This document shows positions 1 to 48,220 of a stretch of DNA of 48,220 nucleotides, piece by piece; position 1 is the stretch's first letter; each line of letters begins with the position of its first letter. The position numbers were made by a program, and so were the translations under genes. A model generated the notes under the pieces. The model had not been told where the DNA came from. It did not search any database and saw nothing but the letters and a program-made list of their open reading frames with translations. This stretch comes from Chitinophagaceae bacterium (GTDB taxonomy: Bacteria; Bacteroidota; Bacteroidia; Chitinophagales; Chitinophagaceae), in contig JAICZH010000009.1 of assembly GCA_025933775.1 (NCBI GenBank), positions 1 through 48,220 of the forward strand, written 5' to 3'.

Positions 1-183
1 AGCATCTATTATTTGCACCAAAGTATCATACAAGGGATTTGCTGCAAGCACATCATAAGTGGTCATGTTTTTATACCTGTTTACATCTTGTGGTGTTCCA
101 CCGGTTATATAATTTTTTTTGCATGCTGCAAAAACTATTATCACCATTAAAAAAAGAATTGTATTTAATAATATTTTTTTCAT
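1..183 (-). CDS. Fasciclin-like domain lipoprotein, N-terminal part only (3' end outside window)
   Basis: Reverse complement from 183 reads MKKILLNTILFLMVIIVFAACKKNYITGGTPQDVNRYKNMTTYDVLAANPLYDTLVQIIDA: lipobox (AAC) and fasciclin-like start; directly downstream of susD. Confidence 0.65.
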   Translation of the reverse strand, partial: MKKILLNTILFLMVIIVFAACKKNYITGGTPQDVNRYKNMTTYDVLAANPLYDTLVQIIDA

Positions 184-225
184 TTTAATTATTTTAAAAA
201 AATTTATTTTAATCTATTGAATAAT

Positions 226-1806
226 TTATTTATGGGTTGCCCACCATGTATTTTGGGTCAATAAATTATCCTGCGGAAAAAGTGTTCCCATATCAAGCGG
301 CCAGTAATATCCTTTGTTGGCCGGGCTTACCCTGTCGCTTTGATAGCCTACATATTCGAGCCATCCCTGAGTGGGTTCAGTGCGGATAAGATCATAAAAC
401 CACCAGCCTTCACCTATTAATTCCCGACCTCTTTCTATTACCACTTCATCGAGCATGTCGTACTGGTTGGTTGGGTTTTGATATTCTGTAATGCCTGCCC
501 TGTCTTCTGTTTTGGCTAAATCAGTTCTTGCTCCTTCAAGGTCTCCGGTAGAAGCCAATGCTTCTGCATCTAATAAAATAATATCCGACAGGCGGAACAA
601 GACTAAATTGTTATTGATATAAGGATATGATTTGGAGTCAGGCTGCTGATAATTAAAATTGCTGTATTTCAACATCAGGTAGCCCGCAGGGTCGCTGTTT
701 GCAGCCGGTACTGATTTTAAAATGGCTTTATAACGTGCATCATTTGTTGTATCAAAAAATTGATCAACAAAACCACCCGATAAAGAAATCCATGAACTGC
801 TGTTTACATTATCAACTATCGGGCCTTTTAAAAAGGTATTACCAAAAAAATCAAAATTGGCTTCTGCCCAATTAATAGAATTATCGTCGCCCTGTGTGTA
901 TTGTGTTTTAAAATTAGGATCATTAGGATTGTATTGCATTGATAATTCAAATATGCTTTCTGATGAAGATTGCCCTTTCCAAATATTGGTATAAGTATTC
1001 ATTGGCTCAAGAGAATAACCGCCATTATTGATTACTTCCATACATGCATTATGTGCATTAGCATAATCATGCCTCCATGCATACATATGTGCGAGCAATG
1101 CATACACGCTTCCTTTGTTAGCACGAATTGATTGGACAGGATCACCACCAGAAAAATTAAGATAACCGGAAGCTTTTTTTAGATCTGCAATACAACTATC
1201 TAAAACAGTGGCTTCAGGAGTGCGTGCTATTGGTGGAATTTTTCCATAATCAACATCATTATATGTTCTGGTAACATATACCGGATCGCCCCACACACGA
1301 ATCATATAGAAATAAGCATAAGACCGCATGAACAGCGCTTCTCCCAAATATGCTTTCTTTATACTTTCACTCGTAAAAAGTGAAGTTGACATTTGAGGAA
1401 CATTTTGCAAAATCAAATTGCATTGTGCAATCAATTGATAAAAACGAGACCAGTTTTGTAAAGAGGGTTCGAGGTATGGCACATAAGAAAAATTAAAGTT
1501 GCCTCCACTGTAAGGATTATGGGTGCTGATAGGGCTGTAGTTCCACCAATTTGGGTAGGATGCTTCAAATATTCCTGAAGCCAGATCGCCATTGATAAAA
1601 TAAGAACGATCTTTTCTTAAACTGGAACGCAATTGGCCGTACATAGCAAGCGTAGCTTGCTCTACAGACTGTTGCGACGTCCAGAATTCAGCTCCATAAG
1701 TAGATGTAATCGGCGCCTGGTTAATATATTTCTTACATGAAACTCCTGCGAAACAAATAACTATTAGCAGTGATATTATTTTAATTAAAGAATATTGCTT
1801 GTTCAT
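226..1806 (-). CDS. RagB/SusD family nutrient uptake outer membrane lipoprotein
   Basis: 526 aa with lipobox (GVSCKK), SusD-like TPR region and C-terminal 'ERGRELIGEGWWFYDLIR' motif; paired with SusC upstream. Confidence 0.95.
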   Translation of the reverse strand: MNKQYSLIKIISLLIVICFAGVSCKKYINQAPITSTYGAEFWTSQQSVEQATLAMYGQLRSSLRKDRSYFINGDLASGIFEASYPNWWNYSPISTHNPYSGGNFNFSYVPYLEPSLQNWSRFYQLIAQCNLILQNVPQMSTSLFTSESIKKAYLGEALFMRSYAYFYMIRVWGDPVYVTRTYNDVDYGKIPPIARTPEATVLDSCIADLKKASGYLNFSGGDPVQSIRANKGSVYALLAHMYAWRHDYANAHNACMEVINNGGYSLEPMNTYTNIWKGQSSSESIFELSMQYNPNDPNFKTQYTQGDDNSINWAEANFDFFGNTFLKGPIVDNVNSSSWISLSGGFVDQFFDTTNDARYKAILKSVPAANSDPAGYLMLKYSNFNYQQPDSKSYPYINNNLVLFRLSDIILLDAEALASTGDLEGARTDLAKTEDRAGITEYQNPTNQYDMLDEVVIERGRELIGEGWWFYDLIRTEPTQGWLEYVGYQSDRVSPANKGYYWPLDMGTLFPQDNLLTQNTWWATHK

Positions 1807-1823
1807 TTTGTTTATTTAAAATT

Positions 1824-4800
1824 TTAAAATTGTACATCGGCTCCAAGAGTAATCTCTGTAGGAGTAGGATATAAACCTCCCGTATAAATTCCTAATTCAT
1901 CAACCAATTCAGGATTGGGCATCGTTCCTTTTTTTAAGGTAAGCACATTGTCAACAGTGCCATAAACGCTCAGTCCTTTTATTTTTAATTTTTGAATAAT
2001 TGATTGAGGAAACGCATAACTTAATGAAATGCTTTTTACTTTAAAATAACTTCCATCTTCATTGAACTGACTTGATATTGGAATGTATTGATAATAACTT
2101 GGCCCAAATGGATTGATGGACGGGAAATCAGCTTTATAATTTGGATCCGCTTTTAATTTTTGGGGAGTCCAGTAATTAATACCGCTTAAATCAGGAAGCC
2201 GGTATGAAGCAAAGGAGTTTATGCTGCTTGAATAACCTCCTACAATATTGCTGATCTGCTGTTGAAAAAAAGTATTTACAATAGTTCTTTTCCATGTAAA
2301 TATGCTAAGCACACTCAACGAAAAATTTTTATAAGAAAAATTATTTACCCAGCCGCCGGTGAATTTTGGATTAGGATCGCCGGTAGGAACACGGTCGCCA
2401 TAAGCTGCGCCATTATCTTCATCGGGCCATACATCGCCAATATTATTTACATCTTCCCATTTAGGATCACCGGGAACTACTTTGTGATTACCTTTAAAAT
2501 AAGTAAGGCCAACGCCGGTAATAGGATTAAAAGGTATTTCACTTTGATTATTATATACACCCTGGTATTTTAATTGAAACATTTCATAAATGGGCTGGCC
2601 TACGGCAAATATTCTTGATACGCCATAATAATCATCAATTACAAAAGTGCGGTTGTTATTGGGTAATTTGGCAATGGCATTTTTATTATGCGAAATAGTT
2701 ATCTGCATATCCCATTGCAAAGGACTTTTAGGTGAAAGATTATGCGTACTAAGAGTAATATCCATTCCGCGGTTGCTTACCCAAAGATCATGAGCATTGA
2801 AGTTTACACTTTGAAAGCCTGTATAAAAAGGTAATTGAAAATCGTAATAATCATCTTTCGATAATTTTTCATATACATCAAAAGCGAGCGTTATTCTGTT
2901 GTTGAATAATTGTGCGTCAACTCCAAAATCTTTTTGCTCTGTCTTTGTCCATGTAAGATTATTTTTTGTTAAACCATTAGTGTAGCTTGGTTGTATAGCC
3001 ACGCTGCCATTGTAAGTGCCGGGAATACCGTAAGAATTGTAAGGAGCATAAAAATCGGGCGACTGATTGCCGGAAATGCCGTAGCTGCCACGAAGCTTTA
3101 AAAATGGAATTACATTTTTTATTTTATCCATAAATTTTTCTTCGGATACGATCCAACCTATACCGCCCGCAGGAAAGTATCCCCATTTTGTATTTGTTCC
3201 AAAACGTGAAGATGCATCGGTGCGATAGGAACCGTACAATAAATATTTATTATCAAAATCATATTGACCCTGTCCTATAAATGAAAGTAATCCATCGGCA
3301 GCATAGCTTGAGTGGCCACTCAGGTCTGATTGCGGAATGCCGCTTACCACTTGTATATTATTGGAAGGAACATTATAGCCGGACACTACATTATTGTTTG
3401 AAACATCAGCATTGAATTGCTGTGAGCCTGTTATAGCAAAGTTGTGAACGTGTTTACCGGCTTCAATTTTCTTAATAAAATTTAATGTGTTTGAAATAAA
3501 ATAAGTTGAATAAGTTCCTTTATCTGATTCTGCATACGAAGGTTGTGCATCTGCATCAGGATTCTTTGCAGCTACTTCATCAATATTTGATGGTTGAAAA
3601 TAATCTCTGTTGGTGGATGAAACATTTGCTGCGCCCTGAAAAGTATACTTAAGTGACGGCAATACTTTATAATTTAAAGTAAAGGAAGCATTGTAATAAT
3701 CATTAATATTTTTATTTCTTAATTTGCTGTAAATGCCTGTAAAATTGGAAGAATCAAAACCTGTTAACAGATAAAATGATGATGGTTGACTGGAGCCACT
3801 TACGGGAGTGTTATCATCACTGTTGCCGTAATATTTTCTTCCACGCTGGCGATCATTTTTTGCAAAGGATACAATTAGCTGGCTGTTTAACCTGGAACTT
3901 ATTTTGAAATCAAAATTACCACGCATGCTGTAGCGCTTAAATCCAAAATCTTCAATAATTCCTTTTTCATCATAATAGTTAGCGCTTATTCTGTAGTTTA
4001 CATTTTCGTTGGCTGCAGATACTGTTGCATCCACATTTTGTACCGATCCTGTTCTATAAAATAATCCCTGCCAGTCGGTAGCATTATTAAAATAAGGATT
4101 TAAGCTGTCAGTTAAAATTTGTGGAAGGCTCGCTAATTGACCAGGCATAGCATATTGATTAATGATATTTAATTTTTCTTTTCTTTCTGCAGCGCCCGTT
4201 GCTGTTTGCAAAAGATTGGGCTGTTGAGTAACGCCTCCATACATATTTACCCTGAACTCTGGCTTACCCAAAGCGCCTTTTTTTGTTTTGATATAAACCA
4301 CACCATTAGCCCCTCGTGAGCCCCATGCAGCGGTAGCCGCAGCATCTTTTTGTACATCTACACTTTCAATATCATTAATATTTATTCCTGCCAAATAATT
4401 AGTACCGGTTACATCAAACGCATTAGAAATATCTTCGGGGTTTGTAGGAACGCCATCAATAACATACAACGGGCTACTTAATGCATGAGCCTGCGCTACA
4501 TTGTTGTCACCTATATTAGTATTTACTCTTGTGTTTCCTCTTACAACAATTGTTGGCGCTACACCCGGCTCGCCAGAACCGATCTGTACATTTAATCCTG
4601 CAACACGCCCCTGCAACAATTGATCAACACTTGGCGCTGGAAGATTTTCAATATCCTTTGATAAAACGGTTGAGATAGCCGATGTTGTTTTTCTTTTTGA
4701 TTGAGATTGCACGCCCACAATCACCACATCATTCAATTGATTGGAAGTTTCATTCAATGTTATGGAAACACTGTTTTCATTGGCAGGCACAGTTACCGAT

Positions 4801-5054
4801 TTGGTTTGGTAACCTACAAATGAAATGGCAAGTGTTGTTTTTCCATTGGGAACCGTTAATTCAAATTTACCATCTGCTTTTGTGATGGTATTTTTTTTAA
4901 TGCTCTTTACAGAAATTGTTGCGCCTTCCAAGAGATTGTTCTTTGCATCGCGTACTACGCCGCTAATCGTTCGTTGCTGCGCCATACAGGTTGCTGATAA
5001 AAAAAGGAAAGCCATCATGCAAAAACTGTAATGAAGTAATGTCGCTTTTTTCAT
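1824..5054 (-). CDS. SusC/RagA family TonB-linked outer membrane protein
   Basis: 1076 aa; signal peptide, carboxypeptidase-regulatory-like N-domain (ISGVVRDAKNNLLEGATISVK), plug domain (VDQLLQGRVAGLNV... YVIDGVP), C-terminal beta-barrel. Confidence 0.96.
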   Translation of the reverse strand: MKKATLLHYSFCMMAFLFLSATCMAQQRTISGVVRDAKNNLLEGATISVKSIKKNTITKADGKFELTVPNGKTTLAISFVGYQTKSVTVPANENSVSITLNETSNQLNDVVIVGVQSQSKRKTTSAISTVLSKDIENLPAPSVDQLLQGRVAGLNVQIGSGEPGVAPTIVVRGNTRVNTNIGDNNVAQAHALSSPLYVIDGVPTNPEDISNAFDVTGTNYLAGININDIESVDVQKDAAATAAWGSRGANGVVYIKTKKGALGKPEFRVNMYGGVTQQPNLLQTATGAAERKEKLNIINQYAMPGQLASLPQILTDSLNPYFNNATDWQGLFYRTGSVQNVDATVSAANENVNYRISANYYDEKGIIEDFGFKRYSMRGNFDFKISSRLNSQLIVSFAKNDRQRGRKYYGNSDDNTPVSGSSQPSSFYLLTGFDSSNFTGIYSKLRNKNINDYYNASFTLNYKVLPSLKYTFQGAANVSSTNRDYFQPSNIDEVAAKNPDADAQPSYAESDKGTYSTYFISNTLNFIKKIEAGKHVHNFAITGSQQFNADVSNNNVVSGYNVPSNNIQVVSGIPQSDLSGHSSYAADGLLSFIGQGQYDFDNKYLLYGSYRTDASSRFGTNTKWGYFPAGGIGWIVSEEKFMDKIKNVIPFLKLRGSYGISGNQSPDFYAPYNSYGIPGTYNGSVAIQPSYTNGLTKNNLTWTKTEQKDFGVDAQLFNNRITLAFDVYEKLSKDDYYDFQLPFYTGFQSVNFNAHDLWVSNRGMDITLSTHNLSPKSPLQWDMQITISHNKNAIAKLPNNNRTFVIDDYYGVSRIFAVGQPIYEMFQLKYQGVYNNQSEIPFNPITGVGLTYFKGNHKVVPGDPKWEDVNNIGDVWPDEDNGAAYGDRVPTGDPNPKFTGGWVNNFSYKNFSLSVLSIFTWKRTIVNTFFQQQISNIVGGYSSSINSFASYRLPDLSGINYWTPQKLKADPNYKADFPSINPFGPSYYQYIPISSQFNEDGSYFKVKSISLSYAFPQSIIQKLKIKGLSVYGTVDNVLTLKKGTMPNPELVDELGIYTGGLYPTPTEITLGADVQF

Positions 5055-5263
5055 TTGCTTGTTCGTTTAAAAAAAAAAATTAATAACTGCAAAACCATTT
5101 TTTTTTTTTAATTCATAATTTTTAAGTGAATTAAAATTTCATTTTTTCAGGTAGTGAAACATTCGGGTTGAAATCGTTCTGTTAACAAAATGTTATCACC
5201 AAATTGACATTAATTTTTTTAAAATGATGCATGATGAAAGCTGCCGGAAGCAAAATTTAGTTA

Positions 5264-5344
5264 CGCAAACGATTGAAAAAGCAACGCAAACGATTGCGCT
5301 ATTTTTAAACAATTTTGAGAAGGGAAGTTGTGCAATCGTTTGCT
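5264..5344. promoter_or_regulatory. Cluster of three LacI-family-type operators upstream of susC
   Basis: CGCAAACGATTGaa (5264-5277), CGCAAACGATTGCG (5285-5298), tGCAATCGTTTGCt (5331-5344): near-palindromes with central CG; the first two are 21 bp apart. Confidence 0.7.
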
Positions 5345-5445
5345 CTGGAAATAATAATTGCCACGAACTTGCCCGCGACACCCAGGTGCACGAATAAGAC
5401 GTTTGTAATTTTTATCTTGAATTGTGGATTAAGATGTCTTGGGAG

Positions 5446-5475
5446 ACCTAACAGGTTTTTGGAAACCAGTTAGGT
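5446..5475. terminator. Stem-loop between the APC permease 3' end and the susC promoter region
   Basis: ACCTAACAGGTTT-TTGG-AAACCAGTTAGGT: 13-bp stem with one mismatch, 4-nt loop. Confidence 0.5.
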
Positions 5476-5498
5476 TTAACTAATATTGCTAAAACTGG

Positions 5499-5520
5499 GT
5501 ATATGCGTTACCGTTATAGT
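5499..5520. repeat. Diverged copy A of the dispersed motif (GTATATGCGTTACCGTTATAGT)
   Basis: Matches the core GTATATGCGT(A/T)ACCGTTA. Confidence 0.4.
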
Positions 5521-5526
5521 AACCAA

Positions 5527-7092
5527 TTATATTAATGGCGGCACTTCTTCAGGAACTGCATGTGGACTTGTTCCCGGCGGATATTCATCTGGATGACGCA
5601 CTTTACTATGAAAACGACTGTAACTAAAATAAATAATAAACCCGATGAGCAACCAACCGATAAGCCTTGCCCAGTTGGTCCATCCCAGCCCGAATACCAT
5701 AGCGCCGCATACCAAAATTCCCAGGATAGAAACCAGGCCCACTGCCGGAACCCTGAAACCTCTTTTGATATCAGGATGTTTTTTACGCATGATCCACACA
5801 CCGGCACATACGAGCATAAATGCGAATAAAGTTCCGATGCTTGTCATGTCTCCCACAATATCTTCAGGAATGAATGCAGAAAAAGCTCCCACCAATATTA
5901 AAAATATCCAGTTGGATTTATAAGGTGTTTTAAATTTTGGATGAACTTTTGAAAACACGGGTGGTACTAATCCATCTTTGCTCATAGAATAAAATACTCT
6001 TGACTGGCCCATGAGCATTACCAATATCACAGAGGAAAATCCTAACAAAATGGCTATCGTTACCAGATCGCTTAGCCACTTATACGCTGGAACCCACACT
6101 CCGCCTATCATTGAGCCACTCATGTGCTCGATGGCATATACCACAGACGCTTCTTTTCCCTGCGTTCTGAAATCATGCACGGATGCTACACCCGTCAGCA
6201 CATAAGAAAAAAGAATATAAAGAATGGTACAAATTATTAATGATCCTAAGATACCAATTGGCATATCGCGTTTTGGATTTTTTGTTTCCTGCGCCGCCGT
6301 GGAAACAGCATCAAAACCAATGAAAGCAAAGAACACAACTCCCGCCGCTCCTAATATTCCGAGCAGTCCGCCAAAATGATGCGCTACTCCTTGCGGATCA
6401 ACATAAGTAGAATTTGCAGGAATAAAAGGCGTATGATTTTCGGGCCGGATGTATTCCCATCCAAAACAAATTACCACAATTACAATAGCAACTTTTAAAA
6501 CCACAATGATGGCATTTACCAAAGCCGATTCCTGCATTCCTCTTATCAATAAAAGTGTTAGTATAAAAACAATGCATAAAGCAGGAATATTCATAATGCC
6601 CTGATTGGTTACATGCCCTGCTGCATCATGTAACTTTTCAAACGGAGAATGGCACCATTCATAAGGGACTCGCAATCCAAAAATTTCAAGCAGCTTATTA
6701 AAATACTGGCTCCAGCTTATGGCAACTGTTGCTGCGCCCACGGCATATTCCAAAACCAAATCCCATCCGATGATCCATGCAATAAATTCGCCCATCGTTG
6801 CATAAGAATAAGTGTAAGCGCTTCCTGCAATTGGAATCATTGATGCAAATTCTGCATAACATAAACCGGCAAATGCACAACCGATGGATGCAATTATAAA
6901 ACCAATTACCACCGATGGGCCGGCATTTTGTGCAGCCGCATCAGCGGTTCTTACAAAAAGCCCGGCGCCAATAATTGCGCCTATTCCAAGTGCAACTAAA
7001 TTTCCCGCGCCCAATGTTCTTTTAAGTGTATTGCCGGAATCACTCGCTTCAGCCATTAAAACATTTATTGGCTTGGTTACAAATAAACGCAT
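5527..7092 (-). CDS. APC family amino acid permease
   Basis: 521 aa, polytopic; 'LGAGNLVALGIGAIIGAGLFV' and 'GFDAVSTAAQETKNPKRDMPIGI' typical of the CAT/YfnA-like APC group. Confidence 0.92.
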   Translation of the reverse strand: MRLFVTKPINVLMAEASDSGNTLKRTLGAGNLVALGIGAIIGAGLFVRTADAAAQNAGPSVVIGFIIASIGCAFAGLCYAEFASMIPIAGSAYTYSYATMGEFIAWIIGWDLVLEYAVGAATVAISWSQYFNKLLEIFGLRVPYEWCHSPFEKLHDAAGHVTNQGIMNIPALCIVFILTLLLIRGMQESALVNAIIVVLKVAIVIVVICFGWEYIRPENHTPFIPANSTYVDPQGVAHHFGGLLGILGAAGVVFFAFIGFDAVSTAAQETKNPKRDMPIGILGSLIICTILYILFSYVLTGVASVHDFRTQGKEASVVYAIEHMSGSMIGGVWVPAYKWLSDLVTIAILLGFSSVILVMLMGQSRVFYSMSKDGLVPPVFSKVHPKFKTPYKSNWIFLILVGAFSAFIPEDIVGDMTSIGTLFAFMLVCAGVWIMRKKHPDIKRGFRVPAVGLVSILGILVCGAMVFGLGWTNWARLIGWLLIGFIIYFSYSRFHSKVRHPDEYPPGTSPHAVPEEVPPLI

Positions 7093-7220
7093 GTATTAAA
7101 ATTATTTTGTTTAAAAATATAAAACGGTAAAGTAAACAATTAATTTTTAAAATTGATAAACGCTTATATATTTTTTAAACAGAAGTTAGTACACATTTTA
7201 AATTATATTGCAAAAATTAT

Positions 7221-8474
7221 ATGAATAGAATGGCTGCTGCTGCTTCCAATAAAAATAAACTTACCATTTACATCCTCATTGCAATGCTTGCCGGATGTGT
7301 GCTGGGATATATTGTTCATGAAAATGCATCTGAAAGTTTTATTGCATCTTTTGCGGTTGATATGAATTTACTTACTACTATTTTTTTACGTTTGGTTCAA
7401 ATGATTATTGCACCGCTGGTGTTTTCTATTTTAGTGGTGGGTATTGCAAAGCTGGGCGATTTAAAAACTGTCGGGCGAATCGGCGGAAAAGCGTTGCTGT
7501 GGTTTGTTTCAGCATCTTTAGTAAGTCTTTTTATCGGGCTTATTTTAGTTAATTATTTTAAACCAGGCGCATCTATCAATCTTAATTTATCCGATACTGC
7601 TGAAGCAAAAAATTTAATGACAAATACACAGTTTTCTTTAAGCAGTTTTGTAGAACATGTTTTTCCAAAAAGTATTTTTAATGCATTGGCATCAAATGAA
7701 ATTTTACAAATTGTAGTTTTTAGTATTTTCTTTGGCATTGCCGCAACTGCAATTGGCGAGTATGCGTTACCGTTAGTAAAATTATTGGAAAGATTATCGC
7801 ACATCATTTTAAAAATGGTAGATTATGTAATGAACTTTGCGCCGCTTGGGGTATTCGGCGCACTCGCTGCAGTTATTGCTACCAAAGGGCTTGAAGTATT
7901 TACTTTTTATGGCAACTATCTTTTCTTTTTTATAATCGGCATTTTTATTTTGTGGCTTATATTAATTGGAGTTGGATATTTAATTTTAAGAAAAAGAACT
8001 TCACACCTTTTAAAAAGAATTGCACAACCATTATTAGTTGCTTTCGGTACCACCAGCAGTGAAGCGGTTTTTCCTAAATTAACTGAAGAACTGGAACGCT
8101 TTGGATGCCCCGAAAAAATTGTTGCCTTTACGCTTCCGTTAGGTTATAGTTTTAATCTTGATGGAAGCATGATGTATATGACCTTTGCAAGCATTGCCAT
8201 TGCGCAGGCGTATAATATTCACATGGATTTGGGAACACAAATTACTATGCTATTAGTATTAATGCTTACCAGCAAAGGAATTGCAGGAGTGCCAAGAGCC
8301 TCGCTGGTAGTGGTTTTGGCAACATGCAGTATGTTTCACATCCCACCTGCGGGAATTGCTTTAATATTGCCGATTGATCATTTTTGCGATATGTTTCGCA
8401 CCATGACCAATGTGCTCGGAAATGCTTTGGCAACTTCTGCAGTAAGTAAATGGGAAGGCGAGCTTGCTAATTAA
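7221..8474 (+). CDS. Dicarboxylate/amino acid:cation symporter (DAACS family)
   Basis: 417 aa; 'AFGTTSSEAVFPKL', 'LPLGYSFNLDGSMMYMTFASIAIAQ' and 'DHFCDMFRTMTNVLGNALATSAVSKWEG' are family hallmarks. Confidence 0.95.
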   Translation: MNRMAAAASNKNKLTIYILIAMLAGCVLGYIVHENASESFIASFAVDMNLLTTIFLRLVQMIIAPLVFSILVVGIAKLGDLKTVGRIGGKALLWFVSASLVSLFIGLILVNYFKPGASINLNLSDTAEAKNLMTNTQFSLSSFVEHVFPKSIFNALASNEILQIVVFSIFFGIAATAIGEYALPLVKLLERLSHIILKMVDYVMNFAPLGVFGALAAVIATKGLEVFTFYGNYLFFFIIGIFILWLILIGVGYLILRKRTSHLLKRIAQPLLVAFGTTSSEAVFPKLTEELERFGCPEKIVAFTLPLGYSFNLDGSMMYMTFASIAIAQAYNIHMDLGTQITMLLVLMLTSKGIAGVPRASLVVVLATCSMFHIPPAGIALILPIDHFCDMFRTMTNVLGNALATSAVSKWEGELAN

Positions 8475-8493
8475 ATTTTAAAAAGATATTTCT

Positions 8494-9210
8494 GTGGAAT
8501 TATTATACATTTTAGAAATAAGCATCAGGGATTTATTAAATCCGCAATTCTACATTCAGCATGGCGGCTTGTGGATGATATTATTTATTGTATTTGCAGA
8601 AACAGGTTTGTTTGCTGGTTTCTTTTTACCCGGCGATGCATTACTTTTTGTTACCGGCATTTTTAGTTCTACTACCAAAAATATTCCGGGCATTGTTGCC
8701 TCTGCATTGTTTGAAACTAACAATCAATGGATAGATCTTTTAGTTTTATGGTTCTTGATTTCTATTGCGGGTATTCTCGGAAACTTTGTTGGTTATTGGT
8801 TTGGCAGAAAAAGCGGACCTTTTTTATTTCACAGAAAAGATACTTTTTTCTTTAAGAAAAAATATTTGATACAGGCGCATGAATTTTATGAAAAGAACGG
8901 AGGACAGGCGATTGTGCTGGCCAGGTTTGTTCCTTTTGTAAGAACGTTTGCTCCGATAGTTGCCGGCATTGTTGAAATGGATTGGAAAAAATTTTCATTT
9001 TATAACACAGCAGGAAGCGTGCTGTGGGTAGGCAGTATGTTATTTGCCGGACATTTTTTGCAAACATTTATTCATCATCAGTTTCATTTTGATTTAAAAG
9101 AACACCTTGAAGTGATTGTTGTTGCAATAGTTGCTGTTACAACGATTCCGGTGTTATGGAAATTTTTTGTCCCGAAAAGAAAAACAAAAAATAATAAATC
9201 ATCTGTTTAA
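8494..9210 (+). CDS. DedA family membrane protein (GTG start)
   Basis: 238 aa; 'FAETGLFAGFFLPGDALLFVTG', 'GYWFGRKSGPFLF', 'FVPFVRTFAPIVAGIVEM' DedA motifs. Confidence 0.93.
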   Translation: MELLYILEISIRDLLNPQFYIQHGGLWMILFIVFAETGLFAGFFLPGDALLFVTGIFSSTTKNIPGIVASALFETNNQWIDLLVLWFLISIAGILGNFVGYWFGRKSGPFLFHRKDTFFFKKKYLIQAHEFYEKNGGQAIVLARFVPFVRTFAPIVAGIVEMDWKKFSFYNTAGSVLWVGSMLFAGHFLQTFIHHQFHFDLKEHLEVIVVAIVAVTTIPVLWKFFVPKRKTKNNKSSV

Positions 9211-9215
9211 AATTT

Positions 9216-10436
9216 ATGGATAAAAAACAAGTTTCAATTTTTTCACTTCCTGTAATCGTTGCGGCGCTTGGCTATTTTGTTGATATATACGATTTGCTTT
9301 TATTCAGCATCATTCGCATTCCGTCTTTACGATCATTAGGCTTAAATGATGATCAGATTTCAAAAGACGGTTTACTGATTATTAATGTGCAAATGATTGG
9401 CCTTCTTCTTGGCGGTATTTTGTGGGGAGTGCTTGGCGATAAAAAAGGAAGACTGAAAGTTTTGTATGCATCCATCATTTTATATTCCATCGGAAATATT
9501 GCCAATGGTTTTGTAAACACCGTAAGCATGTATGCATTGGTAAGATTTATTACTGGCGTTGGGTTGGCGGGCGAGTTAGGTGCAGGCGTAACATTGGTTA
9601 CTGAATTATTGCCAAAAGAAAAAAGAGGACTTGGTACAGCTATTATTGCAGGCGTTGGAATTATAGGAGCTGTAGTTGCATTTTTTGTAAAAGAATTATT
9701 TCCGTGGCGTACTTGTTATTTTATCGGCGGCGGCCTGGGGATTGCATTATTGCTGCTTCGCACCAGTGTACTCGAATCGGGAATGTTTACAAGTATTGTA
9801 AAAAGCAAAATTTCAAAAGGAAATTTTTTTATGTTGTTTAATAACAAAAAGCGATTGAAAAAATATATCAGCACTATTTTAATTGGTTTGCCTACATGGT
9901 ATGTAATCGGCATACTTATTACTTTTTCAAAAGAGTTTGGCGCAAGAATGAATGTAAGCGGTGCAATTGATCCCGGCAAAGCAGTGATGTATAGTTACAC
10001 TGCAATTTCAATCAGCAGCTTTATTGCAGGGCTTTTGAGCATGTGGTTGCAAAGCCGCAAAAAAGTTTTATACATTTATTATTTTATTACTGCTGTAGGT
10101 ATATGGTGGTTCTTCAATCTTCATGATTCCACTGCAAGCCGGCTTTATTTAGTAAGCATTATATTGGGCATTGGTAGCGGCTTCTGGACTATTTTTGTTA
10201 CGATGGCCGCAGAACAATTTGGAACCAACCTGCGTGCAACTGTTGCTACAACTGCTCCAAATATGATTCGCGGATCATTAGTGCTTATATCAATATTATT
10301 TACATGGCTGCAAAGCATGACGAGTTATTTTAATTCAGGATGGATAACAGGAATTGTAGTGATGGTTATTGGATTTGCAGCGGTAATTATTGCCGACGAA
10401 ACGTATCATAAAGATTTGGATTATGTGGAAATGTAA
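9216..10436 (+). CDS. MFS transporter
   Basis: 406 aa, 12-TM pattern; 'GVLGDKKGRLKVLYASIILYSIGN' MFS motif A; 5 bp after dedA. Confidence 0.9.
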   Translation: MDKKQVSIFSLPVIVAALGYFVDIYDLLLFSIIRIPSLRSLGLNDDQISKDGLLIINVQMIGLLLGGILWGVLGDKKGRLKVLYASIILYSIGNIANGFVNTVSMYALVRFITGVGLAGELGAGVTLVTELLPKEKRGLGTAIIAGVGIIGAVVAFFVKELFPWRTCYFIGGGLGIALLLLRTSVLESGMFTSIVKSKISKGNFFMLFNNKKRLKKYISTILIGLPTWYVIGILITFSKEFGARMNVSGAIDPGKAVMYSYTAISISSFIAGLLSMWLQSRKKVLYIYYFITAVGIWWFFNLHDSTASRLYLVSIILGIGSGFWTIFVTMAAEQFGTNLRATVATTAPNMIRGSLVLISILFTWLQSMTSYFNSGWITGIVVMVIGFAAVIIADETYHKDLDYVEM

Positions 10437-10439
10437 TTG

Positions 10440-10575
10440 CCTCCCTGCCCTCCAGAGGAGGGTTCTAAGAAAGTAAGATTTAATAAATTACCAGTTTTAA
10501 AAAGTGTAATGATTGATTAATAAAAATATTCATAATCATTTAATTTCCCCTTCGGGGAACAAGGGGCCGAAATTT
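10440..10575. repeat. Palindromic intergenic repeat region running into the GT9 5' end
   Basis: CCCTCC-AGA-GGAGGG at about 10448-10462 and TTCCCC-TTC-GGGGAA at about 10546-10560, then CAAGGGG. Confidence 0.5.
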
Positions 10576-11553
10576 CTCATCATTCGTTTTTCTTCCATTG
10601 GTGATATAGTACTATCGACGCCGGTTATACGCTGTTTGCGAAAAAAATTTCCTGAAGCAGCAATTTATTTTCTTACTAAAAAAAAATTCGCGGGTATTGT
10701 TGAATCCAATCCATATCTGACTAAAGTGATTACACTTGATGAAGACATTCTTGATACGATTGAAATTCTTAAAGATGAAAAATTTGATGCTGTTATTGAT
10801 TTGCATTATAACCTGCGCACGTTACGGATTAAACAAGCTTTGAAGGGAATTCCATTTTATTCATTCAATAAATTAAATACCCAAAAATGGATTTATACCA
10901 GCTTTAAAATTAATACGATGCCTCACGAACATATTGTTGATAGGTACATGGAAACGGTAAAAAATTTTGGTGTAGTAAATGATAACAAAGGATTGGATTT
11001 TTTTATTCCTGAAAAAGATAAAGTGAAAGATAATGATATTCCTTTCTCGCATTCGCAAGGTTATATCGCTATTGCAATTGGTGCTGCGCATTACACAAAA
11101 AAATTACCGGTTGATAAATTAAAAGAATTGTGTGAGAAAATAAATTACCCGATTATTTTATTGGGCGGCAAAGAAGATTATGATAACGGCGGTGAAATTT
11201 CCAATGTTGATGAAGTAAAAATTTACAATGCCTGTGGCAAATTTTCATTAAACGAATCTGCTGATATTATTCGCAGATCAAATTTGATAATAAGCCACGA
11301 TACGGGACTGATGCATATTGCTGCCGCTTTTAAAAAAATGATTTTTTCTGTTTGGGGCAATACCGTTCCATCTTTTGGAATGTATCCTTATGAAACTGAA
11401 TATAAAATTTTTCAGGTGAATAAATTATGGTGCAGGCCTTGTAGTAAAATTGGGTTTGATAAATGCCCGCTCGGCCATTTTAAATGTATGCAAAAAATAA
11501 GCATTGACTTTATTGCCGAAAATGCAAAAGAATTTTTAAAAATAAAAAATTAA
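10513..11553 (+). CDS. Glycosyltransferase family 9 (heptosyltransferase-like); apparent TTG start
   Basis: 'FLIIRFSSIGDIVLSTPVIRCLRKKFPEA' and 'SHDTGLMHIAAAFKKMIFSVWGNTVPSFGMYP' GT9 motifs. Confidence 0.9.
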   Translation: MINKNIHNHLISPSGNKGPKFLIIRFSSIGDIVLSTPVIRCLRKKFPEAAIYFLTKKKFAGIVESNPYLTKVITLDEDILDTIEILKDEKFDAVIDLHYNLRTLRIKQALKGIPFYSFNKLNTQKWIYTSFKINTMPHEHIVDRYMETVKNFGVVNDNKGLDFFIPEKDKVKDNDIPFSHSQGYIAIAIGAAHYTKKLPVDKLKELCEKINYPIILLGGKEDYDNGGEISNVDEVKIYNACGKFSLNESADIIRRSNLIISHDTGLMHIAAAFKKMIFSVWGNTVPSFGMYPYETEYKIFQVNKLWCRPCSKIGFDKCPLGHFKCMQKISIDFIAENAKEFLKIKN

Positions 11554-13725
11554 TTAAGTTAACGGAACACTAATGTGCCATGAGCATCCTTTGCCGGGCA
11601 AAGAAATTATTTCTGCATTACCACCGAAGTTTTCTGCACGATTATGAATATTGGTTATGCCCAATCCTTTTTTTATAAGAAACGGATCAAATCCTTTTCC
11701 GTTATCCGTTATCTTTAAGTGAAGAATATTTTTCGATTCAGATAACCGGATGATGACTTCATTGGCATTAGCATGTTTTAATATATTATTCATAACTTCT
11801 TGTACAATGCGATACAGGGCAAGCTGAAGGGAAGCAGATATTTTATTTTCATTTATTTTTTTAACCAAAAATGTTACTTCAAAATTATTAGCGATATGTA
11901 GTTTTTCTGCAAACACTTTCAGCGCTGCAGAAAGTCCATTCATTTTTAGTTCGGCAGGCGTGAGATTGCGGCTTATATTTCGCAATTCATCCACTGCTTT
12001 TTGTACATAATCCAAACTGTGGGTTATCAGTTCTTCTTTACTGTCATCTTGCTTTTGTGCAGTTTTCAAATATAATATTGCTGCTGCCAATAATTGATTT
12101 ACGTTATCATGAAGTTCGGCAGAAAGTTCATTTCTTTCTTTTTCCTGCGCATCAATTACTGCATTTACTACATCTTTTTTCTTTTGCTTTTCAGTTATCA
12201 ATATCTGCTTTTGTAAATCGCGCTCTTCAGTTACATCCTGCATAGAGCCAATCACACGCACTACTTTGCCGTCTTTATTTCGTATAAGATAAGCCTGGTC
12301 AATTATGATTTTATAAGAACCATCCGCACAACGATACCGGTATTCCATTTGCCATCTGGAATCATTTTTTTTAAAAGCTTCTTCTACACTTTTTGCAACA
12401 ACCGGTACATCATCTTTATGTATTTTATCTAAATTATGCTGTTCATAAAAGTTACTCATTTCATAGCCAAAAAGATTTTCATAACCTGCCGTTCTTCTTA
12501 TTTTATCTTCTGCAAGATCCCAATCCCAAATAACATCGCGGGTGGCTTTGGCAGCGTATTCAAAAAGCTCATTGCTTTTTTTAAGCGCCTGCTCGGCTTC
12601 TAATTCAGCAGTAATTTCTACAGACTGTCCGCCTTCTAACAGATTTCCTTCTACATCCTGTATTGGAAATTTAAACGTTCTGTAATAATGAACATTTTTA
12701 TTAGCATCTAAACATTTATGAAAGAACTCAATACTTTTATTTTTCGGAATTACATCTTTATCAGGAAGCAAAACTTTTTGACATTCAGTAATGGGAGAAA
12801 TTTTTTTGTTCAGATTAGCATCGGTATAGTTGTACAATTGTTTAAATAATGTATTCATATAAAGCAGCACACCATTTGAATCGGTAATCCAGGCTACAAG
12901 AGGCGCATTTTCCATAAAAGATTTAAACTGCTTTTGCTCTTTCACCAAATCGAGCTTTGATTTTTTTTGTTCCGAAACAAATTTATTTTTTATTGTTTGC
13001 TCTTTGCTAATGTCTCTGCTTACTGCCGCAAAGCCGGTTATGCGGCCTTCGTGATCTTTAATGGCATTTACGGTTGTTTGTAAATAATATTTTACTTCAT
13101 TATTTTTTTCTATCAAAACATCTCCGTTCCAAAAACCATTATTGCGAATCATTTTTTTAAAATTATTTTCGCAATCATTCACAAAATTTAATTTGCTGAT
13201 ATTGTGTAAAGAATTATTATTTTCATTTTCACATTTCAAATTAAAAATTATTGCCGCTTTGTGATTCCATGTTTTAATAAAAAAATTAGTATCTGTTGAA
13301 ATGATGGCGTCTGAAATATTATCTAGCAAAATAGTTTGCTGCAATAATTTTTGTTCTGCTTTTTTTTGTTTGGTAACATCAGTACCTAAAAAACGAATTC
13401 CGGTTACATTATTTTTTTCATCGCTGATGGCGCTTACTTCCCACCGAAACCAATTTTCTTCTGCAGCGGTAGTGGTTTTAATTTCTATGGAAATTGTTTT
13501 GCCTGGGTTATGAATGCATTCATTATTGGCGCGAAGAAATTTTTCTACCTGAAAATTTTGAACTACATCCTGAAATAAACGCCCTTTCCAGTTTTTATTT
13601 TCAAGGCCAAATTGTTTTTGAAACAAATGATTGGTTTGTAAAATACGAAAGTTAATATCAGTAAGGCCCCATAAAAATTCTGAAGAATTTTCAAGGTGCG
13701 AAGTATTTGCGAAAGAAGCATCCAT
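11554..13725 (-). CDS. Multi-PAS sensor histidine kinase (HisKA_3/HATPase_c, NarL-type)
   Basis: 723 aa; several PAS/PAC segments, 'ELHDNVNQLLAAAILYLKTAQ' H-box, 'IVQEVMNNILKHANANEVII' N-box, 'DNGKGFDP...GLGITNIHNRAENFGG' G-boxes. Confidence 0.94.
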   Translation of the reverse strand: MDASFANTSHLENSSEFLWGLTDINFRILQTNHLFQKQFGLENKNWKGRLFQDVVQNFQVEKFLRANNECIHNPGKTISIEIKTTTAAEENWFRWEVSAISDEKNNVTGIRFLGTDVTKQKKAEQKLLQQTILLDNISDAIISTDTNFFIKTWNHKAAIIFNLKCENENNNSLHNISKLNFVNDCENNFKKMIRNNGFWNGDVLIEKNNEVKYYLQTTVNAIKDHEGRITGFAAVSRDISKEQTIKNKFVSEQKKSKLDLVKEQKQFKSFMENAPLVAWITDSNGVLLYMNTLFKQLYNYTDANLNKKISPITECQKVLLPDKDVIPKNKSIEFFHKCLDANKNVHYYRTFKFPIQDVEGNLLEGGQSVEITAELEAEQALKKSNELFEYAAKATRDVIWDWDLAEDKIRRTAGYENLFGYEMSNFYEQHNLDKIHKDDVPVVAKSVEEAFKKNDSRWQMEYRYRCADGSYKIIIDQAYLIRNKDGKVVRVIGSMQDVTEERDLQKQILITEKQKKKDVVNAVIDAQEKERNELSAELHDNVNQLLAAAILYLKTAQKQDDSKEELITHSLDYVQKAVDELRNISRNLTPAELKMNGLSAALKVFAEKLHIANNFEVTFLVKKINENKISASLQLALYRIVQEVMNNILKHANANEVIIRLSESKNILHLKITDNGKGFDPFLIKKGLGITNIHNRAENFGGNAEIISLPGKGCSWHISVPLT

Positions 13726-13952
13726 TTAGGTTTTCCGGGGTTTGTATCGTTTTTTTTGATAATATAATCAGGATAATTATTGAAAGATATATATAACAAC
13801 GTTATTTTAATTATTTTATTGGGTAAATTACCAAATAGATTTATAAAAGAAATTTGACATTCACTTTCGTTTTAAGTCGTACATAATAATTTCTTGCATT
13901 TAACTTTTTATTTCAAGGCTTCTTGCCATTTTTGTAACCTGTTTATTATCAA

Positions 13953-14561
13953 ATGATTTATAAAAAAATTTTTTTTCTTTCACTCATGTGTTTTTTTTTC
14001 TTTGTTACCTGCTTTTCGCAGAAAGTGGTAGTGCATGCATTTATTGAAAATAGAAAAACTTCTACAAACAACGATACCATTTATTACGATTTCCACAGAA
14101 ATCTTACCTGGAGCGATTTTAAAGGCAAGCCAATAGAAAATTATTTTGCGGGGGCAGTTACTGCTTCTGGTTTTGCGTTTGATTCGCAAATGAATTTTGA
14201 TGGAAAAACAATTTATCTCAACATTGGCATTTATACTTTTTTTACCAAACACGATTCGTGGAAAAAGCCCAATGTAAATTCTGAATATCATTTAATGCAC
14301 GAGCAGCATCATTTTGATATTACAGAAATCGGATCAAGAAAGTTTATGGATGAATTACAGAAAGCGCATTTTACAAAAGAAAATTATGCTGCGTTGCTCA
14401 CTTCATTATTTGATAAAGTTTATAAAGAAAATATGGATATGCAGCATGATTATGATAAAGAAACCAATCACAGCCTGAATGTGGAAAAACAATTGGAATG
14501 GAATAAAAAAATAGATGCAGAAATATTAAAACTGAAACAAAGTATTGCCTTAAAAAATTAA
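13953..14561 (+). CDS. Secreted DUF922-like protein with HExxH (HEQHH) motif
   Basis: 202 aa; signal peptide, 'YHLMHEQHHFDITEIGSRKFMDELQK' zincin-like signature. Confidence 0.65.
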   Translation: MIYKKIFFLSLMCFFFFVTCFSQKVVVHAFIENRKTSTNNDTIYYDFHRNLTWSDFKGKPIENYFAGAVTASGFAFDSQMNFDGKTIYLNIGIYTFFTKHDSWKKPNVNSEYHLMHEQHHFDITEIGSRKFMDELQKAHFTKENYAALLTSLFDKVYKENMDMQHDYDKETNHSLNVEKQLEWNKKIDAEILKLKQSIALKN

Positions 14562-14623
14562 AAATTATTTTTTTATGGCATCCAAATTTCTTTATCTAAA
14601 TATTTTGTAACTATAAATTTTTT

Positions 14624-16513
14624 TTAATCAACTTTTTTCAAACTTACCATCAACACAGGAATTTGCAAAGCATGACGCACAGAATTTACTGTTTCGCCGT
14701 AAATAATATCTTTAAATCCCCGGTGGCCATGAGCGCCCACCACAAGCATATCTGCGTTGTTTTCTTTTACCAGTCGCACAATTTCCTTTGCTCTGTTTTT
14801 GAATCCAAGACAGCTAATAGCATTGAACCCTTTTTCTTTTAATTGATCTACATAAAAATCTAATTGCGATTGATCTCTTCGTGTTTCGTAATCATCGCTT
14901 TGGCCGCCCCAAAGTTTTGCTGATACGCTTTCTACAATATGAATTAAAATAAATTGAGTGCGTGCATTACGCTGCCCGATTGCGTAGCTAATTAGCTTCA
15001 TATCATTTTCAGAAAAATCAAGAGCGATGGCTATCCTGTTGTATAGCGGAATATCGAGCGATATGTTTTTCATTTCAGGATGTATTTTAATAGATGTTGA
15101 TATTTTTCTTTGTGCAATTGCCGGTTCAAAAATGATATACAAAAGTAAACCCGTAAAAAATATTCCACTGGCGCCAATTATAATTTTTGGAATTACAGGT
15201 GCATTCTCAAATACAGGCGCTGACTGGCTTATGAGCATTTTAAAATTAAGCCAAACAAGAATGGCGGCTATAATCCATGCAATTATTTTTGTAAAAAAAT
15301 TTATAGTAAAATCGCCCATTTTTGTTTTATCACTTACAAAATGAATTAAAGGAATAATAGCAAACCCAAGTTGCACGCTCAGTATTACCTGGCTTAAAAT
15401 AAGCAATGAATCAATTTGTTTTTCGCCATAAATAATAATTACAATCAATGCCGGAATTATGGCGAGCATCCTGGTGATAAGCCTTCGCAGCAAGGGATTG
15501 ATGCGCAGGCTTAAATATCCTTCCATAACAATTTGCCCCGCCAGAGTGCCCGTAATTGTTGAGCTTTGGCCTGCAGCTATAAGCGCTACTGCAAATAAAG
15601 TTGGCGCTACATTTCCTAAAAAATGCGGCAATAATAAATATGCTTCACGAATTTCGGTAACCTGTTTTCCTGTTTTTAAAAAAATATTTGCTGCTACAAT
15701 TAATATAGCTGCATTTACAAAAAAAGCCATATTCAATGCAACACCGCTATCAATGCGATTGAATTTAATAGCTTGTTGTATTCCTTCATTTGTGCGGTTA
15801 ATTTTTCTTGTTTGCACCAGAGCCGAATGTAAATAAAGATTATGCGGCATTACGGTGGCGCCAATAATTCCTATGGCAATGTACAATGCTTCATCGTTTT
15901 TAATATTCGGTGCAAAACCTCTTGCTATTTCACCCACATCGGGTTTAATCAAAATCATTTGTATTAAAAATGCCGTTGCTATTATTGCAACTAAAGCAAT
16001 TATAAATGCCTCCATTTTTCTCATGCCAAGCGATTGAAGATAGAGCAATAAAAAAGTATCGAGCACGGTAAAACATACGCCCCAAATGAGCGGCAAGCCT
16101 GTAAGCAATTGAATGCCGATTGCCATTCCTAAAACTTCTGCAAGATCGCAGGCTGCAATAGCAATCTCTGCAAGAATGTATAAAGTGAAATTTACAAACT
16201 TCGGGTACGCTTCCCTGTTAGCTTGTGCCAGGTCTCTTCCCCTTACAATTCCTAACCTTGCTGATAAGCCCTGCAACAACAAAGCCATGAGATTGCTCAT
16301 CAAAAGCACCCATATTAATGAATAACCGAATTTGCTTCCACCTTGCAAGTCGGTGGCCCAGTTGCCGGGGTCCATATAACCAACGCTTATGAGATAAGCG
16401 GGACCTAAAAAAGAAAATATTCTTTTCCATCCCATTCTTTTTTCGGTATCAATGCTTTCATGTACATCGCCTAATGATTTACTATATATTTTTTTTTCAA
16501 TTATCATACACAA
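14624..16513 (-). CDS. Nramp family divalent metal transporter with C-terminal UspA domain
   Basis: 629 aa; TM1 'GYMDPGNWATD', TM6 'ATVMPHNLYLHSALVQTR'; C-terminal ~150 aa Usp-like with 'ADMLVVGAHGHRGFKDIIYGETVNSVRHALQIPVLMV'. Confidence 0.93.
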   Translation of the reverse strand: MCMIIEKKIYSKSLGDVHESIDTEKRMGWKRIFSFLGPAYLISVGYMDPGNWATDLQGGSKFGYSLIWVLLMSNLMALLLQGLSARLGIVRGRDLAQANREAYPKFVNFTLYILAEIAIAACDLAEVLGMAIGIQLLTGLPLIWGVCFTVLDTFLLLYLQSLGMRKMEAFIIALVAIIATAFLIQMILIKPDVGEIARGFAPNIKNDEALYIAIGIIGATVMPHNLYLHSALVQTRKINRTNEGIQQAIKFNRIDSGVALNMAFFVNAAILIVAANIFLKTGKQVTEIREAYLLLPHFLGNVAPTLFAVALIAAGQSSTITGTLAGQIVMEGYLSLRINPLLRRLITRMLAIIPALIVIIIYGEKQIDSLLILSQVILSVQLGFAIIPLIHFVSDKTKMGDFTINFFTKIIAWIIAAILVWLNFKMLISQSAPVFENAPVIPKIIIGASGIFFTGLLLYIIFEPAIAQRKISTSIKIHPEMKNISLDIPLYNRIAIALDFSENDMKLISYAIGQRNARTQFILIHIVESVSAKLWGGQSDDYETRRDQSQLDFYVDQLKEKGFNAISCLGFKNRAKEIVRLVKENNADMLVVGAHGHRGFKDIIYGETVNSVRHALQIPVLMVSLKKVD

Positions 16514-17156
16514 AAATATTTTTTGCTCCCATGCTGCTTATGATACATTCAGGTTGTTTATCAATTTTTACCTGCAAAGAACCATCAAACACAAATTGTT
16601 TCGTAACTTTTATATGAGACCCTAATTTAATTTTATAATGATTGAGCATTTCCATCATTTGTGGAGTTTGATTGCTTACCGAGCTTACCATTGCATTTTT
16701 TTTTATGGTCAAATCTTTTAATGCAATCTGCCTAAGTACCGGCATGACGCCTTTTTCATTCGGAATAGGATCGCCATGCGGATCGGTTTTGGGATTGCCC
16801 AGAAAATCATCTAACTTTTTAATTAGCTCATCATTGCTCACATGCTCCAGTTGCTCGGCAATGTCATGAATTTTTTCCCATTGCATTCCTAATTTTGAAA
16901 CCAAAAAAAATTCCCAAAGCCGGTGCCGTCTTATTATTTCCAAAGCATATAGATTACCGGCTGCGTTGAGCCTGAATCCATAGTACTTTTTATATTCCAA
17001 TAATTTTTTTCTCTTTAATTTTTTCATCATATCGGTAACGGAAGCGGCGCTTGTTTCCAAATGCGCTGCCAGGGAATTGGTATTTACATTTCCTTTTTTT
17101 GCCTGGAGGTAGTAAATACTTTTTATATAATTTTCTTCAATTGGAGATAATTTCAT
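16497..17156 (-). CDS. DtxR/MntR family metal-dependent transcriptional regulator with FeoA-like C-domain
   Basis: 219 aa; 'SPIEENYIKSIYYLQ...VSTNSLAAHLETSAASVTDMMKKLKRKKLLEYKKYYGFRLNAAG' type HTH; 17-nt overlap with the Nramp ORF. Confidence 0.93.
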   Translation of the reverse strand: MKLSPIEENYIKSIYYLQAKKGNVNTNSLAAHLETSAASVTDMMKKLKRKKLLEYKKYYGFRLNAAGNLYALEIIRRHRLWEFFLVSKLGMQWEKIHDIAEQLEHVSNDELIKKLDDFLGNPKTDPHGDPIPNEKGVMPVLRQIALKDLTIKKNAMVSSVSNQTPQMMEMLNHYKIKLGSHIKVTKQFVFDGSLQVKIDKQPECIISSMGAKNIFVYDN

Positions 17157-17172
17157 TTTATTAAAAAAAAAG

Positions 17173-17188
17173 TTTAGACAAATCTAAA
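17173..17188. promoter_or_regulatory. Putative DtxR/MntR-type operator upstream of the regulator gene
   Basis: TTTAGA-CAAA-TCTAAA inverted repeat ending 17 bp from the regulator's ATG. Confidence 0.6.
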
Positions 17189-17268
17189 AATTTATTTTGA
17201 TAAATAACAAAAAATTTAAAACATACTATTTTTGCATTAGAAACAGAACCATATTTACAAACCATCGG

Positions 17269-17302
17269 AGCGTTGACAATTTTTAAAGAGATTGCCAACG
17301 CT
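17269..17302. repeat. Hairpin in divergent intergenic region (function unknown)
   Basis: AGCGTTGACAAT-TTTTAAAGAG-ATTGCCAACGCT: 12-bp arms, one mismatch. Confidence 0.5.
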
Positions 17303-17438
17303 AACTCTGATAAAATATTTAATATTATTCATAGTTAATATATTATGTACTGAATACACATTAAATTTTTGAAAAGAGTTAATTTCTTGAATTTTCAAAC
17401 TATATTGCGCCCTCAAATAATTCGAATCTGATTTAATT

Positions 17439-19091
17439 ATGAGTTTTAAAGATTACCAAGTTCCCTATGAAACCGACTATCGTTATTCTAAAAAAGTTGC
17501 TTACTTCTCAATGGAGTTTGCTATTCACCAACCTTTAAAAATATATAGCGGCGGTCTTGGATTTTTATCAGGCTCTCATTTGCGAAGCGCCTATGAGCTG
17601 AAACAAAACTTAATTGGAATCGGCATATTCTGGAAAGAAGGATATTACGACCAGGCCCGAAACCAAGACCAGACGCTGCATGTAACGTGGATAGATAAAA
17701 TTTATAATTTTCTCGAAGATACCGGCATCATGTACCAGATACCTATTCATGATCATCCGGTATGGGTAAAAGTTTGGTATTTAAATCCTACAACTTTTAA
17801 TACCGCTCCTCTTTTTTTATTGAGTACCGATGTTCCCGAAAATGATTTTGTATCGAGAACGATTACCAACAGGTTGTATGATGGAAATGCTGCTACTAAA
17901 ATTGCACAATTTATTTTATTGGGAATCGGCGGCGCCAAATTAATTGATGAATTAAATTTTAATCCTGAAATATATCATCTCAATGAAGCGCATTCGGTGA
18001 GCGCTGCATTTTATTTATATAAAAAATATGGCAATAAAGAAGATGTGAAGAAAAAAATTGTTTTTACAACCCACACGCCCGAAGAAGCAGGCAATGAAAA
18101 GCATGATATGTTTTTGTGTGAAAAAATGAGTTACTTCTATGGAATGCCACTTGAACAGGTAAGAGAATTAACAGGAATGACGGATCATCTTTTCAATCAT
18201 TCATTGGCAGCATTGCGCTTTGCACATCTTGCTAATGGCGTATCTCAACTGCATGGCGAAGTAAGCAGACAAATGTGGAGCAAGTACGAAGGCATTTGCG
18301 AAATAAAAGCAATTACTAATGCACAGAATTGGAAATACTGGGCGGATAAACAATTGTACCGCGCCAAAGAAGAAGGAAATGATAGTTGGTTTGATGATCG
18401 CAAAAGATATCTCAAGAAACGCGGTTTGGAAATAGTTGCGGATCAAACAGGTAAATTAATGGATACAAATGTGCTTACTATTGTATGGGCAAGAAGATTT
18501 GCCGGTTATAAAAGAGCCGAATTAATAACAAGAGACCATACCCGCTTTGAAGCGTTATTAAATAATAAAAAATATCCTGTACAAATTATATGGGCCGGAA
18601 AGCCCTACCCTCTTGATTATCCCGCCATTGCTGATTTCAATCATTTGGTGCATCTCAGCAAACAGTACAAAAATGTAGCAGTGTGTGTAGGCTATGAACT
18701 TTTTCTTAGCAGAAGACTAAAGCAATGTGCTGATGTATGGCTTAATAATCCAAGAGTGCCTCGTGAGGCAAGTGGAACCAGTGGAATGAGTGCTGCAATG
18801 AATGGAGCGGTAAGCCTCAGTACCAATGATGGATGGATTTGTGAATTTATTAATAATGGCAACAATGGTTTTGTAGTGCCTCCCGCAGATTATATGAATA
18901 TGCATGTGGAAGAACAGGATAATTACGACATGGATAAACTTTATGAAATTCTCGAAAATGAAATATTACCACTTTATTATAATGACCACGATACGTGGCG
19001 ACAGATTATGAAAAATGCCATGCGTGATGTGCAGGTACAATTCGACAGCAATAGAATGGCAAATGAATATTACGAAATATTATACCGGTAA
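17439..19091 (+). CDS. Alpha-glucan phosphorylase-like protein (GT35-like), probable non-canonical active site
   Basis: 550 aa; 'VAYFSMEFAIHQPLKIYSGGLGFLSGSHLRSAYEL', 'TTHTPEEAGNEKHD', 'VWLNNPRVPREASGTSGMSAAMNGAVSLSTNDGW'. Confidence 0.85.
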   Translation: MSFKDYQVPYETDYRYSKKVAYFSMEFAIHQPLKIYSGGLGFLSGSHLRSAYELKQNLIGIGIFWKEGYYDQARNQDQTLHVTWIDKIYNFLEDTGIMYQIPIHDHPVWVKVWYLNPTTFNTAPLFLLSTDVPENDFVSRTITNRLYDGNAATKIAQFILLGIGGAKLIDELNFNPEIYHLNEAHSVSAAFYLYKKYGNKEDVKKKIVFTTHTPEEAGNEKHDMFLCEKMSYFYGMPLEQVRELTGMTDHLFNHSLAALRFAHLANGVSQLHGEVSRQMWSKYEGICEIKAITNAQNWKYWADKQLYRAKEEGNDSWFDDRKRYLKKRGLEIVADQTGKLMDTNVLTIVWARRFAGYKRAELITRDHTRFEALLNNKKYPVQIIWAGKPYPLDYPAIADFNHLVHLSKQYKNVAVCVGYELFLSRRLKQCADVWLNNPRVPREASGTSGMSAAMNGAVSLSTNDGWICEFINNGNNGFVVPPADYMNMHVEEQDNYDMDKLYEILENEILPLYYNDHDTWRQIMKNAMRDVQVQFDSNRMANEYYEILYR

Positions 19092-19109
19092 AAAATTATA
19101 TAATTTATC

Positions 19110-19133
19110 TTCGTATATGCGTAACCGTTAGTT
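19110..19133. repeat. Dispersed 24-nt motif TTCGTATATGCGTAACCGTTAGTT, copy B
   Basis: Differs by one base from 36119-36142 and resembles 5499-5520. Confidence 0.55.
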
Positions 19134-20252
19134 GTTGGTCTTCACTTTGTAAATAGTAACTTCATGATATTTTTCTCCGGGCTTTAAAATGGTGGAAGGA
19201 AAATTTGGTTTATTGGGAGAATCAGGAAAATGCTGGGTTTCCAAACATAAGGCCGTGTGAATGAGAAGTGGTTTTCCATCTCTATTTATAAATTTTCCGT
19301 CTAAAAAATTTCCGGTATAAAACTGTAATCCCGGTTGTGTAGTAAAAATTTCTAATGTTCTTCCACTAATGGAATCAGAAAGCGCAGCAACTTTTTGCAT
19401 GGAAGTATCTTTTATATTTAAAACCCAATTATGATCGTAACCGCCTTTTACTAAATCAATGTCTTTACCTATTTTTTTGGGCGAAGTAAAATCGAATGGA
19501 GTTCCTTTCACGGGTTTTATTTCACCCGTCGGAATTAAAGAAGTGTCAACAGGCGTATAATGATCCGCATCAATCATTAATTTTTCATCAAGAATGGTAT
19601 TGGCTGCACTTCCTGATAAATTAAAATAACTATGATTGGTTAAATTAACCGGCGTTGCTTTATCTGTTTCAGCATTATATTCAATCCTTAGTTCATCATT
19701 GTCTGATAAAGAATATTGAACGCTAACATGCAAATTTCCGGGATAACCTTCTTCACCATCTTTACTAACATATTGTAAGGTGAGCGCTGGAATATTTTTA
19801 TCAGGAATAGTTGCATTCCAAATTACTTTATCAAATCCTTTCAAACCGCCGTGCAAAGAATTTTTACCATTGTTATCAGCAAGTTTATAAGTAATTCCAT
19901 TCAAATTAAATTTTGCATCGCCGATACGATTGGCATAACGCCCGATCAATGCGCCAAAATAAGGCGGCTGCTGCAAATAAGGCTGCAGGCTATCGAAACC
20001 AATAATGATGCTCGATGGGTTTCCATTTTTATCTTTAGTAACAAATGAAGTAACCGTACCCCCGTAATTGCTTATGGTAACAATGGTTCCATTTTTATTT
20101 TCTAATGTAAATAAATACACTTCCTTTCCATCCACCTCGCCCCAACTTTTTTTTGTAATCATATCTTTTGCTGCGGTTGTTTTATTGCTTTGAGAATTAT
20201 TACAATTAATAAAAAAAATAGAAAGTATAATAGAGAAATAAATTTTATTCAT
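19128..20252 (-). CDS. galM: Aldose 1-epimerase, lipoprotein form
   Basis: ORF extends to 20318 but the likely start is MNKIYFSIILSIFFINCNNSQ (20252). 'FGALIGRYANRIGDAKFNLNG', 'NGKNSLHGGLKGFDKVIW', 'NLTNHSYFNLSG' motifs. Confidence 0.93.
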   Translation of the reverse strand: MNKIYFSIILSIFFINCNNSQSNKTTAAKDMITKKSWGEVDGKEVYLFTLENKNGTIVTISNYGGTVTSFVTKDKNGNPSSIIIGFDSLQPYLQQPPYFGALIGRYANRIGDAKFNLNGITYKLADNNGKNSLHGGLKGFDKVIWNATIPDKNIPALTLQYVSKDGEEGYPGNLHVSVQYSLSDNDELRIEYNAETDKATPVNLTNHSYFNLSGSAANTILDEKLMIDADHYTPVDTSLIPTGEIKPVKGTPFDFTSPKKIGKDIDLVKGGYDHNWVLNIKDTSMQKVAALSDSISGRTLEIFTTQPGLQFYTGNFLDGKFINRDGKPLLIHTALCLETQHFPDSPNKPNFPSTILKPGEKYHEVTIYKVKTNN

Positions 20253-20350
20253 TGAAAAAAATAATTTTGTTTGTTCAAAAAAAACTATATCAGGATAAAA
20301 TATAACGGTGAAGCACACACGAAAATAAAAAACATCTTCAAGTGATTATT

Positions 20351-21811
20351 TTAAAATATCAATGTTTCTATGGAATGTGGTAAAATGCTTACCTGTGCTG
20401 CATCTCCGCCTATCCATAAATTATAATCCGTTTTTTTATCGGTTTGGTTCATTACAATCACGGCAATTTTTCCATCTTTGTTTATAAAAGCTGTTGCCTG
20501 TAATGCGCTTCTGCTGGGCGCTGCACTTATTCGCTTTGCGCCCGGGCGAACGAATTTTGAAAAATGACCGATATAATAATAGGCGTTGGTATAAATCAAT
20601 TCACCTGTTTTGGTAATGGCATGTACCGGAGCAAAACAAAAATTGCCAACATGATTCGGACCGCCTGTTTCATCGAGTAAAATATTCCAATCCGTCCAGC
20701 CAACTGCGCCATTATTAAAATCATGAATCATTGATTGTCCATAACGCTCTCCAAGTTTCCAATCATGTAACTGATCTAACCGGAAAGGAAACCCACAACC
20801 TTCTGTAAACATTAAATTTTTATTGGGAAAGCTTTCATGCACGCGTTCTACATTTTCAAACATCTGGTCGCCGCCGCTCCAGTCTTCATACCAATGGAAA
20901 CCCATGCCCCATGCATATTTGGCGGCAGCCGGGTCTTCAAATATTGTGCTCGCTCTTTGATACATCAGGTCGCGGTTGTGATCCCAAACAATTATTTTTT
21001 TATCACCTAATCCATTTCGTTGCATCGTTGGGCCGAGATAATTTTTTAAAAAATCTCTTTCTTCTTCTGCGGTGTAAATGCACGATTCCCATGTTTGCTT
21101 TGCCATCGGTTCGTTTTGAATGGTAATTCCCCAAATGGGTATGCCTTCTTTTTTATATGCATTAATAAACTTGCCATAAAAATTAGCCCAGCTTTCGTAA
21201 TATGCCGGCAATAAATGTCCGCCATGCAGCACATCGTGATTGTCTTTCATAAATGCAGGCGGACTCCATGGGCTTGCAAAAATAGTTAGCTTTCCACCAG
21301 CTGCAGCAATAGCTTGTTTAATAAATGGAATACGATATTTTTTATCATGATCAATGCTGAAAGTTTTTAAATCTTTATCGCCACCTTTTACATAGCTGTA
21401 ACTTTCACTGCTGAAATCACAACTTTGAATGTTTGTTCTCGCCAGCGTATAGCCGATACCGTTAGTAACGCTGTAATAAGCACGCAAGATTTCCTGTTGC
21501 TTGTTTTTAGGTAATTTAAAAAAAGTTTCTGCAGAAGCATCCGTTAATGCGCCTCCGATTCCTAAAATAGTTTGAAAAGTTTTTGTGGGATTAACAAATA
21601 CGCAAACCTGTGTTTCAAAAGGCTGCCCCATGTGTGTAAACATTGCAGTATCCGTTGCTGAAAGCCGGTAAGATGTATTATCGGCCGTGGTATATACAAT
21701 TACCTTTTTATTTTTAGTGTTATAATTTTTTGCTTTAAGAGTAACTGTATTTTTTTGCGCTAATGCAAAAGTGATTGGTGAAAAAAATAAGAATAAAAAA
21801 TACTTTTTCAT
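20351..21811 (-). CDS. Glycoside hydrolase family 30
   Basis: ORF to 21847, likely start MKKYFLFLFF at 21811; 'WGITIQNEPMAKQ' (acid/base) and 'NLMFTEGCGFP' (nucleophile). Confidence 0.92.
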   Translation of the reverse strand: MKKYFLFLFFSPITFALAQKNTVTLKAKNYNTKNKKVIVYTTADNTSYRLSATDTAMFTHMGQPFETQVCVFVNPTKTFQTILGIGGALTDASAETFFKLPKNKQQEILRAYYSVTNGIGYTLARTNIQSCDFSSESYSYVKGGDKDLKTFSIDHDKKYRIPFIKQAIAAAGGKLTIFASPWSPPAFMKDNHDVLHGGHLLPAYYESWANFYGKFINAYKKEGIPIWGITIQNEPMAKQTWESCIYTAEEERDFLKNYLGPTMQRNGLGDKKIIVWDHNRDLMYQRASTIFEDPAAAKYAWGMGFHWYEDWSGGDQMFENVERVHESFPNKNLMFTEGCGFPFRLDQLHDWKLGERYGQSMIHDFNNGAVGWTDWNILLDETGGPNHVGNFCFAPVHAITKTGELIYTNAYYYIGHFSKFVRPGAKRISAAPSRSALQATAFINKDGKIAVIVMNQTDKKTDYNLWIGGDAAQVSILPHSIETLIF

Positions 21812-21837
21812 TTTCGATTGCTGATTATTTAAAAAAT

Positions 21838-23304
21838 TTATTTCCAACTATAAGTGCCTACAGCGCCGGAAGGTAATGTAGTTGTTATCCACTTTCCATT
21901 AAAGCGAATATTAAAAGTTGCATCGGCTCCATCATTTTCTACAATCAAAACTTTTTTTCCATCAGGAGTTTTAAATGCAACATTTTGCAAATCGCCTGCA
22001 ATATTACTTCCAATGCGCACTGAGCCTGGTACAACAAATTTTGATGCATGTGCAATAATATAATATCCTACATTTCTGGTTACTGTTCCGCCAATCGTTA
22101 ATGCGCCTTTGCATTGATCGCAACCGCCTTGAGTGTGTGGTTGAAAAGAAGGATCGTTTGCGAGATTCCATTCCAGCGCCACACGGCTCCAGTTGCGCAT
22201 AGAACCAATGATTACATTTTTTAAATGCCATTTTAAATCGCCGCCAAAGCTGCCGGTTGATGAAGTATATTGCTCCGTAAAATAAACTGCTTTGTCAGGA
22301 AATGCATTATGCACCTGGCTTAAAGCGCTTATATCGCCGGCATATAAATGAAATGCAGAACCATTGATGAATGTATTGGCTGCAGCATCACTTAAAACAG
22401 TAATTGGATAATCTGGATGATCGCAATTATGATCGTAACAAATAATTTTTGTAGAAATATTTGCAGATTGAAACGCTGGCCCTAAATTATTTTTTATAAA
22501 ATTTGCTTCTTCCGTTGCATCCATCACAAGGCTTGGATTATTACCCGGATTCAATGGTTCATTTTGCGGTGTAACTGCGTCTATCGTGATGCCGTTAGCT
22601 TTCATTTGCTGAATATATTTTACAAAATATTGCGCATACACATTATAATATTGTGTTTGTAAACTCCCGCCGATTGTGCTGGCATTATCTTTCATCCAAA
22701 CGGGCGCACTCCATGGTGTAGCAATAATTTTTATTGAAGGATTTATTGCAATAATTTCTTTTAATAAAGGAATCAAATCTGTTTCATCATTGCGCAAGCT
22801 AAAGCTGTCGAGATTTACATCCGTTTTTCCTGCGGACACATCATCATAACTAAATACCGAAGCATTTAAATCGGATGCGCCAATGCTGATGCGCAGGTAA
22901 CTGATGCTAATTGAATTGGCGTCACTGCCAAAAAGTTCTTTTAATAAATTCGCTTTATCGGTTGCATTCATAAGATTGATTACATAAGCGCTGCCGCCAG
23001 TGAGAGTAAATCCAAATCCATCAATCGTTTGAAAAGTTTGCGAAGTATCTACATCAATGTTTGCATAAACATTTGCAGTGGTTCCAAAAGATAAAGTGGT
23101 GGATTGTTTTTGTAATAAAACCGATTGATCATTTTTAGTAAGCCAGAAATCAACATCATTCACTCCAACCGGGGGCAATGGTGGCGCAGGCGGCGCAGGA
23201 TTTATATTTCCGTTTCCGGAGGATGAACCTTTTGAACACGCAAAAAAAATAGTTATTACAAAAGCTATAATTATTTTACAAACAAAATTTCTGCTGAACA
23301 TCAT
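21838..23304 (-). CDS. Glycoside hydrolase family 30, lipoprotein
   Basis: 488 aa; lipobox 'FFACSKG'; 'AVTPQNEPLNPGN' and 'VYFTEQYTSS'; 'TIDGFGFTLTGGSA' N-terminal motif. Confidence 0.92.
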   Translation of the reverse strand: MMFSRNFVCKIIIAFVITIFFACSKGSSSGNGNINPAPPAPPLPPVGVNDVDFWLTKNDQSVLLQKQSTTLSFGTTANVYANIDVDTSQTFQTIDGFGFTLTGGSAYVINLMNATDKANLLKELFGSDANSISISYLRISIGASDLNASVFSYDDVSAGKTDVNLDSFSLRNDETDLIPLLKEIIAINPSIKIIATPWSAPVWMKDNASTIGGSLQTQYYNVYAQYFVKYIQQMKANGITIDAVTPQNEPLNPGNNPSLVMDATEEANFIKNNLGPAFQSANISTKIICYDHNCDHPDYPITVLSDAAANTFINGSAFHLYAGDISALSQVHNAFPDKAVYFTEQYTSSTGSFGGDLKWHLKNVIIGSMRNWSRVALEWNLANDPSFQPHTQGGCDQCKGALTIGGTVTRNVGYYIIAHASKFVVPGSVRIGSNIAGDLQNVAFKTPDGKKVLIVENDGADATFNIRFNGKWITTTLPSGAVGTYSWK

Positions 23305-23388
23305 AAAATTCTTTTACAAAGTTTTTAAAGGTAATTCTGTTTTAATATTTTACCTAAATAAAATCGTAAAGAAATTGAAAATGGAAAA

Positions 23389-23417
23389 CCACTATAAAAA
23401 ATTAATTTTTATAGTGG
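23389..23417. terminator. Hairpin terminator between the DUF892 and GH30 genes
   Basis: CCACTATAAAAA-(attaa)-TTTTTATAGTGG: 12-bp perfect stem, A/T-rich flanks. Confidence 0.7.
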
Positions 23418-23463
23418 CATTTAATTTTAAACTTTCAACATGAAGTTTTGTACTTAGCGTTCA

Positions 23464-24108
23464 TCATTTCTTTTTAGCAGTTGCAGTTTTATTACTATTC
23501 ACATCTTCCAATTCATTTTCATCTTCATCTTCATCATTTGCTTCTGCATTTATTGAAGATTCGGCAATCCTGCTCAGGGTTTCATCTGCTTCCCTTTCTT
23601 CATTTAATGTTTGTTCCAAAAGATCGGCTACTTCGTTTTCACCAATAGTTTTTGCAAAGGCGCACAAAGTGCCATAGCTTGCAATTTCATAATGTTCTAC
23701 TTTTTGGGCTGCAGAAATTATTCCTGCATCACGCACAACGCCTTGTTCTGTGCTTTGCATAATCTCTTCAGCTTCTTTTATGAGGCCGCTCATGGCTTCG
23801 CATTTTTTTGCCTGAGCGGGTTTTTCCATCAATTCAAAAGCCTGCTCACACCTTTCAACATGTCCTTTAGTAACTTCGAGATGTTCTTCCAATGCATTAA
23901 TCAATTCTTGTGTAGTTGCATTCTTGGCCATTTTGGGGAGTGCTTTTGTTAATGCTTTTTCTGCCCAATAAATATCTTTTAATTCATCTTCAAATAAATC
24001 ACGCAGGCCTTCGGCGGCGTTTGATTTTGTTTTAACGGCGCTTTTTTTTGTTTTGCTCATTCCGTTGTGATGTGCTCCGTTATGTGATTTGGTTTTGCTG
24101 GATTTCAT
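23464..24108 (-). CDS. Ferritin-like DUF892 protein (YciE/YciF family)
   Basis: 214 aa; 'GLRDLFEDELKDIYWAEKALTKALPKMAKNATTQELINALEEHLEVTKGHVERCEQAFE' and 'VEHYEIASYGTLCAFAKTIGENEVADLLEQTLNEEREADETL'. Confidence 0.93.
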   Translation of the reverse strand: MKSSKTKSHNGAHHNGMSKTKKSAVKTKSNAAEGLRDLFEDELKDIYWAEKALTKALPKMAKNATTQELINALEEHLEVTKGHVERCEQAFELMEKPAQAKKCEAMSGLIKEAEEIMQSTEQGVVRDAGIISAAQKVEHYEIASYGTLCAFAKTIGENEVADLLEQTLNEEREADETLSRIAESSINAEANDEDEDENELEDVNSNKTATAKKK

Positions 24109-24411
24109 GTTGTAAAGATTTAATAATTAAAAAAGTTGTTTATGTATGCATTCAAGAAAATCATGCCATTGTTTTTTTTATAAACTCAAATAAAAAACAA
24201 CTCCTTTTTTACAGCATTATTAAAATACGGTTTTATAATTCCACATATTTTATTAAATGAGGATTTTATTTCTCAAATCTACAAAATAGGGCGCCGGGAG
24301 AAATGTACGCTATCTGAAAAAAAATGGCATATAAATAGTATTTATGAAATCAATACAGGCTTATCTCTTATATAGCTTTCAGAAAATAGTAACTTCTTAA
24401 ATTATATATAC

Positions 24412-25551
24412 ATGGATCTTATATGTTTTAGTCATATCAGGTGGAACTTTGTTTATCAACGTCCGCAACATTTATTAACCCGATTTGCAGTTTACAACCG
24501 GGTTTTTATTATAGAAGAACCTTTATATGATCAGGATTCTGATTTTTATGAAATAAAAAAAGATACCGGAAATAATAATTTATGGATTGTGCTTTTGCAC
24601 GTTTCTAAAAACGCACCTGCTGAAAAAAGAGCGCATATTTTAAAGGCGTTGATAGATTCATGTGTGTATGCGGGAAAAATTAAAAATTATATTCTTTGGT
24701 ATTACTCTCCTATGGCATTGAGCTATAGCAATCATCTGCATCCTACGCTAATTGTGTATGATTGTATGGACGAATTATCAGCTTTTAAATTTGCACCTCC
24801 TGAATTAAAGAAAATGGAAGTACGCTTGCTAAGCCTTGCTGATATTGTGTTTACAGGAGGTTATAGTTTGTATGAAACAAAAAAACATTTGCATCACAAC
24901 ATTTATCCTTTCCCCAGCAGCATTGATAAATCGCATTTTAGTGCAGCACGAACAAATCTTAAAATTCCATCCGATCAGGCATCCATACCGCATCCGCAGT
25001 TTGGTTTTTACGGAGTAATTGATGAACGTTTTCATATTTCATTGATTGATGAATTATCTTCTTTGCGGCCTGAGTGGCATTTTATTTTTATAGGGCCTGT
25101 TATAAAAATTGATCCGGCTTTGCTTCCACAAAAGAAAAATATACATTATCCCGGAAGCAAAAATTATAATGAATTGCCCTATTATCTTTCAGGTTGGGAT
25201 GTTGCTATTTTACCTTTTGCATTAAATGAATCAACCAAATATATAAGCCCTACAAAAACACCGGAATACCTTGCAGGAGGCAAGCCGGTAATTTCCACTT
25301 CAATAACGGACGTAGTTACTCCTTATGGGAAACAAGGATTGGTGCATATTGCAGATACTGCTGAAGAATTTATTATTGCCGCAGAAAAGATTTTTAATGA
25401 TAAAAATAAAAATGAATGGAAGATAAAAGTTGATCAATTTCTTAAAAATATTTCATGGAATAAAACATGGCACCACATGTTTGCGTTAATAGAAGAGGCA
25501 TTAGAAAAAAAAGTGATACCCAACCCCCAAAAACAAAAAGAATATGTTTGA
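24412..25551 (+). CDS. Glycosyltransferase, GT4-like/group 1
   Basis: 379 aa; 'MDLICFSHIRWNFVYQRPQHLLTRFA', 'YDCMDELSAF', 'PTKTPEYLAGGKPVISTSITDV'; overlaps glf by 8 nt. Confidence 0.87.
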   Translation: MDLICFSHIRWNFVYQRPQHLLTRFAVYNRVFIIEEPLYDQDSDFYEIKKDTGNNNLWIVLLHVSKNAPAEKRAHILKALIDSCVYAGKIKNYILWYYSPMALSYSNHLHPTLIVYDCMDELSAFKFAPPELKKMEVRLLSLADIVFTGGYSLYETKKHLHHNIYPFPSSIDKSHFSAARTNLKIPSDQASIPHPQFGFYGVIDERFHISLIDELSSLRPEWHFIFIGPVIKIDPALLPQKKNIHYPGSKNYNELPYYLSGWDVAILPFALNESTKYISPTKTPEYLAGGKPVISTSITDVVTPYGKQGLVHIADTAEEFIIAAEKIFNDKNKNEWKIKVDQFLKNISWNKTWHHMFALIEEALEKKVIPNPQKQKEYV

Positions 25552-26686
25552 TTACATGATAGTAGGTGCAGGCTTAGCCGGCGCAGTTTTAGCAGAACGG
25601 TTAGCATCGCAATCCAATAAAAAAATTTTATTAGTTGATAAAAGAAATCATATCGGCGGTAATACTTTTGATTATTATAATAAAGACGGATTGCTTGTTC
25701 ACAAATATGGCCCGCATATCTTTCATACTAACAGCAAAGAAGTTTTTACTTACCTGGGAAACTTTACCCAGTGGCGCCCTTATGAACACAGGGTTTTAGC
25801 AAGCGTGGATGGAATGCTGGTTCCCATCCCAATCAATTTAAATACCATTAATCAATTGTATGGATTGAATTTAAACAGCGCTGAAGTAGATGCCTTTTTA
25901 GAATCGAAAGCAGAAAAGAAAATTAAAATTGTTACTTCTGAAGACGTGGTGGTAAATAAAGTAGGAAGAGAATTGTATGAAAAATTTTTTAAAGGGTACA
26001 CACGCAAGCAATGGGATCTTGATCCATCAGAGCTGGATGCATCGGTAACTTCCCGAATCCCTACACGCAACAATCGTGATGACAGGTATTTCACTGATAC
26101 GTACCAGGCAATTCCTTTATACGGTTACACACGCATGTTTCAGAAGATGCTGCATCATCCTAACATAAAAATATTGCTGAATACCGATTATAAAGAAGTG
26201 CAGGATTCTATTTGTTATAAAAATATGATCTACACCGGCCCGATTGATTATTTCTATGATTATTGTTATGGAAAGCTGCCTTATCGTTCTTTAGAATTTA
26301 AATTTGAAACGTTAGAAGAAAATGTTTTTCAAAAAACGGGAACCATTAATTATCCTAACGAGCATGCCTATACGCGAATTACAGAATTTAAATATTTAAC
26401 CGGTCAAAAACATCCGAAAACCACTGTCGTTTATGAATTTCCAAAAGATGAAGGCGACCCGTATTATCCTGTACCGCGTGCAGAAAATGCATTGCTATAC
26501 AAAAGATACCGCCAGTTAGCTGAGCAGGAAAACAAAATATATTTTGCAGGCCGATTAGCAACTTATAAATATTATAATATGGATCAGGTAGTAGCACAAG
26601 CGCTCACTCTTTACAAAAAAATTATTACTCCACATGAATTTGCACATCATTTAAATGGGCATCAGCTACCAATCATACAATCCTGA
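25544..26686 (+). CDS. glf: UDP-galactopyranose mutase
   Basis: 380 aa; FAD Rossmann 'MIVGAGLAGAVLAERLA', 'KYGPHIFHTN', 'GYTRKQWDLDP', 'SRIPTRNNRDDRYF', 'YTRITEFKYLTGQ', 'YYNMDQVVAQAL'. Confidence 0.96.
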   Translation: MFDYMIVGAGLAGAVLAERLASQSNKKILLVDKRNHIGGNTFDYYNKDGLLVHKYGPHIFHTNSKEVFTYLGNFTQWRPYEHRVLASVDGMLVPIPINLNTINQLYGLNLNSAEVDAFLESKAEKKIKIVTSEDVVVNKVGRELYEKFFKGYTRKQWDLDPSELDASVTSRIPTRNNRDDRYFTDTYQAIPLYGYTRMFQKMLHHPNIKILLNTDYKEVQDSICYKNMIYTGPIDYFYDYCYGKLPYRSLEFKFETLEENVFQKTGTINYPNEHAYTRITEFKYLTGQKHPKTTVVYEFPKDEGDPYYPVPRAENALLYKRYRQLAEQENKIYFAGRLATYKYYNMDQVVAQALTLYKKIITPHEFAHHLNGHQLPIIQS

Positions 26687-28802
26687 AATATGGGGCGGTT
26701 TGGAATGCACCATCAACAGGGTCGGAAATAGTTTTCGCGATCAGCTACAATACACCGGCCATTACACAAGAAATGATGATATAAATAGAATTGCTTTATT
26801 GGGATTTAAAAAAATCCGTTATCCCATTTTATGGGAAGCGCATCAAAAAATTACAATAAAAGAAAAAATAAATTGGAAACGCACAAAGGGGCAACTTGAT
26901 AAATTAAAAGCAAATAATATTATTCCAATCGCAGGATTAGTGCACCATGGAAGCGGCCCCGCTTTTACTAATTTAATGGATGATTCATTTGCCCAACAAT
27001 TATCCATGTATGCAACAAAAGTTGCTACCCAATTTCCCTGGCTTGAATATTATACTCCAGTAAACGAACCGTTAACTACAGCAAGATTTAGCGGGTTGTA
27101 CGGGCATTGGTTTCCGCATCATAAAAATTCATTAAGCTTTGCAAAAATATTTTTAAACCAATTAAAAGGCATTGTGCTTTCTATGAAAGCCATTCGAAAA
27201 ATAAATGCAAATGCCAAATTAGTACAAACCGAAGACCTTGCTAAAACCCACAGCACGCCTGCATTACAGTACCAGGCAACTTTTGAAAATGAAAGACGAT
27301 GGCTCACTTATGATATGCTTTGTGGCAAAGTAAATGATCAACATTTTTTTTGGAATTATTTTATTTCTTTAGGAATTGAACCAGTTGCATTGCAATTTTT
27401 TTTAGATAATACATGCGTGCCTGATGTTGCCGGTTTTAATTATTATGTAACATCGGAACGTTTTCTTGATGATAAAATTCATTTATACCCTCATTGCGAT
27501 TGTGGTGGAAACGGCCAGCATTTATATGCTGATATTGCAGCTGTGAGAGCGGTAAAACCTGCAGGCTTAAAATCATTATTAAAAGAAGCATGGCAAAGGT
27601 ATCATCTTCCATTGGCGCTTACCGAAGTGCATATAAATTGTACAAGAGAAGAGCAGTTGCGATGGTTTAAAGAAGCATGGGATATAAGCTGTAATTTAAA
27701 TAAAGAAGGTGTAAATATTAAAGCGATTACAGCATGGTCGTTGTTAGGCGCTTTCGATTGGAACAGTTTATTAACGCGTGAAGAAAAAATTTATGAAACA
27801 GGAGTTTATGATATCTCCAAAAATGAATTGCGTTCTACTGCTCTTGTAAAGCTGATTCAATCATTAATAAAAACCGGCGACTATCATCATCCTGTTATTC
27901 AGGAAAAAGGTTGGTGGCATAAAAGTTATCCGGGCAATAAAAATTTTTTTATAAATGCTTCTTCTTCTCCTTTATTAATTTTTGGTTGCAATGGTACTTT
28001 AGGGAAAGCATTTACTCATCTTTGTGAAAGGCGCTCCATTTCTTATCGTGCGTTGTCGCATAACGAAGCTGATATAACAAAAAAAGATGAAATTGAAGAT
28101 GCCATTAATAAATATAAACCTTGGGCAATAATAAATGCTGCGGGTTTTGTAAGAGTGGATGATGCAGAAGCAGAAAGAAAAAAATGTTTCAATCTTAATG
28201 CTGAAGCGCCGGGTAATTTAGCTAGCATTTGTAAAAATCATTCAATTCAATTAATGACTTTTTCTTCTGATTTGGTTTTTGATGGAGAAAAACAATCGCC
28301 ATACATCGAAGCGGATTTTGTAAAGCCATTAAACGTGTATGGCGAAAGCAAAGCAAAAAGCGAACAGCTTGTTTTAAATAATTATTCTTCGTCTCTCATT
28401 ATAAGAACCAGCGCATTTTTTGGTCCCTGGGATCAATATAATTTTGTTTACTATATTTTAAATTCTTTAAAAGAAAATAAACCATGTTATGCTGCAAACG
28501 ATGTTACTGTTTCGCCAACCTATGTTCCTCATTTGGCAGATAAAGCGCTTGATCTTTTAATTGATGAAGAAAAAGGAATCTGGCACTTAACCAATGAAGG
28601 AATGATTACATGGCATAGCTTTGCCGAAGAAGTAGCCATGCGAGGCGGATATACTTCCAAAAAAATAATATCATGTTTGCAACAAGAAATGGAATGGAAA
28701 GCGAAACGCCCTGCTTACAGCGCTATGCAAAGCAATAAAGGAATTAAACTCCCGTTACTTCATCATGCAATTGAACAATTTTTCCAAGAAAAAATAATAT
28801 AA
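26655..28802 (+). CDS. Two-domain fusion: GH1-like (N) and RmlD/dTDP-4-dehydrorhamnose reductase-like SDR (C)
   Basis: 715 aa; GH1 'YYTPVNEPLTTARF' and 'LPLALTEVHINC'; C-terminal 'LLIFGCNGTLGKAF' (GxxGxxG), 'FSSDLVFDG', 'NVYGESKAKSE' (YxxxK). Confidence 0.9.
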   Translation: MGISYQSYNPEIWGGLECTINRVGNSFRDQLQYTGHYTRNDDINRIALLGFKKIRYPILWEAHQKITIKEKINWKRTKGQLDKLKANNIIPIAGLVHHGSGPAFTNLMDDSFAQQLSMYATKVATQFPWLEYYTPVNEPLTTARFSGLYGHWFPHHKNSLSFAKIFLNQLKGIVLSMKAIRKINANAKLVQTEDLAKTHSTPALQYQATFENERRWLTYDMLCGKVNDQHFFWNYFISLGIEPVALQFFLDNTCVPDVAGFNYYVTSERFLDDKIHLYPHCDCGGNGQHLYADIAAVRAVKPAGLKSLLKEAWQRYHLPLALTEVHINCTREEQLRWFKEAWDISCNLNKEGVNIKAITAWSLLGAFDWNSLLTREEKIYETGVYDISKNELRSTALVKLIQSLIKTGDYHHPVIQEKGWWHKSYPGNKNFFINASSSPLLIFGCNGTLGKAFTHLCERRSISYRALSHNEADITKKDEIEDAINKYKPWAIINAAGFVRVDDAEAERKKCFNLNAEAPGNLASICKNHSIQLMTFSSDLVFDGEKQSPYIEADFVKPLNVYGESKAKSEQLVLNNYSSSLIIRTSAFFGPWDQYNFVYYILNSLKENKPCYAANDVTVSPTYVPHLADKALDLLIDEEKGIWHLTNEGMITWHSFAEEVAMRGGYTSKKIISCLQQEMEWKAKRPAYSAMQSNKGIKLPLLHHAIEQFFQEKII

Positions 28803-30010
28803 TGCCCGGATCAAAATTCATGTTTTCAACAGGAATAGAAAACAGTTATCCTACAATTTTACTGCCCGATGGAACTACTAAAAGAGTAGATGAAATGGAA
28901 AAGGCAGGTCATTATAAAAATTGGGAAACCGATTTTCATTTGGTAAAAGAATTAGGAATAGAATTTTTACGCTATGGAACGCCGTATTATAGTAATCACC
29001 AGGCTCCGGGCAAATATGACTGGAGCTTTACCGATGAAACTTTTAACCGTTTAAAAGAATTACAAATAAATCCTATTGTTGATTTGTGCCACTTTGGAGT
29101 GCCCGATTGGTTGGGCAATTTTCAAAATCCTGACTTCCCTTTTTATTTCGCTGAATATGCAAAAGCATTTGCGCAGCGATTTCCTTATTTGCAATTATAC
29201 ACTCCAATTAATGAAATTTTTATTGCTGCCATGTTTTCTGCGCAGTATGGATGGTGGAATGAAAGGTTGCAATCGGACGAAGCATTTGTAACTGCATTAA
29301 AACATTTATGCAAGGCAAATGTAATGGCCATGCATGCGATATTGCAGGTGCAGCCCGAAGCCACTTTTATACAAAGCGAATCATCAGAATATTTTCATGC
29401 AATAGACCCACTGGCATTGCCCTTGGCAAGATTTTTAAATCAAAAAAGATTTCTTTCGCTTGACCTTACGTATGGTTTTCCGCTTAACGTTACCATGTAT
29501 GAATATTTATTAAAAAACGGAATGACTGCCGAGGAATATAAATGGTTTACCGATAACCAGGTAAAAGGAAGTTGCATTATGGGAAACGATTATTATGTAA
29601 CCAACGAACACATTGTGCACCCCGATGGGCACACACAGGCAGCCGGTGAAATTTTTGGTTATTACGTAATTACCAGCCAGTATTATCGCCGCTATAAATT
29701 GCCGATAATGCATACGGAAACTAATATAAAAATGCCTGCGAGTACAGAATGGCTTTTGAAACAATGGGCTAATGTGCATCGGCTGAAACATGATGGAATA
29801 CCTGTGGTTGGCTTTACGTGGTACAGCCTTACACATCAGGTAGATTGGGACTCTGCACTGAGAAATGATTTGGGAAATATAAATAAATTAGGATTGTATG
29901 ATCTCGAAAGAAAAATAACGCCGGTAGGAAAAGCTTACAAAAAATTAATAGAACAATGGAAAGATATAATTACCGAAGAAAGCTATGGGCTTGTGTTTCA
30001 AAACTGGTAA
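28802..30010 (+). CDS. Family 1 glycosyl hydrolase-like protein, cytosolic
   Basis: 402 aa; 'QLYTPINEIFIAAMFSAQYGWWNERL' and 'LPIMHTETNIKMPAS'; no signal peptide; ATG overlaps the preceding TAA. Confidence 0.87.
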   Translation: MPGSKFMFSTGIENSYPTILLPDGTTKRVDEMEKAGHYKNWETDFHLVKELGIEFLRYGTPYYSNHQAPGKYDWSFTDETFNRLKELQINPIVDLCHFGVPDWLGNFQNPDFPFYFAEYAKAFAQRFPYLQLYTPINEIFIAAMFSAQYGWWNERLQSDEAFVTALKHLCKANVMAMHAILQVQPEATFIQSESSEYFHAIDPLALPLARFLNQKRFLSLDLTYGFPLNVTMYEYLLKNGMTAEEYKWFTDNQVKGSCIMGNDYYVTNEHIVHPDGHTQAAGEIFGYYVITSQYYRRYKLPIMHTETNIKMPASTEWLLKQWANVHRLKHDGIPVVGFTWYSLTHQVDWDSALRNDLGNINKLGLYDLERKITPVGKAYKKLIEQWKDIITEESYGLVFQNW

Positions 30011-30310
30011 TCATCTTGTAAAAATAACCTGCTCTTTTATTATATCTGCTGTGAAAAATGAAAACAAAGCATCGGCAGTTTCACGATCATCCGTTTCAGG
30101 ATTATTATTTTCCTTATCCACAATTTCGTTATTAGCGTATTGATTTTTGGATGGTTTTTGGGTAAATGGAACCATGCCTTCGATAAGCCTGAGCGATTTT
30201 TTTATTGTCTTTTTTATTTTAGAAGAATATAAATTTTGCATTATATCTTTTTTTACATAGCTGAAAGAAAATAACATGCCGCTTTGATTTACATTTAATC
30301 TTTTAGCCAT
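30011..30310 (-). CDS. Hypothetical small protein
   Basis: 99-aa ORF MAKRLNVNQSGMLFSFSYVKKDIMQ...; stop codon abuts that of the convergent GH1 gene. Confidence 0.4.
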   Translation of the reverse strand: MAKRLNVNQSGMLFSFSYVKKDIMQNLYSSKIKKTIKKSLRLIEGMVPFTQKPSKNQYANNEIVDKENNNPETDDRETADALFSFFTADIIKEQVIFTR

Positions 30311-30481
30311 AAAATCTTTATATCGCCTATAAAAAAATATTTGATTATAATAAATTTTTATTGAGCACTTAAATTTAAAAAAAATTTTACAAACAGTGTG
30401 TAGAATTTTTTCATCACAATACTGTTAAGTTCCAAACTGATTTACACTTTAGAAAACTTCGGTAAATAAACTATGCTCAGT

Positions 30482-32758
30482 TTATTTTACCCAATTTACA
30501 CTGGCAGATTTTACATCTCTTGAATTACCACCAATCATGATGATAAACTCGCCAGGTTCCCAATCATACTTTAAATCTGCATTATAAAATTTAAGATCAT
30601 CGGGAGTTATTTTGAAAGAAATTGTTTTGGTTTCACCCGGGTTCAGTTCAATTTTTTGAAATCCTTTTAATTCTTTCACCGGCCTGGTAATACTGCCCAC
30701 AACATCTCTGATATAAAGCTGCACTACTTCTTTTCCTTTTCGTGTACCCGTGTTCGTTAGTTGTACCGATGCAGTTAATGTTTTATTTCCTTTCAATAAT
30801 GTATCACTCAATTTTATATCACTGTAATTAAAAGTTGTATAGCTTAATCCAAATCCAAAAGGATACACCGGATCATTGGAAACATCGAGATAATTGGAAC
30901 GAAATTTTTGAAACCATTTTCCCTCCAGCGGCCTTCCTGTATTTTTATGATTATAATAAAGCGGTATCTGTCCTACATTTTGCGGAAAAGTAGTTGTAAG
31001 TTTTCCCGAAGGATTTACATCACCAAACAATACATCTGCAATGGCGTTACCAGCCTCAGTTCCGCCAAACCACACATTTAAAATAGCAGGCACATTTTCC
31101 TGTTCCCATTTTAAGGTAAGCGGCCTTCCGGTAAATAAAACCAACACTACCGGCTTGCCTGTTTTTACCAATGCTTTCAATAAATCTTCCTGTGCATCAG
31201 GAATATTTATCATGCTTCTGCTGGAGCTTTCACCACTCATCTCTGCCGATTCGCCCAATGCTGCAACAATCACATCACTTTTGTTGGCAACTTCTAAAGC
31301 TTCATCAATCATTTGTTGCGCCGAGCGGCTGTCCCATTTAAATGATTTGCCAAACATACCTGCACGCACATCAAACAAACTATCCGATGAAAGATTGGAA
31401 CCTTTTGCATATAAAATATTTACATCGGGCGCTACATTTTTTAAACCCTGAATAACAGAAACGGCTTTTGAAAAATCTGCGGCAACACTCCATGTGCCTG
31501 GCATGTTTTCTTTGTTATCTGCTAAAGGTCCAATCAAAGCAATCGTTCCTGATTTTTTTAATGGAAGAACGGCGTTATCGTTTTTTAATAAAACAAAAGT
31601 TTGCGCAGCAACATCTCTTGCCGCTTTAAGATTTGCGTCAGTAAAAATTTCTGTCTTTGCTCTTTGCTCTTCGCAATATTTATAAGGATTTTCAAACAAT
31701 CCCAATTTATATTTTGCTTCTAAAATTTTTCTACATGCAAAATCAATTTGTTGCTCGGTAACTTTTCCTTTTTGCAAAGATTTTTTTAATGTAGTTAAAA
31801 AACTTTCGCCAACCATATCCATATCAATTCCTGCCATCAATGCTCTTGCAGCAACCGTTTGCAAATCGCCGATGCCATGCGCCACCATTTCATTAATGCC
31901 GGTGTAATCTGTAACCACAAAACCTTTGAAGCCCCATTGCTTACGCAACACGTCAGTAAGTAAAAATTTATTGGCGGTTGCCGGCACGCCATCCACTTCA
32001 TTGAACGATGCCATTACACTTCCTACACCCGCATCCACAGCGGCTTTGTAAGGAGGCAGGTATTCATTGAACATCCGGAGATGGCTCATATCTGTTGTAT
32101 TATAATCACGGCCTCCTTCTGCTGCGCCATATAATGCATAATGTTTTACACAAGCCATAATGTTGTAATTTTTTGAGAAATGATCTCCCTGGTAGCCCTG
32201 CACCATTGCTTTTGCAATTTGTGAACCGAGATAAGGGTCTTCTCCCGAACCTTCTGCAATGCGCCCCCAGCGCGGATCACGGGCAATGTCAACCATTGGT
32301 GAAAATGTCCAGCATATTCCATCGGCGCTTGCTTCATGAGCAGCAATTGATGCAGATTTTTTTATAAGATCCATATCCCAACTGCATGATAAACCAAGCG
32401 GAATTGGAAAAACAGTTTCATAACCATGAATAACATCCATGCCGAATATTAATGGAATTTTTAATCGGCTTTCTCCAACCGCTATCTTTTGCACGGCACT
32501 AATTTTATCAACTCCTTTTATATTAAATAATCCACCTACTTTTCCTTCTTTAATTTTTTTACCAATATCTGAATTACTTGCCTGTCCTGTAACAATATCA
32601 CCCGAGCCAGGTAAATTTAACTGCCCGATCTTTTCATCGAGCGTCATTTTTTTCATTAAAGCATCAATGAATGTTTTCATCTTCGCATCATTGGTTTGGG
32701 AAAAGGAATTTGCAAACAAGCAAACCGTGCAAAATAATAAAGCAATCGATTTTTTCAT
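30482..32758 (-). CDS. Glycoside hydrolase family 3 beta-glucosidase (BglX-like)
   Basis: ORF to 32830, likely start MKKSIALLFCTVCLFANSFSQ (32758). 'KVGGLFNIKG', 'FVVTDYTGINEMV' nucleophile, C-terminal fibronectin III-like domain. Confidence 0.95.
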   Translation of the reverse strand: MKKSIALLFCTVCLFANSFSQTNDAKMKTFIDALMKKMTLDEKIGQLNLPGSGDIVTGQASNSDIGKKIKEGKVGGLFNIKGVDKISAVQKIAVGESRLKIPLIFGMDVIHGYETVFPIPLGLSCSWDMDLIKKSASIAAHEASADGICWTFSPMVDIARDPRWGRIAEGSGEDPYLGSQIAKAMVQGYQGDHFSKNYNIMACVKHYALYGAAEGGRDYNTTDMSHLRMFNEYLPPYKAAVDAGVGSVMASFNEVDGVPATANKFLLTDVLRKQWGFKGFVVTDYTGINEMVAHGIGDLQTVAARALMAGIDMDMVGESFLTTLKKSLQKGKVTEQQIDFACRKILEAKYKLGLFENPYKYCEEQRAKTEIFTDANLKAARDVAAQTFVLLKNDNAVLPLKKSGTIALIGPLADNKENMPGTWSVAADFSKAVSVIQGLKNVAPDVNILYAKGSNLSSDSLFDVRAGMFGKSFKWDSRSAQQMIDEALEVANKSDVIVAALGESAEMSGESSSRSMINIPDAQEDLLKALVKTGKPVVLVLFTGRPLTLKWEQENVPAILNVWFGGTEAGNAIADVLFGDVNPSGKLTTTFPQNVGQIPLYYNHKNTGRPLEGKWFQKFRSNYLDVSNDPVYPFGFGLSYTTFNYSDIKLSDTLLKGNKTLTASVQLTNTGTRKGKEVVQLYIRDVVGSITRPVKELKGFQKIELNPGETKTISFKITPDDLKFYNADLKYDWEPGEFIIMIGGNSRDVKSASVNWVK

Positions 32759-32783
32759 TTTATTGTTTTTAAATTTTCTGTTG

Positions 32784-34586
32784 TTATTCAACTTTAAGAA
32801 TTTCGCTTTTAGGTGATACGCCATTTTCATTTATTGCTTCAATTGAAAAATAATATGGCTTTTCTTTATCCATTGTTTTAAGCCAATATTCATTTGCATT
32901 GTAAACCATTATGCAATTGTATAATTTATCGGGCGCAATACCGAGATAAATATTATACGCATACGCATTATCAACCGTGCGCCATTTTATCCATGCGCTG
33001 CGTTTATCTTTTTCTGTGCGAAGCACAATGAAATCCTTAACTGCTGTGGGTTTGCTTCCGTTGCCATTTCCAAAAACACGAAGCCCGCTTATCGCAAATT
33101 TTCCTGTTGGCATGTGAATATTTTCCAGCTTAATATATTTTGCCTGGACAGGTTTTTCTAATTCAACATAATCATGCGGCACGTCTGTTTTGTTGTTGCT
33201 TTTATCAACAAGCACATTCCATTTTTTTCCATCAACAGAATAATACAATTTATATTGATGATATTGATTGTTGTATTTTCCCAAACGATTACTGTCCACA
33301 TCCTGATCGGCATAATTAATTTGTATTGCATTTACAGTACTTACATTTCCCAAATCCGATTGAATAAATTCTCCTTTATTGGAAGTAGCAGCGCTCCAAT
33401 AGGTTTTAATATTTTCATCAACAGCATTATTGGCATTATAACAGTCATGCGTAGACGAAACCACGACAGGCTTGTTATAATTTAATAACATCCACCCCGT
33501 AAAAGCAGCTTGCCCAAACCCCTCCGGAGGGGCTTTTGAAACTTTCCTTTGGTTAGGTAGGTAAAGCGGATAGTCTCCAAATGCTGCATTCATGTACATT
33601 ACATCATCTTTATCGAAACCCGCAGGCCATATTCCAATCCTTCTTTCAAAATTATTTTTTACAGAAATAGATATGGTAGATACATGCCACCAGTTTTTAT
33701 AATTATCCTGAAACGTTGATCCATGGCCTGCTCCGCGTGCAAAGCCGCCGGGCTTAAAAGATAAAGGATCAGATTGCGGAGTAAATGGGCCCAAAGGATT
33801 TTCACCAACAATTACTCCATCAGCATAACCGCTGAACTCGGTGCCGGGCGCGGCATATTGCAAATAATATTTTCCATTGTGTTTCGTCATCCAGGAGCCT
33901 TCAATAAACGGATCGAGAAAAGTATTATCCCAATGCTCGCCAAAACGCTGCCATCCATAGCGCCAGTCTTCGAGGAAATACATTTCTTTTCTCGCGCCCA
34001 TTGGTTGCATGGTTGTGCGATTTAATTCAACTCCATAAATGGGATAACGGTTGCTGCTTCCATTGTACATGTATAATTTTCCATCATCATCTGTAAAAAA
34101 TGCAGGATCCCATCCACCGATTGAAAATGAATCCACGAGCGGTTTCCATTCATTAGCTTTGGGGTTTGTGCTCATCCAAATGGTAAAAGTAGAAGTGTAT
34201 GTTGATCCGAAAACAATCATCGTATCTCCAATAATTCCCACCGCAGGAGCGCACAATTCATCATAGCCTGCATTCCATGGGCGCAAAAATTTTCTTGAAA
34301 TAAATTTCCAGTTGAGCATATCGCTGCTCCACCAATAACCCCATTGGTTTGTTGAAAATAAATAATAATCGTTTTTATAATTTACAATTACGGGATCGGC
34401 TGTAGCCCTGTGCCTGCCTGCTTCTGAGAAGTTTGGAATGGGCGTATAACCATAATCAATATTAATAGGATTGCAATAAGTTTTTTGCTGCGCAAATAAA
34501 GATTGTGTGTTGAAAAAAATAAAGAATAGAAATGATAAAAATATTTTTTTAATTAATCCCATCTTTTTGAATGGCAAAGATTTCAT
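32784..34586 (-). CDS. Glycoside hydrolase family 43 with F5/8C (CBM32-like) and FN3-like C-terminal domains
   Basis: 600 aa; 'RATADPVIVNYKNDYYLFST', 'GGWDPAFFTDDDGKLYMYNG', 'PFIEGSWMTKHNGKYYL'; then discoidin-like and FN3-like segments. Confidence 0.9.
   Translation of the reverse strand: MKSLPFKKMGLIKKIFLSFLFFIFFNTQSLFAQQKTYCNPINIDYGYTPIPNFSEAGRHRATADPVIVNYKNDYYLFSTNQWGYWWSSDMLNWKFISRKFLRPWNAGYDELCAPAVGIIGDTMIVFGSTYTSTFTIWMSTNPKANEWKPLVDSFSIGGWDPAFFTDDDGKLYMYNGSSNRYPIYGVELNRTTMQPMGARKEMYFLEDWRYGWQRFGEHWDNTFLDPFIEGSWMTKHNGKYYLQYAAPGTEFSGYADGVIVGENPLGPFTPQSDPLSFKPGGFARGAGHGSTFQDNYKNWWHVSTISISVKNNFERRIGIWPAGFDKDDVMYMNAAFGDYPLYLPNQRKVSKAPPEGFGQAAFTGWMLLNYNKPVVVSSTHDCYNANNAVDENIKTYWSAATSNKGEFIQSDLGNVSTVNAIQINYADQDVDSNRLGKYNNQYHQYKLYYSVDGKKWNVLVDKSNNKTDVPHDYVELEKPVQAKYIKLENIHMPTGKFAISGLRVFGNGNGSKPTAVKDFIVLRTEKDKRSAWIKWRTVDNAYAYNIYLGIAPDKLYNCIMVYNANEYWLKTMDKEKPYYFSIEAINENGVSPKSEILKVE
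33505..33560. repeat. Palindrome-containing repeat-like segment inside the GH43 CDS
   Basis: AAACCCCTCCGGAGGGGCTTTTGAAACTTTCCTTTGGTTAGG; core CCCCTCCGGAGGGG is a perfect 14-bp palindrome, in frame. Confidence 0.55.
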
Positions 34587-34681
34587 AGTTATTTACTTTT
34601 AAAAAGATATTTATAAATACATTGTTTGTAAAATCGCTTGTGCAATTAATAAGTGCAAATTTGCTTTTGGCTTTTGTTTTT

Positions 34682-34794
34682 AACCTTAGTAGAAAATCGT
34701 CCTTTGATAATTACTACCTTATTATCTTATTAAAAATGCGGTCATAAATAAGGTAATAAGGTTAGTACTTTAAATGTATTTTTTTACTAAGGTT
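34682..34794. repeat. Nested inverted repeats upstream of the GH43/GH3 genes
   Basis: Outer arms AACCTTAGTA (34682-34691)/TACTAAGGTT (34785-34794); inner arms ACCTTATTATCTTATT (34716-34731)/AATAAGGTAATAAGGT (34747-34762, one mismatch). Confidence 0.7.
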
Positions 34795-34856
34795 TATATC
34801 ACAAACTTCTATAAATTTTACAAAGCACTAAGCGTACAACTGATTTAATTCAAAAA

Positions 34857-36038
34857 TCACCTCACCTCAATAGACCCCGTTTTTTTATTCTTTATAATAA
34901 ACTTTTTTTCTCCTGATGGAAGAGTTTCTTCTTTTATTAAATAAAAATCTTTGTCATAATCTGTCATTTGTTTTGTTTCTTTCTTTGCTGCAATGCCACG
35001 CCAGTCGGTAATTACAACCGGTTCCCATCTTTTGGTAGCAGCAGAAAGATAAGCAGCATCCAATATCGCATTTACAATGTATCCATCATAAAAACTTTCA
35101 TGAGGCTGCCGTTTATTTTCAATGGCTTCAAACATATCGGTAAACATGTGGTTATATCCCAACTCATTCATTTCATCACCCACAGGAAAAAGCCAGCCGG
35201 TATTGCTTTCTGCTTTTTCGGCAACATAACTGTTACTCTTACCCGAAGTAAACATATCGAAACCGGTGCGTAAAAAATTATTTACCCATATTGTTCCTTC
35301 GGTTCCCATTACTTCGTCACGCAAATCCATACCACCGCGAAATGACCAGCTCACTTCAAACTGGCCAATGGCGCCGTTTTCATACTTTACCAAACCAATA
35401 GCATTATCTTCCGCATCAATAGGATGCACTCTTGTATCGGCCCAGCACATTACTTCAATAGGCTTAATATTTTTTCCAATAAAATTTCTGCTGATCTCTA
35501 CACAATGACAACCGAGGTCAACCATGGCTCCGCCCCCCGATTTTTCCTTATCCCAAAACCAATTGCTGTGTGGCCCGGGATGGGTTTCACGGCTCTTTGC
35601 CCAAATCACTTCACCAATGTTTCCGTTTTTTATTGCCGATAATGATTTTAAAAATTTGGGCGTATAACAAAGGTCTTCGAGATAGCCGCCGGTTACATTT
35701 GCTTTTTCCACAGCCTCCAACATTTGCAAAGCTTCCTGCGAATTGCGTCCCAAAGGCTTGGTGCAAAGCACATGCTTTCCTGCTTCGGCGCAAGCCAGTA
35801 CTGATTCTAAATGCAGGTCATTCGATAATGCAATGATCACGGCATCTATATTTGCATGGGTGATACATTCTTTCATATTTGTGGTATAACCTGGCACGTT
35901 ATAATCGTTTGCAAATTTTTTTGCATTAGCTTCTGTGCGGCTATACACCATAGTAATTGCGTCTTTTCTTCTTTGCGCTACCAATGCATCTGCATAAAAG
36001 CGGGCAATAAATCCTGAACCGAGAATGGCTAATTTCAT
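34857..36038 (-). CDS. Gfo/Idh/MocA family oxidoreductase
   Basis: 393 aa; 'LAILGSGFIARFYADAL', 'HVLCTKPLGRNSQEA', 'GGGAMVDLGCHCVEISRNFIG'. Confidence 0.94.
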   Translation of the reverse strand: MKLAILGSGFIARFYADALVAQRRKDAITMVYSRTEANAKKFANDYNVPGYTTNMKECITHANIDAVIIALSNDLHLESVLACAEAGKHVLCTKPLGRNSQEALQMLEAVEKANVTGGYLEDLCYTPKFLKSLSAIKNGNIGEVIWAKSRETHPGPHSNWFWDKEKSGGGAMVDLGCHCVEISRNFIGKNIKPIEVMCWADTRVHPIDAEDNAIGLVKYENGAIGQFEVSWSFRGGMDLRDEVMGTEGTIWVNNFLRTGFDMFTSGKSNSYVAEKAESNTGWLFPVGDEMNELGYNHMFTDMFEAIENKRQPHESFYDGYIVNAILDAAYLSAATKRWEPVVITDWRGIAAKKETKQMTDYDKDFYLIKEETLPSGEKKFIIKNKKTGSIEVR

Positions 36039-36056
36039 AATGAGTTTATTTTTTTT

Positions 36057-36106
36057 ATTACACTAATTATATCGAATCACACGAATTACACTAATTACAC
36101 AAATTT
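36057..36106. repeat. Degenerate tandem ATTACACTAATTAC / CACACGAATT repeat tract
   Basis: ATTACACTAATTATATCGAATCACACGAATTACACTAATTACACAAATTT. Confidence 0.5.
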
Positions 36107-36118
36107 TTTTTATTCAAT

Positions 36119-36142
36119 TTCGTATAGGCGTAACCGTTAGTT
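36119..36142. repeat. Dispersed 24-nt motif TTCGTATAGGCGTAACCGTTAGTT, copy C
   Basis: One mismatch to 19110-19133; intergenic. Confidence 0.55.
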
Positions 36143-36160
36143 AATTAAAATATTAATTTC

Positions 36161-36310
36161 TTACCGGCAGGAGCGAATGATAAAACCCACATCGCTGTCT
36201 TCTTTCATAGTGCCTTTCGCAGCGCTACCGAAAAGATAAGCAGCTTCTACACCATATTGCAACATCAGCTTTTTTATTTGCGGTAACCGTTGCTCTATTG
36301 ATTTTTCCAT
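36161..36310 (-). pseudogene. Truncated MNT-type nucleotidyltransferase remnant
   Basis: Reverse complement encodes MEKSIEQRLPQIKKLMLQYGVEAAYLFGSAAKGTMKEDSDVGFIIRSCR* (49 aa): has GSAAKG...SD but ends right after the motif, and the second Asp is Gly. Confidence 0.65.
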
Positions 36311-36381
36311 TGTTTTAAAATTAACTATTTAAATTAATAGGATTAAGTATAATAAGCACAAAGCAGCGCTTCTTTGTATTT

Positions 36382-36492
36382 TTTAGTAACGCGAAGAACG
36401 CTAAGATGCCGCAAAGATCACTGAGAAATGTTTTAAATAAAATATGAATGAACCCCCTTCGTTTTCTTTGCGTCCTTTGCGATACAAATTTT
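36382..36492. repeat. Dispersed 'AACGC(A)AAG...CTTTGCG' repeat, copy 1
   Basis: TTAGTAACGCGAAGAACGCTAAGATGCCGCAAAG...TTTTCTTTGCGTCCTTTGCGATACAAATTTTTCTTAC. Confidence 0.7.
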
Positions 36493-36558
36493 TCTTACAG
36501 TTTTATAAACCTATCTCTGATATTGGTTTTGAGAACAAAATACTTAATCCTATAAATT

Positions 36559-36600
36559 AATTGAAATATTGTTATGGCAAACATTTCAAATATTTCAATT
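36559..36600. terminator. AT-rich inverted repeat downstream of the phyH gene
   Basis: AATTGAAATATT ... AATATTTCAATT, perfect 12-bp arms, 18-nt loop. Confidence 0.35.
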
Positions 36601-36621
36601 CAGTTTGAAAATCTTTTTAAC

Positions 36622-37449
36622 TCACTTCAACGCTTCATCTTTTTCTTTTTCTAAAAAATGAGCATTATCATTTATCTCTTCATTTTGCCACGTCATCAAA
36701 GCCTCGTCTGGCACAGCTTTTAAAGGAACTGTGCTGGATTGTGATGGCTCATTGTATGGAATGTTTTCGCTTCTGTTGTAAACTGAAATTAAAGACCATC
36801 TTGGTTTATCAGAAAGATTGGCTTCGGAGCGATGCAATAAATTACTATGAAAAAATAATGCATCACCGGCTTGTATTTCTACATAAATTAATTCCATTGT
36901 TTGCTGTGCAAGGTCAACATAATGTTGTGAAGCGCCAACCTGCTCGCCTGCAAATCCATGTTCAATTCTTCCCATTTTATGCGAACCTTTTATTATCTGG
37001 AGACATCCATTTTCTTTATTAGCGTCAGTAATTGCAATCATTACCGACATCATTTCGTCGGGAAATAAAAATTCATTCTTATACCAATAGCCATAATCCT
37101 GGTGCCACTCCCAGGCGCCGCCCACCTTTGGTTCTTTCTGCATAAGCTTGCTGTGAAAATGACACACATCACTCTCCCCATCCATTAATGCATCAACCGA
37201 ATCAACCATTCGTTTGCTTTTTGTAAGCAATCCATACGCATCATTGCCGGGCGTGTACCACAAAGTGAGTTTTGTTTTTTTACCTGTTTGATCATTGAGA
37301 TCAAATGCATGTTTGTGCAACGTATCATCGCCGGTTGCAATCTTGTATAATTTATTTACTTCATTCGGTTGCAAAAAATTTTTAATAATTACATAGCCGT
37401 CTTTTTTATATGCGGATATATTTTCTTTAGTTAATTGAAAGTTGGACAT
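36622..37449 (-). CDS. Phytanoyl-CoA dioxygenase (PhyH) family Fe(II)/2-oxoglutarate oxygenase
   Basis: 275 aa; 'WEWHQDYGYWYKNEFLFPD' (HxD), 'GDALFFHSNLLHRSEANLSDKPRWSLI' (distal His, Arg). Confidence 0.92.
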   Translation of the reverse strand: MSNFQLTKENISAYKKDGYVIIKNFLQPNEVNKLYKIATGDDTLHKHAFDLNDQTGKKTKLTLWYTPGNDAYGLLTKSKRMVDSVDALMDGESDVCHFHSKLMQKEPKVGGAWEWHQDYGYWYKNEFLFPDEMMSVMIAITDANKENGCLQIIKGSHKMGRIEHGFAGEQVGASQHYVDLAQQTMELIYVEIQAGDALFFHSNLLHRSEANLSDKPRWSLISVYNRSENIPYNEPSQSSTVPLKAVPDEALMTWQNEEINDNAHFLEKEKDEALK

Positions 37450-37490
37450 AAGAATTTTTTTTATTTGAGATAAATGTATAGAATTTAGTA

Positions 37491-37614
37491 TTCCTTAGTA
37501 ACGCAAAGAACGCTAAGTGACGCAAAAGATCGCAGAAAGATTTTTTTTAATTATGAACAACAGCTTTGTTTTCTTTGCGATTTCATTGCGCCCTTTGCGA
37601 TACAATCTTTTTAC
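37491..37614. repeat. Dispersed 'AACGCAAAG...CTTTGCG' repeat, copy 2
   Basis: TTCCTTAGTAACGCAAAGAACGCTAAGTGACGCAAAAG...TTTTCTTTGCGATTTCATTGCGCCCTTTGCGATACAATCTTTTTAC; same orientation as copy 1. Confidence 0.7.
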
Positions 37615-37647
37615 ATCATTATTAAACTATCTATTGCATTAGCTGCA

Positions 37648-39069
37648 TTATTTAAAATACAAACTTTCAAATCCTAATTTTTTTAATCCTTTTTGTATTT
37701 CAGGAATTTTCATAAATAGATTCCATATTAATTGGCTTCTATAATTTTCAATCATTACCACAATCGGGCCTTCATCAATGGCAAGATGTGTTTTTGCATA
37801 CCAGTTTTTGGTTTCACTAAAACCATCTGCAAAACCATACGGACCCCAAATTTTATTTCCCAAATCATAATAAAAATGTTTTAATGCTTGCATACTGTAC
37901 TGCGGGGTATAAGGAAAAGAAGATAGCGCTGCCGTGGGTTGTATCACGCCGCGATCGTCCTGCGGGCAATGAGCTACATAGCCTTTGTAACTATCGCCGG
38001 CAGTGAGTCCCCAGCAGTTTGCTCCATAGCCTTTATAACGTTTTGGATTCTCAATGCAATAAGCACGATTGATGAGTGTATGATTTTTTGTTTGCTCTGC
38101 ATAATCAATTCCATTATCATCATTTAATCCGTTCGGATCAATTCCCATATAAGTATATTGTTCAAAAAATAACGGTCCCCCATACTCGAAATTTCCTAAC
38201 GGTAACGCATACCCGAAATATGATTTTCCATTTTTCCAACTGGTACTTTTTACCCATGAATTTTCATATAGCTCTTTTGAAATAGGATGCGAAAGAGAAG
38301 ATGCCGCAACAATATAAGTTATCAATGCTTCATCATAGCCATACACCGGAAAGTTCATATTAAAATCGTTTCGTGGGCTCCAGTGCCAGTAAAGCAATTG
38401 ATTGCTTCCTTTGCTATGCCAGTTCCAATCGGCATCCTGCCACATTTCTTCGATTCTATTTCTGAAATATTTTTCCAATGGCGTATCGCCATTAAAATAT
38501 TCTTTGGCGCATAAAAGCCCCATGAATAAATAAGAAGTTTCAACAATATCGGCGCCATCATCCAGCGGGCCGAAAGGAATTGTTTTGCCGGTAGCTCCAT
38601 TCATAAAGTGCGGAAAAATTCCATGATAGCGATCGGCTTTATTTAAAAAATCAACCATCTTTACCAAACGTTTTAATGCAGTATCTCTTCCGACCCATCC
38701 GCGATTTACTGCAACGATAGTTGCCAGCACACCAAAGCCGGAACCGCCGATGGCACAGGCTTCAGGACCAAATGTTCCTTTGCTGAAATTAGGAACACCT
38801 TCTGCCTCATTTATATAATCCCAATAATAATCGGCTTTTACGGTGTTATCTCTTTCGCGAGCCAAACCACTCACCGGGTGTGCAAACTGCCAGAAGTAAC
38901 GGAACGTTTGCCGTTGCACTACATCAAGCAATTCAGAATCGGATAAACCTTTTATAATTCCTACAGGAGCTATAGAATCAGGAAAAGTTTTTTGATGTTT
39001 ATTTTTTTGAGCCAATAAAATTGCGCCGCAAAAAATAAATATCGTTGTATAAATAATTTTATAAAACAT
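37648..39069 (-). CDS. Glucoamylase-like family protein (GH144-like), secreted
   Basis: 473 aa; 'LSDSELLDVVQRQTFRYFWQFAHPVSGLARERDN', 'GGSGFGVLATIVAVNRGW', 'NCWGLTAGDSYKGYVAHCPQDDRGVIQPTAALSSFPYTP', 'IDEGPIVVMIENYRSQLIWNLFM'. Confidence 0.88.
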   Translation of the reverse strand: MFYKIIYTTIFIFCGAILLAQKNKHQKTFPDSIAPVGIIKGLSDSELLDVVQRQTFRYFWQFAHPVSGLARERDNTVKADYYWDYINEAEGVPNFSKGTFGPEACAIGGSGFGVLATIVAVNRGWVGRDTALKRLVKMVDFLNKADRYHGIFPHFMNGATGKTIPFGPLDDGADIVETSYLFMGLLCAKEYFNGDTPLEKYFRNRIEEMWQDADWNWHSKGSNQLLYWHWSPRNDFNMNFPVYGYDEALITYIVAASSLSHPISKELYENSWVKSTSWKNGKSYFGYALPLGNFEYGGPLFFEQYTYMGIDPNGLNDDNGIDYAEQTKNHTLINRAYCIENPKRYKGYGANCWGLTAGDSYKGYVAHCPQDDRGVIQPTAALSSFPYTPQYSMQALKHFYYDLGNKIWGPYGFADGFSETKNWYAKTHLAIDEGPIVVMIENYRSQLIWNLFMKIPEIQKGLKKLGFESLYFK

Positions 39070-39122
39070 TTTTACTCTTATAAATTAATTTTTATAAATA
39101 AAATCTATTCCCTTCTCAACAT

Positions 39123-40475
39123 TTATTTTAAATAAGGACTTTCAAATCCTAATCTTTTTAATCCATTTTGTATTTCCGGAATATTCATAAACAATTTCCA
39201 TAATAACCCCGTGCGGTAATTTTCAATCATTGCAACAATAGGCCCTTCATCAATGGCAAGATAAGATGTAGCATACCAGTTATGCGATTCGCTGAAAGCA
39301 TCTGTGAATCCATATTTGCCCCATATTTTATCGCCAAGATCAAAATAAAAATATTTCAAAGCCTGCATGGAATATTCCGGCGTGTATGGAAAAGATGATA
39401 ATGCAGCAGTGGGAGAAATTACACCTAAATCATTTGTTGGCGAATGCGCGGAATATCCTTCATAATTATCGCTTGCAGTAAGTCCCCAACAATCGGCGCC
39501 GTAACCTTTGTAATGTTTTGGATTTTCAATACAGTAAGCGCGGTTAATTAAAGTATGATTTTTATTTTGTTCCCAATAATCTGCATATTGATCTTTTAAT
39601 CCATGCGGATCAAGGCCTAAAAAAGAATAGTGTGCAAAGAACAACGGGCCGCCAAAATCAAAACCTAACGGTAACGCATACCCGAAAAATTTTTTACCAT
39701 TGTAAAAATAATTATTCACTGCCCAGCCACGATGATACACCTCTGGTTCAATAGAATGTTCCGGCGATGATGCTGCAAGAATATAGGTGATGAGGCATTC
39801 GTTCCATCCTCTTATTTCATTGTTCATTGCCCAGCCATTGTTGGGGCTCCAATGCCAATATAAAACACTGATGCCGCCGCGTGTTTGCCAGTTATAATCT
39901 ACATCATTCCATAGCCACCTAATTCTTTGCCGCAATTCATTTTCTTTACGATTATCTTTATTAAAATAAGCTCTTGCGCAAAGCAATCCTTGCATTAAAT
40001 AAGAAGTTTCCACCACATCGCCGCCGTCATCTTTTGAGCTGAATGGAATTGTTTTTCCTGTTTCGCCATTGAGCCAGTGCGGAAATATTCCATGATATTT
40101 ATCAGCTTTAGAAAGAAATTTTACCAATCGTAAAAGACGACCTGCCGCTGTGTCTCTTGTGATCCAGTTCCTGTTGGCTGCAACAATTATTGCCATAACG
40201 CCAAAGCCTGTACCGCCCGTCGCTGCTACTTCCGGGCCGTAATCGGTAACGTTACTGCGTTCTCTTGCCATGCCGCTTACGGGATCGGCAAAATCCCAGA
40301 AATATTTGAAAGTTTGTTTTTGAACGAGGTCAAGCAATTCAGAATCGGAAAGATTTTTTTGTATAATTAATGATGAATCGTTAGAATTTTTTTCAACAAT
40401 TTTTTTTTTCTTTTGGGCAAATGAAAAATTAAAAAATAATAAAAAGATAATTAAGCAATAAAAGTTCTTCATCAA
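39123..40475 (-). CDS. Glucoamylase-like family protein (GH144-like), tandem paralogue
   Basis: 450 aa; near-parallel motifs to the 37648-39069 product (LSDSELLDLVQKQTFKYFWDFADPVSGMARERSN..., YGADCWGLTASDNYEGYSAHSP...). Confidence 0.88.
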   Translation of the reverse strand: MMKNFYCLIIFLLFFNFSFAQKKKKIVEKNSNDSSLIIQKNLSDSELLDLVQKQTFKYFWDFADPVSGMARERSNVTDYGPEVAATGGTGFGVMAIIVAANRNWITRDTAAGRLLRLVKFLSKADKYHGIFPHWLNGETGKTIPFSSKDDGGDVVETSYLMQGLLCARAYFNKDNRKENELRQRIRWLWNDVDYNWQTRGGISVLYWHWSPNNGWAMNNEIRGWNECLITYILAASSPEHSIEPEVYHRGWAVNNYFYNGKKFFGYALPLGFDFGGPLFFAHYSFLGLDPHGLKDQYADYWEQNKNHTLINRAYCIENPKHYKGYGADCWGLTASDNYEGYSAHSPTNDLGVISPTAALSSFPYTPEYSMQALKYFYFDLGDKIWGKYGFTDAFSESHNWYATSYLAIDEGPIVAMIENYRTGLLWKLFMNIPEIQNGLKRLGFESPYLK

Positions 40476-40573
40476 GGCAAATAATTTTGTGATAAAGATA
40501 CGGCAAACGTTCGCCTTTATAATATCATCATTTAATGCTATGAAAAAAAATGTGCATTGTGAAATTTATAAAA

Positions 40574-41233
40574 TTATTTGTTGCCTGCTGCGATACGAAT
40601 GGTTTGCACATAATATTTTGCTTCATCAATAAATTTTTGTGTAACTGAATCATTTCTTCGGCTGGTTAATTCAAAATTAAAATCAATAGTGCCTCTTCTA
40701 AGAGTAGTACTTGCTAATAACTTTTTTAAATATTCATTTTTGGCGCTATCGTATTTATCAATAATAATAATTGAAAAATAACGATCGCCAATTTTTTCAA
40801 CCGTATCCGATTTTATAAAACGCAAAGAAGGATCATTGATGATATAAAATTTTTTATGATCGTGAAACGATAAAATGAAATCGCGGTTATTTGTTTTATC
40901 GCTGTCAGCAGCATTAATGTAAGGATTATGAATGATAGTAAATTGTTCCACAGAATCATTTAATGATTGGTAATGATAGCCGGTTTCCATATACACCGGC
41001 AAATGCTTTGGCTGAAACCTGTATTTTCTTTTTTCGCAAGGAGCGCCGCAATCAGAATAATGAATCCAGGTAAAAGAAGTATCGTAACGAACCGGAAGTT
41101 CAATGGAAACCTTGCCCAGTCCATCTTTCAAAGAAATTATTTGAGGCCTGGAAGCTTCCGGCGGCGAAATTTTTTTAATGGAAATATTACAGGCAATCAA
41201 TAATACAATAAAAAAAAATAAAATACTTTTCAT
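40574..41233 (-). CDS. Hypothetical lipoprotein
   Basis: ORF to 41263; likely start MKSILFFFIVLLIACNISIKK (about 41233) with lipobox IAC; no confident family. Confidence 0.7.
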   Translation of the reverse strand: MKSILFFFIVLLIACNISIKKISPPEASRPQIISLKDGLGKVSIELPVRYDTSFTWIHYSDCGAPCEKRKYRFQPKHLPVYMETGYHYQSLNDSVEQFTIIHNPYINAADSDKTNNRDFILSFHDHKKFYIINDPSLRFIKSDTVEKIGDRYFSIIIIDKYDSAKNEYLKKLLASTTLRRGTIDFNFELTSRRNDSVTQKFIDEAKYYVQTIRIAAGNK

Positions 41234-41264
41234 GTAAACAAGATGCTTAAAAAAAGTCATCACA

Positions 41265-42821
41265 TTATTTTCCGGTATTTTTTAAAATTATAAATGGCGG
41301 CGATTGTTTCCAATCAACTTTACTTTTCATCATGGAAGGGCCTATTGAAAAATTTCCTAAAATTAAATCAGTCTTTCCATCGCTATCAATATCGCCGGCA
41401 TCCATAGTAAGCCACCTGCCCATTGTTGCCTGCGGAATTGAATAGGGTTGAAATGTAAAATCGCCCGTGTTCTTTAAATACACAAAACTTTCTTCAGGTT
41501 GATGATTATAATCTGCAAAAAAAGAAATGGTTGCAATATCAAGATCGCCATCGCCATCATAATCTCTTGCAATAGCTTTGTAACAACCATTTATAGGATA
41601 AAAATATTTTTGCGTAAAATGATTGGTTTTATCATTCATAAAAATATATACTCCATGATATGGTTTTAGCACTGGTGAATAATCTGCATTATCGCCGCAG
41701 GTATAAACAATATCGGGATAACCATCTTTATTAAAATCATCCAATTCAAAATAGGATGAACCATAAGACGGCGGAAATCTCAACACTTGTTGCTGATCGA
41801 AATTTCCATTTCCTTTATTGGTAAAAAGAAAGATACTTTCATCGCCTTGTGCGAAAAGCGCCCATATATCGGGCTTTCCATCGTGATTGTAATCTTGTAT
41901 ATACACTTTTATAGCGCCGGGAACATTTCGTAAAATATGTTTTTGAAAATGATTGTCGCCAAGGTTTTCCATCCAAGATAATGCACCGGTTAAAAATCCA
42001 AATTCGCAAATCACGTAATCCATTTTTCCATCATTGTTCAAATCAACAGGAGTTATTTGCACAGGCCGTTGCAAACTATCAATAAACGATGTGGTATCTT
42101 TTTGATACCGGTTATCCGGATTTTCATGAATTAATATTCCTTTGCCAAACTTACCATTGTTTGGATTTAAAATTCCTATATCACATGCCAGTAAATTATT
42201 TTTTTCATAATCAATGTCAACCACCGGGCCGGTATTTGTAACTGAATCTTTTATTTTTAAATTGCTATCAAAAAAATAAATATTTTGTTTTATCGCATCG
42301 CTTATAACAATGGTATGCAGTGTATCGCCGGGATAAAATTTTACATAAGTGGTTGCAGCATTCCTATAAGTTTGCGAAGGTATTTCTACATTAAAAAGAG
42401 AAAGCCCGTTAGTAATTTTTTTATCTCTTTTTTGTGCCGGCAACGAATCAGGAGAAGTGGCTACATAGTAATCAATAATATTTTGCCATTGCTCTAAACT
42501 CACATCAGGTTGCGAAGGATAAAAATTGGAACCAATATTTTTATCTCTTATTACCGGATACATGTTAAACCCTAGATTAAAAATGCCCAGTCGTGGCCCC
42601 ATTTGCGGCAGCACGCCTTTTTCCCAGCTTTTAGCATCAAGCAAAGAAGGATCGGGAAACTGGTGACAGGTGGCGCAATAAATTTTTGCAAGCGATTCTC
42701 CTTTTTTTATGCTGGATAATGAAACATCAGCATGGGCGCTGTTTCTATGATAATTTGTACAGGAAAATAAAATAAAAAGAAAAAAAGTAAATAATAAAAA
42801 AACGTGGTTATATTTTATCAT
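41265..42821 (-). CDS. Lipoprotein with N-terminal cytochrome c motif and FG-GAP/VCBS beta-propeller
   Basis: 518 aa; lipobox 'LFSCTNYH', 'GESLAKIYCATCHQFPDPSLL' (CxxCH), multiple 'DLNNDGKMDYV', 'DYNHDGKPDIW', 'DFNKDGYPDIV', 'DYDGDGDLDIA' repeats. Confidence 0.9.
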   Translation of the reverse strand: MIKYNHVFLLFTFFLFILFSCTNYHRNSAHADVSLSSIKKGESLAKIYCATCHQFPDPSLLDAKSWEKGVLPQMGPRLGIFNLGFNMYPVIRDKNIGSNFYPSQPDVSLEQWQNIIDYYVATSPDSLPAQKRDKKITNGLSLFNVEIPSQTYRNAATTYVKFYPGDTLHTIVISDAIKQNIYFFDSNLKIKDSVTNTGPVVDIDYEKNNLLACDIGILNPNNGKFGKGILIHENPDNRYQKDTTSFIDSLQRPVQITPVDLNNDGKMDYVICEFGFLTGALSWMENLGDNHFQKHILRNVPGAIKVYIQDYNHDGKPDIWALFAQGDESIFLFTNKGNGNFDQQQVLRFPPSYGSSYFELDDFNKDGYPDIVYTCGDNADYSPVLKPYHGVYIFMNDKTNHFTQKYFYPINGCYKAIARDYDGDGDLDIATISFFADYNHQPEESFVYLKNTGDFTFQPYSIPQATMGRWLTMDAGDIDSDGKTDLILGNFSIGPSMMKSKVDWKQSPPFIILKNTGK

Positions 42822-42860
42822 TGATTAAAATAATTTTATTGAGCAGTAAAAAAATTATTT

Positions 42861-42936
42861 CACGCAAAGGCGCATAAGATATTAAGACGCAAAAATATTT
42901 TCTTAGCGTCTTTATTAACTTAGTTTTCTTTGCGTG
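42861..42936. repeat. Dispersed 'CACGCAAAG...CTTTGCGTG' inverted repeat, copy 3
   Basis: CACGCAAAGGCGCATAAGATATTAAGACGCAAAAATATTTTCTTAGCGTCTTTATTAACTTAGTTTTCTTTGCGTG; terminal 9-bp perfect inverted repeat. Confidence 0.7.
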
Positions 42937-42955
42937 AAACCAAATGGTACGATCA

Positions 42956-45900
42956 TTATTGAAAACGTATATGTCTTGTTTCACCTTTATTGTTTTTTAT
43001 ATCTATCGAAGAAACATTATTACCAATCGTTATAAACCTTCCCGATTGTGATAAGAAAGAAGAACCATAATCAATTTCACGTTTTTGTTTTTTACCATTT
43101 TTATAAGTGATGACGGCGCTTTCATCAAAAGGCATGAAAGGTATTATTTTATTATTTCCTTTCAATTCAAAAATTTTTAATGGCCCTTTGTTTTGGCTTG
43201 CTGCAATTAAATATTTTCCCTGTTTATTTTTTAATGCAACCATAGCTTTTCCATTACCAGGAATATAAATGCCACTTTGTAAAATTGATAATGGTGTAAA
43301 GTATCCTTTGCCATCGCCCTGCAACATCAAACCATTTAATGCATCATATCTTCCCACACTTACTTCGGTTCCATAATCGTTGCCATTAATTAATACATCA
43401 GGGTTTCCATCGTTATTAAAATCACCAACCAACATTCCATTAATTACTGAAAGCTGCGCCTGTGCCGGCAAAGGAATCATTGTAAATTTTCCTTTTCCAT
43501 TATTTTTTAATAAAGCAGAATAAAAATAATTGGCATGAAGTTGTAAAGCCCCCTTTCTCTGTTCCGGAGTTAAAATGGAATCCATAGGAGCCACGGCAAA
43601 TGATTTATAATTTTCAAATCTTTTTCTTATACCAATCATTTGAGTTAATATATCATCACGCGATTGAGCAGGAAAATCTTTTCTTGTTGTATCAGTTTGC
43701 GAAGCGGGCAAATACAAAGAAGGGAATGCGTCGTAGGTTCCATTATTATCAAAATCTTTTGCAATAATACTTACCGGATATTTTTCATCTCCTTTATAAA
43801 AAGAATTTAAACCAAGATTTCCTACGATATAATCCATGTTACCATCATTATCAAAATCGCCTGCTACGATTGAATTCCACCAGCCGATTTTATTTTGCAC
43901 ACCTGTTGCTGCAGTTACATCTTTAAAAATTCCATGATCATTTTTAAAAAATCGTAAAGGCATCCATTCGCCTGCGAGTATCAGGTCGGGCCAACCGTCA
44001 TTATCAAAATCAGTAAACAATGCATCGCATACGAGTCCAATATTTTTTAATTGTGGCGCAACTTCGTTAGTAACATCTGTAAATTTTATATGACCATTTT
44101 TACTATCATTTCTAAATATAAAACTGGATACAGGTTTTGGATAATAACCCGGGTCCACTCTTCCCGAAACAAATAAATCGAGATCGCCGTCTTTATCATA
44201 ATCAATCGCACGCACACACATTTTACTGGTAAAGTTTTGAGGGAGCTCCGTAGTATCTTCAGTAAAGTTTCCTTTGCCATCATTGATATATAATTTATCC
44301 TGGTAGCAGGCTGTATTTCTTGCGCCCTGGTAACCGCCGCTGGTAATATACATATCGAGATCGCCATCGCCATCTGCATCAAATAACAAAATGCCCTCAT
44401 CGCCGGAATCTTTTTTTCGTGTATCCGTGACCGTTAGTAACGGTTTTTGAATAAATTTTCCATTGGGTTGTTGTAAAAATAAAGTGGCGCTACGATAATA
44501 AGAACCCCCGCAAACAATATCATCTAAACCGTTTCCATCAACATCTCCCACAGCAAGCGATGGGCCGTATTCAGATAATTTATGAGGAAGCGTTTTCTGA
44601 ATATTAAAATCTATAAAATCACTATCCCGGTCTGCATAATTTATTTTTACAGAATCTGTAATATCTTTAAATAAAGCATTGCTGTCAATTTTTAAAGATG
44701 GGCGTACATAAAAATCATGTGCATCTTTTTTGTTGATGATGATGGTGCGATTGACAGCAACATGTTGCAGCAATTGTTCTTTTCCATTTTGCCATATTAC
44801 TATTAGCGAATCTATATTGGTTACATTGCCAAGCCCGAAATGAGGCTCAATCTGCATGGTAGATAAATAACCCCTGTACGGGCTTTGCTCATATACTTGT
44901 TGTTTGCCCCCGTAAAATAATTTTATAATTGTTCCTAATCCATTTACGTTTTGAGAATCGCCCTGCAATTTTATGGCGAGATAATTTGAGTGATTTGTTT
45001 TGGAATTCATGGAAGTGTTTTCATAAACCGATGCTTCGTCATTAATGTTATTAACGATCATATCCATGTCTCCATCATTATCAAGATCGGCGTAAGCAGC
45101 GCCGTTTGAAAAAGTGGTATCGGTTAATCCCCAGCTATTAGTAGCATCAGTAAAAGTTAAGTTGCCATTATTATGAAAAGCATAGTTGTGCAACTTCACA
45201 GTTGGTATTTGCGAAAGTGTTAAGCTCATGCTTGCCACCTGTGCCGATCCCATACGAAAGCTAACAAAGTCGTGATCGGTTATATCTTTTGGAAAACCAT
45301 TTGTAATTACAATATCTCTGAAACCATCATTGTCAAAATCAGTAACCAATGGGCACCAGCTCCAGTCAGTTTGCGAAATGCCTGAATAAAAGCCTATATC
45401 ACTAAAAATGGGATCGCCAATGGAATCACCTCCATTCAATCTCGGGCCTTCATTTAACTGTAAAGTATTTCTTACATATTGATATTGGTAGCCGTACAAA
45501 TCACTGTTCTGATACGTTCGGTAGTTATTGCTACCGAGCATCATTTTCTTTCGGTAATTATCTTCAGGATTCATATCAAGCTCTACAACATCTGCCAGTC
45601 CATCATTATTAATATCAATTACATCCTGTCCCATTCCATTGGCGGAAGTATGTTTAAAATACGTTGCCGCTTTATCAGTAAAAGTGCCGTCGTGATTATT
45701 AATATATAAAACATCATTTGAATTAAAATCATTGGTAACAAGAATATCTTTCCATCCATCGTTATTAAAATCGGCAATGTTTACGCTATGGCTGTATCCT
45801 TCCATTGTAATGCCTGCCTGTTTAGAAACATTGGTAAATACAGGATGTTTTAAAACCGGATTCCAGTCGTTTCTGTACAATCTGCCTGTGCTTGGGAAAG

Positions 45901-46549
45901 AACCATCATTTATTTTTGGGCGAAACACGGAAGGATTATTTTGCGGTAAAATTTCATTTACGGCAAGATACATATCAAGATCGCCATCATTATCATAATC
46001 AAAAAAAGCCGCCATAGTAGAATGCGTTGTATCGTTCAATCCATATTCTGCAGCCATTTCTTTAAATACAGGCACTCCATTTTTATCCAATCCCTGGTTG
46101 ACGTATAAAAGATTCTCTCTTTTTGCAGGGTCTTTTTCCATAGCAACGCATACATATATATCCATCCACCCATCATTATTAATATCAACCACTGAAACAC
46201 CTCTGCACCACCTGCCTTCGCCGGTAACTTTCGCTTCATTGGTTACATCTTCAAATTTAAGATTGCCTTTGTTTAAATATAATTTATTGGAAACGACATT
46301 GCCTGTAAAATAAATATCCTGCAAACCATCATTATTAAAATCGCCGATGCCCACTCCGCCGCCGTTATAAATGTTTGTTACTTTAATTGGATTTAAAGAA
46401 TCGTTTTCAACAATTTTATTATTGAAATGAATACCGGAATGAGAAGACGGAACTATGTGAAATAAAGTATCAGGTTGATGTTTACAACCCATCATGAATA
46501 TAAAACAAGAAAGAAAAGATAAGTATAAAAAAAAGCGATGCGATTTCAT
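42956..46549 (-). CDS. Large FG-GAP/VCBS repeat lipoprotein with ASPIC/UnbV domain (CRTAC1-like)
   Basis: 1197 aa; lipobox 'FMMGCKHQ'; many 'DFNNDGxxDI' repeats; 'LAIKLQGDSQNVNGLGTIIKLFYGGKQQVYEQSPYRGYLSTMQIEPHFGLGNVTNIDSLIVIWQNGKEQLL' is ASPIC/UnbV-like. Confidence 0.93.
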   Translation of the reverse strand: MKSHRFFLYLSFLSCFIFMMGCKHQPDTLFHIVPSSHSGIHFNNKIVENDSLNPIKVTNIYNGGGVGIGDFNNDGLQDIYFTGNVVSNKLYLNKGNLKFEDVTNEAKVTGEGRWCRGVSVVDINNDGWMDIYVCVAMEKDPAKRENLLYVNQGLDKNGVPVFKEMAAEYGLNDTTHSTMAAFFDYDNDGDLDMYLAVNEILPQNNPSVFRPKINDGSFPSTGRLYRNDWNPVLKHPVFTNVSKQAGITMEGYSHSVNIADFNNDGWKDILVTNDFNSNDVLYINNHDGTFTDKAATYFKHTSANGMGQDVIDINNDGLADVVELDMNPEDNYRKKMMLGSNNYRTYQNSDLYGYQYQYVRNTLQLNEGPRLNGGDSIGDPIFSDIGFYSGISQTDWSWCPLVTDFDNDGFRDIVITNGFPKDITDHDFVSFRMGSAQVASMSLTLSQIPTVKLHNYAFHNNGNLTFTDATNSWGLTDTTFSNGAAYADLDNDGDMDMIVNNINDEASVYENTSMNSKTNHSNYLAIKLQGDSQNVNGLGTIIKLFYGGKQQVYEQSPYRGYLSTMQIEPHFGLGNVTNIDSLIVIWQNGKEQLLQHVAVNRTIIINKKDAHDFYVRPSLKIDSNALFKDITDSVKINYADRDSDFIDFNIQKTLPHKLSEYGPSLAVGDVDGNGLDDIVCGGSYYRSATLFLQQPNGKFIQKPLLTVTDTRKKDSGDEGILLFDADGDGDLDMYITSGGYQGARNTACYQDKLYINDGKGNFTEDTTELPQNFTSKMCVRAIDYDKDGDLDLFVSGRVDPGYYPKPVSSFIFRNDSKNGHIKFTDVTNEVAPQLKNIGLVCDALFTDFDNDGWPDLILAGEWMPLRFFKNDHGIFKDVTAATGVQNKIGWWNSIVAGDFDNDGNMDYIVGNLGLNSFYKGDEKYPVSIIAKDFDNNGTYDAFPSLYLPASQTDTTRKDFPAQSRDDILTQMIGIRKRFENYKSFAVAPMDSILTPEQRKGALQLHANYFYSALLKNNGKGKFTMIPLPAQAQLSVINGMLVGDFNNDGNPDVLINGNDYGTEVSVGRYDALNGLMLQGDGKGYFTPLSILQSGIYIPGNGKAMVALKNKQGKYLIAASQNKGPLKIFELKGNNKIIPFMPFDESAVITYKNGKKQKREIDYGSSFLSQSGRFITIGNNVSSIDIKNNKGETRHIRFQ

Positions 46550-46583
46550 GTAAGTTAAATACTGATGGATGTAAATTAATAAA

Positions 46584-46608
46584 AAAGAGGTAGGGTTGCT
46601 ACCTCTTT
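46584..46608 (-). terminator. Rho-independent terminator downstream of susD
   Basis: On minus strand AAAGAGGTAG-CAACC-CTACCTCTTT followed by T-run. Confidence 0.8.
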
Positions 46609-46632
46609 AAAAAAAAATGACATTATTATAAA

Positions 46633-48220
46633 TTAGTAACCGGGATTTTGTTTTAGTAAAGTTTTCCCTTTTGAATTTTGGGCGTCAATTTCTCCTAATG
46701 GAAGAGGATAAATTTCATTCTTTCCTGCAGTAAATTTGGCGCCGGCATTAAACGAAAAGAAACCAGGTCTGGAGTATTCAGCAGCTGCATAAGCATTCAA
46801 TTCAGCAGCCATTGAAAAACCACCAACTCCATCCCATCTTTGTAAATCAAAGAAACGCTGCCCTTCCATTCCCAATTCCAATTTTCTTTCAAATTGTATA
46901 TCCCTACGTGCAGTAGCTTGATCCGGGAAATCAGAAGGATATTGCGCTACTAAATAATTATCGGCGGGCGTAGCATTCACAGCGTAAGTACCGGTACCAG
47001 GATCATAGTTGCTGTTTTTATACACCCAACCTGTAGCATCAGCAGCTCTTGCTCTTACCATATTTACGTAAACTGTAGCTTGGTGTAAAGACCCTACCTC
47101 TGTTTCAGCTTCAGCAGCCATTAAAAGCACATCTGAAAAGCGCATTAAGTTTGTATTTACAGCATCCATTTGAGTAGGTCCCCAGAAACTCGTTTCAGTT
47201 GATGAAACAGTGCCTGTTCCAGCTTTCGGATATACATTTTTCTTTGGGCTCATCCAACCATCGCCAGAGACATCACGAATCCAGTCATTTTTCGGATAAG
47301 GACCCCAATCCAAATAAGGAATACCAGGTCTGCCAACAGTCCAGTCTAATCTTGGATCAACAGTGCCTGTATAAGGAGCACCCGGACCACTAATATTGTT
47401 ACCTGTGTTAAATGTAGTGAACATAGGCAATCCCTGGGCATCTGTTTTATATGAATTAGCAAGGCTAATTGATGGATTGTTGAAACCGCAACAACCACCC
47501 GGGCCACCACCATTTGGGAAGTTAAGGTTATCGCCATAATTGCCATTAGTTCCCGATCCGTCGTTTACTGAGTTTTGTACTGCAAATACGGATTCCGCGC
47601 TGTTATCTGTTGCGGCATTAAAATTTTGTTCAAATTTTACTAAGGCATATTTATTTCCTTTTGCTGTTTTTCCAGAGGCAATTATTTGATCGAATAAAGC
47701 TTTTGCTTCTGTAAATTTATGTTCAAACATATAGGTTTTTGCAAGGAATGAAGCGGCCGCCCATTTATTAGCTCTGCCAGGCTGGGGCTGAGTTTCCGGA
47801 AGATTATTCATTGCATACATAAAGTCAGCCTCAATCTCCGGATATATATCTACATAATTACCTGATGCATCAATATTTGAAACTGAGAAGACGCTATCTA
47901 AAGTAATCCCGTCTCCTACATATGGTACATTTTTCCACATTTTTTTTGCTTCCAAATGCCAGTAGCCTCTTAAAAAACGGGCTTCTCCAGAGATAGTTGC
48001 CTGATCAGAAGCAGCAATATCTTTAGCAAGAGCCATAGTCCTTAATACATCATTAGCTCTTTGAATACCGTGATATATTGCCACCCATTTTTGATCCAAA
48101 TAAGGATTACTAACAACATAAGCCCAGTTTTCAAGATTTGTAATATCTCCTTGGTCTGAAGCTACAGATCCTTTATAAGAATCGCCACCATCGACGCTTC
48201 CAAAAACCCAGTCAGAAGGC
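46633..48220 (-). CDS. RagB/SusD family lipoprotein, 5'-truncated by window edge
   Basis: ORF track starts at an internal TTG (48099), but the frame is open to the window end (PSDWVFGSVDGGDSYKGSVASDQGDITNLENWAYVVSNPYLDQKW...). C-terminal 'RRDIQFERKLELGMEGQRFFDLQRW ... YPLPLGEIDAQN'. Confidence 0.94.
   Translation of the reverse strand, partial: PSDWVFGSVDGGDSYKGSVASDQGDITNLENWAYVVSNPYLDQKWVAIYHGIQRANDVLRTMALAKDIAASDQATISGEARFLRGYWHLEAKKMWKNVPYVGDGITLDSVFSVSNIDASGNYVDIYPEIEADFMYAMNNLPETQPQPGRANKWAAASFLAKTYMFEHKFTEAKALFDQIIASGKTAKGNKYALVKFEQNFNAATDNSAESVFAVQNSVNDGSGTNGNYGDNLNFPNGGGPGGCCGFNNPSISLANSYKTDAQGLPMFTTFNTGNNISGPGAPYTGTVDPRLDWTVGRPGIPYLDWGPYPKNDWIRDVSGDGWMSPKKNVYPKAGTGTVSSTETSFWGPTQMDAVNTNLMRFSDVLLMAAEAETEVGSLHQATVYVNMVRARAADATGWVYKNSNYDPGTGTYAVNATPADNYLVAQYPSDFPDQATARRDIQFERKLELGMEGQRFFDLQRWDGVGGFSMAAELNAYAAAEYSRPGFFSFNAGAKFTAGKNEIYPLPLGEIDAQNSKGKTLLKQNPGY

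Follow-up and report, generated by a model that had tools for sequence, protein, structure and literature searches.

Four overlapping genes of a Chitinophagaceae bacterium place a UDP-galactopyranose mutase (UGM, gene glf) beside a glycosyltransferase and two proteins with domains of glycoside hydrolase family GH1, and the question is whether they belong to one pathway and, if so, whether that pathway builds or degrades a sugar compound. We give a probability of roughly 0.6 to the reading that the window (the whole stretch of DNA analysed, 48,220 nt) carries one copy of a conserved module for cytosolic biosynthesis, consisting of a GT4 enzyme, a UGM-type flavoenzyme and a GH1 protein, which makes a galactofuranosyl (Galf) glycoside or glycolipid. 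The features of the locus are collected in Table 1.

Table 1. Features of the cassette and its divergent neighbour, in window coordinates.
Feature	Coordinates	Strand	Basis
DUF892 (YciF-type ferritin-like) gene, divergent neighbour	23464..24108	-	PF05974, 195 bits
DUF892-cassette intergenic region, 303 nt; putative site of both promoters (presumably)	24109..24411		position
GT4-like (GT-B) glycosyltransferase (GT), 379 aa	24412..25551	+	PF13692
glf, UDP-galactopyranose mutase, 380 aa	25544..26686	+	TIGR00031, 397 bits
GH1::RmlD fusion gene	26655-28802	+	PF00232 + PF04321
GH1a domain of the fusion, residues ~10-422	26655..27920	+	PF00232
RmlD-like SDR domain of the fusion, residues ~432-715	27948..28799	+	PF04321, 220 bits
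GH1b, fourth gene, second GH1-family protein, 402 aa	28802..30010	+	PF00232

A first-pass annotation, made from the letters of the sequence, had described these reading frames. On re-check all of its coordinates were exact, including the overlaps of 8 nt (GT/glf), 32 nt (glf/GH1::RmlD) and 1 nt (GH1::RmlD/GH1b), and profile searches returned the same four gene identities. It had also seen no evident signal peptide, and in Kyte-Doolittle profiles the four proteins have no N-terminal hydrophobic stretch. The GC content of the cassette (33.9-37.6%, against 35.9% for the window) does not clearly point to a recent transfer. An anti-phage defence system was considered as an identity and dropped, since the PADLOC models produced no match to any of the four proteins at E <= 0.01.

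The co-occurrence of the genes carries most of the argument. The GT was found in 21 of 396 Bacteroidota genomes (14 genera), and all genomes with GH1a (5), GH1b (10) or GH1c (16) lie inside those 21; GH1c is a second GH1 type found beside the GT, and its scanned members fall below Pfam detection. Counted by genus, the hypergeometric probabilities for co-occurrence with the GT are 2e-13 for GH1c, 2e-10 for GH1b and 2e-6 for GH1a. GH1a or GH1c is present in 20 of the 21 genomes, the exception (G206) having neither. Both types occur together in a single genome (G250), which alone among the 21 has two GTs. A GT ortholog was likewise present in 26/26 scanned genomes having GH1a-type genes or a linked cassette, and the GT is the hub of the system. 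The mean identity between GH1a and GH1c is 21%, and the partner type switches 11 times on the GT tree, with at least 8 switches forced by well-supported branches; therefore, GH1a and GH1c look like interchangeable parts.

The unit is not confined to Bacteroidota. GT-glf or GT-glf-GH1 units also occur in Pseudomonadota, Deinococcota and Cyanobacteriota, often on plasmids and moving as a stand-alone cassette, and an ABC exporter follows the unit in Azospirillum and Skermanella. GLF or GH1 is encoded away from the GT in several genomes. GT::GLF fusions were found in Segetibacter, Gloeothece, Sphingomonas, Sphingobium, Azospirillum, S. meliloti and Rhizobium, a GT4::GH1c fusion in S. meliloti (Rhizobium shows the same layout), and a triple fusion of GH1c, GT and an FAD enzyme (the flavoenzyme) in Pantoea. 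The 8-nt GT/glf overlap is repeated in five other loci (L031, L039, L111, L112, L117) and the 32-nt glf/GH1::RmlD overlap in three (L009, L013, L070). Because the unit is kept across phyla and its overlap geometry recurs in other loci, the arrangement is more than chance. Clustering of recurrent neighbours yielded no extra core gene, only antisense ORF noise for the most part (in high-GC genomes) and the synteny of one clade.

The conserved core is thus the GT, glf (or a related flavoenzyme, a UDP-sugar mutase) and one GH1 protein, with the RmlD domain and fourth gene as optional accessories. GH1b is usually unlinked to the GT: it is operonic only in the window and in L010 and lies near a GT in L075, and we rejected it as a core part for this reason. 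In Sediminibacterium roseum an ortholog with 82% identity sits at the equivalent place in the operon. The survey favours the earlier proposal that the genes act as a unit, for which rare co-occurrence elsewhere, or a standard polysaccharide locus in relatives, had been named as contrary evidence; the proposed four-gene extent was narrowed, with the GT/glf/GH1 core conserved and the fused RmlD domain and GH1b dispensable.

The supply of the sugar donor is the best-defined step. The window GLF scores 397.1 bits against TIGR00031, above the equivalog cut-off of 303.75, and has the UGM active-site motifs GYTRKQW, AYTRITEF and YKYYNMD (patterns GYTxKxW, YTRxxE and YxYxxMD). It is the sole glf above cut-off in this genome, which has galE elsewhere. 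As a true family member, GLF would convert UDP-Galp to UDP-Galf, as expected from the Galf pathways of O-antigens and mycobacterial galactan; the cassette differs from these in having no Galf polymer machinery nearby and in pairing glf with a GT4 enzyme and GH1 rather than with GT2 galactofuranosyltransferases. Not every version has this mutase: the flavoenzyme of Noviherbaspirillum and Pantoea is a PRK07208-type protein instead of a TIGR00031 mutase, and the Massilia version has an amine-oxidase-like domain similar to the PRK07208-type flavoenzyme.

The GT carries an N-terminal RPQHL motif and a C-terminal SPTKTPEYLAGGKPV motif. Its closest NCBIfam model is that of the teichuronic acid glycosyltransferase TuaH, but the score of 84 bits is far under the 550-bit cut-off and the host is Gram-negative; no teichuronic acid genes were seen in the window. 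The enzyme may move Galf, or another sugar next to Galf, onto a soluble or membrane-facing acceptor. Galf is only tentative as the transferred sugar, since the characterised Galf transferases, e.g. mycobacterial GlfT1 and GlfT2, are GT2 enzymes and the cassette GT belongs to GT4.

For the GH1 proteins, the structure prediction proposed in the first-pass annotation gave the GH1 fold for both domains: by Foldseek, the model of the GH1a domain matches this fold, and that of GH1b has the Thermotoga maritima beta-glucosidase among its best matches (TM ~0.7). The catalytic Glu pair is kept in 75/75 GH1 domains compared. In the window GH1a it consists of Glu 138 (acid/base) with Glu 324 (nucleophile), both unchanged throughout 37 GH1a domains, and in the window GH1b of Glu 138 with Glu 306, both unchanged throughout 22 GH1b. 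The proteins share fold and catalytic Glu pair with GH1 beta-glucosidases such as TmGH1 (1od0); however, they are shorter, with 15-20% identity in structural alignments, and stand in a biosynthetic genomic context. The beta-glucosidase model TIGR03356 (BGL) gives the two window proteins 41 and 57 bits, below its cut-off of 478.5. No reported activity was found in the literature for any GH1a, GH1b or GH1c member.

The core GH1 protein would be a dedicated, catalytically intact retaining glycosidase acting on the same molecule as the GT, with genomics providing the link between them. The catalytic Glu residues are all kept, yet sequence cannot separate hydrolysis from transfer. We lean slightly towards a trimming or recycling hydrolase, and a transglycosidase that adds or moves a sugar is a reasonable if tentative candidate. 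A precedent for the latter is SENSITIVE TO FREEZING 2 (SFR2), described in a passage of PMC11525325 citing Roston et al. 2014 as a plant GH1 galactolipid:galactolipid galactosyltransferase. It shows a GH1-family enzyme in stress-related transglycosylation on a glycolipid; the likeness proposed here is one of function, and SFR2 is a chloroplast enzyme with no GT/UGM partner.

The remaining parts appear to be accessory. The C-terminal half of the fusion is modelled with an RmlD fold (TM 0.91 to 1vl0), and like dTDP-4-dehydrorhamnose reductase RmlD it has the GxxGxxG and YxxxK motifs. It differs in being fused to GH1, in having its own signature FFGPWDQYNF and in scoring marginally under the TIGR01214 cut-off (221.1 against 224.05 bits). 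The motifs GxxGTLG, SSD, YxxxK and FFGPWDQYNF are conserved in 21 fusions, and the same 21 retain the glycine motif and the SDR catalytic residues Y562 and K566. Reduction of a keto-sugar intermediate is the probable role of this optional domain, and GH1b may be one more accessory to the pathway. The reported absence of rmlABC holds locally but not for the genome, which has rmlB, rmlC and, adjoining rmlC, another rmlD that passes the TIGR01214 cut-off (302.9 bits).

Taken as a whole, the cassette probably builds a small sugar-decorated molecule and is not for food digestion, a small glycoside or glycolipid being a more likely product than a polymer. The earlier idea of such a pathway gains partial support from the unit and from the lack of annotated polymer genes in the plasmid neighbourhoods examined, and stands with a core smaller than four genes. 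The product may serve stress tolerance. The divergent DUF892 gene had been taken as a stress link, and DUF892 does recur in unrelated lineages: it lies within ~5 kb of the GT in 4/41 scanned genomes against 0.19 expected (Poisson 5e-5), or P ~0.017 when counted as two lineages, three of the four genomes (L124, L125, L127) being one genus. Plasmids of Runella (L029), Mesorhizobium (L037) and, with a DUF892 fragment, Ensifer (L038) add further cases next to the cassette or its GT, which stand outside this count and have no background. The association is only moderately significant, and the stress link is suggestive.

Among the other readings we weighed, an ordinary surface-polysaccharide fragment, in which EPS or LPS receives a Galf branch from the GT, the genes for polymerase and flippase lie elsewhere and trimming of lipid-linked intermediates falls to the GH1 proteins, is unlikely but deserves the most attention. 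glf is typical of cell-surface polysaccharide loci, and the S. meliloti and Rhizobium units contain further GT4 proteins. In Rhizobium mesoamericanum, Glf, at most a candidate cassette ortholog, rises 1.9x with root exudates alongside rfbABCD (PMC5789663). Nevertheless, the cassette moves alone, often on plasmids, and no flippase, polymerase, chain-length or lipid-carrier (initiating) transferase gene is annotated beside it in the plasmid neighbourhoods, in line with the earlier remark that the flippase and polymerase genes of an O-antigen locus are missing here; these negatives rest on annotated plasmid records, the chromosomal neighbours being mostly unannotated. To our knowledge, O-antigen loci have no obligate cross-phylum pairing with a cytosolic GH1. 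We consider less probable still a degradative or recycling route that starts with cleavage by GH1 of a glycoconjugate bearing Galf or Gal, followed by reduction of the freed sugar by the RmlD-like domain and rebuilding of the glycoconjugate by GT and GLF. The intact hydrolase residues, the dehydrogenase domain fused to GH1a and the Gfo/Idh/MocA and zinc-ADH domains of the S. meliloti version would fit such recycling; on the other side, the versions with GH1c, and some of those with GH1a, lack RmlD, the records examined show no sugar kinase or importer as a recurrent neighbour of the cassette, and GLF and GT are biosynthetic families.

GH30, GH43 and a GH3-type beta-glucosidase are also encoded in the window, with SusC/SusD genes 20 kb away, so the GH1 proteins could be catabolic beta-glucosidases of a glycan-utilisation region with glf and GT as coincidental neighbours. 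We find this very improbable: the GH30/GH3 ORFs have N-terminal hydrophobic stretches, absent from the cassette GH1 proteins, and lie on the opposite strand, and the fusions together with the near-perfect co-occurrence with the GT rule out coincidence. Least credible is the view that the genes share no pathway and merely reside together on mobile stress islands, as the plasmid location and the DUF892, manganese catalase, KGG and DUF1003 neighbours might suggest; it is largely refuted by the two- and three-domain fusions, and the conserved overlaps and the repeated swapping of GH1 types beside the same GT also speak against it. The biosynthetic module thus remains our preferred reading. A bolder version of it, doubtful in its full form, would be an undescribed pathway that moves horizontally and spans at least four phyla; in it the GT4/UDP-sugar-mutase pair would have a cytosolic GH1 as its obligate transglycosidase partner in making a Galf-containing stress protectant, and two strongly divergent GH1 lineages would have replaced each other many times.

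We found no publication describing the GT, UGM and GH1 cassette or its gene combination, and it is widespread but apparently undescribed. In databases these GH1 proteins appear as beta-glucosidases or as hypothetical proteins, and glf passes for a polysaccharide gene. If the module is real, much of this labelling in Massilia, Sphingomonas, Deinococcus, Rhizobium/Sinorhizobium, Pantoea, Azospirillum, Pedobacter and Chryseobacterium would be misleading and would hide one shared pathway. The natural fusions (GH1::GT::FAD of Pantoea and GT4::GH1 of S. meliloti) are handy single proteins for biochemistry. On this reading of the cassette, Galf would gain a testable role beyond mycobacterial walls and O-antigens, and bacteria would provide a case in which to test GH1 enzymes as tools of biosynthesis, functionally akin to plant SFR2.

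The four open reading frames of the window cassette were re-derived with coordinates and overlaps (8, 32 and 1 nt) identical to those of the first-pass annotation. AlphaFold models agree with the Pfam/NCBIfam assignments: GH1 beta-glucosidase structures match gene 4 and the N-terminal domain of the GH1::RmlD fusion ("::" denotes fusion in a single protein), whose C-terminal domain corresponds to RmlD structures (1vl0, TM 0.91). No N-terminal signal-like stretch was found in any of the four proteins by hydropathy, a crude test, in line with the earlier statement that evident signal peptides are absent.

Features of the window and of related loci in other genomes (L-numbers)
Location	Feature	Basis or remark
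window:24412-25551 (+)	GT4-like glycosyltransferase (GT)	PF13692 (Pfam)
window:25544-26686 (+)	glf, true UDP-galactopyranose mutase	TIGR00031, 397 bits against a cut-off of 303.75 (NCBIfam)
window:26655-28802 (+)	GH1 fused to RmlD	PF00232 + PF04321
window:28802-30010 (+)	gene 4, second GH1	Pfam/NCBIfam
window:23464-24108 (-)	DUF892 gene	divergent neighbour
window:14624-16513	Nramp metal transporter and universal stress protein domain in one protein	PF01566 + PF00582
window:17439-19091	550-aa glycogen phosphorylase/starch synthase-like protein	partial matches alone to either family
window:20351-23304, 30482-34586, 226-5054	two tandem GH30-type genes, GH3-type beta-glucosidase, GH43, distant SusC/SusD pair	strand opposite to cassette
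L059:10509-11657; L075:12238-13458; L111-L126	GH1c members	divergent GH1-like family
L058:7398-15807	GT::GLF, then GT4::Gfo/Idh/MocA::zinc-ADH (1079 aa) and GT4::GH1c	S. meliloti pSymA
L068	GT::GLF, then GT4 protein and GT4::GH1c protein	Rhizobium plasmid
L131:6834-10544	GH1c (3-369), cassette-type GT (390-746), PRK07208-like FAD enzyme (about 770-1227)	Pantoea sp. X85 plasmid
L129:6612-9368; L022:6937-9819	GT fused to amine-oxidase-like FAD domain where GLF would be	Massilia; Noviherbaspirillum
L038:12511-13024	DUF892 gene beside cassette, seemingly broken into overlapping fragments	Ensifer

The GH1 type of the fusion is called GH1a here and that of gene 4 GH1b; a third, divergent type, GH1c, was found because GT-glf-GH1c operons recur in other Bacteroidota (L111, L112, L117, L118, L121 and L123-L126). 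When each protein was searched separately in 396 Bacteroidota genomes, the GT was present in 21, GH1a-type proteins (E<=1e-60) in 5 (four with the RmlD fusion, one lacking RmlD), GH1b in 10 and GH1c in 16, and all genomes with any GH1 type fall within the 21 carrying the GT. The chance probabilities by genus are 2e-6, 2e-10 and 2e-13 for GH1a, GH1b and GH1c, respectively, treating genera as independent and with kinship above the genus still in the figures. GH1a or GH1c is present in 20 of the 21 GT genomes; only G250, which carries two GTs, has both, and only G206 has neither. The core is GT, mutase and GH1, to which the RmlD domain and gene 4 are accessory. GT-glf-GH1a without RmlD occurs in Mesorhizobium, Ensifer and one Deinococcus, and an ABC exporter follows GT-glf-GH1c in Azospirillum and Skermanella.

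Bacteroidota hosts of GH1::RmlD include Segetibacter, Sediminibacterium, Mucilaginibacter, Pedobacter, Desertivirga and Runella. The fusion is also found in Massilia, Noviherbaspirillum, Duganella, Sphingomonas, Sphingobium, Caballeronia, Azospirillum and Microvirga, in Deinococcus and the cyanobacterium Gloeothece, and in one Chloroflexi MAG, where a binning error is possible. GT and glf adjoin it in many of these genomes, and many copies are plasmid-borne. Among 26 scanned genomes (24 with a GH1::RmlD gene, G250 with its unfused GH1a, and G214 with GH1c) all contain the GT and 25 a cut-off-passing glf. The 8-nt GT/glf overlap is repeated at five other loci and the 32-nt glf/GH1::RmlD overlap at three. 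The four-gene arrangement is more than chance, and the cassette is a real, conserved unit with a functional link between its genes.

Against the GH1b profile, GH1c reaches 117-167 bits; its mean identity with GH1a is 21%, and neither of the two members scanned gave a Pfam-A match. The family keeps both catalytic Glu, and among the 396 Bacteroidota it occurs only in GT-bearing genomes. Mapping the partner type (GH1a or GH1c) onto a tree of 50 GTs requires 11 changes, at least 8 of them forced by well-supported branches. In the simplest interpretation, two GH1 lineages serve one function next to the same GT and have repeatedly displaced each other. Phyla are intermixed on this tree, as expected from horizontal transfer.

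The components are also joined covalently. Single GT::GLF chains, about 800 aa long, are encoded by Segetibacter, Gloeothece, Sphingomonas, Sphingobium, Azospirillum, Rhizobium and S. meliloti pSymA; S. meliloti has further GT4 fusions, and the Rhizobium layout is the same. The set on pSymA, a symbiotic megaplasmid, makes up an uncharacterised glycan cluster. In Pantoea, GH1c, GT and a flavoenzyme form one 1236-aa chain, annotated just as an FAD-dependent oxidoreductase. The flavoenzyme in Pantoea and Noviherbaspirillum is a PRK07208-type relative, not a TIGR00031 mutase, and the GT-fused FAD domain of Massilia and Noviherbaspirillum suggests a second, putative UDP-sugar mutase-like enzyme.

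A standard O-antigen locus was rejected because neither polymerase nor flippase was seen beside the cassette in annotated plasmid neighbourhoods, and a catabolic beta-glucosidase set because of the fusions and the co-occurrence. A known defence system was rejected as well, since none of the four proteins had a PADLOC hit at E<=0.01. No published description of a GT-mutase-GH1 unit was found in the literature searched, whose coverage mostly lay outside subscription journals.

The first-pass annotation had proposed a stress link from the neighbouring DUF892 gene. Besides the window, the loci where DUF892 adjoins the cassette or its GT are those of Runella and Mesorhizobium, of three genomes from a single Bacteroidota genus and of Ensifer, where the gene is a fragment. 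The association does recur across genomes (4 cases near the GT against 0.19 expected in 41 scanned genomes), but the cases represent just two lineages, and the link is suggestive only; a stress function is a hypothesis. Other cassette neighbours include KGG proteins, DUF1003 proteins and manganese catalase. Lone GH1b genes sometimes lie beside GroEL, Hsp20 or Dps-type genes, and at L073-L086 and L062-L067 they are often near SDR, GMC-oxidoreductase, gluconate dehydrogenase subunit-3 or chaperone/stress genes. Elsewhere in the window, the GH30, GH3, GH43 and SusC/SusD genes make up a glycan-utilisation neighbourhood, and the phosphorylase/synthase-like gene sits between sensor/transport genes and the GH30 pair.

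Since the window mutase has the family motifs and no other glf in its genome passes the cut-off, the cassette is likely the organism's Galf source. The genome encodes galE, rmlB, rmlC and a housekeeping rmlD elsewhere, so the fused RmlD domain is unneeded for dTDP-rhamnose; this domain falls slightly short of the RmlD cut-off and carries an invariant signature of its own, FFGPWDQYNF. Because both catalytic Glu are invariant in 75 of 75 GH1 domains of the three types, the GH1 proteins probably work as retaining glycosidases or transglycosidases rather than as dead scaffolds. A biosynthetic reading of the cassette is best supported: the GT would use UDP-Galf or act next to it, the GH1 would act on the same molecule, and the RmlD domain would reduce a keto intermediate. 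That the GH1 proteins transglycosylate, as first proposed, is a hypothesis for which plant SFR2, a GH1 enzyme transglycosylating under stress (PMC11525325), offers a functional precedent, not a demonstrated homologue.
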